A stretch of 64,000 bases of DNA. Origin: Streptomyces sp. NBC_01237 (lineage in GTDB: Bacteria > Actinomycetota > Actinomycetes > Streptomycetales > Streptomycetaceae). Made by a program: the position numbers and the translations under genes. Below the pieces are notes generated by a model. That model ran no database searches. It was not told where the DNA came from and worked only from the letters and a program-made list of their open reading frames with translations. The stretch's first letter is position 1. Each line of letters begins with the position of its first letter. Of this stretch, positions 1 to 64,000 are shown piece by piece. The stretch is taken from NCBI RefSeq assembly GCF_035917275.1, contig NZ_CP108509.1, positions 1,178,001 through 1,242,000 on the forward strand, read 5' to 3'.

Positions 1-350
1 AGGTTGGCGTAACCGTCGGCGGGGGTGATCGACCGGGAACGCTGGAAGGTACGGATCGCCGCGCAGTCCTCGGGGGACTGCGCACCGTCGACGGTCCGCT
101 CCAGGTACTCCTCCATGGGCCGCTGATAGGGGCCGGTGGCGGCGGTGCACGCCTCCGCCCCGGCCGCGGCCGCCGCCGTCCCGGGCAGCGCTGCCGTCAG
201 TCCCGCGCCCACCACGGCCAGCACCGCGATCCGCCGCCGCACCGCACCGCACCGAAGCCCCGCCCGTACGCCCCTCCCCCGTACCGCTGCCGCCCGGTCG
301 CCTCCTGCGGACGGCCCTCCCGTACGTCCGCTGGTATCCGCAGACCTCAT
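1..350 (-). CDS. Secreted peptidoglycan-binding-like protein, 5' end only
   Basis: Only the first 116 codons lie in the window; the gene runs off its left edge. The ATG at 350-348 gives an Arg-rich N-terminus, a hydrophobic stretch at about residues 37-58 and a signal-peptidase-like Ala-rich end, so the product should be exported. The mature part that is visible has two Cys and resembles the helical peptidoglycan-binding module seen before L,D-transpeptidase or lytic domains in Streptomyces (VDGAQSPEDCAAIRTFQ). The catalytic part, if any, is outside the window. Export is well supported; the cell-wall role is inferred from the partial module. Confidence 0.6.
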   Translation of the reverse strand, partial: MRSADTSGRTGGPSAGGDRAAAVRGRGVRAGLRCGAVRRRIAVLAVVGAGLTAALPGTAAAAAGAEACTAATGPYQRPMEEYLERTVDGAQSPEDCAAIRTFQRSRSITPADGYAN

Positions 351-479
351 GCCGACCTCCGCGTCTCGTGCGGCACAGCTCCCGGCGACGTGTGACCACC
401 GGCGCTCACCGGGCGACCGTCGCCCCTGCCACCCCACAGCTATCAGGAGCGGCCCGTCCGCGCCGCGCGGAGTATGCCG

Positions 480-541
480 AACCGGTGAGGCCCCCGGGAC
501 GGCACACGGGGAACGCGGCCGTCCGGGGGCCTCACCGGTTT
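480..541 (-). terminator. Hairpin terminator after the choice-of-anchor gene
   Basis: A near-perfect inverted repeat with arms at 480-502 and 519-540 (about 22 bp, one base bulged) lies just past the stop codon at 558. It has no clear U tract, which is usual for Streptomyces terminators. It separates the two neighbouring minus-strand secreted-protein genes. Confidence 0.75.
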
Positions 542-557
542 CGGGGAGGGAAATGGG

Positions 558-2696
558 TCACTTGTACTTGCCGGGCTCCCCCCGCTTGTTCGCGACCTTG
601 ACCGTCACGGTCTCACCGGCGTTCTGCTCGGTGATCACGTACGGGCCGTTCACCGGGTTCTCCGGCAGGACGTAACCCTCGGGTACGGCTGTTTCCAGCA
701 GGTAGTACGTCCCGAGCGGCAGTTCGTCGAAGACGCAGGATCCGACGGTGTCCGTGGAGCAGCCAGGACCGGTGCGGGTGTCCGGCGGCACGGTGCCGTC
801 CGGGCGGGTCTGGAGACCCGCGACCCCGTTGGACTCGCGCCACAGCTCGAAGACGGCCCCGGCGAGCGGCTTGCCGTTCTTCGCGTCGGTCTTGGCGACC
901 TCGATGGTCGACTCCTCGGTCGGCACCGATGTCCTGGTGTTCACCGCGGTGACGGTGACACCGTCGGGTGCGTTCGCGTCGGTGAGTACCAGCGGGCCGA
1001 ACACCGCGGGGTCGGGCAGGTCGTACCCGGCGGGTGCGGCCGTCTCCCGCCAGTAGTACGTACCGGTCTCGACGGTCCTGGTGCACCGACCGTCGGCACC
1101 GGTGGTGCAGGAGGTGCCGACCTGGGTGTCGGGAGTCCCACCGGTGGTCTGGAGACCGGCCACCCCGTTGGTCTCCTCCCACAGCTCGAACACCGCGCCG
1201 GGCAGCGCCTCACCCGTCGCCGCGTCCTGCTTGACGACCGTCACGGAGCCCGGGACGGGCGTCCTGTCGTCCTCGACGGTGATACTGACGCCGTCCGGAA
1301 CCTGTGCCTGGGTCAGCGTCAGGGGCCCGAAGACCGTCTGCGCGGGCAGCTCGTAGCCGGGCGGGGCCGCGGTCTCGCGCCAGTAGTACGTACCGAGGTC
1401 CACCGTCCTGGAGCACTCGCCGTCGGCACCGGTGGTGCAGGAGGTGCCGACCTGGGTGTCGGGAGTCCCACCGGTGGTCTGGAGGCCGGCCACCCCGTTG
1501 GTCTCCTCCCACAGCTCGAAGACCGCGCCGGGCAGCACGTCACCGGTCGCCGAGTCCTTCTTGACGACCGTCACCGGGGCCTGGGGCGTCGGGGCCGAGC
1601 AGTCCGGCAGGTCGCCGTCGAACGGGTAGGCGTGGAATTCCTGGCCGCCGCCCCCACTGGCGGAGCTGGTGTGGGTGAGGGAACCGGTAGTGAAGAAACG
1701 GCCGTTGACACCCGGCAGGGAGACGGTCGCCTCCGAGGCGGGGTTGCCGATCAGGACGCTGCCCTGGAACTGACCGGTTCCGGCCAGGTTCACCGTCGTG
1801 GCGTCCGGGAAGTTCCACAGCAGCCGCGGGCGGAGCTGGTTGAGCGGGTCGGTGTCCGCGATGCCACCGCTGAAGGTGCTGAGCGTGCGGGAGGTCCCGA
1901 GGACGTTCACCAGGACGGTGGCGCCCGCGGGAATGTTCTGGAAGACGAGGCCCTGCTGGGCACCGGTGCTCGTGGTCATGTCGAAGTCGACGTTGAAGAC
2001 CTGGAGGGCCGAGGTGTTGTCGCCGGTGAAGAGGGTCTGGCCGCCCTGGTTGACAGCGGTGCCGGTGGCGGGCCGCGGTCCGGCATCCGTGCGCGCGTAG
2101 CACTGGCTCGCGGTGGTGAGCAGGCCGGGAAGCTGCGCGTACGGTGCGGCGGCGTCCGGGTCGGCGGTGACCGTGCCCTCGATGGTGCCCGTGGCGGTCC
2201 CCGCGTGCCGGACGACCCCGCCCTCGGCGAGCAGACGCTGACCGGCGGCCACGGAGACGTTGCCGCCCGTGGTGAGGAAGTCCGCGCCGTCCGGCGGGGG
2301 GACCCGTGAGCCGACGCCCACGATGCCGACGTTGTAGATCGCGCTGCCCGCGGCGCTCTTGTTCTGGTCGAAGTCGCCCAGGACGACGAGGCGGCCCTCG
2401 GCCTCGGCGGCGCGTTCGCGGACCCGGTAGTCGCCGCCCGTGAAGATGTTGATGCCGTTGTCGCGGCCCATGATCGGGCCGTTGCTGACGGGCGGGTACG
2501 GATCCGGGCAGTCGCCCGGGACGCAGGGACCGAGGCCGCCGGGGAGGGGCGCTGCCAGGGCCGGTGTAGCCGCGGCACCGAGGGCGATGACGGGGGCCGA
2601 CGCGGCGGCGACCATGTACGCGAGTCCGGTGGCCCAGGCTCGGGTGCGTGGGCGTCCGGTGGGCCCCCGGCCGGATAGCTGGGTGAGGAGTTTCAT
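558..2696 (-). CDS. Choice-of-anchor A family secreted protein with three SpaA repeats
   Basis: The 712-residue product, read from the ATG at 2696, has a signal peptide ending in an APALAAP-type cleavage site. It is followed by a choice-of-anchor A type beta-rich domain (about residues 50-350) and three tandem SpaA/Cna_B prealbumin-like repeats of about 110 residues each. In this repeat family a Lys (VTVVKxD) and a terminal Asn form an intramolecular isopeptide bond. Repeats 2 and 3 keep the Asn (VNTR, ANKR), while repeat 1 has Asp (EDDR). There is no LPxTG or LAxTG motif or C-terminal membrane helix, so the protein is probably secreted or held non-covalently. An in-frame upstream start at 2765 exists, but it would place 23 charged residues before the signal peptide. 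No strong ribosome binding site is visible for either start. Confidence 0.85.
1087..1534. repeat. Direct repeat inside the SpaA-repeat gene
   Basis: About 118 nt at 1087-1204 recur at 1417-1534 with only a few mismatches (period 330 nt). They encode the same part of SpaA repeats 2 and 1. Identity at third codon positions points to a recent duplication or gene conversion of one repeat. Confidence 0.85.
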
Positions 2697-3005
2697 ATGT
2701 GGCGTTGTCGCACGCGCGCGGGGGATGACCCGTGCGGGACACTCGCTCCGAGCCGTTTGCCGCACGACAGATCACCCGACCGGGCCGGTGGCGCCCGGAC
2801 GGAGACGGGGCGAACCCGTGGAGCGGGACGCGGCACTCGAAGCCTCCCGGACCATGAGCCTGAAGGGTCCGGCCGCTGTCGCGCCAGGTGCGTCACGGCT
2901 GCTGGCGGGTGATGCGGGTCGCAGGAGCGACCGGGTGATCCGTTCGCGCCATTGCCCGACGAGGACGGGATCGGCCCGTGACGCTCGTAGGTGGCCGGGC
3001 GGCGC
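2697..3005. other. Intergenic region, no gene seen
   Basis: Between the start of the choice-of-anchor gene and the end of the flavin monooxygenase gene, I see no coding region with Streptomyces-like codon use and no clear hairpin. It should contain the promoter of the minus-strand gene at 2696, but no motif is distinct enough to name. Confidence 0.5.
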
Positions 3006-4133
3006 TCAGTCGGAGGCGCCCCTGAAGAAGTCGATCAGGCCGAACGGTGCGCGGTCGCCGAGGCAGAGGTCCAGGATTTCGTGGGCGTCCGCGTAGAAGG
3101 ATTCGCTGCGCGGGAACAGCGCCTCCTCGTAGACGGCGAGTGCCGCCTCGATGTCGTCGGGGTGAGCGGCGATCGCCCTGCCGAGTTCGGCCCCGTCGAG
3201 CATGGCCAGGTTCGCGCCGTCGCCGGACGGCGGCATCAGATGTGCGGCATCGCCGAGGAGCGTCACCCCGGGCACCCGGTCCCACCGGTGTCCGTCCGGG
3301 AGCGTGTGGATCATACGCGCGACCGGTGCGGTCCCGCCCTCGGTGATCAGCGCGGTGAGGTGCGGGGCCCACCCGTCGAACTCGGCCGCGACCTGCGCGC
3401 TCGCGGTGGCGGGGTCGGTGAGGTCGATGCCGGCGATCCACTCGGCGGAACGGTTCAGCTCGATGTACGTGTGGAGGATGTTCCCCGCCTCGCGGTGCGC
3501 GACGATCCCCTTCCCCGGGGTCAGCGCGTACATCGCGCCATCGCCGACCGCCTCGGCCGTCGCGGAGTGCCGCTCGTCCACGTCGTAGAGGTAGGTCTCG
3601 ATGAATGTCGTGCCGATGTACTCGGGCTCCGCATCGGAAAGCAGCGGCCTGATCTTCGACCAGGCACCGTCGGCGCCGACGAGGAGGCCGCTGGTCACGG
3701 TCGAGCCGTCGGCGAAGGCCAGCTCGTGCCGGCCGTCGCCGACGGGCCGGACACCGGTGACCTTGCGTCCCCACCGGACCACGCCGTCGGGCAGGGAGCC
3801 GAGCAGGATCCGGCGCAGATCTCCGCGCAGCACCTCGGGGCGCCCCTGCGTCCCGTCGGCGGGGTCGTCGAGCAGCACCGCGCCGTTCCGGTCGAGCATG
3901 CGCAACGCCTCGGCGCCCTCGTGGATGATCGCGCGGAACTCGTCGGTGAGGCCCGCCTCCGCGAGCGCACGCTGCCCGTCGTCCTCGTGGATGTCGAGCT
4001 GGCCGCCCTGCGTACGGGCCTCCGCCGAGGGGTCCGCCTCATAGACCGTGGCGGGAATGCCGTGGACGTGGAGCACACGGGCGAGGGTGAGGCCGCCGAG
4101 GCCCGCACCGACGATCGTGATGGGTGTCGCCAT
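3006..4133 (-). CDS. FAD-dependent monooxygenase, TetX-like
   Basis: The 375-residue protein has the group A flavoprotein monooxygenase layout: an N-terminal FAD-binding GxGxxG (residues 9-14, GAGLGG), the ribose-binding Glu at about residue 32 and the second FAD motif GDAAHLMPPSGDG at about residue 294. Spacing and length fit the TetX/aromatic-hydroxylase family, which uses NAD(P)H and O2 to hydroxylate small aromatic or polyketide substrates, including tetracyclines. The gene is divergent from a TetR-family regulator, and a palindrome lies in the shared promoter region, so it is probably induced by its substrate. The substrate cannot be read from sequence; tetracycline inactivation is only one option. 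Confidence 0.88.
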   Translation of the reverse strand: MATPITIVGAGLGGLTLARVLHVHGIPATVYEADPSAEARTQGGQLDIHEDDGQRALAEAGLTDEFRAIIHEGAEALRMLDRNGAVLLDDPADGTQGRPEVLRGDLRRILLGSLPDGVVRWGRKVTGVRPVGDGRHELAFADGSTVTSGLLVGADGAWSKIRPLLSDAEPEYIGTTFIETYLYDVDERHSATAEAVGDGAMYALTPGKGIVAHREAGNILHTYIELNRSAEWIAGIDLTDPATASAQVAAEFDGWAPHLTALITEGGTAPVARMIHTLPDGHRWDRVPGVTLLGDAAHLMPPSGDGANLAMLDGAELGRAIAAHPDDIEAALAVYEEALFPRSESFYADAHEILDLCLGDRAPFGLIDFFRGASD

Positions 4134-4160
4134 GATGGTCCTTTCGCAAACTGATTAGAA

Positions 4161-4189
4161 CGCCGTTCCACAACCACTTTGGAACGGCG
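4161..4189. promoter_or_regulatory. Palindromic TetR-type operator
   Basis: A perfect 10-bp inverted repeat (CGCCGTTCCA, 9-nt spacer, TGGAACGGCG) sits between the divergent monooxygenase and TetR genes. Its position over the shared promoter region suggests that the TetR protein represses both genes from here. Confidence 0.8.
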
Positions 4190-4214
4190 ATCCATCTATG
4201 TCAAAATCGTGCTC

Positions 4215-4886
4215 ATGGCTACCAAGTCGCGGCGGACCGATCGGCGCACGGACGCGCTCTCGAAGGAGCGGATCGTCGGGGCCGCGATCGAGATCCTCGA
4301 CTCCGAGGGCGAGAGCGCTCTGACCTTCCGGGCACTCACGGCGCGCCTGGCCACCGGGAGCGGGGCGATCTACTACCACGTCGCCAACAAGGGCGACCTG
4401 CTCGCGGCGACCACGAACTCCGTCATCGCGCGTGCCATGACCGAGGTGGTCAGCGTCGCGGAGCCCCGGGAGGCGATCCGTGCCATCGCCCTCGGGGTGT
4501 TCGACGCGATCGACGCACATCCCTGGGTGGGCGCCCAGCTCTCCCGTGAGCCGTGGCACTCCGCGATGCTGCAGATCTTCGAAAGCGTCGGCGAGCAGCT
4601 CCAGGCGCTGGGCGTCCCCGAACGGGCGCAGTTCGACTGCGCGTCCGCGCTCGTGAACTACATCCTCGGCCTCGCGGGGCAGTACGCCGCGGGCGCCCGC
4701 CTCCAGGCCCCCGAGACGGATCGGTCGGCCTTCCTCGCGGTCTTCGCCGCGGAGTGGGCGCAGCTCGCCCCGGCGGAGTACCCGTTCATGCGTCAGGTGG
4801 CGACGCAGCTGCGTGATCACGACGACCGCGAGCAGTTCCTCGCCGGCATCGACCTCATACTGACCGGCATCGCATCCGTCCGGTAG
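4215..4886 (+). CDS. TetR family transcriptional regulator
   Basis: The 223-residue product has a TetR N-terminal helix-turn-helix (about residues 18-62, ending in GAIYYHVANKGDLLAA) and a helical C-terminal ligand domain. I chose the ATG at 4215. A possible in-frame TTG at 4179 lies inside the operator palindrome and would add 12 residues not typical of the family. Divergent placement opposite the TetX-like monooxygenase, with a palindrome between, suggests it represses that gene and itself and releases DNA when it binds the enzyme's substrate or a related molecule. Confidence 0.88.
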   Translation: MATKSRRTDRRTDALSKERIVGAAIEILDSEGESALTFRALTARLATGSGAIYYHVANKGDLLAATTNSVIARAMTEVVSVAEPREAIRAIALGVFDAIDAHPWVGAQLSREPWHSAMLQIFESVGEQLQALGVPERAQFDCASALVNYILGLAGQYAAGARLQAPETDRSAFLAVFAAEWAQLAPAEYPFMRQVATQLRDHDDREQFLAGIDLILTGIASVR

Positions 4887-4991
4887 TCCGGTGGACGGTT
4901 CCCGGCCCCGGGGCCGGTGGGGTCCCACGCGTCGGAGGTGTCGGCACCCCGGTAGCCGGTGAGGTCCCGCAGCAGCCACCAGCAGAAGCCG

Positions 4992-5867
4992 TCATCCGTC
5001 GAAGCCCTGTGCGCCGACGGCGCCCCGCACGAATCGCCGCAGGTGCGCACGGACGGCGTCGGGCTGCTCCAACCAGGGTTCGTGTCCTGCGCCCTCGATC
5101 CGTGTCAGCGGTACAGCGAGACGGAGCGCGAGCGATTCGAGTGCCGCCAGAGGGCGGGGATCGCCGCGTCCACCGAGGAGCTCCGCCCGTGCGGGCAAAC
5201 ATGCGCGCAGCTCGGCCAGGCGCTCGTCGAGCGGGTCCGCGCGCCCTGCCCTGCCGAGTTCGGCGTTCATGGCCCAGTTGACCGGGCGACGCCGCCGGGC
5301 GCCCTGGGCTGCCCAGTGCCACCCGCGTTCGAGATCGGCGTGGTCGGCGAACCAGGCCAGCGTGAGCAGTTCGACTTCCTGCTCCTCCGTGCGGTGCGAC
5401 AACTCCTCCAGCTCACGGAGTCGCGCCTGCTGCACCACGGACATGCGACGGCCGCGCTCCGCCTGTTCCCCCGTACGCCAGTCACCGACGAAGGGTCCGC
5501 ACATCAGGAGCACTGCGGCAACCCGGTCCGAGTGCGCCAGGCAGAACCGGCTCGCCAGATCGGTGCCGTAGGAGTGCCCGATCAACACGGCCTCGGGCAC
5601 GTCCCATGCGTCGAGCAGCCCGGCGAGATCCTCGACATGCCGGGCAAGGGAATGAGGGCCCCGCCACGGGGACTGTCCCGTACCACGCTGGTCATACCGG
5701 TACACCGGGGCAAGGTCCGCGACCATGGGGGCGACATCGCCCAGATAGTCCGGCAGACCCGGACCGCCATGCAGCATGACCACAGCCGGCCTCCGGGTCG
5801 TATCCCCCGACGCCACCCAGCGCAACCGCGCCCCGTCGGTCATCGGCACAAGGCCCTGCGCCTCCAT
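4992..5867 (-). CDS. Alpha/beta hydrolase
   Basis: The 291-residue protein shows the alpha/beta-hydrolase fold signature: the oxyanion HGGPG at residues 33-37, YDQRGTGQS at about 58-66, the nucleophile elbow GHSYG with Ser at about residue 99 and a late catalytic His (EGAGHEPW). HGGPG with DQRG is typical of the proline iminopeptidase/S33-like branch, so an aminopeptidase or esterase role is plausible. The ATG at 5867 is preceded by a GAGGTGA ribosome binding site. It ends convergently with the TetR gene. About 100 bp separate it from the next minus-strand gene, so it may be a distal member of the siderophore-import operon or independent. Confidence 0.85.
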   Translation of the reverse strand: MEAQGLVPMTDGARLRWVASGDTTRRPAVVMLHGGPGLPDYLGDVAPMVADLAPVYRYDQRGTGQSPWRGPHSLARHVEDLAGLLDAWDVPEAVLIGHSYGTDLASRFCLAHSDRVAAVLLMCGPFVGDWRTGEQAERGRRMSVVQQARLRELEELSHRTEEQEVELLTLAWFADHADLERGWHWAAQGARRRRPVNWAMNAELGRAGRADPLDERLAELRACLPARAELLGGRGDPRPLAALESLALRLAVPLTRIEGAGHEPWLEQPDAVRAHLRRFVRGAVGAQGFDG

Positions 5868-5968
5868 CGAAGTCACCTCGGCAAACCTACCGGTCCTGCC
5901 GAGGGCCCGCCGAGAGCTGACGAACCCACCCGCCGCCGATGCCGGGTGGGGTGCCGGCCCCGAGGGGG

Positions 5969-7072
5969 CTACTCGTCGGCCGGCCGGGAAGAAGGCGCAC
6001 CGCTCCGCTGCGGGCGGCCGATGGTCACGGCACCGCTGAAGCCGGAGACAACCGACATCGTGTCCAGCGATCGATCGGCAACGGGCAGCAGATGGGCATC
6101 GACCCAGGTGTCCCCCGTTGCCGCGTTGGCCCACGGGTCATCGACGACCACGGCGCCGGGCACGACGCCGTGACAGAGCACCCAGTGCGGTACGTCGAAC
6201 CCTTGCATCCCGGCCAGCGAGACCAGGAGCAGCACATGCTCCCGTCGGCCGACCGCGGAGCGGATCGCGGCCGTGGAGAGACGGTGCGGGGCGATCGGTA
6301 CGCCGATCCGTCCGGCGTCCGTACGCGACATGCGCTGGAGGTGCGCACGCCACTCCTGCTCGCTCTGCGAAAGGTGGTCGAGCAGGACGGGCCGGTCCAC
6401 GTCGAGGTGGACCTCGACGGGGGACGACGGCCAGGCCCGGCGTACGGCAACGCCCAGTCCCACGGGCTCGCACGCGGGGAAGTTGGTCGCGTCGCGCCAC
6501 AGCGTCAGCTCCGCCCGGCGGTCGAACTCCTCCCGCGACAGCACCCCCGCATGCGCCTGGGCGACCAGGGCGGTGACGGCGCCGCACGTGAAGTGCGTGG
6601 TCTGCCCGTAGTACGGAGGCTCGGTCACCGTGCTGTCGTGCAGCCAGCGAACGTAACCGGCCGCGGGCCCCGCAACGTCCTCCGGTCGCGCGAGCGGAGG
6701 GCTCAGCGCGGCGAAACCGGCGGCAGCGGCGTCCTCGGGGCCGGCCGTCCATCCTTCCCACTTGACCTGCGCGAGCTCCCGGCCGCGTGCGTGGGCGACG
6801 ACGGCCGCGACGGCTGCCGGGATGTCACCGATGGCGTCGACGATCTTCAGATAGGCCGTGTGCGGGCGTGCCGTCACGAGCGCGGCAGCGGTCCAGTCCT
6901 CGCCGTCCTCACCCGGAACGGCCACGATGCGGGGGGCGTGGGCGGTGCGGTCGACGGCGTGCCAGCGCTCCAGCACCTCAGGGTGTCCGAGTCGTCTCAG
7001 CGGGGTCGGCGAGCTACCGGCCTCGAACGGGACGACGAGGGGATTCACGGGCGTTTTCTGCTGGGACGTCAT
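5969..7072 (-). CDS. C39-like cysteine peptidase homologue
   Basis: The 367-residue product has no signal peptide. Its second half looks like a peptidase C39-type papain-fold domain: QTTHFTCGA places a Cys at about residue 163 in the usual nucleophile context, and VPHWVLCHG followed by VVVDDPW supplies candidate His and Asp. The first 130 residues are not recognised. The ATG at 7072 has an AGGAG site upstream. It follows the siderophore ATPase, binding lipoprotein and permease on the same strand, with about 95 bp between it and the permease. One inference is intracellular amide or ester cleavage of an imported siderophore, but nothing in the sequence proves that. Confidence 0.65.
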   Translation of the reverse strand: MTSQQKTPVNPLVVPFEAGSSPTPLRRLGHPEVLERWHAVDRTAHAPRIVAVPGEDGEDWTAAALVTARPHTAYLKIVDAIGDIPAAVAAVVAHARGRELAQVKWEGWTAGPEDAAAAGFAALSPPLARPEDVAGPAAGYVRWLHDSTVTEPPYYGQTTHFTCGAVTALVAQAHAGVLSREEFDRRAELTLWRDATNFPACEPVGLGVAVRRAWPSSPVEVHLDVDRPVLLDHLSQSEQEWRAHLQRMSRTDAGRIGVPIAPHRLSTAAIRSAVGRREHVLLLVSLAGMQGFDVPHWVLCHGVVPGAVVVDDPWANAATGDTWVDAHLLPVADRSLDTMSVVSGFSGAVTIGRPQRSGAPSSRPADE

Positions 7073-7166
7073 TCCGGTACTCCTGGTGGATCTGAGAGGG
7101 AGGGGCGTGGCCCCGCGCCCGGGGGCCGGTGGCAGGCCGGTCGGCGCGGGACGCTGCCGCCCGGTG

Positions 7167-9269
7167 TCATGCGCGGGACTGCCGGAGCACCCAGATGAAG
7201 TACGGAGCACCGACCAGAGCGATCATGAGGCCCGCCGGCATCTGGGCGGGCGCGACGAGCGTGCGGCCGAGGGCGTCGGCCACGCACACCAGCAATCCGC
7301 CGAGCAGCATCGCGACCGGAATCGCGCGGCCGTGCCGGGCGCCCACCAATGACCGGGCGAGATGCGGGGCGACGAGACCCACGAAGCCGACGACGCCGAC
7401 GGCGATCACGCTGAGCGCGGCGAGCACCGCGGCGATCGCCAGCGCGGCGAAGCGGGTGCGTTCGACCCTGACGCCGACGATGCGCGGGGTGTCCTCGTCG
7501 ACGGCGAGCAGGTCGAGCCGGCCCCGCATGGCGAACAGCACGGGAAGCGCGAGCGCCAGGGCCACCGCGACCGGTACGACGTCGGGCAGCGTGCGGCCGT
7601 AGGTCGTGCCGGAGAGCCAGGTGAAGATCCGGGGCGTGTTGTACGGGTCGGCGCGCAGCAGGAGGAAGGTGGTGATGGAGCTGAGGCCGTACCCGCACCC
7701 GATGCCGATCAGTACGAACCGGTCGGGCAGGAAGCCGCCGCGCCAGGCCAGCAGGGCGATCAGCCCGAAGGTGGCGAGCCCCGCCGCGACCGCGACCGCG
7801 ATGAGCACGGGCCGACCGCCCGACAGGCCGGAGGTGACCACGCTCGCCGCGCCCAGCCCGGCGCCCGCCGTGATGCCGAGCACCCCCGGCTCCGCCAGCG
7901 GGTTGCGTACCGCGCCCTGCACGACACATCCGGCCAGTCCGAGCGCCGCGCCGGCGAGGACCGCGGCCGTCACCCGGGGCACCCGGTCGTCGAGCGCCTG
8001 GCCGATCAGGTCCGGGGCGGCGCCGCGGAACCACAGCGTGATGTCCCCCGTCCGCAGCCAGAGGCTGCCCGCCAGGACTGCCACCAGGACCGCCCCGGCC
8101 AGGAGTGTCACCACAGCGAACACGACGAGGAGGAACCCGCGGCGTGAGCGTGCGGCGACCCGTGAGGGCGGTGGCTGCCGGAGCCGGCCCGTGTCGCGCA
8201 GGCGCAGCGCGAGGACCACGATCACGACGGAGCCGAGCAGCGCGGTCGGCACGCCGGTGGGAATGGAGGCGGCCCCGTCCGCCCCCTGCACCGCGCGCAG
8301 GGACGCGTCCGCGAGCAGGATGAGCAGCGCGCCGAACAGCCCGGCCGCGGGCACCAGGAAGAGGTGCCGGCGCAACGCCCGGACGCGTCCCGCGATCAGG
8401 CGGGCCAGGACGGGGGCACCGAGGCCGACGAAGGAGATCGGGCCCGCGAGGGTCACCGCCGTACTGGTCAGAAGTACCGCGCAGATCACGGCTGTCACGC
8501 GGGTGGTCCGGACCGGCACACCGAGGGTGGACGCGGCGTCGTCACCCAGGTTCATCACGTCGAGCCGCCGGGACAGCACCAGGGCGACGCACAGCACCAC
8601 GGCCACGAGAGGGAAGGCGCGTGCCGCGGCGTCGATGTTCAGCTGTGCGAGCGAACCGCTCCCCCAGGCGAAGAGCCCGGTCGTGTTCTGGTTGAACAGG
8701 ATGAGGAGCATCCCGGTCGCCGCGTCCAGGGCCATGGCCGTCGCCGATCCGGCGAGGATGAGGCGGGTGCCCGCGGTGCCCGCCGCCCGGCCCGCGAGGA
8801 GCAGCACGAGCGCCGCCGCGACCAGGCCGCCGGTGAAGGCGACGGCCCCCGACGCCCACAGCGGAACGGCGAGGCCGAAGGCGGCGACGAGTGTGAGTGT
8901 GAGGTAGGCCCCGGCCGTGACCGCGAGGGTGTCGGGGGAGGCCAGGGCGTTGTGCGTGACGGACTGGAGCAGCGCACCGGCGGTGCCGAGGGCGAAGCCC
9001 ACCGCGACGCCCGCGAGCAGGCGCGGCAGGCGTGAGCCGGTGAGGATCTCACCGACCGGTGCGTCACCGGTGCTTTCCCGGTTCCCGGCGAGATGGCGCA
9101 CCAGGTCGCCGACGCCGACGCCGGACGTCCCCTGCGTCAGGTGCCACATGCCCACCAGCGCGGTCACGACGAGAAGGAGTGCCAGGACGGCCACGCCCTG
9201 GGGGCCGCCACCGCGCTCGGCGCGCGGCAGCGTTCCCCCTGCGGATTTCACTGTCTGCGGTGTGCTCAC
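7167..9269 (-). CDS. Siderophore ABC permease, fused FecCD-FecCD
   Basis: The 700-residue integral membrane protein consists of two FecCD-type halves (each about 330 residues with 9-10 hydrophobic segments) joined by an Arg-rich linker, as in FhuB. Both halves carry the family motifs near helix 3 (VTHNALASPDTLAV and VRNPLAEPGVLGI) and the GPISFVGL/GFVGLVAPH loop that contacts the ATPase. The start is a GTG at 9269 whose bases overlap the TGA of the binding-protein gene, so the two are translationally coupled. One fused chain makes the full transmembrane pore, imports an Fe(III)-siderophore and is powered by the ATPase at 10385. Confidence 0.9.
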   Translation of the reverse strand: MSTPQTVKSAGGTLPRAERGGGPQGVAVLALLLVVTALVGMWHLTQGTSGVGVGDLVRHLAGNRESTGDAPVGEILTGSRLPRLLAGVAVGFALGTAGALLQSVTHNALASPDTLAVTAGAYLTLTLVAAFGLAVPLWASGAVAFTGGLVAAALVLLLAGRAAGTAGTRLILAGSATAMALDAATGMLLILFNQNTTGLFAWGSGSLAQLNIDAAARAFPLVAVVLCVALVLSRRLDVMNLGDDAASTLGVPVRTTRVTAVICAVLLTSTAVTLAGPISFVGLGAPVLARLIAGRVRALRRHLFLVPAAGLFGALLILLADASLRAVQGADGAASIPTGVPTALLGSVVIVVLALRLRDTGRLRQPPPSRVAARSRRGFLLVVFAVVTLLAGAVLVAVLAGSLWLRTGDITLWFRGAAPDLIGQALDDRVPRVTAAVLAGAALGLAGCVVQGAVRNPLAEPGVLGITAGAGLGAASVVTSGLSGGRPVLIAVAVAAGLATFGLIALLAWRGGFLPDRFVLIGIGCGYGLSSITTFLLLRADPYNTPRIFTWLSGTTYGRTLPDVVPVAVALALALPVLFAMRGRLDLLAVDEDTPRIVGVRVERTRFAALAIAAVLAALSVIAVGVVGFVGLVAPHLARSLVGARHGRAIPVAMLLGGLLVCVADALGRTLVAPAQMPAGLMIALVGAPYFIWVLRQSRA

Positions 9270-10327
9270 TTCTTGTCGAGTACGTCGACGTACGCGTCGA
9301 TCGCCTGCTCGCAGGAGCGCGGACCGCCTGCGCCCCATACCCGCGACGGGAAGGCGTGCGCACGGCCTTCCTTCACGGCCGGGATGGTCTTCCAGATCGG
9401 GTTCTTGGCCAGCGCCGCGACGTACCCGCCGGCTCCTTCGTCATTGGCGTAGAAGAGGTTGGCGTTCCCCACGGCGGTGAGTCCCTCGACATCGGTCTGC
9501 GCGAGGCCGTAGGCGGCATCGACGCCGCCGTCCCCGTGCGCCTTGTTGATGTCCTTGGTCCATGCGGGCTTCATACCGAGCTCTTTGCCTATCTCGGTGA
9601 ACAGGGCGCCGTCACTGTAGGGGCGGACGGTCAGGTTGCCCCCCTGGAGCCAGCCGTCGAAGAACAGGAAGTCCTTCGTCGGCAGGTCGGCGTCGGTGAC
9701 CCGCTTCTTCGCCGTGGCCAGGTGCTGGTCGAATTCCTTGAGCACCTGGTCGGCACGCTCGGTGCGCCCCGTCGCCTTGCCGATCATGCTGAACACTTCC
9801 TGCATGTTGCCGATCGGGTCGGCCGGGTTCGCACCCCGTGTGGCCATCACGGGGACCCCTCGCTTCTCCAGCTTCGCGATGGTCTCGTCGTCGGCGTCGA
9901 AGGCCTCGACGACGATGAGGTCGGGCTTGGCCGCGTAGAGGGTGTCGAGGTCGGGCTCCTCACGGGTGCCGATGTCCGTCACCCCGCCGGGCAGCTTCTC
10001 CGCGCTGACCCAGGTGCGGTACCCCTTCGCGTCGGAGACGGCGGTGGGGGTGACACACAGGGTCAGCGCGTCCTCGATCTGCTGCCATTCCAGGACCGCG
10101 ATCCGTTCGGCGGGCTTGTCGAGCTTCACCTGCCGGCCGACGCCGTCCTTGAAGGAGACGGGCTTCGTCGAGGTGGCCGTGGTGTCCTCGGCACAGCTCT
10201 TCGACGCGGGCGACGCGCTGGTGCCGCCGGCCTCGGTTTTGTCGACATCGGTCGTGCCGCAGGCCGTTGCGGCGAGGAGGACGAGCCCGGTGGAGGCTGA
10301 CGCCGCCAGGCGATGGGCACGGTTCAT
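9266..10327 (-). CDS. Iron-siderophore binding lipoprotein
   Basis: The 353-residue FecB/FhuD-type periplasmic-binding-like protein starts with a lipoprotein signal (LLAATAC, Cys23). A class III substrate-binding domain follows (ERIAVLEWQQIEDALTL, PDLIVVEAFD). The protein would sit on the outer face of the membrane and hand the ferric siderophore to the fused permease, whose start codon overlaps its stop. It is the second gene of the ATPase-lipoprotein-permease operon. The substrate class cannot be decided from sequence alone. Confidence 0.9.
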   Translation of the reverse strand: MNRAHRLAASASTGLVLLAATACGTTDVDKTEAGGTSASPASKSCAEDTTATSTKPVSFKDGVGRQVKLDKPAERIAVLEWQQIEDALTLCVTPTAVSDAKGYRTWVSAEKLPGGVTDIGTREEPDLDTLYAAKPDLIVVEAFDADDETIAKLEKRGVPVMATRGANPADPIGNMQEVFSMIGKATGRTERADQVLKEFDQHLATAKKRVTDADLPTKDFLFFDGWLQGGNLTVRPYSDGALFTEIGKELGMKPAWTKDINKAHGDGGVDAAYGLAQTDVEGLTAVGNANLFYANDEGAGGYVAALAKNPIWKTIPAVKEGRAHAFPSRVWGAGGPRSCEQAIDAYVDVLDKK

Positions 10328-10384
10328 GAAGGGTCCTGCTTTCTTGGGTTCGTTCGCGATGCGTTGGGGGGCGGATGTCCTGCT

Positions 10385-11248
10385 TCAGGAGGAGTGCCGC
10401 CCGAGCGGGTCGATACGGAGACGGCCCGTGCGGGGGTCGGTAGCGACCTCGACACGGATGTCGTAGACCTCGCCGATGTTCTCGGCGGTGAGGACGTCGG
10501 CAGGCGCGCCCGCCGCGTGCACCCGGCCGGAGCGCATCAGGACCAGCGTGTCCGCGACACGGGATGCCTGGTCCAGGTCGTGCAGCACGACCCCGACCGC
10601 GATGCCGTGCTCCTCGACGAGATCGCGTATCAGGTCGAGCGTCTCGATCTGGTAGCGCAGGTCCAGGTGATTGGTCGGTTCGTCCAGCAGCACGACGCCG
10701 GTGTCCTGGGCCAGACAGGCCGCGAGCCAGACACGCTGCATCTCCCCGCCGGAGAGTTCCCCGACCGGCCGGGCGGCCATGTCCCGTACGCCGGTGATGC
10801 CCATGGCGTGGTCGATGGCGGTCCGGTCCTCGGCGGTCTGTCCGCCGAAGCCGGTCCGGTAGGGGTGGCGTCCGAACGACACGACCTCCGTCACCGTCAG
10901 CCCTTGGGGCGCGGGCCTCGACTGGGAGAAGAGGGTGACCTCGCGGGCGAACCGGCGGGGACTGAGCAGGGCCGCGTCACGCTCGGACTGCCCGTCGCGG
11001 GGGCCGAGCGTCACCCGGCCGCCCTCCACTCGGTGCAGTCGGGAGAGCGCTCGCAGCAGCGTGGACTTCCCGCTGCCGTTCGGTCCCACCAGGGCGGTCG
11101 CGCGGCCGGGTTCCAGGGCGATGGAGACACCGTGGACGACGGGCTTGCCGCTGTACCGCAGCACCAGGTCGTGCCCGTTGAGAGCGGCAGCCGGCGCGGC
11201 GCGGCCGACCGCGGGGCGGCCGGCGTGCCGGAAGGGGCTTGTGAACAT
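10385..11248 (-). CDS. Siderophore ABC transporter ATP-binding protein
   Basis: The 287-residue FecE/FhuC-type ATPase has Walker A GPNGSGKS (residues 55-62), signature LSGGEMQR, Walker B VVLLDEPTNHLD and a switch His. It energises the fused permease at 7167. As first gene of the operon it is preceded by a promoter-like -10 and an iron box (11360-11378), so expression is probably repressed by a DmdR/IdeR regulator when iron is plentiful. The ATG at 11248 gives an unusually long, basic N-terminal extension of about 22 residues before the conserved domain; a later start is possible. Confidence 0.9.
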   Translation of the reverse strand: MFTSPFRHAGRPAVGRAAPAAALNGHDLVLRYSGKPVVHGVSIALEPGRATALVGPNGSGKSTLLRALSRLHRVEGGRVTLGPRDGQSERDAALLSPRRFAREVTLFSQSRPAPQGLTVTEVVSFGRHPYRTGFGGQTAEDRTAIDHAMGITGVRDMAARPVGELSGGEMQRVWLAACLAQDTGVVLLDEPTNHLDLRYQIETLDLIRDLVEEHGIAVGVVLHDLDQASRVADTLVLMRSGRVHAAGAPADVLTAENIGEVYDIRVEVATDPRTGRLRIDPLGRHSS

Positions 11249-11359
11249 CGAGGGGTCCGGACGGTCGGAGGGGCAAGGACTGCGGCACCCTCCGTCCGGC
11301 CTTCACCGGCCGGGCCGCGGCTCACCCACGCACGGAGAGAGCACCGTTCGCGGCGAGCA

Positions 11360-11378
11360 CCAACTAAGGGTCACCTAA
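11360..11378 (-). promoter_or_regulatory. Probable iron box for the siderophore-import operon
   Basis: The plus-strand 19-mer matches the Streptomyces DmdR1 box at roughly 13 of 19 positions by eye, best in the half GGGTCACCTAA. It lies next to a -10-like TATAAC (minus strand, 11394-11389), where a bound repressor would block transcription of the ATPase gene at 11248. The other half-site is weak. Confidence 0.6.
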
Positions 11379-11415
11379 CTCCGTGAAGGTTATATTCCGC
11401 TTGCCGAGTCGACAA

Positions 11416-12291
11416 TCAGGAGTTCTGGACACGCGATACGGGATTCCGGACATTCCCGTGACTGCCGTCGGCCGCGCCGAAGAACGCGCCCGGCGTGGTT
11501 CCCATGACCCGCCGGAAGGCCGCGATGAAGGAACTGGGCTGCGCGTAGCCGAGTGTCTCCGAAACCGTCATCACATCGAAGCCTTCGGAGAGGAGCGTCA
11601 GCGCCCGGTGCACACGCAGCATCTGCCGCCACCGCGCGAAGGAGAGACCCGTCGTGTGACGGAACGCACGGGTGACGGTGCGGTCGCTGATCCCCAGCGA
11701 CTGTGCCCACTCCTCCAGCGAGCGGCCGTCGGCGGGATCGTCCAGCAGCGCCTCGGCGATCATGTCGATCCGGTCGTCACCGGGCAGCTGCAGAGCGAAC
11801 TGGCGCTCCGACGGCTGGATCACATCGAACACGACCGACTCCGCCCGCGCCCTGGCCTCCGCGTCAAGATCCTCGCGGGACAGATGGGTCAGCAGCGACT
11901 CGAGCAGCGGCGTCATCGTGATCGCTTTCGGTTCCCCGAAAGCGAACGGCGTGCGGTCGGGAGCGAAGAAGGCGTCATGGAACTCCGCACCGGCCGTCGC
12001 TCTGCCCCCGTGCACCACTCCGGCGGGCATCCACAGACCGCACCCCTCGAACACGGTGAAGACGCGGTCCTCCACCCGGGACGTCAGCGTTCCCCCGCGT
12101 ACCCAGACGAGCTCGTGCAGGGCATGCGCATGCGGCGCCCACTCCGTGGGAACGCGGGGAACCCGGACCCCGGCGACGATGGCGAAAGGGGCTGCCTCCC
12201 CCTCCGGAAGCGCCGCCACCCGGCGCAGGGCGGTACCCGTCTCGCGCCGCCACATCCCGGGGGTCGCCTCACCACAGGACGATCGGACCAT
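11416..12291 (-). CDS. AraC family transcriptional regulator
   Basis: The protein (about 291 residues) has an N-terminal cupin-like sensing domain (HAHALHELVWVRGG, FEGCGLWMPAGVVHGG) and a C-terminal AraC double helix-turn-helix (SLEEWAQSLGISDRTVTRAF, then FDVMTVSETLGYAQPSSFIA). It lies immediately upstream of the siderophore-import operon on the same strand, as many AraC siderophore regulators do, so control of that operon is plausible. The start at 12291 is uncertain; an internal ATG at 12254 has a better ribosome binding site (GGTGAGG). Confidence 0.85.
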   Translation of the reverse strand: MVRSSCGEATPGMWRRETGTALRRVAALPEGEAAPFAIVAGVRVPRVPTEWAPHAHALHELVWVRGGTLTSRVEDRVFTVFEGCGLWMPAGVVHGGRATAGAEFHDAFFAPDRTPFAFGEPKAITMTPLLESLLTHLSREDLDAEARARAESVVFDVIQPSERQFALQLPGDDRIDMIAEALLDDPADGRSLEEWAQSLGISDRTVTRAFRHTTGLSFARWRQMLRVHRALTLLSEGFDVMTVSETLGYAQPSSFIAAFRRVMGTTPGAFFGAADGSHGNVRNPVSRVQNS

Positions 12292-12360
12292 GGGGCCGAG
12301 TCTATCCAGGGCCCCCGCACCGGCACCGGCGCCCCGGGCCGCGAGGGGCCGCCGGACGGG

Positions 12361-12446
12361 CTGGACGCCCCCTGGAGCAGGACCACGCTGCCCGAGCCCT
12401 GCCAGGGCCCAGGTAATCCCTGGACGCCCCCTGGAGCAGGACCACG
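12361..12446. repeat. 27-bp perfect direct repeat
   Basis: A 27-bp sequence at 12361-12387 is repeated exactly at 12420-12446. A short palindrome (GCCCTGCCAGGGC) sits between the copies. It lies between the AraC gene start and the end of the deoxynucleoside kinase gene. No function is evident. Confidence 0.8.
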
Positions 12447-12503
12447 GCCCGCCCGTCGGCTCCGTCCTGGATCTCCCTGTGGGGGCACCCGCGTGGAGCG
12501 GCT

Positions 12504-13166
12504 TCAGACCCGGGGCCCCGCCGCCGTCAGGGCGCCCTTGACCTCTCGCAGCACGCGGGCCGCGTCCTCGGGGTCGTTCACCACATCGGTGTGGTTCATG
12601 TCGACGACGAGCACGTCGCTGGCCGAGTAGTGCGTGTGCACCCAGTCGTCGTAGCCGGACCACAGCGTCCGGTAGTACTCGACGAGGCTCTCGTCCTGCT
12701 CGAAATCGCGGCCCCGCAGCCCGATGCGATGCAGCACCGTCTCGAAGTCCGCCTTGAGGTAGACCATGAGATCGGGTGCCTTGCGGTACGGCAGGCCGTC
12801 GATCTCGCGCATCATCTCGTCGAGCAGCCCCTCGTACACCCGCATCTCGAGGGAGCTGATCCGCCCCAGGTCGTGATTGACCTTGGCGAAGTACCAGTCC
12901 TCGTAGATGGACCGGTCGAGGACGCTGTCGTCCTGCTTGTACGCCTCCTTGATCGAGGCGAACCGTGTCTGCAGGAAGTACAGCTGGAGCAGGAAGGGGT
13001 AACGATTCGCCTGGATCTCCTCGGGGCTCGCCGTGTAGAAGAGCGGGAGGATCGGGTTGTCTTCCACGCTCTCGTAGAAGACTTCACTGCCCAGCTCCTT
13101 GGCGAGCAGCTCGGCCACGCTCGTCTTGCCGATCCCGATCATGCCTCCGACGCAGATCACCGGCAT
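12504..13166 (-). CDS. Deoxynucleoside kinase (dAK/dGK family)
   Basis: The 220-residue protein has the P-loop GGMIGIGKTS at residues 7-16 and a DRS motif (VLDRSIYED) that replaces the ERS of animal kinases, as in bacterial deoxyadenosine/deoxyguanosine kinases. It also has the LRGRDFEQ lid arginines. It phosphorylates salvaged deoxynucleosides in the cytoplasm using ATP. Length matches the family. It stands alone and is divergent from the gene at 13676. Confidence 0.9.
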   Translation of the reverse strand: MPVICVGGMIGIGKTSVAELLAKELGSEVFYESVEDNPILPLFYTASPEEIQANRYPFLLQLYFLQTRFASIKEAYKQDDSVLDRSIYEDWYFAKVNHDLGRISSLEMRVYEGLLDEMMREIDGLPYRKAPDLMVYLKADFETVLHRIGLRGRDFEQDESLVEYYRTLWSGYDDWVHTHYSASDVLVVDMNHTDVVNDPEDAARVLREVKGALTAAGPRV

Positions 13167-13675
13167 ACCTCGCTTCTCCCTGGGGGCTTCTGTTCACGGG
13201 CGGGGGCTGGACACCCCCACCACCGGGACGCGGGTCGGCGGCCACCCGACTCCCCAAGATCTTCATGATCGGCGTCATCCAGGTCCCGGCCGGACCGAGG
13301 TCCCGACGCGCACCGCGCTCCTACGGCCGGACGAACCGTTCCGCAGGTGTCGCGTACCGCGAGGAGCCATCGCCCCGCGGCCGCCCTGAAGCATAAATGA
13401 CGACTCGCCCCACGCAGGCCGGAGCACCGGCGCCCGCCTCCCCCGGCGAGGGCGGGACGCCCCGGAGCGGTGGCGATCCGGACGGCGCGCGGCAGCGCGT
13501 TGTCGATCCCGCGCACCACCCGCGGAGCCGATGTGACCGGACGGAGGCTCCGGTGCGGGCAGGGTGTGCCCGGCCTGTCCCGTCGCGGGCACAGCCTCTC
13601 CGGGCCACGGCTGACACCCTGGGGCCGGGCCGGCAGGAGCCGGGCCCGGTCGCGACCACCGGGAGCAGCGTCGTG
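13167..13675. other. Intergenic region, no gene seen
   Basis: About 509 bp between the divergent deoxynucleoside kinase and the gene at 13676. Open frames exist on both strands, but none has a plausible start, ribosome binding site and recognisable product. Promoters for both flanking genes are expected here, but I cannot name a specific motif. Confidence 0.5.
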
Positions 13676-14425
13676 ATGGCCTTCCCGGCGGAGCCGACCC
13701 GACTGAACACCCCCTACGGAGCCGCGGTGACCATGGAACCCTCGACATACCCCGGACCCGACGTACGTCTGGCACGCCTCGCGAGCGCGGTCGGGCTCCC
13801 GGCCGAGTGGCCCCCGACCGGGGAGTACCTCGACGGTCTCGCGGAGCGGACCGGTCTGCGTACCCACGACCTCCTGCTCGTCGCGGACCTTCCCGTGCCC
13901 GGGACCGCGTGGCTCTTCGACGAGTCGGCCGGCGCGTCCAGTTCCCTGGTGCGGCACTCCCTTGCCCTGCCCGCACCCGCTCGGCAAGTGCTGCGCACCC
14001 GTGCACGCTCCATGACCGCTCCGGTGGGCACGCTCACTCCTTCTCGGCCCCGCGTGCACGCGCACTACCCGCCGGGCTTCGGCTCGCTCCTTCTGCGGAT
14101 GCTCGCGCTCCGTAACCTGAATTGGTCGGGGACGGCCAAGGTGATGTGTCTGATGTCCGGTGTCTGCAAGGCGGCTTCGACCATCGGCGCGGTGGGGCGG
14201 GGCGCCAAGGCGCTCGATGCGGAGACGCTCGACGGCTTCGCCGCGACGCTCGGCGTGCCGGTCGCCGTGCTCGCCGGGCTGACCGGCATCCGCCCGTCGG
14301 CGGAGAGCCGCGCACTCATCCCTGAGGTGGTCGACACGGCCGCGCTGGTCTGGGAGATCCGGCACCTGACCCAGGACCAGGAAGGCCGGCTCACCGAGTA
14401 CGCGGAGGTATTGAACAGGGAGTGA
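13676..14425 (+). CDS. Hypothetical helix-turn-helix-like protein
   Basis: I do not recognise this 249-residue protein as a named family. Its C-terminal third (about residues 160-215, with LDAETLDGFAATLGVPVAVLAGLTGI) reads like a lambda-repressor/XRE-type helical DNA-binding module found in many Streptomyces hypothetical regulators. The middle is of unknown fold. The ATG at 13676 has a GGGAG site upstream; another in-frame ATG at 13733 (MEPSTYPG) is equally possible. The gene is monocistronic and convergent with the secreted B12-binding-like gene, with hairpins between. Confidence 0.6.
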   Translation: MAFPAEPTRLNTPYGAAVTMEPSTYPGPDVRLARLASAVGLPAEWPPTGEYLDGLAERTGLRTHDLLLVADLPVPGTAWLFDESAGASSSLVRHSLALPAPARQVLRTRARSMTAPVGTLTPSRPRVHAHYPPGFGSLLLRMLALRNLNWSGTAKVMCLMSGVCKAASTIGAVGRGAKALDAETLDGFAATLGVPVAVLAGLTGIRPSAESRALIPEVVDTAALVWEIRHLTQDQEGRLTEYAEVLNRE

Positions 14426-14440
14426 AGCCGTCCGGTGGGA

Positions 14441-14466
14441 CGGCCCGCCCGCGCCGCGCGGGCGGG
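14441..14466 (+). terminator. GC-rich hairpin after the helix-turn-helix gene
   Basis: An inverted repeat of the type CCGCCCGCG/CGCGGGCGG lies 15 bases after the stop codon at 14425. It is a likely intrinsic terminator without a U tract. Confidence 0.65.
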
Positions 14467-14559
14467 CGGCACCGCACACAGGTCCAGCCGGACGTCCGGA
14501 GCCCGGCCACGCGGCGGCCGTTGCCCCAGGGCCGTCCGAGGCCGGACGGGCCCGATGCC

Positions 14560-14588
14560 GGGTGCGGCCCCGGTGCGGGGCCGCACCC
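14560..14588 (-). terminator. Terminator hairpin of the intrinsic-factor-like gene
   Basis: A perfect 12-bp stem (arms 14560-14571 and 14577-14588, loop GGTGC) sits just past the stop codon at 14598 on the minus strand. Confidence 0.75.
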
Positions 14589-14597
14589 GGACCGGGG

Positions 14598-16010
14598 TCA
14601 GGCGCCCCAGCGCAGGGCGATGGTGTCACCCACGTTGATCACTCTGTTGCGGGCGGCGGCGGCGAAGGCGGAGCCGTCGACACCGGCCTTCCAGGTGTTG
14701 GAGCCGCTGTTGGCCTTGCCGTTGATGCCGGTGAGGGTGCCGGTGCCCGACGAGGGGGTCACGCTCGTGACGCATCCCGACGGGGTGGCCCCGCTGCCCG
14801 CGGCGTCGAGGACGTCACCGAGGGTGGTGGTGGTAGCGGTGGGTGTGAAGGCCACCGAGCAGACCTTCAGGTTTCCCGCGCCGTCGTCGACGGTGAGGGC
14901 CAACGTGGTGGCGGTGCCCGCGGTGAAGGCGGGCTGGGCGACCCACTGCGGGGCTCCAGGGGTGACCGGGACCGGAGGGGCAGTCGTGAAACCGCCGCCG
15001 ACGACGCCACGCAGAGCGTCGATGGAGGAGTAGGCGGAGGGGCCGGTGTCGGCCGGCTGGTACTTGAAGCCGCCCGCCGGGTTGTACTGGTTGGCGATCA
15101 GGAAGTCGACCGGGGTCTTGCCGCTCGACGTCAGGAAGTCTCCGGTCTGCGGGTTGATGCCGCAGGCGTTCAGGCCCGCGACGCCCCACCCGTTGGAGCT
15201 GGTGTTGACCCCGTACAGGGAGTTGAAGGCACCGGTGCCCGCGATCAGCTTGCCCTTGAGGAAGTTCTTCGCCCGCACCACGTCCGCGTCCGTGTTCGGC
15301 ACGCCGGAGACGCACAGGGCAGCCATCGCGGAGCCGGTCATGTCGACGTCGCCGGGAGCGTTCAGGGCAGTGGGGTCGCCCTCGGCCTTGCTGTAGGTCC
15401 AGCCGCCGTCGACGTGCTGGTTGGCGCGGATGCGCGTGACCATCGAGTCGGTGAGCGCCTGCGGGATACGGTTCGCGCCGCCCTGGGTCTTGGCACCACG
15501 CAGCGCGAGTGCCGCGAAGACGGTCCCGTTGAAGTTGGCGGACGGGCCGAAGTACCCGGCCTCGGCGGTCTGCCAGTGCGCGTAGACGTTCGCGACGAGG
15601 TTCCGCGAGGCCGACACCCGGGCGGGGTCGATACCGGCCGCGTACGCGTTCAGGGTGCCGCGCTCGTAGTCGGTGACCACCGGGGCGCCGGACGGCCAGC
15701 CCGCCGTGGACAGCAGGTTCCGGTAGACGGTCCGGGCGTTCTTCGTGGTGTCGCCGCCGGGGTAGACGTCGACGACCGCGGTGCCGGCGGCGGCGAACGT
15801 GCTGAAGGCCCATTCGTTGGACAGGCCGGAACCGGCGTACGAACCGTCGGCCGCCTGGAGCGACTTGAGGTAGGCGACACCGTTCGCCCTGGACGTGGCG
15901 ATCTGCGCGGGAGACGAGGTCGCGAAGGCGGGCAGCGCGGTGAGAGCGAACGCGCTCAGGGCTGCGGGCACCGCGAGCGCGAGGCGGCGGGAGATACGGG
16001 GACGGGACAT
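14598..16010 (-). CDS. Secreted intrinsic-factor/transcobalamin-like protein
   Basis: The 470-residue protein has a clear signal peptide (cleavage near residue 31). About 300 residues of alpha/alpha-barrel repeats of the prenyltransferase/terpene-cyclase type follow (ANGVAYLKSLQAADGSY, NQHVDGGWTYSK, SSIDALRGV). The C-terminal ~120-residue beta domain is of DUF4430 type: it starts after an AQPAFTAG linker, contains TTLGDVLDAAGSG and ends in INVGDTIALRW. Barrel followed by DUF4430 is the architecture of animal intrinsic factor and transcobalamin, which hold cobalamin between the two domains. A cobalamin riboswitch precedes the gene on its own strand, and a B12 ECF transporter is encoded divergently. 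I infer a secreted B12 (or corrinoid) scavenger. It has no cell-wall sorting signal, so it may diffuse and deliver B12 to the anchored proteins. Confidence 0.85.
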   Translation of the reverse strand: MSRPRISRRLALAVPAALSAFALTALPAFATSSPAQIATSRANGVAYLKSLQAADGSYAGSGLSNEWAFSTFAAAGTAVVDVYPGGDTTKNARTVYRNLLSTAGWPSGAPVVTDYERGTLNAYAAGIDPARVSASRNLVANVYAHWQTAEAGYFGPSANFNGTVFAALALRGAKTQGGANRIPQALTDSMVTRIRANQHVDGGWTYSKAEGDPTALNAPGDVDMTGSAMAALCVSGVPNTDADVVRAKNFLKGKLIAGTGAFNSLYGVNTSSNGWGVAGLNACGINPQTGDFLTSSGKTPVDFLIANQYNPAGGFKYQPADTGPSAYSSIDALRGVVGGGFTTAPPVPVTPGAPQWVAQPAFTAGTATTLALTVDDGAGNLKVCSVAFTPTATTTTLGDVLDAAGSGATPSGCVTSVTPSSGTGTLTGINGKANSGSNTWKAGVDGSAFAAAARNRVINVGDTIALRWGA

Positions 16011-16141
16011 GTCCTGCTCCTGGAATCGGCGGACCCCGGCTGCTCCCGCGCAGGCCGCACGTCACCGCCGTAGGGGCACGGCAGAGCCTGGTCGGAGGGC
16101 CGTGGTCCGGAACGCGTGGTACGGCTTCCTGTACTGCATCG

Positions 16142-16262
16142 CCGTCTGGGCATTCGGGCTCGGAAACGGCCCCCGCCGTCCCACACCGCTGCGCGTCAGC
16201 TCCGGCATCTCACCGGATTCCCCCAAGTGGCAGCCCAGGACGCTACCCGAGTGGTCGAGGGA
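16142..16262 (-). promoter_or_regulatory. Cobalamin riboswitch (minus strand)
   Basis: Read on the minus strand, the leader of the gene starting at 16010 contains the B12-element landmarks in order: GCCACTT, GGGGGAATCCGGTGAGA, CTGACGCGCAGCGGT, a variable stem-loop and GAGCCCGAATGCCC. These correspond to the conserved core of the AdoCbl riboswitch. It should lower expression of the secreted intrinsic-factor-like protein when B12 is present. The ends are approximate. Confidence 0.85.
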
Positions 16263-16344
16263 CCGCCAGCCATCCGGACCGGAACGCGGACCGCACGCAT
16301 CCGGGGCCGGTCCGCCGGGTCCTGTGCCACCTTGACGCGTCCAT

Positions 16345-16475
16345 GGAATCCGTGTTGCACTCCGGCTGATAACTGCTCAACTCCAGGGGAAGCCGGTCGA
16401 ATTCCGGCGCTGACCCGCAACCGTAGGCCCGGGCTCGTCCCGGGTGAGCCGGAATGCCTGGGGCTGGGCCACAGT
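16345..16475 (+). promoter_or_regulatory. Cobalamin riboswitch (plus strand)
   Basis: The leader contains the B12-box series GGGGAAGCCGGTCGAATTC, GCTGACCCGCAACCGTA, a strong GC stem-loop and GAGCCGGAATGCCTG, a very good match to the cobalamin riboswitch core. A TTGACG -35-like element lies at 16332-16337. It controls the five-gene operon that starts at 16592. Expression should be off at high cobalamin, probably by masking the ribosome binding site because no terminator hairpin is obvious. Confidence 0.93.
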
Positions 16476-16591
16476 ACGAAGAGCGCCGTCGCGGATTGCG
16501 GTGTGGTCGTCGAAGCCTCCCCATGGCGAAGGAAGCCGTGCGGGGGCACATCGCCACGCACGCAGCCGCCCGGCAGAGACGAGGGGCCGCG

Positions 16592-19372
16592 GTGGGGACC
16601 GAACAGCAGGCGAAACGGCAGTCGGGGACGGGACGACGCCTCCTCTCGCTCATGACCGCGTCCTTCCTGACGCTCGGTGCGAGCGTGGCGCTCTTCACAG
16701 TCCCCGACTCCGCCGGCGCCGAACCGATCGAGCGGTGCACGGCCACCAGCGGCGCCATCGTGGCCGTGGACTTCGGCCCCTTCGGCGGCAAGGTCGAGCG
16801 CGGCTGCGACACGACCCCGACGACCGGCTACGAACTGCTGCACACGGGCGGCTTCACGACCGAGGGCACCGTCCACGACGGCCCCGCCTTCATCTGCCGC
16901 ATAGGCAAGGACTCCGGTACGCAGTACCCCACTCCGGAGAAGGAGGCCTGCGTCCTCACCCCGCAGGCCACCGCGTACTGGTCGTACTGGATCGCCTCCC
17001 CCGGCCAGAAGAACTGGACCTACAGCCCGCTCGGCGCCATGGCGCGCACCCCGAAACCCGGCGACGTGGACGCCTGGGTCTTCGGCGGCACCGACATCGG
17101 CGGCACCAAGGGCAAGCCGGACTTCTCCCCCGACGACGTCCGGGCCGCAGGCGGCTCCACCCCCGACCCGACGGTGCCGACCGACCCGCCCGACGTGCCC
17201 GCGGGAGCGGTCGACGTTTTGGCCGCCACCCGTTGGATCACCGGACAGCTGACGGACGGGAAGCGCGTCGTCGACGAAGGGTCCACCACCCCGAACCACT
17301 TCCTCACCACCGAGGCCGTGTTCGCCCTGGCGTCCACCGACGCCAAGAGCCGGGCCGCCCGCGAGATCGCCGACTTCCTGGCCACGCCCGCGCAGACGGA
17401 CGCGTACGCCTACCCCGCGGGCAAGGACGGAATACCCGACGCCGGCGCCGCCGCCCGCCTCGCGCTGGTCGCCGAGGCCACCGGCAAGGACCCCCGTGCC
17501 TTCGGCGGGCACGACCTCCTCGGTGACCTCCTCACCTACGTCTGTCCGCGCGACATCGGCGACGGCGAGACGATCGACGGCTGCCTCACCAAGGGCGACT
17601 TCCGCACGACGGGACAGTCCGACGCACAGGCCATGGCCGTCATCGCCCTGCTGAACGGCGGGGTGACTCCCCCCGCCGGCGCCGTGAACCGACTGACCGG
17701 GCTCCAGTGCGAGGACGGCGGCTTCACCTCCATCCTGATCCGTTCCGGCGGGTGGTGCGACAGCGACGCGAACTCCACCGGTCTGATCGCCCTGGCCCTC
17801 AAGCGGGCCGGCGGTCACGACGCCGCCGTACAGAAGGCCCGCGGCTACCTCAAGAAGTCCCAGCTGAAGTCCGGGGCCTGGCCCTCCGCCTCCTACCTGA
17901 CCACCGGCAGCCCGGCCTCCACCGCCTGGGCGGCGCAGGCCCTGCGCGCCCTCGGTGACGCCGCCTTCGCGGACGCCGGCGTCTCCTGGCTCTCCAGGCA
18001 CCAGTTCCCCGGAGGCGGCTTCGGCTTCGAGGAGGACGACACCGAATCGCGGCTCTTCGCCACCACCCCGGTCACCGTCGCCGGCGCCAGGAGCGACCTC
18101 GTCACACTCACCACCAGGAAGACCGACCCTCCCACCATGCCTCCGGCGGGTGACGGGCCCGACCTGAAGAAGGGCGTGACGTACCTCACCCACCCCAGCC
18201 GGCTGATCCAGGGCCGCTACTACGAGGCCGGCGCGGGCACCGGCCACGCCGACTACGGCATGACCATCGACGGCGCCTACTCCCTCGCCGCCACCGGGAC
18301 GGACAACGCCACCCTGCGCAACATCGTCGACTTCTTCGACAAGGGCGGCAAGGACGGCAGGGGCCGGGGCATCCACGACTGGACGCTCATCGGCACCAAG
18401 TACGCGAGCGGCGGCTCCCTCGGCAAGGCGGCCCTCCTCGCGGAGGCCGTGGGCCGCGACCCCCGCGACTTCGGCGGCCGGGACCTGATCGCCGCACTCG
18501 CCAAGGGCACCTGCGCCGCCAGGACCTCGACCCGCCAGGAGTGCGCGGCGAAGGGCAACTACACCTACGCGACTTCCGTGTTCTCCCAGTCCCTCGGCGT
18601 CATCGCGCAGCTGCGGGCGGGTGAGAAGGCCGCCGCGGCCGAACCGGTCGCCTACCTCAAGAGCCTCCAGACCCCCTCGGGTGCCTGGGTCAGCCTGATC
18701 GGCGAGCCGAGCGGTGCCGAGGTCGACTCGACCGCCATGGCCGCCATGGCCATCGACCTGTTGCCCGACGCCGCCTCCCAGGCCGCCGCGGACAGGGCCG
18801 TCGCCTGGCTCGCCACCCAGCAGAAGGAGGACGGCGGGTTCCCGGGCGCCTCCGGCAACTCCGTCAACTCCGCGGCCCTCGCCATCCAGGGACTCTCCCT
18901 GGACGCGCCCAAGTACAGCGCGCAGATCGCCAGGGCCCGCAAGTTCCTGGCGAGCCAGCAGAACCGCGACGGCGGCTTCAACATCGCCAAGGGCGGCCAA
19001 CCGGGCTCCGATGTCCGCGCCTCCGCCCAGGCGGTCGGCGGCGCCACCGGCATCTCCTTCGGCCTGCTGACCCGCGACCTCGACGGCACCACCCCTGAGC
19101 CCGTCCCCGGCACGTCCGGCGGGACGAACGGCGGGACCGCCGGTTCCTCCTCCGGCGGCGACGGCTCGCCCGTCATCGTGACCCCGGGCGAGGACGCGGG
19201 AGGCACGGGCTCCTCCGGGGGCGGCGCCTCCGGCTCGGGCGGCGGGAGCCTCGCCTCCACCGGTGCGCGGGTCGGCGGCCTCGCCGCCGCAGCCCTGGTC
19301 CTGGCCCTCGGCGGCTGGGGCCTCACCCGCGCCGCCGGGCGCCGCCGTGAGAACACCGGGAGCGAGGCATGA
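16592..19372 (+). CDS. Cell-wall-anchored B12-acquisition protein (beta domain, two barrels, LAxTG)
   Basis: The protein (about 926 residues) has a signal peptide and then a DUF4430-like beta domain (about residues 45-185; TTGYELLHTGG, FICRIG, YWSYW, GDVDAWVFGG). Two tandem alpha/alpha-barrel domains of prenyltransferase-type repeats follow (LQCEDGGF, QQKEDGGFPG, SQQNRDGGFN). A Gly/Ser-rich linker leads to LASTG, a hydrophobic helix and a basic tail, which is the class E sortase signal (LAxTG) used by Streptomyces. The start is taken as the GTG at 16592 with a GAGGGG site; an ATG at 16523 is possible. It is the first gene after the plus-strand cobalamin riboswitch and overlaps the next gene by ATGA. 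I infer a surface receptor that binds corrinoids and feeds the ECF transporter. Confidence 0.85.
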   Translation: MGTEQQAKRQSGTGRRLLSLMTASFLTLGASVALFTVPDSAGAEPIERCTATSGAIVAVDFGPFGGKVERGCDTTPTTGYELLHTGGFTTEGTVHDGPAFICRIGKDSGTQYPTPEKEACVLTPQATAYWSYWIASPGQKNWTYSPLGAMARTPKPGDVDAWVFGGTDIGGTKGKPDFSPDDVRAAGGSTPDPTVPTDPPDVPAGAVDVLAATRWITGQLTDGKRVVDEGSTTPNHFLTTEAVFALASTDAKSRAAREIADFLATPAQTDAYAYPAGKDGIPDAGAAARLALVAEATGKDPRAFGGHDLLGDLLTYVCPRDIGDGETIDGCLTKGDFRTTGQSDAQAMAVIALLNGGVTPPAGAVNRLTGLQCEDGGFTSILIRSGGWCDSDANSTGLIALALKRAGGHDAAVQKARGYLKKSQLKSGAWPSASYLTTGSPASTAWAAQALRALGDAAFADAGVSWLSRHQFPGGGFGFEEDDTESRLFATTPVTVAGARSDLVTLTTRKTDPPTMPPAGDGPDLKKGVTYLTHPSRLIQGRYYEAGAGTGHADYGMTIDGAYSLAATGTDNATLRNIVDFFDKGGKDGRGRGIHDWTLIGTKYASGGSLGKAALLAEAVGRDPRDFGGRDLIAALAKGTCAARTSTRQECAAKGNYTYATSVFSQSLGVIAQLRAGEKAAAAEPVAYLKSLQTPSGAWVSLIGEPSGAEVDSTAMAAMAIDLLPDAASQAAADRAVAWLATQQKEDGGFPGASGNSVNSAALAIQGLSLDAPKYSAQIARARKFLASQQNRDGGFNIAKGGQPGSDVRASAQAVGGATGISFGLLTRDLDGTTPEPVPGTSGGTNGGTAGSSSGGDGSPVIVTPGEDAGGTGSSGGGASGSGGGSLASTGARVGGLAAAALVLALGGWGLTRAAGRRRENTGSEA

Positions 19373-20292
19373 GCAGCAACCGACTCCTGCGGGCCCCGGC
19401 CCGTACGGTCGCCGCCCTCGGGCTGACGGTGGTGGCCTTCGCCGCCACCGCGGCCCCGGCGGCCGCGGCCCCGCAGCCGATGGGCAGGTGCACCACCTCC
19501 TCCGGGGTGGTGCTGGCCGTGGACTTCAGCCACTGGGGCGGTCCCGTCTACCGCTCCTGCGGGACGGCCCCCACCACCGGCTACGAGCTCCTCAACCAGG
19601 GCGGCTGGGCCACCACCGGCACCGGCCACGACGGCCCCGCCTTCATCTGCCGCATCGGATACAGCGGCCACAAGGGCGGCAAGCAGTATCCGACGCCCCA
19701 GCAGGACGACTGCGTGCTGACCCCGCCGGCCTCCGCGTACTGGTCGTACTGGCACGCGGACCCGGGCCGCAACACCTGGGAGTACAGCCGGCTCGGCGCG
19801 ATGCTCTACAAGCCGAACCCGGGCAGCGTCGATCTGTGGATCTTCGGCGGCACCGATATCGAGGGCACCGAGGGCAGGCCCACCATCACCCCCGACCAGC
19901 TGCGCGCCAAGAACACCAGGCCGACCGGTGGAGCTGCCCCCAAGGACACGCGTACGGCGGCGCCCCTGCCGCGCGACGTCAACACCGGCCCCGAGCCGGA
20001 GAATCCGCCGCCGGCCGACCCGAGCCCTCCCTCGACGACACCGCCGCCCGGCCCCACCGCGTCGGAGAGCCCCTCACCTTCGGCAAGCCCCTCCGGGAGC
20101 GTCTCGCCGTCACCGTCGTCCAGCGCCCCGGCGGTGGTCACCCCCGGCCCACAGGTCGTTGACGCGGCTCCCGCCGCGGACGCCGAACACGACGTGGGCT
20201 CGTACCTGCCCGCCGTCGCCACCGGGGCCCTGGTGCTCCTCATCGGCGCCGCCGCCGTACGCGCGGCCAAGCGCCGTCGTCGTACGGAGTAG
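19369..20292 (+). CDS. Membrane-anchored DUF4430-like protein of the B12 operon
   Basis: The 307-residue protein has a signal peptide, one beta domain clearly homologous to the N-terminal domain of the preceding protein (TTGYELLNQGG, FICRIG, YWSYW, VDLWIFGGTDIEG), a long Pro/Ser/Thr-rich spacer and a C-terminal membrane helix with a basic tail. It has no LAxTG or LPxTG, so it should stay in the membrane rather than be linked to the wall. Translation is coupled to the upstream gene (ATGA overlap). It may act as the membrane-side partner that passes B12 from the wall protein to the ECF S component; that step is inference. Confidence 0.82.
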   Translation: MSSNRLLRAPARTVAALGLTVVAFAATAAPAAAAPQPMGRCTTSSGVVLAVDFSHWGGPVYRSCGTAPTTGYELLNQGGWATTGTGHDGPAFICRIGYSGHKGGKQYPTPQQDDCVLTPPASAYWSYWHADPGRNTWEYSRLGAMLYKPNPGSVDLWIFGGTDIEGTEGRPTITPDQLRAKNTRPTGGAAPKDTRTAAPLPRDVNTGPEPENPPPADPSPPSTTPPPGPTASESPSPSASPSGSVSPSPSSSAPAVVTPGPQVVDAAPAADAEHDVGSYLPAVATGALVLLIGAAAVRAAKRRRRTE

Positions 20293-20296
20293 CCGC

Positions 20297-21481
20297 GTGT
20301 CACGCACCACCACGGCCGCGGCCGAGCCGCCGGTGTCCGGCCTCGCACCGGACGCGGGCGGCCGTCGTCCGCCCCGCACCCTGCACCCCGTCGCCTGGTG
20401 GATCTGGGCCCTGGCCCTGGCCACGGCGGTCAGCCGCACCAACAACCCGCTGCTGCTGTTCCTCGTCCTGGCCGTCCTCGGGTACGTCGTCACCATGCGC
20501 CGCACCGAGGCCCCCTGGGCCCGGGGCTTCACGTACTACCTCTACCTGGCACTGACCGTGGTGGCGGTCCGGGTGGTGTTCCGCGCGATCTTCGCCACCG
20601 GGATCACCCCTCGCGACCACTTCCTCTTCTCGCTCCCCCACATCCCCACCCCCGACTGGTACGCCGGCATTCGGCTCGGCGGCCCCGTCTCGCTGGAGGC
20701 GCTGCTCTCCGCGGCCACGGACGGGCTGCGACTGGCCTGCATGCTGTGCTGCATCGGCGCGGCCAACACCCTCGCCAACCCCAAGCGAGCCCTGCGCGTG
20801 CTGCCCGGCGCCCTCTACGAACTCGGCGTCGCCGTCACCGTCTCCATCAGCGTCGCCCCGCAGCTCGTCCAGAGCGTCCAGCGCGTGCACCGGGCCAAGC
20901 GGCTGCGGGCCGGGCCCTCCAAGGGGCTCCGCGCGCTGCGGGGCATCATCGTGCCCGTCCTCGAAGACGCCCTGGAACGCTCCCTGCGGCTCGCCGCGGC
21001 CATGGACTCGCGCGGCTACGGCCGGGCCGGTACCGCCACCCGCCGCTCCCGGCGTGCCACCGGTGCCCTCATGCTGCTCGGCATGTGCGGGCTGTGCGCC
21101 GGCGCCTACGGCCTTCTCGACGCCACCGCCCCCAAGCTGCTCGGCCTGCCCGCCATGGGCGCGGGCGCACTCCTGTGCTTCGCCGGCCTGCGCCTCGGCG
21201 GCCGCCGCGTCACCCGGACCACGTACCGCCCCGACCCCTGGCACTTCGCGGAGTGGGGCGTCGCCGCCTGCGGCGTCCTCTCCGCCGTCCTGCTGTTCAC
21301 GAACGCCGGCTTCGACGCCGCCGAGCTCAACCCCTCCATCTACCCGCTCAGCTGGCCCACCCTGCCGCTCGTACCCGCCGCCGCGATCCTGCTCGCGGGC
21401 ACGGCCGGGTTCCTGGCCCCGCCCCCGACCGCCCCCGCCCGGCCGGCCGTCCCCGCTCAGCGCACCGAGGAACCCAGATGA
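20297..21481 (+). CDS. ECF transporter T component (CbiQ/EcfT-like)
   Basis: The 394-residue membrane protein has several N- and C-terminal hydrophobic segments and the cytoplasmic coupling motif AMDSRGYG, diagnostic of EcfT proteins (A-x-x-x-R-G). It links substrate capture by the S component to ATP hydrolysis by the fused ATPase encoded next. The start is a GTG at 20297, 4 bp after the previous stop. The stop overlaps the ATPase start (ATGA). The N-terminal Ala/Pro-rich segment is cytoplasmic and longer than in most CbiQ proteins. Confidence 0.88.
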   Translation: MSRTTTAAAEPPVSGLAPDAGGRRPPRTLHPVAWWIWALALATAVSRTNNPLLLFLVLAVLGYVVTMRRTEAPWARGFTYYLYLALTVVAVRVVFRAIFATGITPRDHFLFSLPHIPTPDWYAGIRLGGPVSLEALLSAATDGLRLACMLCCIGAANTLANPKRALRVLPGALYELGVAVTVSISVAPQLVQSVQRVHRAKRLRAGPSKGLRALRGIIVPVLEDALERSLRLAAAMDSRGYGRAGTATRRSRRATGALMLLGMCGLCAGAYGLLDATAPKLLGLPAMGAGALLCFAGLRLGGRRVTRTTYRPDPWHFAEWGVAACGVLSAVLLFTNAGFDAAELNPSIYPLSWPTLPLVPAAAILLAGTAGFLAPPPTAPARPAVPAQRTEEPR

Positions 21482-23133
21482 TCACCTTCGATCAGGTCGC
21501 CGTCCAGTACGACGACACGGCCGAGCCCGTACTGCGCGACGTGAACCTCACGGTGGAGGAAGGCGAACTCTGCCTGGTCGTCGGGCACACCGGTGTCGGC
21601 AAGTCCACCCTCCTCGGCGCCGTCAACGGCCTCGTCCCGCACTTCACCGGCGGCACCCTCTTCGGCCGGGTCCTGGTCGACGGCAGGAACACCGCGGACC
21701 ACCCTCCCCGTGAACTCGCCGATGTGGTGGGGGTCGTGGGACAGGACCCCCTGGACGGTTTCGTCACCGACACCGTCGAGGAAGAACTCGCCTACGCGAT
21801 GGAGCAGTTGGCGGTTGTGCCCGCCACCATGCGCAAACGTGTGGAGGAGACCCTCGACCTGCTCGGCCTCGCCGACCTGCGCCACCGCGCGCTGCACGAG
21901 CTCTCCGGCGGCCAGCAGCAGCGCGTCGCGATCGGCTCCGTCCTCACCGCCCACCCCCGCGTACTCGTCCTGGACGAGCCCACGTCCGCCCTGGACCCGA
22001 CGGCCGCGGAGGAGGTACTGGCGGCCGTCACCCGGCTCGTCCACGACCTCGGTGTCACGGTGCTCCTCGCCGAACACCGCCTGGAGCGCGTGGTCCAGTA
22101 CGCCGACCGCGTCATCCATCTCCCGGGCGACGGCCTCGTCGTGTCGGGCGCGCCCGCCGAGATCTTCCGTACGTCCTCCATCGCCCCGCCGATCGTGGAA
22201 CTCGGCCGCGCCGCGGGCTGGTCCCCGCTCCCCCTGTCGATCCGCGACGCCCGCCGGGCGGCGGCTCCACTGCGCACCCGGCTGGCCGGCACCGTTCCCC
22301 CACCGGTGAGGCCCGCCCCGGCCCAGGACCGTCCCGAACTCCTCGCCGCGCGCGGCATCACCGTCACCTACCACGGGGTGCCGGCCGTACGCGAGGTCGA
22401 CCTGACCCTGCACGGCTGCGAGGTCACCGCCCTCATGGGCCGCAACGGCTCCGGCAAGTCCTCCCTGCTGTGGGCGCTCCAGGGGTCGGGGCCCCGCAGG
22501 GCGGGCTCCGTGGCCGTCGCGGCGCCCGGTGCGCCGAAGCCGCAGGATCCCCGGAAGCTCTCCGCGGCGGCGGCCCGCCGGCTCGTCGGACTCGTCCCCC
22601 AGACCCCGACCGACCTCCTCTACCTGGAGTCCGTCAAGCAGGAGCTCGACCAGGCCGACGCCGAGTCGGGGGTCGCCGGGGACGGCATCCGGGCCCGCGC
22701 CGTCCTGGACCGGCTGGCGCCGGGCATCCCCGACACCACCCACCCCCGTGACCTGTCCGAGGGCCAGAAGCTCGCCCTGGTCCTCGCGATCCAGCTGACC
22801 GCCGCCCCCCGCGTACTGCTCCTCGACGAGCCCACCCGCGGCCTCGACTACCGCGCCAAGAGCGAACTGATCCGCATCGTCGACGAGCTGGCCGCGGAGG
22901 GCCGCGCCGTCGTGATCTCCACGCACGACGTGGAGTTCGTCGCGCGGGCCGCCGACCGCGTCGTGGTCATGGCCGAAGGTGACGTGGTCGCCGACGGCCC
23001 CACCACCGAAGTCATCGTCGCTTCCCCCGTCTTCGCCCCCCAGACGGCCAAGATCCTCGCCCCGCTCCCGTACCTCACGGTCGCCCAGTCCGCCGCCCGC
23101 ATGCCCGCCGACGAGACGGACCCGGACTCATGA
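21478..23133 (+). CDS. ECF transporter fused double ATPase
   Basis: The 551-residue protein contains two ABC ATPase domains in one chain. Domain 1 has Walker A GHTGVGKS (residues 36-43), signature LSGGQQQR and LVLDEPTSALD. Domain 2 has GRNGSGKS, the less common signature LSEGQKL and LLLDEPTRGLD. It corresponds to the EcfA/EcfA' pair fused, as in other actinobacterial ECF systems. It powers cobalamin import with the T and S proteins encoded on either side, and both junctions are ATGA overlaps. Confidence 0.92.
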   Translation: MITFDQVAVQYDDTAEPVLRDVNLTVEEGELCLVVGHTGVGKSTLLGAVNGLVPHFTGGTLFGRVLVDGRNTADHPPRELADVVGVVGQDPLDGFVTDTVEEELAYAMEQLAVVPATMRKRVEETLDLLGLADLRHRALHELSGGQQQRVAIGSVLTAHPRVLVLDEPTSALDPTAAEEVLAAVTRLVHDLGVTVLLAEHRLERVVQYADRVIHLPGDGLVVSGAPAEIFRTSSIAPPIVELGRAAGWSPLPLSIRDARRAAAPLRTRLAGTVPPPVRPAPAQDRPELLAARGITVTYHGVPAVREVDLTLHGCEVTALMGRNGSGKSSLLWALQGSGPRRAGSVAVAAPGAPKPQDPRKLSAAAARRLVGLVPQTPTDLLYLESVKQELDQADAESGVAGDGIRARAVLDRLAPGIPDTTHPRDLSEGQKLALVLAIQLTAAPRVLLLDEPTRGLDYRAKSELIRIVDELAAEGRAVVISTHDVEFVARAADRVVVMAEGDVVADGPTTEVIVASPVFAPQTAKILAPLPYLTVAQSAARMPADETDPDS

Positions 23134-23969
23134 CCGCACGCGCCGCCGCCATCCGGATCCACGCGCGGGCCGGGACCGTCATCGCCATGGCCGCCTTCCT
23201 CGGCATCGTCGCGTTCTTCTGGCCCTTCCTCGTCGCCCCCGGCACGTTCGGCTCGAACTACGCACCACCGCTGATCTTCGGCGTTCTGCTCGTCATCGTG
23301 CTCTGCGTGGTCATCTCCGAGATCGCCGAGGGCGGCATCAACTCCAAGGCCCTGGCCATGCTGGGGGTACTGTCCGCGGTCAACGCCGCCATCCGCCCCC
23401 TCGGCGCGGGCACGGCCGGCATCGAGACGGTGTTCTTCATCCTGGTCCTGGCCGGACGGGTGTTCGGCCCCGGCTTCGGCTTCACCCTCGGCTGCACGTC
23501 CCTCTTCGCCTCCGCCCTGATCACGGGCGGGGTCGGGCCCTGGATGCCGTACCAGATGTTCGGCTGTGCCTTCGTGGGTATGCTCGCCGGCTTCCTCCCC
23601 AAGGCCACCGGCCGGTGCGAGGTCGCTCTGCTCGCCGTCTACGGCTCCGTGTCCGGCTACCTCTTCGGCTTCCTCCTCAACCTCTCCTTCTGGCCGTTCT
23701 CCCTCGACCCCAACAGCTCCATCGCCTATCTCCCCGGCCTCCCCTTCACCGAGCAGTTCCAGCGCTACCTCGCCTTCGACCTCGCCACCTCCCTCGGCTG
23801 GGACACCGGACGCGCCGTCACCAACTTCGTCTGCGTCTGTCTGGCGGGACCGGCCGTGCTCACGGTCTTCCGCCGCGCGGCCCGCAAGGCCCGCTTCCAG
23901 GCCCCGATCCGCTTCGCACCCCGCACGCCCCCGGCCGAGCACGGGCCCCCGAAGCGGCCCGCGCCCTGA
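23130..23969 (+). CDS. ECF transporter S component, probably cobalamin-specific
   Basis: The 279-residue protein has about six membrane segments and the EcfS-type features AMLGVLSAVNAAIRPLG, FGFTLGCTSLFASALITGG and GPWMPYQMFGCAFVGMLAG, which fit the CbrT-like branch. It is the substrate-binding subunit. Specificity for cobalamin is inferred from the riboswitch controlling the operon rather than from the protein itself. It is the last gene of the operon; convergent minus-strand ABC genes follow. Confidence 0.87.
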   Translation: MTARAAAIRIHARAGTVIAMAAFLGIVAFFWPFLVAPGTFGSNYAPPLIFGVLLVIVLCVVISEIAEGGINSKALAMLGVLSAVNAAIRPLGAGTAGIETVFFILVLAGRVFGPGFGFTLGCTSLFASALITGGVGPWMPYQMFGCAFVGMLAGFLPKATGRCEVALLAVYGSVSGYLFGFLLNLSFWPFSLDPNSSIAYLPGLPFTEQFQRYLAFDLATSLGWDTGRAVTNFVCVCLAGPAVLTVFRRAARKARFQAPIRFAPRTPPAEHGPPKRPAP

Positions 23970-24000
23970 GCCGCGGCCCGGCAGGCCCGCAGTGCCGGCC

Positions 24001-24036
24001 GGGCCGTGCGGGCCGTGCGGGCCGTGCGGGCCGTGA
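24001..24036. repeat. 9-bp tandem repeat, four copies
   Basis: GGGCCGTGC is repeated four times (last copy ending in A) in the short gap between the convergent ECF S-component gene and the ABC gene ending at 24093. It is a simple-sequence expansion with no evident role. Confidence 0.8.
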
Positions 24037-24092
24037 ACCGGTACCGCGCCGGATCGCCTCCGCCTCCTGCCGGCGCCCCGGTGGGAGGCAGA

Positions 24093-25736
24093 TCACGCAT
24101 CCCGCTCCCGGCCACTCGGTGTTCCCCGTGCCGGTGCCGGTGCCGGTGCCGGTGCCGGTGCCGGTTCCGGGTCGGTGATGCTTCCGTCGACGAGCCGGAC
24201 GATCCGGTCGGGGCGCCAGCGTTCGGGGTCGTGGTGGGTGACCACGACGCGAGTGCAGTCCAGAGCGTTGACCGTGGCCGTGACATGGGCGCCGGTGACA
24301 GGGTCGAGTGCGGCGGTCGGTTCGTCGAGGAGCAGGACGGGTGCGTTCCTGAGCAGGGCGCGGGCGAGGGCGACGCGCTGGCGTTCGCCGCCGGAGAGCG
24401 CGGTTCCGCGGGCTCCGACCTGGAGGTCCAGGCCGTCCGGATGGGTGTCGAGCAGAGTACCGAGGCCCGCGCGCAGTGCCGCGTCGCGCAGCGCTGCGGT
24501 GTCGGCGTTCGGGTCGCCGACGCGGATGTTGTCGGCGACCGTCCCGTCGAAGAGCGTGGGTTCCTGGGGGAGGACGGCGAAGCGGCGGAGCCGGTCCGCC
24601 GAGGCGAGGTGCCGCAGATCGGTGCCGCCCAGGGTGACGCGTCCGCTGTCCGGGTCGTCGCCCCGCAGCAGCAGCTTCAGCAGGGTGGACTTGCCGCTTC
24701 CGGTCGGGCCGGTGATCACGGTGGTCGATCCGGCGGGCAGGGTCAGGGACACGTCCCGCAGCGCCGGGGCGAACGCCACGCGGTCGATGCCGAGGCCGGT
24801 GTCGTCCGGCAGCGGGCGCGGGTGCGGCGGTTCGGGCAGTGGGGGCACGGTCACGAGCGAGGCGTACCGGTCGATACCGGAGCGGGTGTCGCCGAGGGTC
24901 ACCCCGAGGAGCGCGAGTTCGTCGACCGGGGCGGCGGCGCGCAGGGTCAGCAGGAGTACGGCGAACGCCGTGGGAGCAGGGGCGTCGAGCACGACGCAGA
25001 GGACGAGCATCCCGACCGTGGGCAGGGCCGTGGCCAGTGCCGATACGAGGGTCACCGGGGCGCTGACGGCGTTGAGCCGTCGCAGTGCGGCGTGCTCGCG
25101 GTCCCAGGCGTCGGTGAGCCGGCGGACCGCTCCTGCGGTTCCGGTCACGCTGCGGTACAGCTCCTGGTGCTCGGAGAACTCCAGCAGTGCCTCGGTCGAG
25201 GCCGCGCGGGCGGTCCGGCGGTCCGCGTCCGTGCGGGCGAGGGCCCGTTGGGCGACGGTCTGTGCCGTGCCCGAGACCGCGAGGAGGCCGAGCAGCACGA
25301 CGGCATGGGTCCGGCCGACGACGATGCCGAGGCCGAGGACGACGAGCGGCGGGGTCAGTACACCGCGGACGAGGAGTTCCACGAGATGCGCGGGGATGCC
25401 CATCAACCGGGGCACGCCCTCGCCCGCGATCCGGTTGGCGAGCGCCCGGTGATCATGGGTGAACCAGCCCAGCGGCAGCCGGACCAGGGCGTGGCCGAGC
25501 CGACGGTAGAGGTCGGTGGCGAGGGCGGCCCCGGCGAGATAGCCGCCTCGGGAGACCAGCACGGTGGCGCCGAGCACGAGGATCACGGTGCCCACCGCCC
25601 AGCCCAGGGGCGTTCCGTGTACGAGGGTGGCCGCGAGCAGTGCGGCCACGGTGGCTTCGAGGGCGGTGACGCAGATCCAGGCGAGCGCGACGGCGCGTAC
25701 GCGCCGCGCGGCCGTGGTGCCGAGCGCGGTCCTCAT
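24093..25736 (-). CDS. ABC transporter, fused permease-ATPase (half 2)
   Basis: The 547-residue half-transporter has an N-terminal type IV (exporter-fold) membrane domain of about 300 residues and a C-terminal ATPase with Walker A GPTGSGKS, signature LSGGERQR and VLLLDEPTAALD. It pairs with the overlapping upstream half at 25733, forming a heterodimer. The pair sits under iron-box control opposite a siderophore binding protein. In actinobacteria such pairs act in siderophore export or, as with IrtAB, in import. The C-terminus is an unusual Pro-Ala run encoded by a hexanucleotide repeat (24128-24169). Confidence 0.88.
   Translation of the reverse strand: MRTALGTTAARRVRAVALAWICVTALEATVAALLAATLVHGTPLGWAVGTVILVLGATVLVSRGGYLAGAALATDLYRRLGHALVRLPLGWFTHDHRALANRIAGEGVPRLMGIPAHLVELLVRGVLTPPLVVLGLGIVVGRTHAVVLLGLLAVSGTAQTVAQRALARTDADRRTARAASTEALLEFSEHQELYRSVTGTAGAVRRLTDAWDREHAALRRLNAVSAPVTLVSALATALPTVGMLVLCVVLDAPAPTAFAVLLLTLRAAAPVDELALLGVTLGDTRSGIDRYASLVTVPPLPEPPHPRPLPDDTGLGIDRVAFAPALRDVSLTLPAGSTTVITGPTGSGKSTLLKLLLRGDDPDSGRVTLGGTDLRHLASADRLRRFAVLPQEPTLFDGTVADNIRVGDPNADTAALRDAALRAGLGTLLDTHPDGLDLQVGARGTALSGGERQRVALARALLRNAPVLLLDEPTAALDPVTGAHVTATVNALDCTRVVVTHHDPERWRPDRIVRLVDGSITDPEPAPAPAPAPAPARGTPSGRERDA
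24128..24169. repeat. Hexanucleotide repeat coding for a Pro-Ala tail
   Basis: GTGCCG is repeated six times plus one variant copy within the 3' end of the ABC gene. It encodes alternating Ala and Pro near the C-terminus of the protein. Such repeats readily change copy number without shifting frame. Confidence 0.85.
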
Positions 25737-27352
25737 GCGACCACCTCCCCGTGCTCCAGGACGATGCGGTGGTCGGCCCGGGCCGCGAGGGCGTGGTCAT
25801 GGGTGGTCAGCACGATGGTGCGGCCGGGGAGGGTGAGCAGGGTGTTCATGACGGCCTCCGCCGTGTCGGGGTCGAGGGCGCTGGTGGGTTCGTCGAGCAC
25901 AAGCACCGGGGCCTGGGTGAGCAGCGCGCGGGCGAGGGCGAGGCGTTGGCGCTCCCCGCCGGACAGCGGTCCGGCCGGGGCGTCGAGCGGGACGTCCAGG
26001 GCGGTGGCCGCCAGGGCCGCCCGTAGTTCCGGATCGGTGGCACGGGGGCGGGCGGGCAACAGGTTCTCGCGGACGCTTCGGGGAAGGACATCGGGCGACT
26101 GGGGAACGGTGGCGACGCGTCGTGCCATCGATTCCAGCGGCAGGTCGCGGTAGGGCGTGTCCCCGAGGCGGATCGTGCCGTCGTCGGGGTCGATGCCCCG
26201 GCCGAGCAGGCGCAGCAGGGTGGTCTTGCCGGAACCGCTGGGACCGGTCACCGCTGTGACCGCGTTCGGCGTGATGACCAGGTTCAGCGGGCCGACGAGC
26301 CGCCGTCCGCCCTCCCGTACGGTGACCGCTTCGAGGACGGGTGCCGGCTTCGGGTCCCCGGCCGCACGGGGGGTACCGGCGGTTTCGTCCCGGGGTGCCG
26401 GGCTGTCTCCCGCGGGACCGGGATGCAGCAGGGGTTCGGCGATCAGGGCGTCGATGCGCCGGGCCGCGTCCCGGGCGGCGCCGAGGTAGTCCAGGCCGTG
26501 GCCGAGGCGCAGGACCGGCGCGAGGGAGGCGAGGGCGAAGAGGCAGACGGCGGTGAGCTGCCAGACCGGCATCCGGTGGCCGACGCAGAACGCCGCGACC
26601 AGGGTCACGCTCGGCTGGAGCAGCGCGGTGGCCACCGCTGCCGGGGTCGCGACCCGTCCGACCCAGTCCCGGAACCCGTGCCCGAACTCCCGTGTCGCGG
26701 CGGCGTATCGGGCCGAGGCGCCGGATTCGTCGCCGTGGACCTGGGTGATCACCGCGCCGCGGACCATGTCGTCGACGGCGGTGACGATGCGGCCGACGGT
26801 CCGGCCCCGGTCCGCCGCGTAGCGCCGTGACAGCCGCGGGATGACCACCAGGCGGAACACGGCCGCCAGGGCGGCGGGCACGACCGCGAGGAGGCCGGGC
26901 GGACCGGCGTATCCGACCAGCAGGACGAGCGCCGCGAGCGGGGCGATCACCACGGTCGCGATCTCGCCGGGCAGATGGGCCACCGCGTGGTGCAGCGCCG
27001 AGACGTCGCCGTCGAGCCGGGTGCGCAGACCCTGGGCGCCGAGCCGGGCCAGGGCGGACGTGGGCAGCCGGGAGACATGGGCCGCCAGCACGCGGCGGAG
27101 CCGGTGTTCGAACTCCGCCTCCGCGCCGTGCGCCAGCCAGGACGACAGGGAGTTCAGGGCTCCCGCCGCGACGAGGGCCAGGGCGCCCCACCACACCCAT
27201 CGGGGGTCCGGGGCGCGGACGAACTCGACCACCGCGGCCAGGAGTGCGACTCCCGCCCCGGCGGCGAGCGCCGCGCAGCCGATCCCCGTGGCGAGACGTG
27301 CGACCGAGCCGTGCAGCGCCCGTCCGATACCGGGTCCCGTAGAAGTAAGCAT
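25733..27352 (-). CDS. ABC transporter, fused permease-ATPase (half 1)
   Basis: The 539-residue half-transporter has an exporter-type membrane domain and an ATPase with Walker A GPSGSGKT, signature LSGGERQR and LVLDEPTSALD. Its stop overlaps the start of the partner half at 25736. The ATG at 27352 lies inside an iron-box-like palindrome. A second in-frame ATG at 27366 is possible, and neither has a strong ribosome binding site. Divergent from the siderophore lipoprotein at 27546, it likely moves a siderophore or its iron complex. Import (IrtAB-like) and export are both open. Confidence 0.87.
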   Translation of the reverse strand: MLTSTGPGIGRALHGSVARLATGIGCAALAAGAGVALLAAVVEFVRAPDPRWVWWGALALVAAGALNSLSSWLAHGAEAEFEHRLRRVLAAHVSRLPTSALARLGAQGLRTRLDGDVSALHHAVAHLPGEIATVVIAPLAALVLLVGYAGPPGLLAVVPAALAAVFRLVVIPRLSRRYAADRGRTVGRIVTAVDDMVRGAVITQVHGDESGASARYAAATREFGHGFRDWVGRVATPAAVATALLQPSVTLVAAFCVGHRMPVWQLTAVCLFALASLAPVLRLGHGLDYLGAARDAARRIDALIAEPLLHPGPAGDSPAPRDETAGTPRAAGDPKPAPVLEAVTVREGGRRLVGPLNLVITPNAVTAVTGPSGSGKTTLLRLLGRGIDPDDGTIRLGDTPYRDLPLESMARRVATVPQSPDVLPRSVRENLLPARPRATDPELRAALAATALDVPLDAPAGPLSGGERQRLALARALLTQAPVLVLDEPTSALDPDTAEAVMNTLLTLPGRTIVLTTHDHALAARADHRIVLEHGEVVA

Positions 27353-27404
27353 TGCCTTACCGTACATGTAAAAATATCCGCAGGATAAGGCTAGGCTTAC
27401 CTTC
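27344..27404. promoter_or_regulatory. Divergent promoter region with two iron boxes
   Basis: Two DmdR/IdeR-like elements occur: 27386-27404 (TAAGGCTAGGCTTACCTTC, about 14 of 19 matches to the Streptomyces box) and 27344-27360 (on the minus strand, a TAAGGCAATGCTTAC core). The first lies between the divergent ABC pair and the siderophore lipoprotein gene; the second overlaps the start of the ABC gene. Both units are expected to be repressed by iron. Confidence 0.75.
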
Positions 27405-27545
27405 CTGCGGCGCTGATCATGACCAGCGACACGTGAGGGCACCGGTGCGTCATCGCCGTCGGCACCCCATACCGCCGCCCCCCGCCGTACCGGCGATCCC
27501 GCACACCCTTTTGACGCGAACACAACCCCTGCGAAAGAGAGAACC

Positions 27546-28577
27546 ATGCGCCGCCCCCTCCGCCCGTGGACACCGCTGGTCGGTGCCCTGCTCGCCGCCA
27601 CCATCGCCCTGAGCGGCTGCACCGCCACCAAGAGCACCGAGGGTTCCGCCGCCCCGGACGCCGCGAGCGGGACGAGCAAGGGCTTCCCCGCCACCTTCAC
27701 CAATGCCTGGGGCACGGCAACCGTCCCGGCCGCGCCCCGGCGCGTCGTCACCCTCGGCTACGCGGACACCGCCGTCGCGGGCGCCTTGGGCGCGCACATC
27801 GTCGGCGCGGTCAAGAGCTACGGCAGCCTCAGCGGGGAGACGAAGGACGAGAACCTCCCCTACACCGAGCCGCTCGACGACTCCGTGACCTGGCTCGACC
27901 CGATGAACATCAACACCGAGCGGATAGCGGCGCTCAGGCCGGATCTCATCCTGGCGAGCACCGCGTTCACCCTCGACGAGCCCACCTACAAGCGCCTGTC
28001 CACCGTGGCGCCCGTCGTCGCCTACGAGAAGCGGCTCTACGGGGCGGACGCCACCGACGAGGCCCTGCGGATCGGGCGGGCCCTCGGCGACGAGCCGGGC
28101 GCGCGCAAGGTCCTGGACACCGCCGACCGAGCGGTGGAGAAGCTCAGGACCGACCTGCCGGGCCTGGCCGGAAAGACATACCTGTACGGCCAGGCCCGTG
28201 ACGGGTTCGCCGTGATGATCACCGAGGAGACCAACGCCACCGCCCGGTTCATGAACCGGCTCGGCCTGACCCCGCTGCCCGCCGTCGCGAACCTGGAAGG
28301 GAAGGGCTCCGTACCGGGCGCCGTCGACGTCAGCTACGAACGGGCCGCCCTGTACGACCGCGCCGATGTCCTCTTCATGACGTACCAGAGCGGCGCGCTC
28401 AAGGAGAAGTTCGAGTCCGACCCCGTCGTGTCACGGCTCCGGATCGTCAAGTCCGACCGGTACCTGCCGCTCGGAATCGAGGCGGCGACCGCGCTCCAGT
28501 CCCCGAACGCCGCCGCCGTGCCGTGGCTCATCGGTGAACTCCGCGCCACCCTCGCCACCGCCGCCTCCGCTCGATGA
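27546..28577 (+). CDS. Siderophore-binding lipoprotein (second iron system)
   Basis: The 343-residue FecB/FhuD-like binding protein has a textbook lipobox (LSGC, Cys25) and the class III fold features RRVVTLGYADTAVAGALG and LRPDLILASTAFT. It captures a ferric siderophore at the membrane surface for the two FecCD permeases encoded downstream with overlapping junctions. The ATG at 27546 has an AGAGAGA site. The iron boxes at 27344-27404 predict iron repression. Confidence 0.9.
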   Translation: MRRPLRPWTPLVGALLAATIALSGCTATKSTEGSAAPDAASGTSKGFPATFTNAWGTATVPAAPRRVVTLGYADTAVAGALGAHIVGAVKSYGSLSGETKDENLPYTEPLDDSVTWLDPMNINTERIAALRPDLILASTAFTLDEPTYKRLSTVAPVVAYEKRLYGADATDEALRIGRALGDEPGARKVLDTADRAVEKLRTDLPGLAGKTYLYGQARDGFAVMITEETNATARFMNRLGLTPLPAVANLEGKGSVPGAVDVSYERAALYDRADVLFMTYQSGALKEKFESDPVVSRLRIVKSDRYLPLGIEAATALQSPNAAAVPWLIGELRATLATAASAR

Positions 28578-29608
28578 CCGCTTCCACCCCGCCCGTCGGG
28601 CGGCGCGCCCCCCGGCCCGGCGCCCGCGTCCTCGCGTTCGCCGGGGCCGGGTGCGGCGTCCTGCTGCTCGTCGCCGCCGCCAGTGTCGCGTTCGGCTCGC
28701 GGACCGTCGGAATCCATCAGATCGTCCAGGGGCTCGCCCACACCGGACCGGCGGACATCGTCACCCTGGTCCGGGAGGTCCGAGTGCCGCGTACGGCGGC
28801 GGGGCTCGTCGCCGGGGCCGCGCTCGGCGCTGCGGGCATCCTGATCCAGGCCGTGACCCGCAACCCGCTCGGCGACCCCGGACTGCTGGGCGTCAGCAGC
28901 GGTTCCGGCTTCGCCGTCACCCTCACCGTCGCCCTCACCGGATCCACCGGCGTCACCGCCACCGTCTGGTCCGCCTTCGCGGGGGCAGCCGCCGTAACCG
29001 TGCTGATCGTCGTCGTCGCCGCGGCGACCGGCAACCGCCACCCCGGACAACTGGTCCTCGTCGGGGTCGCGCTCGGCGCCGTCCTCTCGGGAATCCAGGC
29101 CGCCCTGACCCTGCTCAACCCCCGCACCCTCGACACCATGCGCGCCTGGAGCGCCGGCACCCTGACCGGGATCCCGCCCGGCACCACCGCGTTCCTCACG
29201 CTCTTCGTCGCCGTCGGGCTGTTCGCCGCCCTGACCGTCGCCAGGGGCCTGGACATGGCGGCGATGGGCGAGGACCTGGCGCGGGGCCTCGGCACCCGCA
29301 CCCATCTCACCCGGGCCGTCGCCATCGCCGCGATCACCCTGCTCGCGGGCTCGGCGACCGCACTGGCCGGACCCCTGTCGTTCCTCGGGCTGATGGTCCC
29401 CCATCTGCTGCGGCCACTCATCGGTCCCGGCACCCGGCGCCTGCTCCTGGGTTCGCTGATCGTCGGACCCGTGCTGCTGCTGACCGCCGACGTGGCCGCC
29501 CGGCTCGTCACCCGGCCGGGCGAACTCCCCGTCGGAGTCGTCACCGCCTTCCTCGGAGCACCGCTGCTCCTCATACTGCTCCACTCCCGGAAAGGGCGGA
29601 TCCGGTGA
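28574..29608 (+). CDS. FecCD-type siderophore permease
   Basis: The 344-residue membrane protein has about nine hydrophobic segments and the FecCD motifs VTRNPLGDPGLLGVSSG and GPLSFLGLMVPH, the latter touching the ATPase. It is coupled by ATGA and GTGA overlaps to the genes on either side. It forms the pore as a heterodimer with the next gene product. Confidence 0.9.
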   Translation: MTASTPPVGRRAPRPGARVLAFAGAGCGVLLLVAAASVAFGSRTVGIHQIVQGLAHTGPADIVTLVREVRVPRTAAGLVAGAALGAAGILIQAVTRNPLGDPGLLGVSSGSGFAVTLTVALTGSTGVTATVWSAFAGAAAVTVLIVVVAAATGNRHPGQLVLVGVALGAVLSGIQAALTLLNPRTLDTMRAWSAGTLTGIPPGTTAFLTLFVAVGLFAALTVARGLDMAAMGEDLARGLGTRTHLTRAVAIAAITLLAGSATALAGPLSFLGLMVPHLLRPLIGPGTRRLLLGSLIVGPVLLLTADVAARLVTRPGELPVGVVTAFLGAPLLLILLHSRKGRIR

Positions 29609-30666
29609 CCGGCCCCACCACCACCGTGCCCACCACCACCGCCCCCGGCGCCCGTCGCTCCCGGGGCAGGCGCCGGCACCGGGCGGCCGGCACCACACTG
29701 ACGCTGACGCTCCTGGGCGCGGCCGTTCTCATCGCCTCCCTGGCAGCGGGCGACATCTCCGTCCCCGTACCCGATGTCCTCCACGCCCTCGCCGGGCGGG
29801 GGGACCCGCTGACCAGCACGGTGGTCCTCACCTGGCGCCTGCCGCGCGCCCTGCTCGCCCTGGCCCTCGGGGCGGCCCTGGGGCTGTCCGGGGCGATCTT
29901 CCAGACCCTGACCCGCAACCCGCTCGGCAGCCCCGACGTGATCGGGTTCAACACCGGCGCCTCGACCGGTGCCCTGGCCGTGCTCCTCTCCGGCACCGCC
30001 GGTTACACCCGGACCGCACTGGGCGCTCTCATCGGCGGGCTCGCCACGGCGGCCCTGGTGTACGCGCTCGGCGGCAGGCGCTCCACGGCCACCACCCGCT
30101 TCGTCGTCACCGGCATCGCCGTGAGCGCGATCCTCACCTCGGTCAACACCTGGCTGATGTACGGCGCCGACACGGCCGTCGCCGCCCGTGCGGCCCAGTG
30201 GACCGCGGGCAGTCTCGACGCGCTCGGCTGGGAACACGCCGTACCGGCCCTGGTGGCCCTCGCACCGCTCGCCCTGATCACCCCGTTCCTCGTCCGTACC
30301 CTGCGGGTTCTCGAACTCGGCGACGACGTGGCCACCGCGCTCGGTGCGCGGGTCGTACGGGGGCGGCTGATCCTCGCGACGGTGGGTGTCGCACTCACGG
30401 CCGTCGCCACCTCGGTCGCCGGGCCCCTGGCCTTCGTCGCCCTCGCAGCACCGCAGATCGCCCGGCTTCTGTACCGCCGCACCCCGGGCATCAGTCTGCC
30501 GGGCGCCGCCCTGACCGGCGCCCTCCTGCTCGCCGGGGCCGACTGGGTCGCCGCACACGCCTTCGCCCCCGTCCAGCTCCCGACGGGAGTCGTCACGGTC
30601 AGCACCGGGGGCGCGTATCTGCTCTGGCTGCTGCTCGGCCCGCGGCGCGGAGGCCGGAAGGGATGA
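29605..30666 (+). CDS. FecCD-type siderophore permease, second subunit
   Basis: The 353-residue partner permease has an Arg-rich cytoplasmic N-terminus and motifs LTRNPLGSPDVIGFNTG and GPLAFVALAAPQIARLLY. It starts at a GTG overlapping the previous TGA. No ATPase gene follows: the next gene, on the other strand, ends only 2 bp away. The system must borrow an ATPase from elsewhere, for example the one at 10385, or its ATPase has been lost. Confidence 0.9.
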   Translation: MTGPTTTVPTTTAPGARRSRGRRRHRAAGTTLTLTLLGAAVLIASLAAGDISVPVPDVLHALAGRGDPLTSTVVLTWRLPRALLALALGAALGLSGAIFQTLTRNPLGSPDVIGFNTGASTGALAVLLSGTAGYTRTALGALIGGLATAALVYALGGRRSTATTRFVVTGIAVSAILTSVNTWLMYGADTAVAARAAQWTAGSLDALGWEHAVPALVALAPLALITPFLVRTLRVLELGDDVATALGARVVRGRLILATVGVALTAVATSVAGPLAFVALAAPQIARLLYRRTPGISLPGAALTGALLLAGADWVAAHAFAPVQLPTGVVTVSTGGAYLLWLLLGPRRGGRKG

Positions 30667-30668
30667 GG

Positions 30669-32057
30669 TCAGCGGCCCACTGCCTCAGCCACCCGAGTGC
30701 CCGGGTCGGCGGCGAAGCGGCGCAGGACACTCACGTAACGTGCCAGGAACTCCTCCGCCCATTCCGCGCGGTACTCCCCCGTGTCCGTCCGCAGTTCGAC
30801 CAGCGCGCTCCCACCGCTGTCACGGATGTGCACCCGCATTCCGCCCCGGGGCACCTCGTCGCGAGCGATGCGCACGGTGGTCACGGTCAGCCCGTCGGTC
30901 CGGAGCTTCCAGGAGGAGCCGCCCGAGGTGAGGTCGAAGTTCACGTACCTCGGTCCGTGCCCCGTCGCGGAGAGGTAACGGATGCCGTAGTTCTCCGGGT
31001 CGAGTTCTCTGGCCATCAGGGCGTGGGGCAGTTCCTGGTGGCGCAGGGCCCCGAATATCGTGCGGCTCTCGCTCTGCGCCACTTCCGCGAGCGACTCCTC
31101 GCCCGAGAACGTGGTGCGCAGCACGCACGGAGTGGCGAAGTAGCCCACGGCACGGCGGACTTCGCTCTGGGACCGGTTGGCCAACGAACCCATGATCGCG
31201 ACATCGGACGCCGTCCCGTCGCTCTCGCCGAGTGCGAGCCGGTGGTGCCGTACGGTGACTTTGAGGGCGGCCGCGCACACCGCGGTCAGCGTCACACGCT
31301 GCCGGCGAACGATGTGCGTCAGCCCCGCGTGCAAGGGCTGATCCACGGTGAACCGGTCCACCCGCAGCCTGCGTTCCGCGCCGTCCCCCCTCGCGGGGTC
31401 ACGAAGCCTCGAAAGGGGGACGGTGGCGACACCGTCCAATTTCCGACGCCAGTAGCTCAGCAGTTTCTCGCGTTCCTGACCGGCCAGGAAAAGGCGCTCC
31501 GAGTGGGCGAAGTCCAGGAACTGGAAGGGGAGGGGCGGCAGTTCGGTGCCGTCGCCCGTACGTCCGTTCGCCGCGTAGAGGGCGAACAGGTCCTCGGCGA
31601 GGATCTGGCACGACTCGCCGTCCGCGATGACGTGGTCCAGGACGAACCCCACCAGATGGTGCGCGGGTGCCACGCGGATGCACCGCACGCGCAGGAGAGG
31701 ACCGCTCGCCAGGTCGAAGGGGACCGCGGCGGTCTCGGCGACGAGCCTTCGGGCGGCCTCCCAGGACTCCTCAGCCGTGGCCCCCTCCACGGAGAGGACC
31801 GCGAAGTCCAGCTCGTCCGCGGGACGCAGGGCGATGTCGTGGGAGCCCTCCGGGAAGACGATCCGCACGCTCTCGTGGCGCAACTGCAGCTGGGCCAGGG
31901 CCGCTTCCAGCCGGCCGGTGTCGAGTTCCCCCTCGACGGAGCAGCCGAAGACGAGCACATTGCTCTGCTGGCTCACCTCGCGGCCGTGGACCAGGCGTTC
32001 CTCCTGGGTGAACGACGCCCTCTGGACCTGTCCGCGGTCGGCTTCGTACAGCTTCAT
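30669..32057 (-). CDS. Stand-alone condensation-domain protein
   Basis: The 462-residue protein is a single condensation (C) domain of the NRPS/CoA-acyltransferase superfamily. The HHxxxDG motif reads DHVIADG (residues 141-147): the second, catalytic His is kept and the first is Asp, as in some functional C domains. It also shows PFDLASGPLLR and the LPPLPFQFLDF loop. There is no attached carrier or adenylation domain. As last gene of an eight-gene operon with an acyl carrier protein and an ATP-grasp ligase, it probably joins a carrier-bound acyl or aminoacyl group to an amine or hydroxyl. Its start overlaps the glycosyltransferase stop (ATGA). Confidence 0.87.
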   Translation of the reverse strand: MKLYEADRGQVQRASFTQEERLVHGREVSQQSNVLVFGCSVEGELDTGRLEAALAQLQLRHESVRIVFPEGSHDIALRPADELDFAVLSVEGATAEESWEAARRLVAETAAVPFDLASGPLLRVRCIRVAPAHHLVGFVLDHVIADGESCQILAEDLFALYAANGRTGDGTELPPLPFQFLDFAHSERLFLAGQEREKLLSYWRRKLDGVATVPLSRLRDPARGDGAERRLRVDRFTVDQPLHAGLTHIVRRQRVTLTAVCAAALKVTVRHHRLALGESDGTASDVAIMGSLANRSQSEVRRAVGYFATPCVLRTTFSGEESLAEVAQSESRTIFGALRHQELPHALMARELDPENYGIRYLSATGHGPRYVNFDLTSGGSSWKLRTDGLTVTTVRIARDEVPRGGMRVHIRDSGGSALVELRTDTGEYRAEWAEEFLARYVSVLRRFAADPGTRVAEAVGR

Positions 32058-33142
32058 TCTGAACACAGGGAGACCTCGCTGCCGGAGAGGGCCGCCGCGA
32101 GGTCTCGCGGACCTTCGGCGGCGCCGAGCAGGGCGTGGTGCATCTTCTCCAGCGGGTGGAGGGAGAACCCGTCCGCGCGCCAGTCCTCGTAGCGCACCCC
32201 GAATCCCAGGTCGCACCACAACTGGGCGTTGTGGGACTCGTGTTCGCCCGAGGGTTCCAGCAGCACGAGAGGGGTGGCCGACCACAGCGAGTCCAGAAGT
32301 GTGCCTCCGCCGGGCTTGCTGACCATGGCGTGTGCCGTACGTGCCAGATCGAAGGAGGAGTGGTGCGCGCTGCCCCGTGTGTAGGTGATGTCCGACATCG
32401 ACCGGCCCGGCAGCAGGCGGCCGAGCGGGGGGTACCCGTTGTCCAGCCACGGGTGCCACGTCGGACTCAGGGCGAAGTGACGGGCCCGTCCGCCCCGGGG
32501 GTCCGCCTCCTCGGCGGCGTGCACGACCAGGTCGATGTCATGCCCGGCGGAAGCGAGTTCGGCGGCCCGGTCGCGGTAGGTTCCCATGCCCCACCCGCCC
32601 CCGTGCACCAGGAGGCGCGGTTCACGCCGGCCCCAGTCGAGCGGGGGCTCCGCGGTGACCGGGATCGTCCAGGGCAGCGCGGTGTCCGACCGCGAGGCCA
32701 GCCAGACCTCCTCGGTACCCGGCAGGGGGAGCCCCGCGTTCCGGAAGGACGGCGAGGCGACCGAGTCGACATGGCAGAGGATCACGCGCGGCTTCAGGCC
32801 GGTGCGTTCGGTGAAGAGACGTACGAGGTTCAGCCAGAATCCGGAGAAGACGACCACGGTGCGCACCCCGCTCGCCTCCCAGCGGCGGAACAGCTCCTCC
32901 CGTGCTCCGGCATCGATCGCCGACAGCGGGTCGGAGGCGATCCGCTGCCCCGCTCGCGCCACGCGAAAATCACGGTGGAACACCTCACGTGAGGCGGTCA
33001 CGGCCGCGAGCCGTTCGGCGGGGAGCAGCCGCTCCAGCACCTCGACCGCGGCGGGTACGCCTCGCTCCCGCAGCCGGGACGCGAGCAGCAGCCCCGGCAC
33101 ATGCACGCCCAGGGCGACCCCCGAAGTGAGTATCGCGATCAC
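32054..33142 (-). CDS. GT-B glycosyltransferase-like protein
   Basis: The 362-residue protein has the UDP-glycosyltransferase (MurG/MGT-like) C-terminal nucleotide-binding region: MVSKPGGGTLLDSLW followed by PLVLLEPSGEHESHNA, corresponding to the donor-binding loop. The N-terminal half has ILTSGVALGVHVPGLLLA, an acceptor-domain start. The GTG at 33142 overlaps the upstream stop. It likely transfers a sugar to an intermediate of this operon's product. It could also be a diverged paralogue with another role, since overall similarity to named families is low. Confidence 0.7.
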   Translation of the reverse strand: MIAILTSGVALGVHVPGLLLASRLRERGVPAAVEVLERLLPAERLAAVTASREVFHRDFRVARAGQRIASDPLSAIDAGAREELFRRWEASGVRTVVVFSGFWLNLVRLFTERTGLKPRVILCHVDSVASPSFRNAGLPLPGTEEVWLASRSDTALPWTIPVTAEPPLDWGRREPRLLVHGGGWGMGTYRDRAAELASAGHDIDLVVHAAEEADPRGGRARHFALSPTWHPWLDNGYPPLGRLLPGRSMSDITYTRGSAHHSSFDLARTAHAMVSKPGGGTLLDSLWSATPLVLLEPSGEHESHNAQLWCDLGFGVRYEDWRADGFSLHPLEKMHHALLGAAEGPRDLAAALSGSEVSLCSE

Positions 33143-34161
33143 TGGCGGCCGCCCTGGAGCCCCGATTCCACGTCCTCCAGTGCCGAGAGGAGCTGGGGGG
33201 CCACATGGTTCCACGCCCACTCCCGGTCGGCAGGCGCGGCGTTGCGGGGTTCGACCTCCACGAGCATGATCAGGTAGAGGTAGGTCCGGTAGAGGGCGAG
33301 GCGCCGGCGTACGGAGTCGTCGAAGACGGTCTTCCCGCCGGCGCTCGCGTAGCCGGCCAGGAATTCCTTGTCCTGTTCGATGTCGGCGAAGAGCGCCAGT
33401 GAGACGAAGTCGGCCACCGGGTCGCCCCAGAACATCCGTTCGCCGTCGATGAGCCCGCTCAGCCGGACGGCGCCGGGCGGCCCGGAGAGCAGGCGGTTTC
33501 CCTGCCAGAGGTCGAAGTGGACCAGGGCGGGCCGGGTCACGTCGTCCAGTACGCCGGACGCGGCGGCGAACACCTCCCGGATGGCGGTGGTGGTACGCGG
33601 AAGCCGTGCGGCGTACCGGTCCGCGTCGTCCAGGACGGCACCGGCCATCGTGGTGAACGCCTCCCGCCAGGTCGGTGCCAGCGGCCCCAGCGGCTGCGCG
33701 GGGTAGCCGAACCCCGGCCCCGTGACCGTGTGCAGCCGCGCCACCAGTCGTCCCAGCTCCTCCCGCAGCCGCCCCTGTTCGCCGTCCTCCAGGGAACCGG
33801 CGACCTCGTGCCAGGGAGTACCCGGGCAGGCCGTCATGATCAGGTAGGGGCCGGCATCCGTGGCGGCCCCGGTATCGCTGTGGACCACCCGGGGCACGAT
33901 GCCCGCGTCGTCGACCGCCGCGGCGGACCCGTAGAAAGTGATCTCGCCGGTCAACAGCCCCCGCTCGTACGCCATCCCCTCAGCCGCACGCGGCGGAAGC
34001 TTCAGCACCCACTCACGGCCCCGGTCCAGAGTGACCCGGAGAACCGTGTTGTACGTACCACCGGCCAACGGGGCGAAGCGGGCCGACTCCCGCCCCCGCA
34101 CACCGACTTCCCCCAGAATCGCGGCAGCCACCTCAGCGGGATTCTCGTGCGACATACTCAT
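33139..34161 (-). CDS. APH-like phosphotransferase
   Basis: The 340-residue protein has the aminoglycoside-phosphotransferase/kinase fold: an ATP-binding Lys in EWVLKLPP, the catalytic loop HFDLWQGNRL (D and N) and the metal-binding Asp in GLIDGERMFWGDP. The family phosphorylates antibiotics, sugars or amino alcohols. In an operon with glycosyltransferase and ligase genes it could be a biosynthetic kinase or a self-resistance enzyme. The stop overlaps the next start. It resembles choline/macrolide kinases only in general motifs. Confidence 0.82.
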   Translation of the reverse strand: MSMSHENPAEVAAAILGEVGVRGRESARFAPLAGGTYNTVLRVTLDRGREWVLKLPPRAAEGMAYERGLLTGEITFYGSAAAVDDAGIVPRVVHSDTGAATDAGPYLIMTACPGTPWHEVAGSLEDGEQGRLREELGRLVARLHTVTGPGFGYPAQPLGPLAPTWREAFTTMAGAVLDDADRYAARLPRTTTAIREVFAAASGVLDDVTRPALVHFDLWQGNRLLSGPPGAVRLSGLIDGERMFWGDPVADFVSLALFADIEQDKEFLAGYASAGGKTVFDDSVRRRLALYRTYLYLIMLVEVEPRNAAPADREWAWNHVAPQLLSALEDVESGLQGGRQ

Positions 34162-35168
34162 TCTCGCTCCTCCTCGACGGACCCGGACATGCTGCGCCGT
34201 GCCGACTCATGGATCCGGTCCATGAGCGCGATTCGCGGTTCGGAGGCCCCGAGTTCGGCGCCCCAGTGCGTGCCCTCCTGCCGCAGCAGGGCACGGATGC
34301 GTGCGAACTGCTGTGTGTAGTAGGACACCGCGGGTGTTCTGGTCACCGTTCTGCTGCCGTCACGGGCGACCACCGTGATGTTCAGGGAAACAGCCCCGGC
34401 GACGGGCAGCAGGACGCCCCGGATCCGGACGGTGCCCTCACGGAACACAAACACGTGCTCGGTGGTACGGGTCGTGCCGAAGGAGCACTCCAGCAGGGCG
34501 CGCTGTCCCGTGGGCAGCACCAGGGCCGCGGAGAACCGGCGGTCCACGTTGCCGAAGCCGTCGAAGTCGGAGTGCCCCGTCCCTCGGACGTCGGTGATGC
34601 CCACCGTGTCCTGGAGTGCCTGGAGCCAGTACCCCGCGGAGTCGTAGAAGCACCCCCCACCGAGGTCGGGCCGCCAGCGGTAGCCCGGCCCCGGCTGCAC
34701 CGCGAAGTCGAACCGGCTGCGCACACCGTCGAGTTCGCCGAACGTGCCCGCCCGCAGCCATTCGCGCACCGTCCGGTGCCAGGGGTGTCCGAGCGTGGGC
34801 AACGCCTCCAGCACATGGCCGCCCCCGTGCCGCTGCGCGGCGGCGATCGCCGAGAGCTCCGGCCGGGTCAGGCACAGGGGCTTCTCGACGACCACGTGCT
34901 TGCCCGCCCGCGCCGCACGTTCCGCCCATCGCGCGTGTCCCGCGGTGTGCAGGGAGATGTAGACCAGGTCGATCGCGGGGTCGGCGATCAGGTCCTCGTA
35001 GTCCGCGTGGACGTGCGGGATCGAGTGACGGCGGGCATAGTCCTCGGCACGGTCGGGATCGGACGCGGCCACCGCCCGTACGCTGACATCGTGGTACTCC
35101 TGACTGGGGCGGATCATGGTGCGTTCGGCTATCCCGGTCGCCCCGATCAGTCCGATGGCCAGGCTCAT
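34158..35168 (-). CDS. Gfo/Idh/MocA family oxidoreductase
   Basis: The 336-residue protein starts with the dinucleotide-binding GLIGATGIAERTM and has the family signature EKP (VVVEKPLCLTRPEL) and a C-terminal beta-sheet domain with GGGCFYDSAGYWLQAL. It resembles NDP-hexose 3-ketoreductases and the second Gfo/Idh enzyme at 62817. It would reduce a ketone on a sugar or amino-sugar with NAD(P)H. It is coupled by stop-start overlaps to the ATP-grasp gene before it and the kinase gene after it. Confidence 0.86.
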   Translation of the reverse strand: MSLAIGLIGATGIAERTMIRPSQEYHDVSVRAVAASDPDRAEDYARRHSIPHVHADYEDLIADPAIDLVYISLHTAGHARWAERAARAGKHVVVEKPLCLTRPELSAIAAAQRHGGGHVLEALPTLGHPWHRTVREWLRAGTFGELDGVRSRFDFAVQPGPGYRWRPDLGGGCFYDSAGYWLQALQDTVGITDVRGTGHSDFDGFGNVDRRFSAALVLPTGQRALLECSFGTTRTTEHVFVFREGTVRIRGVLLPVAGAVSLNITVVARDGSRTVTRTPAVSYYTQQFARIRALLRQEGTHWGAELGASEPRIALMDRIHESARRSMSGSVEEERE

Positions 35169-36487
35169 ACCGGGACACCTCCTCGTTTCCCATGGATCCC
35201 CGCACGCCCGGCACTGATCCCGGTACGTGCCCGGAGCCGCGGAAAGTCCTCCGGGGCGCAGAAGGCGGCGCAGAACAGGCGCCCGGACGAGGTGCGGAGC
35301 GAGCCGCCGACGAGCGGCAGCACACCTGCCTGCGGTCCTTGTGTGTAGAGCAGCCCGTCCTCCGAGAGCGCGCGCAGCAGCCGGTCGATGCCTGCTCCCG
35401 GCTCCACGACGACATCGCTCTGCCACAGGTGGCCGCTCAGCCCGTAGCGGGCGGCCCGCCGGTCGAGATGCAGGCTGAGCAGGCCCAGCGAGCTCCGGGC
35501 GTTGACTTCCAGGAGCGGGACCCATGCGTCGCCCTCGACCAGCATCGCGTCGACACCGACCGGGCCGAAGTAGCCCTCCGCCACCAGGGCCGCGGCCACT
35601 TCGTCCAGAACCGCCGTGTGGTCCCCGCGCCGGGCGCGGCGCGTCACATCGGGCGCCGGCGGCCCCGAGGCGTGGTGGCGGTAGCCGTCGTTCATCATGT
35701 TCCGCAGACCCAGGTGCTCCCAGGTACCGTCGCATCCGATGACGAGGTGGCCGGAGAAGTCCGCACGCCGGGCATGGCGCGGCTGTACCACGAACGTGAC
35801 CCGCAGCCCGCGCTCCTCCTGGCGCCGGACGTGTCTGACCAGTCGGGCGGATGCCCGGGGTGTCATGACCTCCACGGCGCCCTGGCCGGCGACCCCGTAG
35901 GCGTCCTTGACCAGGGCTACGCGCTCTCCCCCGGCCAGTGTGCGGATGAGCGCGGTCTCCAGTTCCTCCGCGGAGTACACGAGGCGGCCCGTCCCCGGGA
36001 GCCCGAGGCGCTGTGCCAGCGCCGTCGACCACGCTTTGCCGTTGACCCGGGCCACCGTCTCCGCGGGCGGCACCGCGGACGGCCGCCCTGCCTTGGTCAG
36101 CAGCCGCTGCGTGGCGGGCAGCACCGCGAAGGGGAGGGCGCGCTCATGCCCGCTGATGGCCTCCACCGACTCCTGGTCCCGCGCGAGCAGCTCCTCGACG
36201 GCGGACTCCTCCGCGATGGCCGCCCCGTCGCCGTCCGCCACCGGCGTTCGCACGCAACGGTGTTCGAAGTCGAAGCCCGCCTTCGCCATCGCTTCCCGGT
36301 GCGGTGCCGTCAGCGCTCCCCGGGTGACCAGAAGGTCACCGGGCGAGGTGAAGCCGAAGAGCATCTCGTCCATGCTCCCGACGACGGGGCCCGTCCCCGA
36401 CGGCGCCAGCCGGGGCAGCTCCGCCAAGTCGTGCGGGCGCCAGTGATGTTCGGCCCCGAACGTGCCGAAGTGGACAGCGGTGGTCAC
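35165..36487 (-). CDS. ATP-grasp ligase
   Basis: The 440-residue protein is of ATP-grasp type: the Lys of VALVKDAYGVAGQGAVEV forms the small-loop/ATP site, and LVEGDAWVPLLEVNARSS supplies the metal-binding Glu and Asn. ATP-grasp enzymes activate a carboxylate as acyl phosphate and join it to an amine or thiol. Located directly after the acyl carrier protein gene (stop-start overlap), it is a candidate to load the carrier or form an amide in a pathway that has no visible adenylation domain. The first ~130 residues are not recognised. Confidence 0.85.
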   Translation of the reverse strand: MTTAVHFGTFGAEHHWRPHDLAELPRLAPSGTGPVVGSMDEMLFGFTSPGDLLVTRGALTAPHREAMAKAGFDFEHRCVRTPVADGDGAAIAEESAVEELLARDQESVEAISGHERALPFAVLPATQRLLTKAGRPSAVPPAETVARVNGKAWSTALAQRLGLPGTGRLVYSAEELETALIRTLAGGERVALVKDAYGVAGQGAVEVMTPRASARLVRHVRRQEERGLRVTFVVQPRHARRADFSGHLVIGCDGTWEHLGLRNMMNDGYRHHASGPPAPDVTRRARRGDHTAVLDEVAAALVAEGYFGPVGVDAMLVEGDAWVPLLEVNARSSLGLLSLHLDRRAARYGLSGHLWQSDVVVEPGAGIDRLLRALSEDGLLYTQGPQAGVLPLVGGSLRTSSGRLFCAAFCAPEDFPRLRARTGISAGRAGIHGKRGGVPV

Positions 36488-36780
36488 GTCCGCGATTCCT
36501 GAGGCTCCGCTCCCTCTTCGCCACCGGCCAGCGGCTGGACGGTCTCGGCGCTGAACTGCCGAACCGAGCGAAGCGTCTGGAGGCTGAGACTCTCGTACTC
36601 CAACTCGATGTCGAACTCTTCCTCGATCCGCAGCAGGAATTCGATGGCCTGGAGGGAGTCGAGCCCCAGGTCCTGGACGATGTCCGCGTCGACGGATATC
36701 TCATGGGCCTCGAACTTCCCCTTGAAGATATCGACGAGGACCTTCTTCACACGCGTTTCCATGTCGGATTCCGGCACCAT
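36484..36780 (-). CDS. Acyl carrier protein
   Basis: The 98-residue protein has the phosphopantetheine attachment motif GLDSLQAIEF with Ser42, in the usual place for an 80-100 residue carrier. The helix after it (LLRIEEEFDIELEYESL) is acidic, as in type II ACPs. An internal ATG (residue 7) could be the true start. It is the only free carrier protein in the window, lies between the radical SAM and ATP-grasp genes and is most likely their shared substrate tether. Confidence 0.92.
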   Translation of the reverse strand: MVPESDMETRVKKVLVDIFKGKFEAHEISVDADIVQDLGLDSLQAIEFLLRIEEEFDIELEYESLSLQTLRSVRQFSAETVQPLAGGEEGAEPQESRT

Positions 36781-36783
36781 GAC

Positions 36784-37959
36784 TCACACCCCATTCAAGT
36801 AGAGAAGAATGCACTTCGAGCACACCGGCATCATGCCGGTCTCCGCGAGGATCGATCGGACCCGCCGGAACCTATCGCTCTGCCAGAGGTCGATCACGGG
36901 GGTGTCGTACAGATTCCCGACCACGAACTCCGGAAAGAACTTGCAGGAGCTGACGTTTCCGTCGGCGTGGACCTCCATGCGGTTGGTGACGGCCAGGCAG
37001 CGCTTGCGCTGCTGAGCCGGCTGCGAGGTACCCCGGATGAACGACTCGACCTCGCTCTCCTCCAGCTGCGGCTGGTAGCGGACACGAGGCCCCCACACCC
37101 GGCCGGCGAGCCGCGCCATCGAGTCCCGCAGCACCGGAAGCAGTTCTTCGGGCAGCCGATAGGTGTACGAGTGCCAGGTCGGCTGCGCGGTTCCGGTGTC
37201 GGGCTCCAGCCAGGCGAAGTGCTCGGCGTACACCTCGTCCATGGAGTGCGCCACATCCGGGCTGATGTACCAGGGGAACTGGAAGTAGACGGTGTTGACC
37301 CCGACTTCCTCGGCCCACTCCATGAACTCGTACATCCGGCCCACGGTGGCTTCCGACACCATGCAGGAGACCGACACCTCGCCCTGGAACTCGCCCTTTC
37401 GTTTCAGGTCGAGCATCGCCCGGATGTTGCGCACGGTCCGCCCGAACGTACCTTTGCCCCGCAGCGTTTCATGATCGGCTCCCAGCCCGTCCAGGCTGAC
37501 CAGCAGGTTCAGATGCCTGCCGATCCTCAGCAGGTCGTCCATCTTGCGCTCGAAGAGCAGGCCGTTGGTGCACATGTTGACCGTTCGCGGGTATCGCTCG
37601 ATGAGCCGGGACACCTCGTCGAACTTGCTGTGCATCAGCGGTTCGCCGCCCCACAGGAACAGCTTTCCCCGGACCTTCTCCGTCGCCGAGAGGACATCCT
37701 CGACGACGCTCGTGTCCAGCTCCGTCCGCTGCTTGGCGACGTCCCAGTCGCGGAAGAATCCCTGGTCGTTCCACTGGTAGCAGTGGGTGCAGCGCAGGTT
37801 GCAGCGGTAGGTGAGCTGAAGGCTCACCTCGCGCGGCACCTCCGAGGCGTAGGCGAGGTCGGTACGCATCCGGGCCCGCGACTTGGACCGGATCGACACG
37901 GTGTGCTTGATGTCGGCGAATTCTTTGTCGGTGAGCGTGCGACGTGTCTGCGGATACAC
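36784..37959 (-). CDS. Radical SAM/SPASM enzyme
   Basis: The 391-residue protein has the radical SAM cluster motif CNLRCTHC (Cys53, 57, 60), the SAM-binding GGEP and a C-terminal SPASM region with Cys in RCLAVTNRMEVH, NVSSCKFF and PVCSKC for auxiliary iron-sulfur clusters. SPASM enzymes modify peptides, carbohydrates or carrier-bound substrates by H-atom abstraction. No small precursor peptide is evident nearby, and the next gene, 3 bp downstream, is an ACP. A carrier-tethered or sugar substrate is therefore more likely than a RiPP. Confidence 0.9.
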   Translation of the reverse strand: MYPQTRRTLTDKEFADIKHTVSIRSKSRARMRTDLAYASEVPREVSLQLTYRCNLRCTHCYQWNDQGFFRDWDVAKQRTELDTSVVEDVLSATEKVRGKLFLWGGEPLMHSKFDEVSRLIERYPRTVNMCTNGLLFERKMDDLLRIGRHLNLLVSLDGLGADHETLRGKGTFGRTVRNIRAMLDLKRKGEFQGEVSVSCMVSEATVGRMYEFMEWAEEVGVNTVYFQFPWYISPDVAHSMDEVYAEHFAWLEPDTGTAQPTWHSYTYRLPEELLPVLRDSMARLAGRVWGPRVRYQPQLEESEVESFIRGTSQPAQQRKRCLAVTNRMEVHADGNVSSCKFFPEFVVGNLYDTPVIDLWQSDRFRRVRSILAETGMMPVCSKCILLYLNGV

Positions 37960-37967
37960 GGAATCCC

Positions 37968-39224
37968 CTAGAGTCGGTGGGAATCAACGGTCTGTTCTCT
38001 GCCGCTGGTGGCCTGTTCGGCCGGAGCCGGCCGGCCCAGACGGACAACGGCGGGTACGAGCAGTAGCGCCAGGCCTCCCAGGAGGAGGAAAGCGGTTGAA
38101 GTCAGCAATACGGCCGAGGCGCCGATTCCCGCCGCGACGGGACCCGCCAGGGCGCGTCCCGCGGGGACCAGTCCGATCGAGCCGAGGACCTCGTAGGAGT
38201 GAATACGGCTGAGCACGTGCGGCGGAGAGTGGGACTGGACGGTGGTCGCCCACATGACGGCCCAGAAAGCGTTCGCCGTACCGCCCATGAAGAAGAAGAG
38301 GGCCAGCAGGGACAGGGGCGCGCCGAAGGCGATACCCGCGGGCAGTGGTGCGAAAGCCATCAGGCTCAGTACACCGACCATCAGCGGCCTGGCCGGCTTG
38401 GACCACCAGGCGAGAACTCCGCCCGCTATGGCCCCGAGACTGAAGGTCGAGATCAGGAAACCATAGGTGGTCGCCCCGAATCTCTCAATGAGCAGAACTG
38501 CTTTGAGAACGTCGAACGGACCGAATACCAGAAGTCCGAACAGTGCGAAAACACTCACGGTCGACCACAGCCACGGACGTCCCGCGAACTCGCGCCAGCC
38601 CTCCTTCAGTTCGCGTCGCATGTCGGGCCGGCCCACCGGTCTGCGGACGGCCGCCAGACGAATGCGCCGCAGAAGCACGGCGCTGGCCGCGAACGAGAGT
38701 GCGTCGAGCACGATCACCACGGGCGCGGAGAGGGCCATGATGACGAACCCGGCGCCCGCCGGCGCCGCCAGGGAGACGACGGACTCCGCCGCCCGCAGGG
38801 TCGCGTTGGCCGGCTGGGTGTCCCCCTGAACCACCTGTTTCAGCAGACTTCCCGCTCCGGGCTGAAAGAGCGCCTGGGCCACTCCCGTACAGAGGACGAT
38901 CACCAGGATCTGCCACAGTGCCGGTCTGCCGGTGAGGAAGAGCAGGGCGAGGACAGCCTGCAGTGCGCACCTCGTCAAGTCCGCCATCACCATGGGAGTC
39001 CGGGGCTGGAAGTGATCGAGCAGCACTCCGCCCACGAGCATCAGCGCCACGACCGGGACCATGGAGGCGCCGAGCACCAGGCCCACGGCCGAGGTGCTGA
39101 AGTCCTGCTCGACCATGACGGCCGTGAGCCCGATGGGGAACACCGCGTCGCCGGCCCGCGAGAACGACCGCGCGAGGATGAACCGCCTCAGGTTCGGGTC
39201 CCTCAGCAACAGCGGCCTCACCAT
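37968..39224 (-). CDS. MFS transporter
   Basis: The 418-residue protein has about 12 hydrophobic segments and the MFS_3-type start (LRDPNLRRFILARSFSRAGDAVFPIGL). It is the first gene of the operon that continues with the radical SAM enzyme (8-bp gap). It probably exports the cluster's product and so provides self-protection. Substrate specificity is inferred only from position. Confidence 0.88.
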   Translation of the reverse strand: MVRPLLLRDPNLRRFILARSFSRAGDAVFPIGLTAVMVEQDFSTSAVGLVLGASMVPVVALMLVGGVLLDHFQPRTPMVMADLTRCALQAVLALLFLTGRPALWQILVIVLCTGVAQALFQPGAGSLLKQVVQGDTQPANATLRAAESVVSLAAPAGAGFVIMALSAPVVIVLDALSFAASAVLLRRIRLAAVRRPVGRPDMRRELKEGWREFAGRPWLWSTVSVFALFGLLVFGPFDVLKAVLLIERFGATTYGFLISTFSLGAIAGGVLAWWSKPARPLMVGVLSLMAFAPLPAGIAFGAPLSLLALFFFMGGTANAFWAVMWATTVQSHSPPHVLSRIHSYEVLGSIGLVPAGRALAGPVAAGIGASAVLLTSTAFLLLGGLALLLVPAVVRLGRPAPAEQATSGREQTVDSHRL

Positions 39225-39273
39225 GTACCGACTCCTTCCTCGCTCCGCCGTGTATGGCTGGGGTGGACAGTCC

Positions 39274-40164
39274 TCAGGGACGTACGGCCTCCTCGCCGGA
39301 CGGATCGTCGAGCAGGCCGAGCAGATAGCGGCCGTATCCGCTGCGCAGCAGGGGACGGCTCAACTCGCGCAGCTCCCTGTCACCGATGAGGCCGCAGCGC
39401 CAGGCCGCTTCCTCCACGCAGCCGATCTTCAGGCCCTGGCGTTCCTCGATCACACGCACGTATTCCGACGCCTGCACCATGGCGGAGAAGGTCCCGGTGT
39501 CCAGCCATGCCGTACCCCGGTCCAGGACGGTCACCGTCAGTTCGCCCTCGCGCAGGTAGGCGCTGTTTATGGCACTGATCTCCAGCTCACCGCGGTCGCT
39601 CGGCACGAGGTCGCGAGCGAACTTCACCGCCTTGTGGTCGTAGAAGTAGAGTCCGGGCACCGCGTACCTGGATTTCGGTACGAGCGGTTTCTCCTCGATC
39701 GAGACCACCACTCCTTTCTCGTCGAATTCGACGACCCCGTACGCCGTCGGGTCATCAACCGGGTAGGCAAAGATCCGGCCGCCCTCCGGATCGGTGTGCT
39801 CGCACAGCCCGCTTCCCAGGTTGCCGCCGTGAAAGATGTTGTCGCCGAGTATGAGTGCGACCGGTTCATCCTCCAGGAAATCCGCACCGAGCAGAAGGCC
39901 CTGCGCAATTCCTTTCGGTTCTTCCTGCACCATATAGTCCAGCTGTATGCCGAGATGAGATCCGTCACCGAGAAGCCGCCGGAAACCGGGCAGATCGTAG
40001 GGGGTGGTGACGAGCAGAATCTCTCTCATTCCGGCCATGATGAGCGTGGTCAACGGATAGTAGACCATAGGCTTATCGAAAACCGGCAGAAGTTGCTTCG
40101 AAATAGAATGGGTGACCGGCCACAGCCGGGAGCCGGTCCCGCCCGCCAAAATGATGCCGCGCAT
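39274..40164 (-). CDS. rfbA: Glucose-1-phosphate thymidylyltransferase
   Basis: The 296-residue protein matches the short RmlA/RfbA form: [20 protein letters not shown] at the N-terminus, the Lys/Asp active site (GDNIFHG, EEKP) and WLDTGTF. It makes dTDP-glucose from dTTP and glucose-1-phosphate, the first step toward deoxysugars. The matching later steps (2,3-dehydratase, 3-ketoreductase) lie at 61-64 kb. The 4,6-dehydratase is not in the window. It sits 49 bp upstream of the MFS gene on the same strand and may belong to the same operon. Confidence 0.95.
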
Positions 40165-40294
40165 TACAGGACAAAGGCCAGAACATACTCGGACATAGGT
40201 TTTCTACCCTTTCCGTTACGGGTGCCCGGCATTCGGTCCGCGATGCAGATGACGACGGGACAGCAGCCCGGCACGGCGGTCTCCGGAACCGCGG

Positions 40295-41488
40295 TCAGTC
40301 GGCGATCGCCCGGTAGGCGGCTGTCAGAAACCCGAGGTACACCGGCAGACGCTCCCACTCCGTCCGCTGGAGGATGAGCACCGCCGTCAGGTCCTCGGCA
40401 GGGTCGTTGATCCAGTAACTGCCGTACTTTCCGTACCATCCGTAACTCCCGACGGACGGTCCGAAGCGCGCGCTCCGGGTGCGGACCGACACCCCGAAAC
40501 CCCACCCGTACTCCCTGAAGAACCACTCCGGCGTGAAGCTGGAGACCGCCTTCTGCGCCGGCGTCAGGTGATCACTGGTCATGAGCCCCACCGACGGCCT
40601 GGAGAGGATGCGCTCGCCGTGGAGCAGCGCCGAGGCGAACGTGAGGAAGTCCTCGGGGGTCGACACCAGCCCGCCGGCGGGCGCCTTGAACGTCGGCGGC
40701 TGCCTCCAGCGCCCGTCGGGGCCGTCCTCGACCACAAGTTCGCCGGTGGCTTCGTCGAGTTCGTACGCGGTCGCCAGCCGTCCGGCGCTCTCGGGGCCCA
40801 CACGGAAGCCGGTGTCCTTCATCCCGAGCGGCTCGCAGATCCGTTCGCGCACGACGTCCTCAAGGGACATGCCGGTGGCGCGGGCGATGAGCACGCCGGT
40901 GACGGTGGGGCCGATGTTGTAGATGAAGCGCTCACCCGGCTGGCAGACGAGCGGCAGCGCACCGAGCCGGCGGATCCACTCGTCCGGTGACGGCCCGGGA
41001 TCGTCCGGGCCCCGACCGCGCCAGAGCGCATCCAGTGCGTCGGCGATAGGCACCGTTCCCGGCTCGGCGATGATCGCGCCGGTGCCGAGGCGGCAGGTGA
41101 GCAGATCCCTCAGCGTGATCGGGCGTTCCGCCGGGACGGTTTCGTCCATCGGCCCGTTCGGATCGGCGAGCACGGTCATGTCCGCCAGTTCCGGAAGGAG
41201 CGTGTCGACCGGGTCGTCGAGGCGGAGCACACTGTCCTCGACGAGCGTCATCGCGCAGGCGGCGATGACCGGCTTCGTCATCGACGCGATGCGGACGAGC
41301 GTGTCGGCCGCCATCGGCGTCCCCGACCCCGCGCCCTCGAAGGCGAGAGTGCCCGTCGCCTCGATGTGGACCTCGCCGTGGCGGGCGAGCACGGCGACCG
41401 CGCCCGGGCCGTGGCCTGCCTCGACGTGACGCTGGAGCACCTCTCGCACCCGGGCCAGCCCTCTCTGCGAGAAGCCGTCTGCCGTCAC
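40295..41488 (-). CDS. Serine hydrolase, class C beta-lactamase/esterase fold
   Basis: The 397-residue protein has the SxxK of this fold as SMTK (in VRIASMTKPVIAA), a YxN (YNI) and the C-terminal GWYGKYGSYWINDP block typical of family VIII esterases. No export signal is apparent, which argues against a periplasmic-type beta-lactamase and for an intracellular esterase, amidase or acyltransferase. The start is taken as the GTG at 41488 with GAGG upstream; another GTG at 41497 is possible. In the cluster it could release or trim the product. Confidence 0.82.
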   Translation of the reverse strand: MTADGFSQRGLARVREVLQRHVEAGHGPGAVAVLARHGEVHIEATGTLAFEGAGSGTPMAADTLVRIASMTKPVIAACAMTLVEDSVLRLDDPVDTLLPELADMTVLADPNGPMDETVPAERPITLRDLLTCRLGTGAIIAEPGTVPIADALDALWRGRGPDDPGPSPDEWIRRLGALPLVCQPGERFIYNIGPTVTGVLIARATGMSLEDVVRERICEPLGMKDTGFRVGPESAGRLATAYELDEATGELVVEDGPDGRWRQPPTFKAPAGGLVSTPEDFLTFASALLHGERILSRPSVGLMTSDHLTPAQKAVSSFTPEWFFREYGWGFGVSVRTRSARFGPSVGSYGWYGKYGSYWINDPAEDLTAVLILQRTEWERLPVYLGFLTAAYRAIAD

Positions 41489-41697
41489 TCTCTGCACCTC
41501 ATTCTCTCTGTGTCCGCACGTGGTCCGATACGGGGTCCGCTCGGTGAACGCGGTGGCTCCCGGGCTTCGAGCGGCATCCGTTGACCGCGCCGGCCGAGCG
41601 CGGGGGCCGGCGGGCCCGGTGCCCCTGACCGGCGTACCCGGCGCGGAGGACGTAGCTTCCTGTCCTTCCCGGCAACGGACAGCACGCGCACGGCCCG

Positions 41698-42786
<1,089 letters not shown>

Positions 42787-44025
42787 TCAGGGAAGGTCTG
42801 CGAAGTAGTGCGGGGGGCCGTACTGTTCGCGAACTCGCAGACTCCCCTTTCCATCCCGGCGGATGTCGGACCGTGCGTTGCCGAACTCCTTGACCAGGGC
42901 GTGCACTGCGGCCTCACGTCCTCCCAGGAACGTGAATTCGCTGACACCGAGACGCAGGAGCGGGCCGGGCACGCCCGGGAGGTCCACCTGGACATTCACT
43001 CGGATGCCGTGGTCGTAGAGCGCCCGCGAGAGGCTGTCGGTCCGTGCGGCGTTCCCGATCTTCACCCACACCTGGTGTGTGCTGGTGGCATGGCCGTCGT
43101 CGTCCGTGACGACGTCGAAGCCTTCCGCTCCCAGCAGTTTGCTGAAGAGCTGTGCATTGCCGATCAATTGCTCCGCATATGCCTGGCCAAAGTGAAGAAA
43201 CTCCGAAGCGGCAAGACCCAACGCAAGGGTCTCGGCGAAGTGGTGACTGCTGAGCATCTTGAACTGGGCGTCCCGCAGCTTGCGGTGCATTTCACCCGAC
43301 CGCGTGAACAGGACCCCCTTGTGAGGACCCGGAAAGGATTTGTGGGTGGACCCTCCCATGGTGTCGGCGCCCGCATCGAGCGGGTTCTCCAGGGCTCCCC
43401 CGAGGACGAGCCCCAGCGTGTGACTGCAGTCCACATGCAGGAGTGTTCGCGGGGAGTGCGCCGCGATGAGCTCGGCGACGCGGGACACCTGCAACTCGTG
43501 GCGGCTGTTCTGGAGGTCCAGGTAGACCAGTTTCGGTGCGCGTTCACGCAGGGCCCGCTCCAGCCGGACCTCGTCGACCCGGCCTTGTGCGACAGGCACC
43601 GTGGCGGAGGCGAAGCCGAGCCGAAGCGCCAGATCCGCAGTGGCGTAGTGACCGCCGGACGCTGCATCGACGGAGACAACGGTTCCGCCGGGCTCACCGC
43701 CCAGGCCGGCCATGGCGATCATCATGGCCGACATCCCGGATATGGGCCGTACGTTGACGTAGGGGGCCCGGCCCAGCCGGGCCAAGCTGCGAACGGCCAG
43801 TCCCGTCTCCAGCTCGGCCGCCGCCTGGCCGCCCCGGAACTGCCAGAAGTCCGGGTCCAGCGCGTCATTGAAGAAGTAGCGGTTGTAGTAGTCACTGCCG
43901 AGGGGCATGCTCGCCAGCGGTGACATCTTGTTCTCGCTCGGCACGAGGTTGACAGCGGATTCGGCACTCTTCTCGTGGCAGCGGAATTCGCGGATTGCCT
44001 TGCGAAGTTCCGAGATGTCCGCCAT
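42787..44025 (-). CDS. SHMT-like PLP enzyme
   Basis: The 412-residue protein is a serine hydroxymethyltransferase homologue: the PLP Lys is K229 in GGSTHKSFPGPHKG, with HVDCSH for cofactor stacking. The N-terminal region is shortened or altered compared with GlyA (NLVPSENKMSPLASMPLGSD is recognisable). Cluster-borne SHMT homologues often perform aldol-type additions of glycine or alanine, or alpha-methylserine chemistry, rather than folate metabolism. The ATG at 44025 has an AAGGGAA site. It is flanked by two Fe/2OG oxygenases. Confidence 0.87.
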   Translation of the reverse strand: MADISELRKAIREFRCHEKSAESAVNLVPSENKMSPLASMPLGSDYYNRYFFNDALDPDFWQFRGGQAAAELETGLAVRSLARLGRAPYVNVRPISGMSAMMIAMAGLGGEPGGTVVSVDAASGGHYATADLALRLGFASATVPVAQGRVDEVRLERALRERAPKLVYLDLQNSRHELQVSRVAELIAAHSPRTLLHVDCSHTLGLVLGGALENPLDAGADTMGGSTHKSFPGPHKGVLFTRSGEMHRKLRDAQFKMLSSHHFAETLALGLAASEFLHFGQAYAEQLIGNAQLFSKLLGAEGFDVVTDDDGHATSTHQVWVKIGNAARTDSLSRALYDHGIRVNVQVDLPGVPGPLLRLGVSEFTFLGGREAAVHALVKEFGNARSDIRRDGKGSLRVREQYGPPHYFADLP

Positions 44026-44285
44026 CTTAAGTTCCCTTTCTTCCTTGCAGATTTCTCTGACACCGCCGTCCGCCCTGATGAAAACGAGCAGGTGACCGAT
44101 CGCTCCGAAGGGCTGACCCGTCATGACTGACGGATCAGTGCGCGGTGTCGGATGCAGTGCATCGCAAGTCGGAGAGATGCTCGCATACAGAGGTGTTCGG
44201 GCGATCCGACAACCTGGAGAGGCGCCCTGGCTGTCCTCACGCGCCGGGGGTCGGGGGGATGACCCCGGGTATTCCCCTGCTCGGC

Positions 44286-45116
44286 TCAGCCCTCCGGCCG
44301 GGGTGGACGGCCGTACACCGCCCTGACCAGAAGGCGTCGATATCGTGGACTGTCCTGGTATGCGGTACGGCCGTGCGAGACCCGGTCGTTGCGGAATATC
44401 AGGGCTTCCCCCGGAGCCAGCCGCACCGTGGTGCGGTATCGGGGCTCCTGAGCTGCCTCCCGAAGGAACTCAAGACCGCGCGCCAGGCTGCCGGCCGAGC
44501 CGACGGAATGATTCCATTCGCATGTGTCGTTGTCCGTGAATCGCGTGATGACACTGCCGTCGGGCTCAACAGCGAAGACAGGGCCGATCGCGCTGGCCTC
44601 GACACCGGGGATCGTGGCCCGCCGCTCCAGCGCACGTGGGGCCAGCAGCGCGGAAGCCGCTTCGGAGTCGGATGCACGCAACGCCGCGAAAGCGGCCACG
44701 GCATTGAAGATCACCGTTTCCCCGCCGGTGTGCGCAGCACGCACACAGTAGAGGATCGAGGTCTTGAGCTTTCCGATCTCGTCCGCCAGACCGTCCGCGT
44801 GCAACGCCTGGCCATCGGTCGTACTGAAACCGGGATGCTCGTCCGCAGGGTTTCTCTGCACTTCGTGATAGAGACTCGCGTACTGTTCGGCATTCTCGCG
44901 ACGGTACAGAGAGGGAACCACTGGATCGCCCAGTCCCAGCGAGGAGGACAGTCTCTTCAGACAGGTTTCAGGGCCGTCTACGGAATCACCCATGACGGCG
45001 ACGGAAAATCCATTGCGCTCAAGGTCACTCACCAGCGATACGGCTGCGCCGGGAGCAGAGAACTCGATCCTGCGCCCAATATCCTGGCTACGGTAGTCTG
45101 CTTGGGCCTGCTTCAA
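44286..45116 (-). CDS. TauD/TfdA-like Fe(II)/2-oxoglutarate oxygenase
   Basis: The 276-residue protein has HxD (H106, D108 in LHADGLAD), a distal His in RVSHGRTAYQ and the 2OG Arg in RRLLVRAVYG. It fits the TauD/SyrP-type group that hydroxylates amino acids, often attached to carrier proteins. It starts with TTG at 45116, preceded by GGAAGGTGA. The region upstream contains the MazG-like remnant. It probably supplies a second oxygenation of the amino-acid-derived part. Confidence 0.82.
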   Translation of the reverse strand: MKQAQADYRSQDIGRRIEFSAPGAAVSLVSDLERNGFSVAVMGDSVDGPETCLKRLSSSLGLGDPVVPSLYRRENAEQYASLYHEVQRNPADEHPGFSTTDGQALHADGLADEIGKLKTSILYCVRAAHTGGETVIFNAVAAFAALRASDSEAASALLAPRALERRATIPGVEASAIGPVFAVEPDGSVITRFTDNDTCEWNHSVGSAGSLARGLEFLREAAQEPRYRTTVRLAPGEALIFRNDRVSHGRTAYQDSPRYRRLLVRAVYGRPPRPEG

Positions 45117-45409
45117 CGGATCTCACCTTCCGGAAAATAGAGTTCCATAGGCCGGCGATGGACACCACGCGACGTACCGCTTCCCGCCTCGCGGCACTGC
45201 CCCCGAACTGCCCAGGAACGGGTGGCAGATCACCGTGTGCCGCGGCCACCGGACGCAGACCGGTGGAAGCGGTTGCGAAGCGTCCGTCTCGCCCGTCACG
45301 GGCCGCTGGAACACCGGTCCGTCGGACTCCGCGTCAGCCCTGCGCAGGGCATGGCCCTCATACAGCGGAAGACGTACCCCGCCCTGCGCTTGTTCCTACC
45401 CGGGGTACC

Positions 45410-45522
45410 TCCTGCACGTTCACCTTTCCGGAGCTCGAAGAGCTCCAAAGACAAGGCGACGGTCTGATGGCTCCTCAGCACCGCGTTCTCCCAGTGATTC
45501 GATGCAGAGAATTGACGTCCAA
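45410..45522 (-). pseudogene. Frameshifted remnant of a MazG-like gene
   Basis: From a TTG at 45522, the minus strand reads LDVNSLHRI, matching LDINSVQRI at the start of the intact MazG-like protein at 55789-56052. After codon 9 one base is missing relative to that gene. In the shifted frame the match resumes (VLRSHQTVALSLELFEL against VLKGYNTTDLPLEFCML) and fades by about 45410. The first frame hits a TGA after 15 codons. The homologous promoter region is also present (see the repeat at 45494-45712). It is a decayed partial copy. Confidence 0.75.
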
Positions 45523-45712
45523 TCGTTTCCCCCGAGTACGGGCCCGTTCGTGCTCGCTGGAATACAAAGCGATACTCCTGCCGAGCCCGCCGCTGTGTCT
45601 AGTGGCCCATCGACCATGGAGCATCAGCCACGTCACCCCGACGACGGTGAATTGGGGAGCGCCCCATCAAGCGGCTCTGTCCCGCATTCAGTGGTGACGC
45701 GGCTCCGCCGCG
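45494..45712. repeat. Dispersed repeat, copy A (MazG 5' region)
   Basis: About 210 bp align with 56024-56231 at high but imperfect identity, including a 31-bp exact match (45595-45625 with 56125-56155). The block covers the first codons, ribosome binding site, leader and promoter region of the MazG-like gene in both places. Both copies have the same orientation. Confidence 0.85.
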
Positions 45713-46000
45713 GCCCTCGACACTCGTGTGCGCGACGACAACACGCCTGCGGATGCGGCGACTTCGGGTCCGGCGGCGCATGGTCGCGTTCCGCCGGCGA
45801 CGCTCGGGCTCCGCCGCCACGCCACACGGCCATGCGTCCCGCCGCCCGTTGCGCGGCCCGCCTCGCGAGCACCTCAGCGTCTCGCGCCTCCGCACATCTC
45901 GGCCCGGATCAAGCGGGGGCCGGACGAGGTCAGGGCCGGGGTCCGCCGTGTCGGCCCGTGGGCACAGTCGGTACGGAGGTACACGCAGGACGCAGTCGGT
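45713..46000. other. Intergenic region beyond repeat copy A
   Basis: No gene is seen between repeat copy A and the methyltransferase stop at 46001. Open frames on the plus strand here have no ribosome binding site or recognisable product. Confidence 0.45.
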
Positions 46001-46666
46001 TCATTGGACCACGCCGATGGCCCAGCAATGAGATACCGGCCTCGTCTCCGGCCCCGGAGCAAGCAGATTCAAGAAGACGTCCGTACTCGGTTCGGCGAAA
46101 TGCCGTGCGATCTCCCGCACCTTTCCGGACGCAATCGCCTTCTCCCACGCCTCGGTCGGGCCGATTCCCCAGGGCCACTCTGGAACGATGTCGTCCATGA
46201 CGATCGTCGCGCCCTTTCGGCACATGCGAACGAGGTTTTCGATGTCGGACCGGGCCTCGTCCAGGCTGTGCCCGCCGTCCACGAAAGCCAAATCGAAGGC
46301 AACGTCCGGGTGAAACTCCCGGTAGGTCGGCAGCGTCCTGCTCGAATCACCGATCACCAGTTCATGACGCCCGGGAAATTCTTCGTCCACAAATTCCTTG
46401 GCGCGCGGAACACATTCATGGAAGCCGATATCGAAGGACGTCACGGAAGCCCTCTTGTTCGCCCCGAGGAAAGCAAAGCTCGAAAGGCCCGCGTGAAAAC
46501 CCACCTCCGCTATCCTCTCAATGCCTTCGCCTTCGGCTATGTGCATGAGGTCAGCGATCTGATGCACGGACGACGATCCCTCGTGTATCCGGATCCCGTT
46601 CGACTGCAAACGAGAATACATCGACCGCACAATGTTTCCGGCCGCAGCTTCCAATTCCGACTTCAT
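46001..46666 (-). CDS. Class I SAM methyltransferase, CmcI/Methyltransf_24-like
   Basis: The 221-residue protein has a Rossmann SAM-binding start (RIAEVGFHAGLSSFAFL), the acidic ribose position (VTSFDIG) and AFVDGGHSLDEARSDI followed by VMDDIVPEWPWGIGPTEAW. This fits the Methyltransf_24/cephalosporin-hydroxylase-type O-methyltransferases that need a divalent metal. The ATG at 46666 has GGAGGAG upstream. It follows the FkbM methyltransferase gene but is separated by that gene's terminator hairpin. Probably it O-methylates a cluster intermediate. Confidence 0.82.
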   Translation of the reverse strand: MKSELEAAAGNIVRSMYSRLQSNGIRIHEGSSSVHQIADLMHIAEGEGIERIAEVGFHAGLSSFAFLGANKRASVTSFDIGFHECVPRAKEFVDEEFPGRHELVIGDSSRTLPTYREFHPDVAFDLAFVDGGHSLDEARSDIENLVRMCRKGATIVMDDIVPEWPWGIGPTEAWEKAIASGKVREIARHFAEPSTDVFLNLLAPGPETRPVSHCWAIGVVQ

Positions 46667-46794
46667 CAGTCATCTCCTCCAGGAGTTTCAAGGACCGACT
46701 CGTACTGTGTACAGAAATGCGCAGATTCACCGTCAAAGGGCCGTGCGGCACCGGGCAAACGCTGTTCCCGGCCGGCCATAGGGCCACCGCTGCC

Positions 46795-46834
46795 CCAAGG
46801 GCTGTCCCGAAATCCCTGGCGGGACAGCCCTTGG
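46795..46834 (-). terminator. Perfect hairpin terminator
   Basis: A perfect 14-bp stem (arms 46795-46808 and 46821-46834, 12-nt loop) begins 2 bp past the stop codon of the FkbM methyltransferase gene. It should end the transcript from that gene, so the methyltransferase at 46001 likely has its own promoter. Confidence 0.9.
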
Positions 46835-46836
46835 CG

Positions 46837-47574
46837 TCACTGCCGGCCCGGCCCGGCATCGAAGGGTCCGGCGCTCGACGACCGGAAGATGCCGTCGATC
46901 ATCAGCATCTGACCGGTCGCGTCGTCGCCGCTGTGGTTCTGCTCCAGGGCGACCACCGAGAAGCCCCGTCCGGTCAGGAAGTTCAGCACCTCGTCGAACG
47001 CCGGTGCGCCGCGGTGCATGTCGACCAGCGACAGTTCGAGTTCGAGCAGCGCCACACGGTCGAGGAGCGGCCCCGCACCCTTGAGTACGGAAAGCTCCGC
47101 CCCCTCCACGTCCAGCTTCAGGTACACCCGCTGCCCGTCGCAGCCCAACTCGTCCCACAGCGAGCGCAACGAACGCATCGGGACCAGCTCCGTGCCGGCC
47201 TCGATGTCGCCGGGCCAGACGCGGCGGTGGAGATCGGTCCGCCGGAAGACCGATGAGCCGAGCGACGTACGTGTCAGGTGCAACTGGACCTGGCCGTCCT
47301 CCGGCCCGAGCGCCGCGTTGTAGCAGTGCCAGTCGTCGTCCGACCGGGCGGCGTCGGACAGCACGTCGAACGTCGCCGACGCCGGCTCGAAGGAGATCAT
47401 CTTTCCGCGAAAACCGCACTGCCGCATCCACTTCGCGTACTGACCGCAATTCGCGCCTCCGTCGATGACCACATCGATGTCACGGAGCAGGAGACGTCGC
47501 CGCTCCTGTGAGGTCATCAGGTTCTCCGTGTACGGCGGGAGATCCCTCACCCCCTGTGGTTTCGGACGTTCCAT
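46837..47574 (-). CDS. FkbM family methyltransferase
   Basis: The 245-residue protein has the FkbM fold signature: DVVIDGGANCGQYAKWM (SAM-binding loop), ISFEPASATFDVL and LKLDVEGAELSVLKGA. This family usually O-methylates sugars or polyketide hydroxyls. The ATG at 47574 has GAGGG upstream. It is followed immediately by a strong terminator. The substrate could be the deoxysugar made by the 60-64 kb genes. Confidence 0.9.
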   Translation of the reverse strand: MERPKPQGVRDLPPYTENLMTSQERRRLLLRDIDVVIDGGANCGQYAKWMRQCGFRGKMISFEPASATFDVLSDAARSDDDWHCYNAALGPEDGQVQLHLTRTSLGSSVFRRTDLHRRVWPGDIEAGTELVPMRSLRSLWDELGCDGQRVYLKLDVEGAELSVLKGAGPLLDRVALLELELSLVDMHRGAPAFDEVLNFLTGRGFSVVALEQNHSGDDATGQMLMIDGIFRSSSAGPFDAGPGRQ

Positions 47575-47708
47575 GAGACCCTCGCAATCGCAGGATGAAT
47601 GGTGGGTACGGAACCGCCATGGAGCGTGGCCGCGCCCCCGCGGATCTTGCTGGTCCTGATGACGGTGCCCGCTCTCCGGGACTGGGTATCGCCTCGTACG
47701 AGGGCCGA

Positions 47709-49202
47709 TCATCCGCCGATGGTGGAGTATTCCAACAGGGCATCTCGGCAACGGGACATGAAGGTGTCGACCATGGATTTCTCGTGCAGATATCCGTCAT
47801 GCAGCCAGCTCATCCTCAGACCCTCGTCGTGAAACTGCGCTCTCACGTTCAGCTCAGGGGCGCCGGTATGCGTCGAGTACGTTTCCTCGAACGGCAGTCG
47901 AAGGCGTTGGAACGTGCGGTCGTCCCGCTTCTTCGGGGCCTGCCCGAAGTAATTGAAGTGGACCTGCGGGCCCCAACCCTTGTCGTCGATGTGCCGGCGC
48001 ATACGGTCCGGGTGCCCGAGCCATCGGAGAAGGCCGAAGCTGATGCCGCTGTTGGGAACGGAGCGGATAACATCGCGTACCCGTTGCATGTACGTCGCAG
48101 CGTCACATTCGCCTCGACGAGGCAGCACCACTACACCGCAAGTGGCCAGCCAGCCGACCGTGTTGAAGACCCTGGGTGGCAGGAGATGACGCCTGACAGC
48201 CTTCTCGTGGTCATCATTTCCGCTCGCTGAACCATACGTTATCGCTCTGCCGTTGTGGACGACTTTGATGCAGATATCTCGCCCTGTCAGCGATGTCACA
48301 GAATCCGCGACGGCGGCGAGGAGCAGCTCCTGTTCGGTGACTTCCAAGATCTTTGGTATCTCTTGGGCGAGGCGTGTCGCCGTATCGGCCGGGATGTCAA
48401 TGTCCTGACTGCATACCTGGCGGACCGAGTCCGCGTGGTAGTCCGGGGTCCTGGTCGGTATCCGGGTGAGATCTCCCCACGGCAGATTTAGCCAATGGTC
48501 GAGTTCGCCTTCGAGCTCGCCGGACCTGGAAAATTCCTGAATCCTGTGCGCATATTCCTCAAAAGGAACCGAGTTGGAGGTGAAATGCTTCCCGGAGGAA
48601 CGCATGGTGCACGCCGCCTGAAGATCTCGCTCCAGCAACGACAGGGAGATCCCATCCGCCACAAGGTGGTGAGCGGCCACCACAAGGTACGGAGATTCAT
48701 CCGCTCCGGGATCGACCACGGCGAAGCGTGCAAGTGTTCCGGAATCCACATTGACCATGCGGCCGACCTCTGCCGCTATCTGCGTCGCCACGGTGCGAAG
48801 CTGATCACGTGGAATCGTCCTGGCATCGAAGTGGCGAATCGGTACCGAATCCGATCGATCCACTATCCGTTGGCGCCATCCGTCATGGCGGTGCTCGAAC
48901 TGCGCCCGCAGAGCGGAGTGTGAATTCCAGATATCGTGAATGGCGCCCTCCAGTGTTCGGCGGTCGACATCGTGGGGCATTTTATAGAGTCGTGTCAATG
49001 TCCACAGGTTCGGATTCCATAGCGCCGGATGGATCACATCCAGAAACCAGGCTTGTTCGGAGGTAAGAGGAACTTCCAAGGTCTTCTCTCCATGCTCGCT
49101 CTTGTTGCGCCAAGAACAGATCGGTCCCTTGCCGCAGTACTCACTCTTCGAATGCGCCGGAAGTGTGCCTCGCTTCGCCGCCGAGACGCGTGGCCGGGCC
49201 AC
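47709..49202 (-). CDS. Condensation/epimerization-like stand-alone domain
   Basis: The protein (up to 497 residues) belongs to the condensation superfamily, with intact HHLVADG (about residues 178-184). Its C-terminal half is closer to epimerization-type domains (FNTVGWLATCGVVVLP, VHFNYFGQ, MSWLHDGYLHEK). It has no carrier or adenylation domain. The start is uncertain: GTG 49202 follows the preceding stop directly, whereas a TTG at 49079 with GGAGAG upstream begins closer to the conserved fold (LEVPLTSEQAWFL). It probably acts on a carrier-bound intermediate in trans. Confidence 0.83.
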   Translation of the reverse strand: MARPRVSAAKRGTLPAHSKSEYCGKGPICSWRNKSEHGEKTLEVPLTSEQAWFLDVIHPALWNPNLWTLTRLYKMPHDVDRRTLEGAIHDIWNSHSALRAQFEHRHDGWRQRIVDRSDSVPIRHFDARTIPRDQLRTVATQIAAEVGRMVNVDSGTLARFAVVDPGADESPYLVVAAHHLVADGISLSLLERDLQAACTMRSSGKHFTSNSVPFEEYAHRIQEFSRSGELEGELDHWLNLPWGDLTRIPTRTPDYHADSVRQVCSQDIDIPADTATRLAQEIPKILEVTEQELLLAAVADSVTSLTGRDICIKVVHNGRAITYGSASGNDDHEKAVRRHLLPPRVFNTVGWLATCGVVVLPRRGECDAATYMQRVRDVIRSVPNSGISFGLLRWLGHPDRMRRHIDDKGWGPQVHFNYFGQAPKKRDDRTFQRLRLPFEETYSTHTGAPELNVRAQFHDEGLRMSWLHDGYLHEKSMVDTFMSRCRDALLEYSTIGG

Positions 49203-50072
49203 TCAATGGCCGCTGCTCGAATAGTGCTTGATCTGGCTCCGCCACAGCCGGTGGGCGAGGAGGAGAAGAACCGGTCCCACCACTGGCGCCCCGAAGGCGA
49301 GCCAGGGACTGACGTGCAGGCCAGCGGAGTGTCCCAGCAGCACCCCGGCGGGCAGATAGGCGACAAAAGCCAGCGGCACGAGGAAGGTGAGGGCGAACTG
49401 CGTCGCCGTGGGAAAGATTCTCATCGGATAGCCACCGAAGTTGTTGAAGACACTGTCGATGAGCATGCGCAGGGACTGGGTGGACAGGGCCCGAAACGAC
49501 AGCGAAGCGATGGCGAGCTGCAATGCCCCTTCGATCATGGCGCCTCCGGCCACGGCCAGGAGCAGATAGACCACGCCGAGAAACGACCAGCCCATGTGGA
49601 GCCGGGATGCGGCGGCTCCGAGGACCACGACACCGGTCACGAGATCGCCCACGTGTTCCAGCTGGAACCGCTGGGTGAGCAGCTGTACCAGTGGACCGCC
49701 AGGACGGATCAGATAACGGTCGAAAACCCCCGTACGCAAGGCCGCGTCAATGCGGTACACCTGGCTGCACGGCACCAGCCACAGCCCGTGGGACACCAGC
49801 CGCATGCCGTACAGAAAAGCGACCTCGGCCATGGACCAGCCGTCGATGGCACCGAATCTCTCGACGACCAGCCACACGAAGACCAGCCCGACGCTCTGGA
49901 AGGCCGCTCCGCCGGCGAAGGTGAGGAGGAGATTGCTGCGGTACTGCAACTGGGCCCGGACGGCAGCGCCCATCAACAGCAAGTAGGCCCGCCACCACGG
50001 CACAGGCAGGTTTGCGACCGGTCGCGGTGGATGACATGCGGGCGAATTTCCGTCCTTTCCTGCGACTCTCAT
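49203..50072 (-). CDS. ABC-2 type permease subunit
   Basis: The 289-residue membrane protein has about six hydrophobic segments and features of the ABC-2 permease pairs (DUF990-type) in actinobacteria: ALRTGVFDRYLIRPGGPLVQ near the coupling helix and FPTATQFALTFLVPLAFVAYLPAGVLLG near the C-terminus. The ATG at 50072 has a GGGAGGG site. It pairs with the upstream permease at 50075 (2-bp gap). The ATPase that should drive it is not encoded next to it. Confidence 0.85.
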   Translation of the reverse strand: MRVAGKDGNSPACHPPRPVANLPVPWWRAYLLLMGAAVRAQLQYRSNLLLTFAGGAAFQSVGLVFVWLVVERFGAIDGWSMAEVAFLYGMRLVSHGLWLVPCSQVYRIDAALRTGVFDRYLIRPGGPLVQLLTQRFQLEHVGDLVTGVVVLGAAASRLHMGWSFLGVVYLLLAVAGGAMIEGALQLAIASLSFRALSTQSLRMLIDSVFNNFGGYPMRIFPTATQFALTFLVPLAFVAYLPAGVLLGHSAGLHVSPWLAFGAPVVGPVLLLLAHRLWRSQIKHYSSSGH

Positions 50073-50074
50073 GA

Positions 50075-50995
50075 TCACCCTCCCTGGATGACGACTTGCC
50101 TCATGGCCCGGAGCCATACGAAACGCAGTACCAGCCACAGAACTGCTACCCAGGCACACTGGACACCCAGGGCCGTCAGCGTCTCGCCCGGACCGCTGAT
50201 TTGGCCGAGGTATATGGAGAGCGGCGTGTAGATAGTGGCGTGGAACGGCAGCCATTGAATCTGCGTCGCAAGCCAGTCCGGCATGAACCACAGCGGCACC
50301 AGAGTCCCTGAGAGCAGTTGGGACACCATGCGATAGATGAAGAAGATTCCGCCGATCTCCATGGTCCAGAACGCCACCATGCTCACGGTTTCGGACAACA
50401 GGACGGTGATCAGATAGGCAGGGACCAGACTGATCAGATAGGCGCATGCCGCGCCTGCCGAGGCGGGTGGCTGCATACCGCCGATCAGTACCGCGAACGG
50501 CAGGGCTATCACCGCGAACGGCACCATGGCGAAAGTGGTTCCGACTTGGGAGAAGAACATCTGCGAGGTGAAGCTGATCGGACGGACCAGGTCGATGACC
50601 ACGCTGCCCTGTCGAATACGATCGGGAATGAGTGAGAGTCTCGACGGATTGAACAGCCAGTATTGAAGCATGGCGAGTGTTGCGTAGGCGATCTGAGTGG
50701 AGAGGGTGATCCGGCTTCCGTCGGAGCCGGCAGCCGAGCCCGAGTCCGGGAAGACCGCCGTCCATACCAGCTTGAGCAGGTAGATCTGTGTGAGAATCCC
50801 GATCAGACCGAAGAGGAAGTCCGCACGGTAGATCAGCTGCGTACGGATCTGAACTTTTATTATTCCGGCGTAGGCGATGCCCTCCTGACGCCAGGTCATG
50901 GGAGGTGCGCCCTCACCGTTCACACTGTCCTGCTTGCCGAACCGGTTTCTCGGTCGCGGTGCTGAGGAAGGAAAACCGAAGCGTGGGTTGTTCAT
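50075..50995 (-). CDS. ABC-2 type permease subunit
   Basis: The 306-residue membrane protein has about six hydrophobic segments and RIRQGSVVIDLVRPISFTSQ, the coupling-helix region shared with its partner. It is likely the other half of an exporter for the cluster product or an intermediate. The N-terminal ~30 residues before MTWRQEGIAYAGI are hydrophilic, and that internal ATG could be the real start. Normally an ATPase gene precedes such permease pairs; here the upstream gene is a molybdenum hydroxylase subunit. Confidence 0.85.
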   Translation of the reverse strand: MNNPRFGFPSSAPRPRNRFGKQDSVNGEGAPPMTWRQEGIAYAGIIKVQIRTQLIYRADFLFGLIGILTQIYLLKLVWTAVFPDSGSAAGSDGSRITLSTQIAYATLAMLQYWLFNPSRLSLIPDRIRQGSVVIDLVRPISFTSQMFFSQVGTTFAMVPFAVIALPFAVLIGGMQPPASAGAACAYLISLVPAYLITVLLSETVSMVAFWTMEIGGIFFIYRMVSQLLSGTLVPLWFMPDWLATQIQWLPFHATIYTPLSIYLGQISGPGETLTALGVQCAWVAVLWLVLRFVWLRAMRQVVIQGG

Positions 50996-51063
50996 TCGAC
51001 CCGTTCCTGATTCAAGAGGAGGACTGCGCCGTCCACGGGCACCCTCAGATAGGTGCTTGGACC

Positions 51064-51939
51064 TCAGACAGCGTTCCTTCCGGTGCTCCGGACCGCCCTG
51101 AGAACGGCACGGCGTGTCAGCACCCGTGCCAGGTGAGCCCGGTACTCGGACGGAGTGCCCCCGCAGGACATCGGCGAGGTGCCCTCGGCCGCCGCCCCGG
51201 CGGCCCGCGCCACGGCTTCCTCAGTGGCGTCCGCACCGGCCAGCGCCGCCTCGGCTGCGGCGGCCCGCAGCGGGGTGGCGCCCATATTGGCCAGCCCGAT
51301 ACGCGCCTCGGCGATACTCCCGCTCTCGCGTCGTACCGCCACGGCCACGCCGACCAAGGTGGGCGCCTGCGCCGAGGGTTGGAACTTCTCGTAGTGGAAG
51401 CCCCAGCCCTCCGCCGGTTTGGGCACCCGTATCCCGACGAGCAGTTCGTCGGCCTCCAGCGCGGTAACCAGGCGGTCGACGAAGAACTCGGCAGCCGGGA
51501 TGGTGCGCCGTCCTCGCGGGCCCTCCGCCACCATCCCGGCATTCAGCGCCAGCATCACCGGAGGCAGGTCCCCGGCCGGGTCGGCGTGGGCGGCGCTGCC
51601 GCCCACGGTTCCACGGTGGCGGACGGCGGGGTCACCGACCGTCTCCGTCGCGGAGGCCAGCAGCGGGGCATGTCGGCGGACCAACGCGTCGTGGATGACG
51701 TCGTGGTGGGTGGTCATGGCGCCGATGACAAGCGAGTCCGCCTCCTCCCGCACACCGCGAAGCCGCTGCACCCGGTTGACGTCGATGACCAACCGCGGCC
51801 GGGCGGCCCGCCGTCGCAGCATCGGCAGCAGGCTCTGGCCGCCGGCCAGGACCTTCGCCTCCTCGCCGTACTCGGCCAGCAGACGCACGGCCTCTTCGAC
51901 GCTCGTCGGGCAGGCGTAGTCGAATGCCGCGGGAATCAT
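51064..51939 (-). CDS. Molybdenum hydroxylase FAD subunit (CoxM-like)
   Basis: The 291-residue medium subunit of xanthine/aldehyde-oxidase-type enzymes has FAD-binding motifs AGGQSLLPML and RGTVGGSAAHADPAGDLPP. It passes electrons from the [2Fe-2S] subunit to FAD. The ATG at 51939 has GGAGGTG. It is the third gene in the order L, S, M on this strand, downstream of the MazG-like and methyltransferase genes. Confidence 0.92.
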   Translation of the reverse strand: MIPAAFDYACPTSVEEAVRLLAEYGEEAKVLAGGQSLLPMLRRRAARPRLVIDVNRVQRLRGVREEADSLVIGAMTTHHDVIHDALVRRHAPLLASATETVGDPAVRHRGTVGGSAAHADPAGDLPPVMLALNAGMVAEGPRGRRTIPAAEFFVDRLVTALEADELLVGIRVPKPAEGWGFHYEKFQPSAQAPTLVGVAVAVRRESGSIAEARIGLANMGATPLRAAAAEAALAGADATEEAVARAAGAAAEGTSPMSCGGTPSEYRAHLARVLTRRAVLRAVRSTGRNAV

Positions 51940-52036
51940 GCCGCACCTCCGGGTTCCCGCGAATCCCGCGTCCGGGGCGGGACGGGGAAGCCGCGCCCCG
52001 GGCCGGCATCGGCGGAGGTGCTGGGCTCCGTGGCGG

Positions 52037-52543
52037 TCACGGCCACGTCTGCTCACCTCCCGCTGCCGGTGCTGTCACGGAGTCCGGCGCGGCAGCCGCG
52101 GCGAGCACGGCCTGGACGATGTTCTGGTAGCCGGTGCAACGGCAGAGGTTGCCCCTCAGCGAGTACCGGACCTCCTCGGGACTCGGATCGGGGTTGTGCC
52201 GCAGCAGATCGCGGGCGGCCATGATCATCCCGGGAGTGCAGTAGCCGCACTGGAGGGCGTGCCGCTCGTGGAAGGACCGTTGCAGCGGATGCCACTCGCC
52301 GTCCTGTGCGAGCCCCTGGAGGGTCGTCACCTCACCGCCGTCGGCCTGGACCGCCAGGACGGAGCAGCTCTTGACGCTCGCCCCGTCCAGGTCGACGGTG
52401 CACGCCCCGCAGTTCCCTGTGTCACAGCCGATCTGGGTGCCGGTCAGGGCCGGCCGGTCCCGCAGGTAGTGGACAAGGAGGAGCCTCGGTTCCACCTCGT
52501 CCTCGTACGTCGTGCCGTCCACGTTCACCGAGATGCGATTCAT
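52037..52543 (-). CDS. Molybdenum hydroxylase [2Fe-2S] subunit (CoxS-like)
   Basis: The 168-residue small subunit carries the two cluster-binding motif sets, [11 protein letters not shown] (plant-ferredoxin-type) and CGYCTPGM with [10 protein letters not shown] (second cluster). Length and order match CoxS/CutS proteins. It relays electrons from the molybdenum centre of the large subunit to the FAD subunit. Confidence 0.94.
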
Positions 52544-52557
52544 GTCTTCCCTCTTGA

Positions 52558-52593
52558 GGACGGACGGACGGACGGGCGGACGGGCGGGCGGGC
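52558..52593. repeat. Short GGAC/GGGC tetranucleotide repeat
   Basis: About nine tandem units of GGAC or GGGC lie just upstream of the CoxS-like start codon, in the 157-bp gap after the large-subunit gene. It is simple-sequence DNA with no evident role. Confidence 0.75.
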
Positions 52594-52700
52594 CTTGTCG
52601 GTGGCGCGCGACGTGTGCCGGTTGTCCTGTGGGACCGGCGGCGATGGAGACGGCCTTCGCGCGGTCACCCGCACCCGCCCGCCGGCCGGGTATCCGCCGT

Positions 52701-54986
52701 TCAACGTGGAGACCGTCGCTCGGCGTCCGCTTCCCTGATCGCCGCCCAGACGCGGCCCGGCGTCATCGGCATGTCGATGTGCCGGACACCGAGATGGGCG
52801 AGCGCGTCGATGACGGCGTTCTGCACCGCGGGAATGGAACCGATCGTGCCCGCCTCGCCGATTCCCTTCACGCCCAGGGGATTCACATCCGTGGGGGTCT
52901 CGCCGGCCTCCAGCTCGAAGTCGGGCAGGTCGGCGGCGGCGACGGCCCCGTAGTCGGCGAGCGTCGCGTTGAGCGGGGTGCCGTCAGCGTCGTATCGCAC
53001 CTCCTCGAACAGGACCTGGGCGATACCCTGCGCGATGCCGCCGTGTCGTTGGCCCTCGGCCAGGACCGGGTTGAGGATCGGCCCCGCGTCGTCCACGGTC
53101 ACGTGCCGCAGCACCGTGACCATCCCGGTCTCGGTGTCGACCTCGACGGCCGAGAGGTGCGCGCCGAACGGAAACGTCGGCCGGTCCGAGGCGAACTCGA
53201 CATCGGCGCAGATGCTCGCCGTTCCGGTGTGGTCGGCGACCTGGCCCCAGGTCAGGAACCGGCCGGGGTCGTCCGCCACGTGCCATGTGCCGGAACCCAC
53301 GTCCAGGGTGACGTCGCTCTCGCGGACTCCGAGAAGGCCGGCGGCATGCCGCCGGGCCTGGCTCCTGACATCGGAGGCTGCCTTGTGGACCGCGGAACCG
53401 CCGAGTTGCAAGGACCGGCTCGAATAGGTGCCGACGGCCTTCGGGATGAGGTCGGTGTCCCCGTGCACGACGGTGATCCGGTCCACCGGAATGCCGAGCT
53501 CGGCCTCGACCAGCATCGCCCAGGCGGTGTGGTGGCCCTGACCCTGCGTCGAGCTGCCGGTCAGAACCGTCGCCTGCCCTTTGCCGTCCACGGTCACCTT
53601 GGCGGTCTCACCACCGCCGCCGGTCATCTCCACGTACACGGACATGCCGATGCCGAGCACCTTGACGCATCCGCTGTCCCTGCGGGCGGCCTGCTCGGCC
53701 CTGAGCCGGGGGTACGCCGCGGCGCCGAGGGCCCTGTCGAGGGCCGCCCCGTACTCACCGGAGTCGTAGCAGGCCCCCGTTGCGCTACGGAAGGGGAAGG
53801 CGTCCGCGGCGATGACGTTGCGACGGCGGACCTCGGCCGGATCCATGCCGATCTCGGCGGCGAACAGGTCGACGGCCCGCTCGATGGCGGCCGTGGCCTC
53901 GGGACGGCCCGCGCCGCGGTACTTGTTGACGGGGGTCGCGTTCGTGACGACGACCCGGTAGCCGGACTGCACATGCGGGATGTCGTACACACCGGGAGCC
54001 ATCGTGCAGGTCACGGGGGCGAGCGTGCTGGTGCGCGGGTAGGCGCCCGCGTCCTGGACGACGTCGAGGCGGTACGCCGTGATCGTGCCGTCGCGTCTGC
54101 CGCCGAGCTTGATCCGGTTGAGCTGGGCGCGGCCCTGGGTCATGGCGACGAGGTTCTCGGCGCGGCTCTCCGCCCACCGCACCGCTCTTCCCGACCGCCA
54201 CGCGGCCCAGGCGACGACGATCGCGTCCCGGTCGATGCCGATCTTCGCGCCGAACCCGCCGCCGACATCCGGGACGATCACCCGGATCGCTTCGGACGGG
54301 ATGCCCAGGGACTCGGCCAGGGTGCTCCGGCAGCGCTGGGCGTTCTGGCTGCTGTGCCACACGGTGAGCCTCGTGCCGTCGAAGACCGCCGCGGTGGCAC
54401 GGCCCTCCATGGGGACGCAGGCCACACGGTGGTTCACGATCTCCCGTTCGACGACCACGTCCGCCTCATCGAAGACGGTGTCGTCGTAGGTGTCGCGGTC
54501 CCGTTGGCCGGCCAGGTTGGTCCCGGCCTCCTCGAACAGGAGGGTTTCGTCGAGGAGCGCCTCGGCGGGGCCCACGACCGCGGGGAGCCGCCGGTACTCC
54601 ACGTCGACGAGTTCCGCGGCGTCCCGGCCGTCGTACCGCGCGTCGGTGAGCACGACCGCGACCGGCTCCCCCACGAACCGGACCTTCTCGCCGGCGAGCA
54701 GGAGCTCGGCGAAGAACCCGCCACTGTGCGCCGGACGCCCGAACGGCTGCGGTGCGGGGAGGCCGGTCAGGTCCGTGGCCGTGTAGACGGCCACCACTCC
54801 GGGGTGGGCCCGCGCCCGGGACGTGTCGATGCGGGTGATCACCGCATGCGCGACCGGGGAACGTACGAAGGTCACGTACGCCGCTCCGCGGAGCTCGGGT
54901 ACCCGCAGATCGTCGACGTAGACGCCGCCCGAGGTGAGCAGCCGCCGGTCCTCCACCCGGTTCATCCGGGTGCCGAAGGCGCTCAT
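52701..54986 (-). CDS. Molybdenum hydroxylase large subunit (xanthine/aldehyde oxidase type)
   Basis: The 761-residue molybdopterin-cytosine-dinucleotide-type subunit has VGGGFGAKIGIDRDAI, YRGAGRPEAT and the catalytic Glu context GVKGIGEAGTIG near the C-terminus. It lacks the AYXCSFR loop of CO dehydrogenase, so it hydroxylates an N-heterocycle or aldehyde with water-derived oxygen. Its start overlaps the stop of the methyltransferase at 54983. Embedded in the cluster, it may oxidise a heterocyclic or aldehyde intermediate; it may also be an unrelated passenger operon. Confidence 0.92.
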   Translation of the reverse strand: MSAFGTRMNRVEDRRLLTSGGVYVDDLRVPELRGAAYVTFVRSPVAHAVITRIDTSRARAHPGVVAVYTATDLTGLPAPQPFGRPAHSGGFFAELLLAGEKVRFVGEPVAVVLTDARYDGRDAAELVDVEYRRLPAVVGPAEALLDETLLFEEAGTNLAGQRDRDTYDDTVFDEADVVVEREIVNHRVACVPMEGRATAAVFDGTRLTVWHSSQNAQRCRSTLAESLGIPSEAIRVIVPDVGGGFGAKIGIDRDAIVVAWAAWRSGRAVRWAESRAENLVAMTQGRAQLNRIKLGGRRDGTITAYRLDVVQDAGAYPRTSTLAPVTCTMAPGVYDIPHVQSGYRVVVTNATPVNKYRGAGRPEATAAIERAVDLFAAEIGMDPAEVRRRNVIAADAFPFRSATGACYDSGEYGAALDRALGAAAYPRLRAEQAARRDSGCVKVLGIGMSVYVEMTGGGGETAKVTVDGKGQATVLTGSSTQGQGHHTAWAMLVEAELGIPVDRITVVHGDTDLIPKAVGTYSSRSLQLGGSAVHKAASDVRSQARRHAAGLLGVRESDVTLDVGSGTWHVADDPGRFLTWGQVADHTGTASICADVEFASDRPTFPFGAHLSAVEVDTETGMVTVLRHVTVDDAGPILNPVLAEGQRHGGIAQGIAQVLFEEVRYDADGTPLNATLADYGAVAAADLPDFELEAGETPTDVNPLGVKGIGEAGTIGSIPAVQNAVIDALAHLGVRHIDMPMTPGRVWAAIREADAERRSPR

Positions 54987-55765
54987 GGTGCGGTGTCGGG
55001 GTTCCTGGTGGTGCGCAGACAGCGGCACGCCACAGGCAATTCGATCGTCCGGTCCCCCGACAGGCCCAGTTCGTCACGTGCGTACCGGGCCACCTGCTCG
55101 TCAACCGCCCGACGGGCCTCCGCCGGCAAGGCGATCGCACTGGCATCGGTGCCCAGGAGCCCGACGATCTCCTCGGCGGTGACGGTCATCGACCAGGTCA
55201 TGCGCATTTCGACGAGAGGGCTGAACAGTGTCCCGGGCGGCGGGTCCAGGGCGCGGCCCGGCGACTGCGCCGCGCCGCCGCCGCTCTCCCTGGCCCGCAA
55301 CGCGCGGGTGAACCGGTCGAGTTCGGCGACCCAGGGGACGGATACGTCCCGGTGGTTCCACAGGACGCCGAACGTACCGCCGCCACGGAGCACGCGGGCG
55401 ATCTCCGGCATGGCGCGCTGCGGGTCCATCCAGTGCCAGGCCATGGCTATCAGCAGTGCGTCGGCCTGACCGTCGGGCAGCGGCATCTGCTCGGCGGTTC
55501 CCGGCAGGAGCCGCACCTGCGGACAGTTGACGGCGAGGGTCTCGCGCATCCGCGGGTCGGGCTCGACGGCGACGATGTGCCGCACGCGGCCCACCAGGCG
55601 CCGGGTCAGCGCGCCGGTGCCGGCGGCGAGATCGACCACTGTCCCGCAGTCGTCCGGGAGGAGCCAGTCCAGGGCCTCCGGCGGCACGCTGGGCCGGTAC
55701 CGGTCGTAACGATCGACGATCTCACCGAAGGACAGTGCTCGCGCTCCGCTGTCGACAGTGCCCAT
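54983..55765 (-). CDS. Class I SAM-dependent methyltransferase
   Basis: The 260-residue protein has motif I VVDLAAGTGALTRRL, an acidic residue at VAVEPDP and the post-motif II ALLIAMAWHWMDPQRAMPEIARVL. This puts it in the Methyltransf_11 group, which acts on small molecules (C-, N- or O-). It begins 23 bp after the MazG-like stop and overlaps the molybdenum hydroxylase large-subunit gene, so these genes form one transcription unit. The start at 55765 has GGGGAG upstream. Confidence 0.87.
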   Translation of the reverse strand: MGTVDSGARALSFGEIVDRYDRYRPSVPPEALDWLLPDDCGTVVDLAAGTGALTRRLVGRVRHIVAVEPDPRMRETLAVNCPQVRLLPGTAEQMPLPDGQADALLIAMAWHWMDPQRAMPEIARVLRGGGTFGVLWNHRDVSVPWVAELDRFTRALRARESGGGAAQSPGRALDPPPGTLFSPLVEMRMTWSMTVTAEEIVGLLGTDASAIALPAEARRAVDEQVARYARDELGLSGDRTIELPVACRCLRTTRNPDTAP

Positions 55766-55788
55766 GACGTTCTCAGCTCCCCTGTCTC

Positions 55789-56052
55789 TCAATCCGGACG
55801 TGCCGCGTTCTTGTCGACCTTCGTCCGGACGGCTTCCTGCAGATCGAGGCCGGCCATCTCGGCGATGCTCGTCGCATAGAGGACGACATCGGCGAGTTCC
55901 TCCCCGAGGATCTCCGTCCCCTTCCGCCATGAGGTGAAGGCCGCGGCCGCCTTTTCCTGGAGCATGCAGAACTCCAGGGGCAAGTCGGTGGTGTTGTATC
56001 CCTTCAGCACCTTGTTGTCCCATGCGATTCGCTGCACAGAATTGATGTCCAA
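55789..56052 (-). CDS. MazG-like pyrophosphohydrolase-fold protein
   Basis: The 87-residue protein begins at a TTG (56052) preceded by GGGAG. It aligns with small all-alpha MazG-like NTP pyrophosphohydrolases (RIAWDNKVLKGYNTTDLPLEF, then GEELADVVLYATSIAEM). The first metal-binding set normally reads EExAE; here it is EKAAAA, so two acidic ligands are replaced, while the second set EELAD is intact. Catalysis may be weak or lost. It is first in the operon with the methyltransferase and molybdenum hydroxylase. A broken relative lies at 45410-45522. Confidence 0.8.
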   Translation of the reverse strand: MDINSVQRIAWDNKVLKGYNTTDLPLEFCMLQEKAAAAFTSWRKGTEILGEELADVVLYATSIAEMAGLDLQEAVRTKVDKNAARPD

Positions 56053-56231
56053 GTTTTTCTCCCGGAGAGCGGACCTGCTCGTGCTCGTTGGAATACGAAG
56101 CGATACTCCTGCCGAGCTGTCGCCGTGTCTAGTGGCCCATCGACCATGGAGCATCGGCCATGTCACCCCGACGGCCGTGAATGGGTAGTGTCTGATCGCC
56201 GGCCCTGCCCCGCATTCGATGGGGACGCAGT
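56024..56231. repeat. Dispersed repeat, copy B (MazG 5' region)
   Basis: This is the counterpart of 45494-45712. It covers the first codons of the intact MazG-like gene, its ribosome binding site and the upstream promoter region on the minus strand. The most conserved stretch is the 31-bp exact match at 56125-56155, which lies upstream of the start and is probably promoter sequence. Confidence 0.85.
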
Positions 56232-56589
56232 GCCGGTCAGGTCTCATGCACGAGATGTCAACGAGCTTGTTGATACGGTGACTTCGGGGCAGGATCCCCG
56301 GATCGCGGAGAAATTGACCGGTGAGGGGAAACGGATCTGGATGCTCGCCGGGAACCGGAGACCTGGGCACCGTGCTGTCCGTACTGCGGGCGACATCGGG
56401 GCCTGTGCGCGGCCGCCGGAGCCACTGACTCCGCGGTCGGCCGACGGGCGGCGCCCTTTGTCCGGCTCCCGATGCTGCGCACCCTTGGGGAACACGGCGA
56501 ATAGCACCGCTCCCGCAGTCGCGCACTATTGCTCTCCGACCGGCGCCAGATTTTCGATGCATGTCGATGAAACGATGGGAAGCCCCTCG
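56232..56589. other. Intergenic region with a short coding-like stretch
   Basis: Between repeat copy B and the APH-like gene, the plus strand at about 56242-56370 reads VNELVDTVTSGQDPRIAEKL, with protein-like composition in frame with the APH gene. There is no good start, and I could not recognise it. It may be the remains of a gene or an N-terminal extension. A weak echo (RDxN...TSG) appears after repeat copy A. Confidence 0.4.
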
Positions 56590-57474
56590 ATGGAAGAGTT
56601 GAAATTCGAGCAGGATCTGGTGCGCGCACTGCTGCGGGATCAGCACCCGGATCTCGCGGACCTCGAACTGCGTGACGTCCACGGAGGCTGGGACAATCAG
56701 CAGTTCCGCCTCGGGGAGGAACTGGCGGTGCGCATGCCGCGTACCGAGCGGGCACCGGCTCTGCTGCGCATGGAGCAGAGGTGGCTTCCGCCGTTGGCCG
56801 AGATCCTTCCGCTGCCGACGCCCGCCCCGGTGCGCATCGGCGAGCCGTCCCCCCTGTTCGAGCACACCTGGACCATCGTGCGCTGGGTCCAGGGCGAGCC
56901 GGCCGACTACGCGCCGATCACCCGCATCGGGGCCGCCGAGGTCCTCGCGGACTTCCTGCGGGCGCTGCATCAGCAGGCACCGGCCGACGCGCCGGTCAAC
57001 CCTTCACGTGGCATCCCCCTGGCCGGATTGCCGCCCATCGACGACGTGTTCGAGGTCATTGCGGACCATGCGGACGCCGACGCCGCGCGGGAGGTGTGGG
57101 AGACGGCCGTGAAGGCACCCGCCTGGCAGGGCGCGCCGCTCTGGCTGCACGGCGACCTGCATCCGGCGAACGTGGTCGTCCAGGACGGAACGCTCGCCGG
57201 GGTGATCGACTTCGGCGAACTGTGCGCCGGCGATCCGGCGACCGATCTCTCGGCCGCCTGGATCCTGTTGCCCGCCGGAGCGGCGGGCCGGTTCTTCGAC
57301 GCCTATGAGCGTGCCGACGAAGCCACGGTCACCCGGGCCCGGGGCTGGGCCGTCCTGCGCGCCCTCAATCTGATCGCGATCGGACGCAACGGCAGGCTCG
57401 GGCTGCCCGGGGGCAAGCCGACCTGGGAACCGGCCGGCTACGCGACGCTCGAACGGGTCCTGGCGACGGACTGA
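56590..57474 (+). CDS. Aminoglycoside-phosphotransferase family protein
   Basis: The protein (about 294 residues) has the kinase catalytic loop LHGDLHPANVVV and the metal-binding GVIDFGELCAGDP. Together with the two-lobe length this is typical of the APH/HSK2 family. It phosphorylates a hydroxyl of an antibiotic or small metabolite. The ATG at 56590 has GGGAAG upstream; in-frame ATGs at 56575 and 56557 are alternatives. It opens the plus-strand side of the cluster, next to sugar genes, so self-resistance by phosphorylation is a reasonable idea. Confidence 0.87.
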   Translation: MEELKFEQDLVRALLRDQHPDLADLELRDVHGGWDNQQFRLGEELAVRMPRTERAPALLRMEQRWLPPLAEILPLPTPAPVRIGEPSPLFEHTWTIVRWVQGEPADYAPITRIGAAEVLADFLRALHQQAPADAPVNPSRGIPLAGLPPIDDVFEVIADHADADAAREVWETAVKAPAWQGAPLWLHGDLHPANVVVQDGTLAGVIDFGELCAGDPATDLSAAWILLPAGAAGRFFDAYERADEATVTRARGWAVLRALNLIAIGRNGRLGLPGGKPTWEPAGYATLERVLATD

Positions 57475-57946
57475 CCGTGCGGCTTCGCGTCGAGAACGGT
57501 CCGGCCGGCCGAAGTCCCGGCGGACGCCGCGCGCCACACCGGCCGTGAGCGCCGCTTCGTGGCGCACAACGAGAGTGCGGCGGGCCGGTGCGCGTACGGA
57601 AATGGCCGCCCTCACCCGCCCCGTACGCAACTGCCGGACGCTCCCGCACCCTCGCGCCTCCGGCCACTGCCCAGAGCAGCCACCACATGCCTCCGTCCCA
57701 ACGTCCGGGCCCGGCCGGCCGGTCGCGCCCCGGCCGATGCCGCGGCCGGGGCGGGGGGACCGCCTGCACGGGCGGTGCGAAGCGAAGTCGCGTGCCGGCA
57801 CGGGAGTTCATGAGTGCACCGAGGCGCGCCGGCCGCCACACGGACGGCAGAGCCGACCGGAGGAGCCGGGCAGCCCGTCCCTGTTTCACCGATGACCTGT
57901 CCCGTCATTCGGGTCGCCCGCGACCCCCGAGGAATCTGGAGGCCCA
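57475..57946. other. Intergenic region, no gene seen
   Basis: About 470 bp between the APH-like kinase and the glycosyltransferase. Frames on both strands are Arg/Pro-rich shadows without ribosome binding sites. It should contain the promoter of the plus-strand sugar operon starting at 57947. Confidence 0.5.
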
Positions 57947-59098
57947 GTGCCCGAGCAACCGATCGTCGTGGACGCCGGTTCGTACTCGCTGTCGGACACG
58001 TCCATCGCCGGCGCGGGGCAGCGCCTTGCCGAGATCACCCAGGTCCTCAGCCGGCACTTCCGCGTGTTCGTGGTCGCTCCGCCCGCGGCGGATCCCGTCG
58101 ATCTGGGTGAGGCCGAACTCGTCGGGGACGGCCCGGACGCGGACAGGGCCGTCGCGGCGGCGAAGGCCGTCCTGTTCTTCGACACCGCCGACCGGGACCG
58201 TCTCGAACTCGCGGTGAGCCGACGTAAGTTGATCGTCGGTGAGTGCCGTGCGCCGATCGAGCAGATGGACTTTCCGTCACTCCTGGCCCACAGCGACCCG
58301 ACCGGCGAGTACCAGCGCTATCTGGCCACCTACCAGCGGCAGATACAGGTCAGCCACCACTTCCTCTCCAGATCTCCGTCCGAGCGGACCGCGCTGCTCA
58401 CGGTGCTCTGTGCCTTCGGAAGGCTCAGGCCGGCCGACATCGTCCGCTCGCGGACGCTGGACCATCTGGTCAGCACCGTGCCGGTCGGGTTCAGCAGCGG
58501 CAGCATGCGGCTGGCCGACGCGGCAGGGGCGCGCCCCATGGCGGACTTCCTCTGGACGGGCGGTATGTGGGCGTTCTACGATCCGCTGATGCTTGTGCAG
58601 GCCATGCGTCTGCTGCGCGAGCGGGGCGTGGACGCGACGGCGGCGTTCATGTACGCGAGGCCGATCGAGGACACCCGGGCCACCATCGAGCTCGTACGAA
58701 GGACCATCGGCGAACTGGGCCTCACCAGCAGTGTCCTGCTGAACGAGGAACCGCCGGCCCTCTCCGAGCGAGACCAGTACGTCAAGGCGGCGAAGGCATT
58801 CGTCTGCATCACCAAGCCCGGTGCGGAGAACGAGACCGCCACGCGCCTTCGCCTGCGTGACACCTGGCTCCACGGTATTCCGAGCATCGTGGACGCCTTC
58901 GGCACCTCGGGCGAGGTCGTCGCCCGCGAAGGGCTGGGCGTCGCGCTGCACCGGCCGGACGCCGGGACCCTGGCCGACGCGCTGCAACAGGTGGCCGACG
59001 GCGAGGTCACCACTCCGGGCCGACGGCTGGAGCGCCTCTACGACACCACGCTGGGCGGCTTCGTGTCCTGGCTCGACGCCGAACTGGCCTCGGGCTGA
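57947..59098 (+). CDS. GT-B glycosyltransferase
   Basis: The 383-residue protein starts at a GTG with a GGAGG site. The C-terminal half has the GT4-like layout: CITKPGAENETATRLRLRDTWLHGIPSIVDAFGTSGEVV followed by LGVALHRPDAGTLADAL, a Glu-containing donor site and a late helical tail. The N-terminal Rossmann half (GAGQRLAEITQVL) resembles acceptor domains of the same group. It likely transfers the deoxysugar made by the following genes or builds a sugar intermediate. Confidence 0.78.
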   Translation: MPEQPIVVDAGSYSLSDTSIAGAGQRLAEITQVLSRHFRVFVVAPPAADPVDLGEAELVGDGPDADRAVAAAKAVLFFDTADRDRLELAVSRRKLIVGECRAPIEQMDFPSLLAHSDPTGEYQRYLATYQRQIQVSHHFLSRSPSERTALLTVLCAFGRLRPADIVRSRTLDHLVSTVPVGFSSGSMRLADAAGARPMADFLWTGGMWAFYDPLMLVQAMRLLRERGVDATAAFMYARPIEDTRATIELVRRTIGELGLTSSVLLNEEPPALSERDQYVKAAKAFVCITKPGAENETATRLRLRDTWLHGIPSIVDAFGTSGEVVAREGLGVALHRPDAGTLADALQQVADGEVTTPGRRLERLYDTTLGGFVSWLDAELASG

Positions 59099-59200
59099 CG
59101 GACGGCGGTTCCGAGCCGCGGCCGTACGCGGCGCGGGCACCGGATCTCGGAGCACCTCGTCCACCCGACCTGATGAATCACTGCGACTAGGAGCCAGAGT

Positions 59201-60319
59201 ATGGAGTACGGGGATCTCGGCGTCTCTCCCATAGTGAGCGCCCAGGCGAATTCGACACCACTGGGCGGATGCACCCTCAGCCCCGGTGTGATCGCGGCGA
59301 TGAGCGACGCGGCCAGGTATCACGTCGACATGGACAGGCTGGCGCGGGCCGCCGGCGAGTACCTGGCGGAGGCCACCGGCAGCGAGGACGCCTGGCCGGT
59401 TCTCGGCGCCGCCGCCGGCCTGGCCGTGTGCGTGGCGGCCTGCGTTGCCGGCACCGACCTGACGAGCATCCAGCGGCTGCCCGACGCCGGTGGGCGGCCC
59501 GCCGAGGTCGTGCTGCAGAAGGGCCACTCCATCAGCTACGGCGGGGCTCCGATCAGCCAGATGATCGCGCTCGGCGGCGGCCGGACGGTCGAGGTGGGGT
59601 CCGTCAACGAGACCCTTCCCGGCCATGTCGCCGGAGCCATCGGCCCGCGGACCGCGGCTCTGGTGTACGTGACGTCACACACGCACGCCGTCCATCGTCG
59701 GCAGGTGCCCCTCGCCGACCTGGTCGCGATCGGCCGGGAGCACGGCGTGCCGGTGATCGTCGACGCAGCGGGGGAAGAGGACATCAGCCGCTGGCCGGCC
59801 GAAGGCGCCGACCTGGTGATCTACAGCGGTCCCAAGGCGCTGGGCGCGCCGACCTCCGGATTCGTGTGCGGGCGGGCCGATCTGATCGAGGCCTGCCGGG
59901 CGCAGTACGCGGGCATCGCCCGGCCGATGAAGGTGGGCAAGGAGAACCTCATGGGGTTGCTCCAGGCGGTCAAGGAGTTCACGGCGACGACGCCCGAGGA
60001 GCGTGCCGCGGCTCAGTTCGCCAGGATGAGCAAGGTCGCCGCCCGGCTGGAGGGACTGCCGGGCCTCTCCGTGGCGGTCGTCGCGGACGAATCGGGGCGG
60101 GCCATCCACCGTGTGCTGCTGACCGTCGACCCGGCCGGGGCCGGACGGGATGCCCGGACTCTCGCCAGGGAAGCGGCGCAGGGCACCCCCGCCGTCCATC
60201 TCCGCGACTTCAAGATGCACCAGGGCCGGCTCGAAGTGGATCCGCGCGCCCTCGACGACGACGGCGAGGAGACGGTGGTGGCACGTCTGACCGCCCTGCT
60301 GACGGGCGACGCCGGATGA
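59201..60319 (+). CDS. SelA-like PLP-dependent enzyme
   Basis: The 372-residue fold-type I PLP protein resembles the selenocysteine synthase (SelA)/DgaE group: VIVDAAGEED with Asp188, and YSGPKALGAPTSG with the PLP Lys at K212. SelA itself is about 450 residues with an N-terminal domain absent here. Members of this group catalyse beta-elimination or aldol chemistry on amino acids and amino-sugar acids. In this sugar operon it may act on an amino sugar. Its stop overlaps the SDR start. Confidence 0.82.
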   Translation: MEYGDLGVSPIVSAQANSTPLGGCTLSPGVIAAMSDAARYHVDMDRLARAAGEYLAEATGSEDAWPVLGAAAGLAVCVAACVAGTDLTSIQRLPDAGGRPAEVVLQKGHSISYGGAPISQMIALGGGRTVEVGSVNETLPGHVAGAIGPRTAALVYVTSHTHAVHRRQVPLADLVAIGREHGVPVIVDAAGEEDISRWPAEGADLVIYSGPKALGAPTSGFVCGRADLIEACRAQYAGIARPMKVGKENLMGLLQAVKEFTATTPEERAAAQFARMSKVAARLEGLPGLSVAVVADESGRAIHRVLLTVDPAGAGRDARTLAREAAQGTPAVHLRDFKMHQGRLEVDPRALDDDGEETVVARLTALLTGDAG

Positions 60320-61254
60320 ACGAGGCTACGACGGCGCCGCGGATCGCGGTCATCGGTGCCGGCTTCCTGGGCAGCGCCCTGGCGTCCGGCGCGGCTCGTC
60401 GTGGCCTCGCGGTCACGGTGATCGGCCGTTCCGATCCCTATGGGCTCGGTGACAGCGCCTCCCCCGCCGATGTCGTGTTCGTGCCCGGCTGCGGGGCGGA
60501 GCGGCTCCCGGAGGTACTCCGCTCCGGCGTGGACGTGGTCGTCATCGCCGCCGGCGGTCACTTCCCGGTGCCCTCCGGCAGCGAGCCGGCCGCAGATGTG
60601 ATCGGAACCCTGTCGCTCGTCATCCCCGTCTGCGAGCTGGTCCGCGCCGAGAGTCCCGGGACGGCGGTGGTGCTCCTGTCGTCCGCGGGCGCCGTCTACG
60701 CCCTGGGAACGGAACCCAAGCGGGAGTCGGAAACCGCCGAGCCCACTTCGCCGTACGGGATGTCCCGCATGGTCGCCGAGCAGTACCTGGCGTACTACGG
60801 CAGAGTGCACGGGCTGCGGACGTGCGCGCTTCGATGCAGCAACATCTACGGCCGCCTCCTGCCGCGGACGCGGGGGCAGAACGTCGTCTCGGCCGCCTTC
60901 TGGAGCGCCCTGACCTCGACGCCGTTCACGCTGCACGGTGGTGGACGGCAGATCAGGGACTTCCTCCATGTGGACGACTTCGTAGGGGCGACCCTGGATC
61001 TGCTCGCCGGACATCAGCAGCTGCCGCGCGTCGTCAATGTCGGCACCGGTGTCGGGCACTCGGTATCCGACCTGATCAGCGCGGTCGAGACGGCGACGGA
61101 CTCCGTCGTGCCGACCGTCCCCGGTGCCGCCGCCATCACGGACCGGGGCCGGCTCGTCGTGGACACGGCGCTGCTGCGGTCACTGATCGGCTTCGAACCG
61201 CTGGGCCTGGCCGCCGGGGTGGCGCTCATGGCCCGTGACGTGGGAAAGAGGTAG
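60316..61254 (+). CDS. NAD-dependent epimerase/dehydratase (extended SDR)
   Basis: The 312-residue protein has the Rossmann GAGFLGSALA and the extended-SDR sugar-nucleotide features LLSSAGAVYALG, RCSNIYG and IRDFLHVDDFVGATLDLL. The catalytic YxxxK reads YGMSR, with Arg where Lys is expected. Substrate is probably an NDP-hexose (4-ketoreduction or epimerisation). It is coupled to the SelA-like gene by ATGA and precedes the 2,3-dehydratase by 4 bp. Confidence 0.87.
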   Translation: MNEATTAPRIAVIGAGFLGSALASGAARRGLAVTVIGRSDPYGLGDSASPADVVFVPGCGAERLPEVLRSGVDVVVIAAGGHFPVPSGSEPAADVIGTLSLVIPVCELVRAESPGTAVVLLSSAGAVYALGTEPKRESETAEPTSPYGMSRMVAEQYLAYYGRVHGLRTCALRCSNIYGRLLPRTRGQNVVSAAFWSALTSTPFTLHGGGRQIRDFLHVDDFVGATLDLLAGHQQLPRVVNVGTGVGHSVSDLISAVETATDSVVPTVPGAAAITDRGRLVVDTALLRSLIGFEPLGLAAGVALMARDVGKR

Positions 61255-61258
61255 CAGC

Positions 61259-62647
61259 GTGACAACCGAGGCATGCGGGGCCGAGGACTTCCTCGCGTCG
61301 GCGATGGTGACGGGGTCCCCCCTCACTCCCGATGCGAGTGCCTTCCTCGAAGAACGGGACCGGTCCGCTTCGTACGAGGTCGAGCGGGTGCCGCTGGCCG
61401 CCCTCCCGCAATGGCGGCTGGGCGAGCGGCTCGGGCATGTGTCGGGCCGGTTCTTCGGAGTCGAGGGACTGTCCGTGCGTACGGACTTCGGGCCCGTTCC
61501 GCAGTGGTGCCAGCCGATCATCGTCCAGCCCGAGATCGGCATCCTGGGCATCCTCGCCAAGCGTTTCGACGGTGTGCTGCATTTCCTCATGCAGGCGAAG
61601 ATGGAGCCCGGCAACAGCGCGTTCGTCCAGTACGCGGCGACGGTCCAGGCAACGCCGAGCAACTACCAGCGCGTGCACGGCGGCAGGTCCACCCCGTACC
61701 TGGACTACTTCATGGCGGGCACGCGACGCCGTGTTCTCTTCGACCAGCTCCTGTCCGAGCATGCCTCCTGGTACCTGTTCAAAAGGAACCGGAACATGAT
61801 CGTCGAAGTGCAGGAGGACGAAGAGGTACCGGTCGAGGAGGATTTCGCCTGGCTCACCCTGGGGCAGCTGCGCGAGCAACTCGGACTCGGCAATCGCGTC
61901 AACATGAACGCCCGTACGGTACTTTCCGGAATCTCCTACGGAGATCTCGGGAGCGGCCCCTCTCCGCAGGAGTCACGGCCCGGCGGATTCCGCTCCGATG
62001 TACTGGAGTCGCACCGGACGCCCGGCTCGGCTGCCGAGCTCTCCGGTGTCTCGACCTGGCTCATCGACCAGAAGGCGAGGTTCAGCCTCGACGTCACACG
62101 GACCGGTCTGCGGGGGCTGGACGGGTGGATCTGCGACGACGACAGCATCCGCCATCGTGACGGCCGCTATTTCGAGATCATCGGCATGTCGGTACGGGCC
62201 ACCAGCCGTGAGGTCGGTGCGTGGTGGCAGCCGATGCTCGAACCGCGCGCCGGCAACGTCGTGGCCCTGATCTGCCAGCGGCGTGCCGGGGTACTGCGAT
62301 TCCTCGCCCAGGCCATGGTCCAGCCGGGTCTGACGGACCGGCTCGAACTCGGACCGTCCATACAGTTCGTCCCCGGCGCGTACCGCGGGCCGCAGGACCA
62401 CCCGCCGCTGAGCGAGTATCTCGAAGCACCTGAATCCTGGATCCGGCTGCGGACCGTCCAGTCGGAGGACGGCGGACGCTTCTCCCGGGCCGACACCCTT
62501 CACGTCGTGATCCAGCTTCCCGAGGACCACAGCATCGAAGTCCCGGACAACTACCGGTGGATGACCCTCGGTCTGCTCAATCGCATGAACCGGCTCGGTT
62601 ACCACCTCAACGTCGAGGTGCGAAGCCTGGCCGCCTGTCTTCTGTGA
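61259..62647 (+). CDS. NDP-hexose 2,3-dehydratase
   Basis: The 462-residue protein has the internal two-fold repeat of this family: WCQPIIVQPEIGILGILAK with FLMQAKMEPGN in the first half, and WWQPMLEPRAGNVVALICQ with FLAQAMVQPG in the second. It removes the C2 hydroxyl of NDP-4-keto-6-deoxyglucose, giving the 3,4-diketo intermediate that a 3-ketoreductase then reduces on the way to 2-deoxysugars. The GTG start has AGAGG upstream. Confidence 0.93.
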   Translation: MTTEACGAEDFLASAMVTGSPLTPDASAFLEERDRSASYEVERVPLAALPQWRLGERLGHVSGRFFGVEGLSVRTDFGPVPQWCQPIIVQPEIGILGILAKRFDGVLHFLMQAKMEPGNSAFVQYAATVQATPSNYQRVHGGRSTPYLDYFMAGTRRRVLFDQLLSEHASWYLFKRNRNMIVEVQEDEEVPVEEDFAWLTLGQLREQLGLGNRVNMNARTVLSGISYGDLGSGPSPQESRPGGFRSDVLESHRTPGSAAELSGVSTWLIDQKARFSLDVTRTGLRGLDGWICDDDSIRHRDGRYFEIIGMSVRATSREVGAWWQPMLEPRAGNVVALICQRRAGVLRFLAQAMVQPGLTDRLELGPSIQFVPGAYRGPQDHPPLSEYLEAPESWIRLRTVQSEDGGRFSRADTLHVVIQLPEDHSIEVPDNYRWMTLGLLNRMNRLGYHLNVEVRSLAACLL

Positions 62648-62816
62648 CGGCCGGCGCACCTGGAGCGGCAGGACCGGCGCCGGACGGCATCGCCCCCAGG
62701 ATCCCCGCCTGCCGGTCCCCGGCGGCCGTACGTTTTGCACCCGCACGAGTTCCGCGCCCGGATGCCCGTCCGGGCGCCGTGCATCCGACTCCCCGACCGA
62801 GAGCCGTGAGAGTGAG

Positions 62817-63797
62817 ATGGACTTCCTCCTGATAGGTATGTCTAGGTTCGCGCGGCGCCGCGTTCTGCCGGCCGCGGCGGCCATGAGCGGGATCGATTCC
62901 ATCGACGTCGCCAGCGCGTACGCCGATGCCGAATCGGTCGGACAGCTCGCGAAGCTACGACGCGTCCACCGCGACTGGCGGGTGGCGCTGGACACGGCCC
63001 GCCCCGGCCTGGTCTATGTGTCGCTGGTGAACAGTGAGCACGCGGCAGCGGTGCGTCACGCCCTGAAGGCCGGTCACCACGTCGTGGTCGACAAACCCGG
63101 CCTGCTGGACCCGGACACGGCGCGGGAGATGGTGTCGCTGGCCCGGTCCTCGTCCCTCGTCCTGGCGGAGGCGGTGTGCTACAGCTTCCATCCGGCGTAC
63201 GCGCAAGTCACGTCGATCGCCGAACGGTTCGGAGGGATCACCAACGCGGTCGCGGTCTTCACGCCGCCGGTTCCCCGCGGCGACTTCCGCTACGACCGCT
63301 CCCGGGGAGGCGGCGCGTTCCTCGACACGGGTCCCTATATGGCGTCCCTGGGCAGGGTGCTCTGGCAGGCCGAACCCGAGCAGGTGAACGTGCTGGTGAG
63401 CGGGCGCACCGAGGACGGCCTGGAGACCGCGTACAGCGTGCTGGCGGGCTATCCGGGCGGCAGGACGGCCATCGGGCACTTCGGATTCACGACCGTGTAC
63501 CAGAACACGCTGCGGCTGCTGGGCAGTGGCTGCGCCATCGACATCGAGCGCCCGTTCTCGCTGCCCCCGGAGACGCAGGGCAGCATCCGAGTCCACTCCG
63601 GGGAGGCGCAGCACGTCCATCGGGTGGCCCGTGCCGACAGCATGCGGCTCTTCCTGGCCCGGGTCCTGGAAGCCGTGCGAACGGGCTCGCGGGAGTGGGA
63701 CGCCCCGCTGCTGAGCGACGCGCGAACGCTCGGCCGCATCATCGCAGCCGGGTCTTCCGCCGATCCCGCCCCCCGACGGTTCGCCGTCGGCTCGTGA
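62817..63797 (+). CDS. Gfo/Idh/MocA oxidoreductase, probable NDP-hexose 3-ketoreductase
   Basis: The 326-residue protein belongs to the Gfo/Idh family like the enzyme at 34158: LLIGMSRFARRRVLPA at the cofactor site, VVVDKPGLLDPDTA (DKP in place of EKP) and GGGAFLDTGPYM. Following the 2,3-dehydratase, it is the expected 3-ketoreductase acting on the unstable diketo sugar. The 170-bp gap after the dehydratase holds nothing recognisable. Confidence 0.87.
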   Translation: MDFLLIGMSRFARRRVLPAAAAMSGIDSIDVASAYADAESVGQLAKLRRVHRDWRVALDTARPGLVYVSLVNSEHAAAVRHALKAGHHVVVDKPGLLDPDTAREMVSLARSSSLVLAEAVCYSFHPAYAQVTSIAERFGGITNAVAVFTPPVPRGDFRYDRSRGGGAFLDTGPYMASLGRVLWQAEPEQVNVLVSGRTEDGLETAYSVLAGYPGGRTAIGHFGFTTVYQNTLRLLGSGCAIDIERPFSLPPETQGSIRVHSGEAQHVHRVARADSMRLFLARVLEAVRTGSREWDAPLLSDARTLGRIIAAGSSADPAPRRFAVGS

Positions 63798-63810
63798 CCA
63801 GCCAGGGAGC

Positions 63811-64000
63811 ATGAACATGAAAGCGCTCGTACTGTCCGCAGGCATGGGTTCCCGGCTGCGCCCGCTCACCGATCACATGCCCGAGCAGCTCATCCCCCGC
63901 GCCAAGAAGCCTGTGCTGATCCACTGTCCGGAACGGATTCGCGAGGCCGGCATCATCGACAGCGGCCGACGGGTGCGCGCGAGCCTGCACACCGGCTTCT
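63811..64000 (+). CDS. Sugar-1-phosphate nucleotidyltransferase-like, 5' end only
   Basis: From the ATG at 63811 (alternatively 63817), the 63 codons in the window begin like long-form RmlA proteins (ALVLSAGMGSRLRPLT, then KKPVL and EAGI). The usual GG of the nucleotide loop is AG, and after about residue 45 the match to RmlA becomes poor. It may be a divergent nucleotidyltransferase or a decaying copy; the rest of the gene is outside the window. Confidence 0.6.
   Translation, partial: MNMKALVLSAGMGSRLRPLTDHMPEQLIPRAKKPVLIHCPERIREAGIIDSGRRVRASLHTGF

Follow-up and report, generated by a model that had tools for sequence, protein, structure and literature searches.

The window, a 64,000-nucleotide stretch of the Streptomyces sp. 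NBC_01237 genome, contains a locus that encodes three exported proteins (termed P1, P2 and P3) and the components of an ECF importer. On the plus strand P2 is followed by P3, EcfT, a fused EcfAA' and EcfS, and P1 lies on the minus strand; the coordinates and reading frames of P1, P2, P3 and the ECF genes were confirmed (Table 1). The earlier note had placed all three proteins in riboswitch-controlled units together with the importer. A cobalamin riboswitch, a candidate one in the case of P2, indeed sits ahead of each unit, but P1 forms a separate transcription unit that diverges from the ECF operon.

Table 1. Features of the locus, in positions of the window
Feature	Position	Strand	Description
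P1	14598..16010	-	470 aa, secreted barrel-beta protein, anchorless
P1 C-terminal beta domain	14601..14978	-	residues 345-470 (approximate); DUF4430-like; PF14478 match at residues 426-469
P1 alpha/alpha barrel	14976..15929	-	residues 28-345 (approximate); weak PF13243/PF13249 matches; hhalign match to P2 barrel 1
Cobalamin riboswitch facing P1	16148..16223	-	RF00174, 35.3 bits, above the cut-off of 31.5
Candidate cobalamin riboswitch facing P2 and the ECF operon	16387..16458	+	RF00174, 28.2 bits, E 3.6e-5, below 31.5
P2	16592..19372	+	wall protein of beta-barrel-barrel layout that carries an LASTG sorting signal; inferred start codon GTG
P2 beta domain	16724..17161	+	residues 45-190 (approximate); same family as P3 beta domain; profile A6
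P2 barrel 1	17204..18106	+	residues 205-505 (approximate); hhalign against barrel 2, E 2.8e-29
P2 barrel 2	18149..19081	+	residues 520-830 (approximate); PF13243, PF00432
P2 LASTG motif, hydrophobic helix and basic tail	19250..19369	+	LAxTG in 69/71 rows
P3	19369..20292	+	exported; beta domain and a membrane helix at the C-terminus
P3 beta domain	19498..19857	+	residues 44-163 (approximate); halves in swapped order in SCO2322-family proteins
EcfT (CbiQ-type)	20297..21481	+	PF02361, 43.5 bits
Fused EcfA-EcfA' ATPase	21478..23133	+	ABC_tran in two stretches; TIGR04520/TIGR04521 below equivalog cut-offs
ECF S component (EcfS)	23130..23969	+	PF12822, 28.7 bits, cut-off 30.7

The P1 family comprises 605 proteins at E<=1e-3 among 8000 candidates scored. 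Its barrel scores 17-18 bits against PF13243 and PF13249, below the cut-offs, and aligns with barrel 1 of P2 in hhalign at an E-value of 6.3e-6, a value with no shuffled control behind it. The beta domain of the window P1 matches DUF4430 (PF14478) at 12.6 bits (E 0.19; cut-off 23.8), and those of its homologues in the genomes G350 and G348 at 18.5 and 17.5 bits. Across 73 family rows, which consist of the window member and rows picked from 120 listed homologues, a DUF4430 match at E<=1 occurs in 51, with a best E-value of 5.9e-4; at E<=0.1, PF14478 was found in only 4 of 41 relatives, the genome studied here not being among them. Comparison by hhalign gave an E-value of 1.2e-5, against 0.12 for the best of five column-shuffled controls. 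All 73 rows start with a hydrophobic N-terminus, and none has a C-terminal hydrophobic helix or an LAxTG motif. Eight families were found for these rows at E<=1, and PF01122, the eukaryotic cobalamin-binding protein family, is not one of them. A single-sequence search of 147 genomes from the order matched P1 in 9, with few candidates scored per genome, so that distant members may be missed; because of this sparse occurrence P1 looks like an accessory part.

The barrels of P2 are of the toroid type (PF13243, 51 bits, above the cut-off). The protein displays the pattern of a class E sortase substrate, namely an LAxTG motif (LASTG in the window), a hydrophobic helix and a basic tail. Among 71 family rows, picked as for P1 from the window member and 120 listed homologues, the LAxTG motif is present in 69, the C-terminal helix in 66 and a hydrophobic N-terminus in 67. 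P3 has the C-terminal hydrophobic helix and lacks LAxTG. The three modes of anchoring proposed in the earlier note, with P1 secreted and free, P2 carrying a wall signal and P3 a membrane tail, are thus borne out, for P1 and P2 over 73 and 71 rows. A profile search of 50 P2 homologues at E<=10 revealed PF01122 in 13 of them (best E 2.3e-4), together with Pec_lyase in 15 and generic toroid families in all 50; one homologue (P0188) scores 12.9 bits against the PF01122 cut-off of 25, and for the window P2 itself the family was not found at this threshold. Against the SCO2321 family (NF053823, an equivalog model) P2 scores 150 bits, below the cut-off of 300. As had been anticipated, database names mislead: most of the named proteins among the 120 listed P2 homologues are called “prenyltransferase/squalene oxidase repeat”, and the 120 listed for P1 are mostly “hypothetical protein”, with some terpene cyclase/mutase.

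The beta domains of P2 and P3 are 55-56% identical to each other. Three methods, hhalign, Pfam and hmmsearch, failed to reveal a significant sequence link between this P2/P3-type domain and DUF4430: hhalign gave E-values of 0.034-0.035 with shuffled controls at 0.11 or worse, Pfam yielded no DUF4430 match, and the hmmsearch scores were no better than those of shuffled sequences. For this reason the proposal that all three proteins use the same two building blocks in three arrangements is only partly supported; the barrels are of the toroid type, weakly so in P1, and the beta domain of P1 is DUF4430-like, weakly but consistently, but the P2/P3-type domain belongs to another family. Likewise, the suggested resemblance to intrinsic factor and transcobalamin applies to P1, in which a barrel precedes a DUF4430-like domain, is weak for the P2 barrels (PF01122), and is not supported for the beta domain of P2 and P3. 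Searches against PDB sequences, with single sequences and profiles of P1, P2, P3, the P3-type domain and a Streptomyces DUF4430 protein, did not list transcobalamin or intrinsic factor, and the P2/P3-type profile had no match there. Sequence comparison revealed a circular permutation: the SCO2322 family, found at a common Streptomyces locus, has the halves of the P2/P3-type domain in swapped order. As expected from the permuted halves, P3 matches only positions 8-57 of the SCO2322 model (NF040672), with 22.3 bits against a cut-off of 85.

EcfT, EcfA and EcfA' are all present, as required of an ECF transporter. Against the cbiO model TIGR01166 the ATPase scores 231.4 bits, above the cut-off of 211.8. 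EcfS matches PF12822 only, and weakly, with no match to a CbiM-type model and none to the sequences of solved structures (PDB chains) at E<=10; it shares 47% identity with the S component of a second locus of this genome, where barrel and beta proteins of the SCO2321 and SCO2322 families precede EcfT-EcfA-EcfS and a true SCO2321 member scores 558.6 bits against NF053823. The EcfT tree was built without the rows lacking a usable EcfT, namely L038 and L055 of 25 permuted loci and L126, L128 and L129 of 11 others. Behind other riboswitches of the genome lie genes that include CobN, CbiB, MetE and NrdA. Since the genome encodes some steps of cobalamin biosynthesis (CobN, CbiB) and an ABC binding protein that is likewise linked to a riboswitch, the host may not strictly need uptake by this system.

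Both riboswitches recur in all nine P1 loci, the window included, at 31.8-41.0 bits towards P1 and 26.9-31.5 bits towards P2, and the matches to P1 and P2 in these loci are divergent and 561-608 bp apart. The P2-facing element reaches 31.6 bits in L067 and stays below the cut-off in L069. An alignment of its homologues gave a consensus fold, for which we do not argue covariation because variation on both sides is seen in only 3 of 32 pairs.

Beyond these loci, a profile search recovered the P2/P3-type domain at nearly its full length from 44 of the 296 actinobacterial genomes searched. Of 50 P3-type domains in 42 non-Streptomyces actinobacterial genomes, 43 are preceded within 4 kb and on the same strand by an RF00174 match (E<=0.01), where about 0.05 would be expected. 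These genomes were chosen by protein profile rather than by riboswitch, and some are incomplete; counted per genome, the linkage holds in 37 of the 42, and the match reaches at least 31.5 bits in 23. It is the only RF00174 match found in 25 of the 42, and of the five genomes without the linkage three have no RF00174 match at all. At the gathering cut-off, the riboswitch was detected in only 3 of 8 distant loci, and in one of these three (L130, in the Streptomyces genome G010, which is outside the 42) it and the beta gene lie on opposite strands. Of 30 loci retrieved, 27 have an EcfT gene within 1.5 kb and 24 a barrel gene; without the eight loci used for model building, the counts are 20 and 17 of 22. 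The locus L127 has a single riboswitch (69.2 bits), followed by a DUF4430 protein that exceeds the Pfam cut-off, a barrel of the SCO2321 type, a beta protein of the P3 type and ECF genes; a two-sequence BLAST match between the beta protein of this locus and P1 (E 0.002) was discarded, as part of the alignment is out of register. For the SCO2322 family, 20 of the 25 loci were examined for an upstream cobalamin-clan match (E<=0.02), which was present in 14, always on the strand of the gene, and absent from six; none of 20 control stretches had one. The conserved actinobacterial core consists of barrel, beta protein, EcfT, EcfA and EcfS. As judged from single-sequence searches, P1 and the beta-barrel-barrel fusion seen in P2 seem to be additions made in Streptomyces.

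Altogether, we read the locus as a system for capture and import of B12 (corrinoid) that would be switched on by riboswitches at B12 scarcity, and put the probability of this at about 0.82. The linkage in 9/9 P1 loci, 14/20 SCO2322 loci and 37/42 genomes supports a B12-linked role well, beyond what a single sequence could offer. At low B12 the riboswitches would turn on the capture and import genes; P1 and P2 would bind corrinoid at the cell surface through their toroid and beta domains, P3 would present it to EcfS, and the ATPase would power import. P1 may serve as a free scavenger that passes B12 to P2. The order from soluble to wall to membrane to ECF protein is suggested by protein anatomy alone. 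The full scheme, an actinobacterial extracellular relay comparable to haptocorrin, intrinsic factor and its receptor, with P1 as free binder, P2 as double-barrel wall receptor and P3 as membrane shuttle before the ECF importer, and with a single circular permutation that gave rise to the SCO2322 family in its retained operon position, is a tentative one that we consider rather unlikely to hold in every part.

A stronger contender, though still short of even odds, accepts B12 uptake and takes the P2/P3-type fold as unrelated to DUF4430, so that only P1 would be transcobalamin-like and the three arrangements would reflect convergence. It agrees with the missing Pfam match, the hhalign E-value of 0.034 and the HMM scores at shuffled level. 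Yet that same E-value is better than all six shuffled controls (0.35 or worse), the order of conserved features and the size are similar by eye, and the operons are shared, with L127 holding a DUF4430 protein and a P3-type protein side by side.

Other readings concern the substrate or the activity. Cobalt ECF transporters are also often controlled by cobalamin riboswitches, and for that reason the importer could carry cobalt or a B12 precursor instead of intact B12. The CbiQ-type EcfT and the cbiO-type ATPase fit such a substrate, but EcfS shows nothing of the CbiM type beside its weak PF12822 match, P2 homologues match PF01122 weakly, and Co2+ would presumably not need large exported toroid proteins; we regard this as improbable. 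Far less credible still is the reading of P1 and P2 as secreted terpene cyclase-type or prenyltransferase-type enzymes with an incidental riboswitch link, as their best Pfam matches (SQHop_cyclase, Prenyltrans) and some database names might imply. The catalytic motif of squalene and terpene cyclases, DxDD, occurs in 0 of 73 P1 rows and only 3 of 71 P2 rows, and because it is lacking and both proteins carry export signals, we rejected a cyclase identity; the linkage of the core to riboswitch and ECF genes moreover recurs across the phylum.

Capture and import of B12 therefore remains the preferred reading, and since a related core gene set stands behind B12 riboswitches in many other actinobacteria, it probably represents a widespread, little-studied uptake route. 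In the lineages of the 25 genomes (of 42 sampled, some incomplete) where it follows the only cobalamin riboswitch found, the core may be a main route for corrinoids. Two NCBIfam families of unknown role (NF053823 and NF040672) gain a testable function from this reading, as do many proteins whose database names read hypothetical, terpene cyclase or squalene oxidase repeat. Should P1 bind B12, it would be a protein scavenger of the vitamin that Streptomyces releases, which is relevant to competition for B12 in soil. The circular permutant is a natural experiment from which the working of the beta domain could be learned.

To our knowledge, few Gram-positive B12 importers have been characterised. 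The B12-capture system of Bacteroides is Gram-negative, and its folds differ from those of the P1/P2/P3 system. In gut Bacteroides, surface lipoproteins are reported to capture B12 (PMC6143338), a likeness that lies in surface capture ahead of an importer. ECF-CbrT, the B12 transporter of Lactobacillus delbrueckii, as presented in the part consulted (PMC5997447), shares the ECF architecture and the proposed substrate; the Streptomyces locus differs in its fused ATPases, its exported capture proteins and an EcfS without a PDB sequence match at E<=10. Like animal intrinsic factor, transcobalamin and haptocorrin, P1 is secreted and has a barrel followed by a DUF4430-like domain, but PF01122 was not found for it (73 rows, E<=1) and in the window its DUF4430 score is below the cut-off. 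The SCO2321/SCO2322 loci (NF053823, NF040672) similarly place barrel and beta genes before EcfT-EcfA-EcfS, with upstream cobalamin riboswitches in 14 of 20, whereas P2 fuses a beta domain to two barrels and P3 has its domain halves in the opposite order. A described precedent in bacteria concerns transcobalamin-type SLBB proteins, for which B12 scavenging was proposed by Burroughs et al. 2007 (PMC1796856). According to the consulted part of that paper, the clade occurs in low-GC Gram-positives, planctomycetes and less often euryarchaea, and its bacterial hosts usually lack key enzymes of B12 synthesis. Both systems combine an exported alpha/alpha toroid with a beta-grasp-type domain in predicted CbiO/CbiQ operons, where a paralogue is sometimes present as another surface protein; that part does not describe actinobacteria, riboswitch control, the P3-type family or its circular permutation. 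The general idea is thus known for other bacteria (Burroughs et al. 2007, PMC1796856, in the part consulted), and what is new relative to it includes the survey of the P2/P3-type domain in actinobacteria, its linkage to RF00174 matches there and its circular permutation in the SCO2322 family.

The locus comprises six genes in a genome of 10.19 Mb on four contigs, and close homologues of P1 and P2 that bear names are, among the matches listed, from Streptomyces. From P2 to EcfS, neighbouring genes abut or overlap by only a few bases and together resemble a single operon. The N-terminus of P1 is hydrophobic, and the protein lacks an anchor. The C-terminus of P2 consists of LASTG, a hydrophobic helix and a stretch of basic residues; that of P3 is a hydrophobic helix without an LAxTG motif. 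Beside the locus, an AraC-type regulator (11416-12663, minus strand) adjoins a deoxynucleoside kinase (12504-13166, minus strand), neither with an evident link to B12.

Genes of the locus and of the second, chromosomal locus
Feature	Position	Strand	Remark
P1	14598-16010	-	divergent from the P2-EcfS genes
P2	16592-19372	+	first gene of the P2-EcfS series
P3	19369-20292	+	
EcfT	20297-21481	+	firm Pfam match
EcfAA'	21478-23133	+	ABC domains firm Pfam matches
EcfS	23130-23969	+	Pfam score slightly under cut-off
Second locus (L070)	G000:C1:2522000-2538000		SCO2322-type gene at ~6309-7172; beta domain permuted relative to P3

The two toroids of P2 are related to each other (hhalign, E 2.8e-29), and the protein has firm matches to Pfam toroid families. 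The more divergent P1 barrel aligns with barrels 1 and 2 of P2 (hhalign, E 6.3e-6 and 4e-4, respectively). PF01122, the eukaryotic cobalamin-binding protein family, matched 13 of 50 P2 homologues (E≤10, best 2.3e-4) and not the P2 of the window at that threshold; these matches are not specific, because the same homologues matched Pec_lyase in 15/50 and generic toroid families in 50/50 cases.

The earlier note described three exported proteins made of the same two blocks. This has support for the beta domain of P1; for those of P2 and P3 no significant sequence support was found, the most important amendment to the note. The C-terminal domain of P1 is DUF4430-like by profile comparison: PF14478 matched 51 of 73 P1 rows at E≤1 (best 5.9e-4), and a profile from the best 120 listed matches of a Streptomyces DUF4430 query gave E 1.2e-5, compared with 0.12 or worse for five column-shuffled profiles. 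The P1 of the window itself scores 12.6 bits against a cut-off of 23.8, and at E≤0.1 only 4/41 relatives matched, the window's own genome not among them. The beta domains of P2 and P3 form one family (55-56% identity). Its similarity to DUF4430 is not significant at the sequence level (E 0.034, compared with 0.35 or worse for six shuffled controls). Elsewhere in Streptomyces, stand-alone DUF4430 proteins of ~165 residues with export signals occur at three fetched loci (L072 7682-8224, L073 near 7572-8390 and L074 6889-7386), with no riboswitch over the cut-off in the 15 kb around each; the L074 protein has 358 matches at E≤1e-3.

Elsewhere in the same genome, the second, chromosomal locus combines a true SCO2321-family barrel and a SCO2322-family protein with ECF components that are 47-56% identical to those of the window; the RF00174 match upstream of it scores 30 bits, below the cut-off. 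In the SCO2322 family the halves of the P3 domain stand in swapped order. The P3-type C half matches the SCO2322 N half (E 9.6e-13) and the N half matches the C half (E 4.4e-5), compared with nothing for the unswapped pairs (E 0.29 and 0.51) and E 0.032 or worse for twelve shuffled controls. A doubled SCO2322 profile aligned with the P3-type profile over 100 columns across the junction, a single copy over 37. In a midpoint-rooted tree of 31 EcfT proteins, with some long branches and five loci dropped for want of a usable EcfT, a single branch (support 96/92) separates the 23 proteins tied to the permuted form from the rest; after shuffling of the labels, a mean of 7.3 changes was needed. The tree is consistent with a single origin of the permuted form, and the ancestral order of the halves is something we can only infer.

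At the window locus, the P1-facing RF00174 match (35.3 bits) exceeds the cut-off of 31.5 and the P2-facing one (28.2 bits, E 3.6e-5) falls short of it. A sample of 147 genomes from the order yielded nine P1 loci, counting the window; both elements are present in all nine, and in each the P1 and P2 matches are divergent and 561-608 bp apart. In three extra loci, both elements exceed the cut-off in L067, and only the P1-facing one does in L068 and L069. Ten P2-facing leaders align closely with a common consensus fold; two-sided variation in 3/32 pairs is too little for a covariation argument. In L068 (genome G348), an 85.6-bit cobalamin riboswitch (6263-6433) is directed towards a P1 homologue (6825-8423) from its 3' side, and the P2 matches of G348 are divided over two far-apart places, which suggests rearrangement or decay of the locus. 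In the Streptomyces genome G350, additional genes for a barrel, a P3-type beta protein and a DUF4430 protein (31.1 bits, above the Pfam cut-off) lie next to the P1/P2/P3/ECF locus (L067, 3805-7882).

Co-occurrence with B12 riboswitches across actinobacteria, which the earlier note had proposed to survey for barrel/DUF4430 genes, was observed for the P3-type domain. Of 296 actinobacterial genomes, 49 (36 of 198 genera) had a match to a profile built from 11 such domains, near full length in 44 and in the C half only in five (G006, G008, G012, G014 and G207), as permuted copies would show. Under stricter filters, 42 non-Streptomyces genomes with a near full-length match were searched for RF00174, leaving out G207 and six genomes of the window's genus; one of these, G010, has a full-length match and its sole cut-off riboswitch on the opposite strand (L130), and would count against the linkage. 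A same-strand match (E≤0.01) lay within 4 kb upstream in 37/42 genomes and for 43/50 domain matches (chance expectation ~0.05); it reached 31.5 bits in 23 genomes and was the sole RF00174 match in 25, some genomes being incomplete. The other five had no RF00174 match (three) or one on another contig (two). At the gathering cut-off alone, 3/8 distant loci carried a riboswitch, one on the opposite strand. EcfT lay within 1.5 kb in 27/30 fetched loci and a barrel in 24/30 (20/22 and 17/22 without the eight loci that fed the models). For the SCO2322 family, 20 of 25 loci over the cut-off were taken: 14 had an upstream cobalamin-clan match (E≤0.02), in every case on the same strand as the gene, and six had none, compared with ~0.02 expected from riboswitch counts and 0/20 in control stretches 20 kb away. 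Because some contigs were too short, only 16 of the 20 control genomes are also in the test set. One further locus (L127) presents a 69.2-bit riboswitch followed by a DUF4430 protein (24.4 bits, cut-off 23.8), a SCO2321-type barrel, a P3-type protein and ECF genes. Separately, a 961-residue open frame in G408 carries two tandem P3-type domains (G408:C1:2363575-2364297), possibly another multi-domain receptor, and in G419 and G304 a long frame with a P3-type domain lies upstream of another such domain.

Export and anchoring signals, ECF components and riboswitch linkage are demonstrably present at the sequence level, and this type of locus is very likely a B12 uptake system. Low B12 would derepress the locus, the toroid/beta pairs would bind corrinoid and pass it on to EcfS, and ATP would drive import; the order from soluble to wall to membrane protein is suggested by the anchors only. 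The frames chosen downstream of six further riboswitches in this genome match CobN, CbiB, MetE, class I NrdA, methylmalonate-semialdehyde dehydrogenase and an ABC binding protein, whose best family is a putative F420-0 binder, below cut-off, with a weaker BtuF match. The CobN and MetE frames are truncated by the locus ends and score below their cut-offs. With CobN and CbiB among them, at least part of the gene set for B12 synthesis is present in the host, and B12 salvage is a possible role of the locus.

No description of this actinobacterial system was found at the level of titles, abstracts and passages among the listed open-licence papers on DUF4430 and cobalamin, bacterial intrinsic-factor/transcobalamin relatives, SCO2321-SCO2325, Streptomyces ECF/B12 uptake, beta-grasp permutation or LAXTG with cobalamin, and the available portions of PMC5997447, PMC3766115, PMC2667541, PMC4350170 and PMC10924467 do not mention the locus. 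The 2007 fold survey (PMC1949818) mentions the E1 UFD domain as a case of circular permutation, and no transcobalamin-type permutant was found in its accessible part. In the available text of Burroughs et al. 2007 (PMC1796856), by the same authors, the transcobalamin-type SLBB clade is defined and its toroid fusions, surface anchors, paralogous pairs and operons with CbiO/CbiQ are described; B12 scavenging is put forward for its proteins. Altogether, the system is real, widespread and riboswitch-linked; its broad principle is already known, and what is new is the actinobacterial form, the separate beta-domain family and the permutation.
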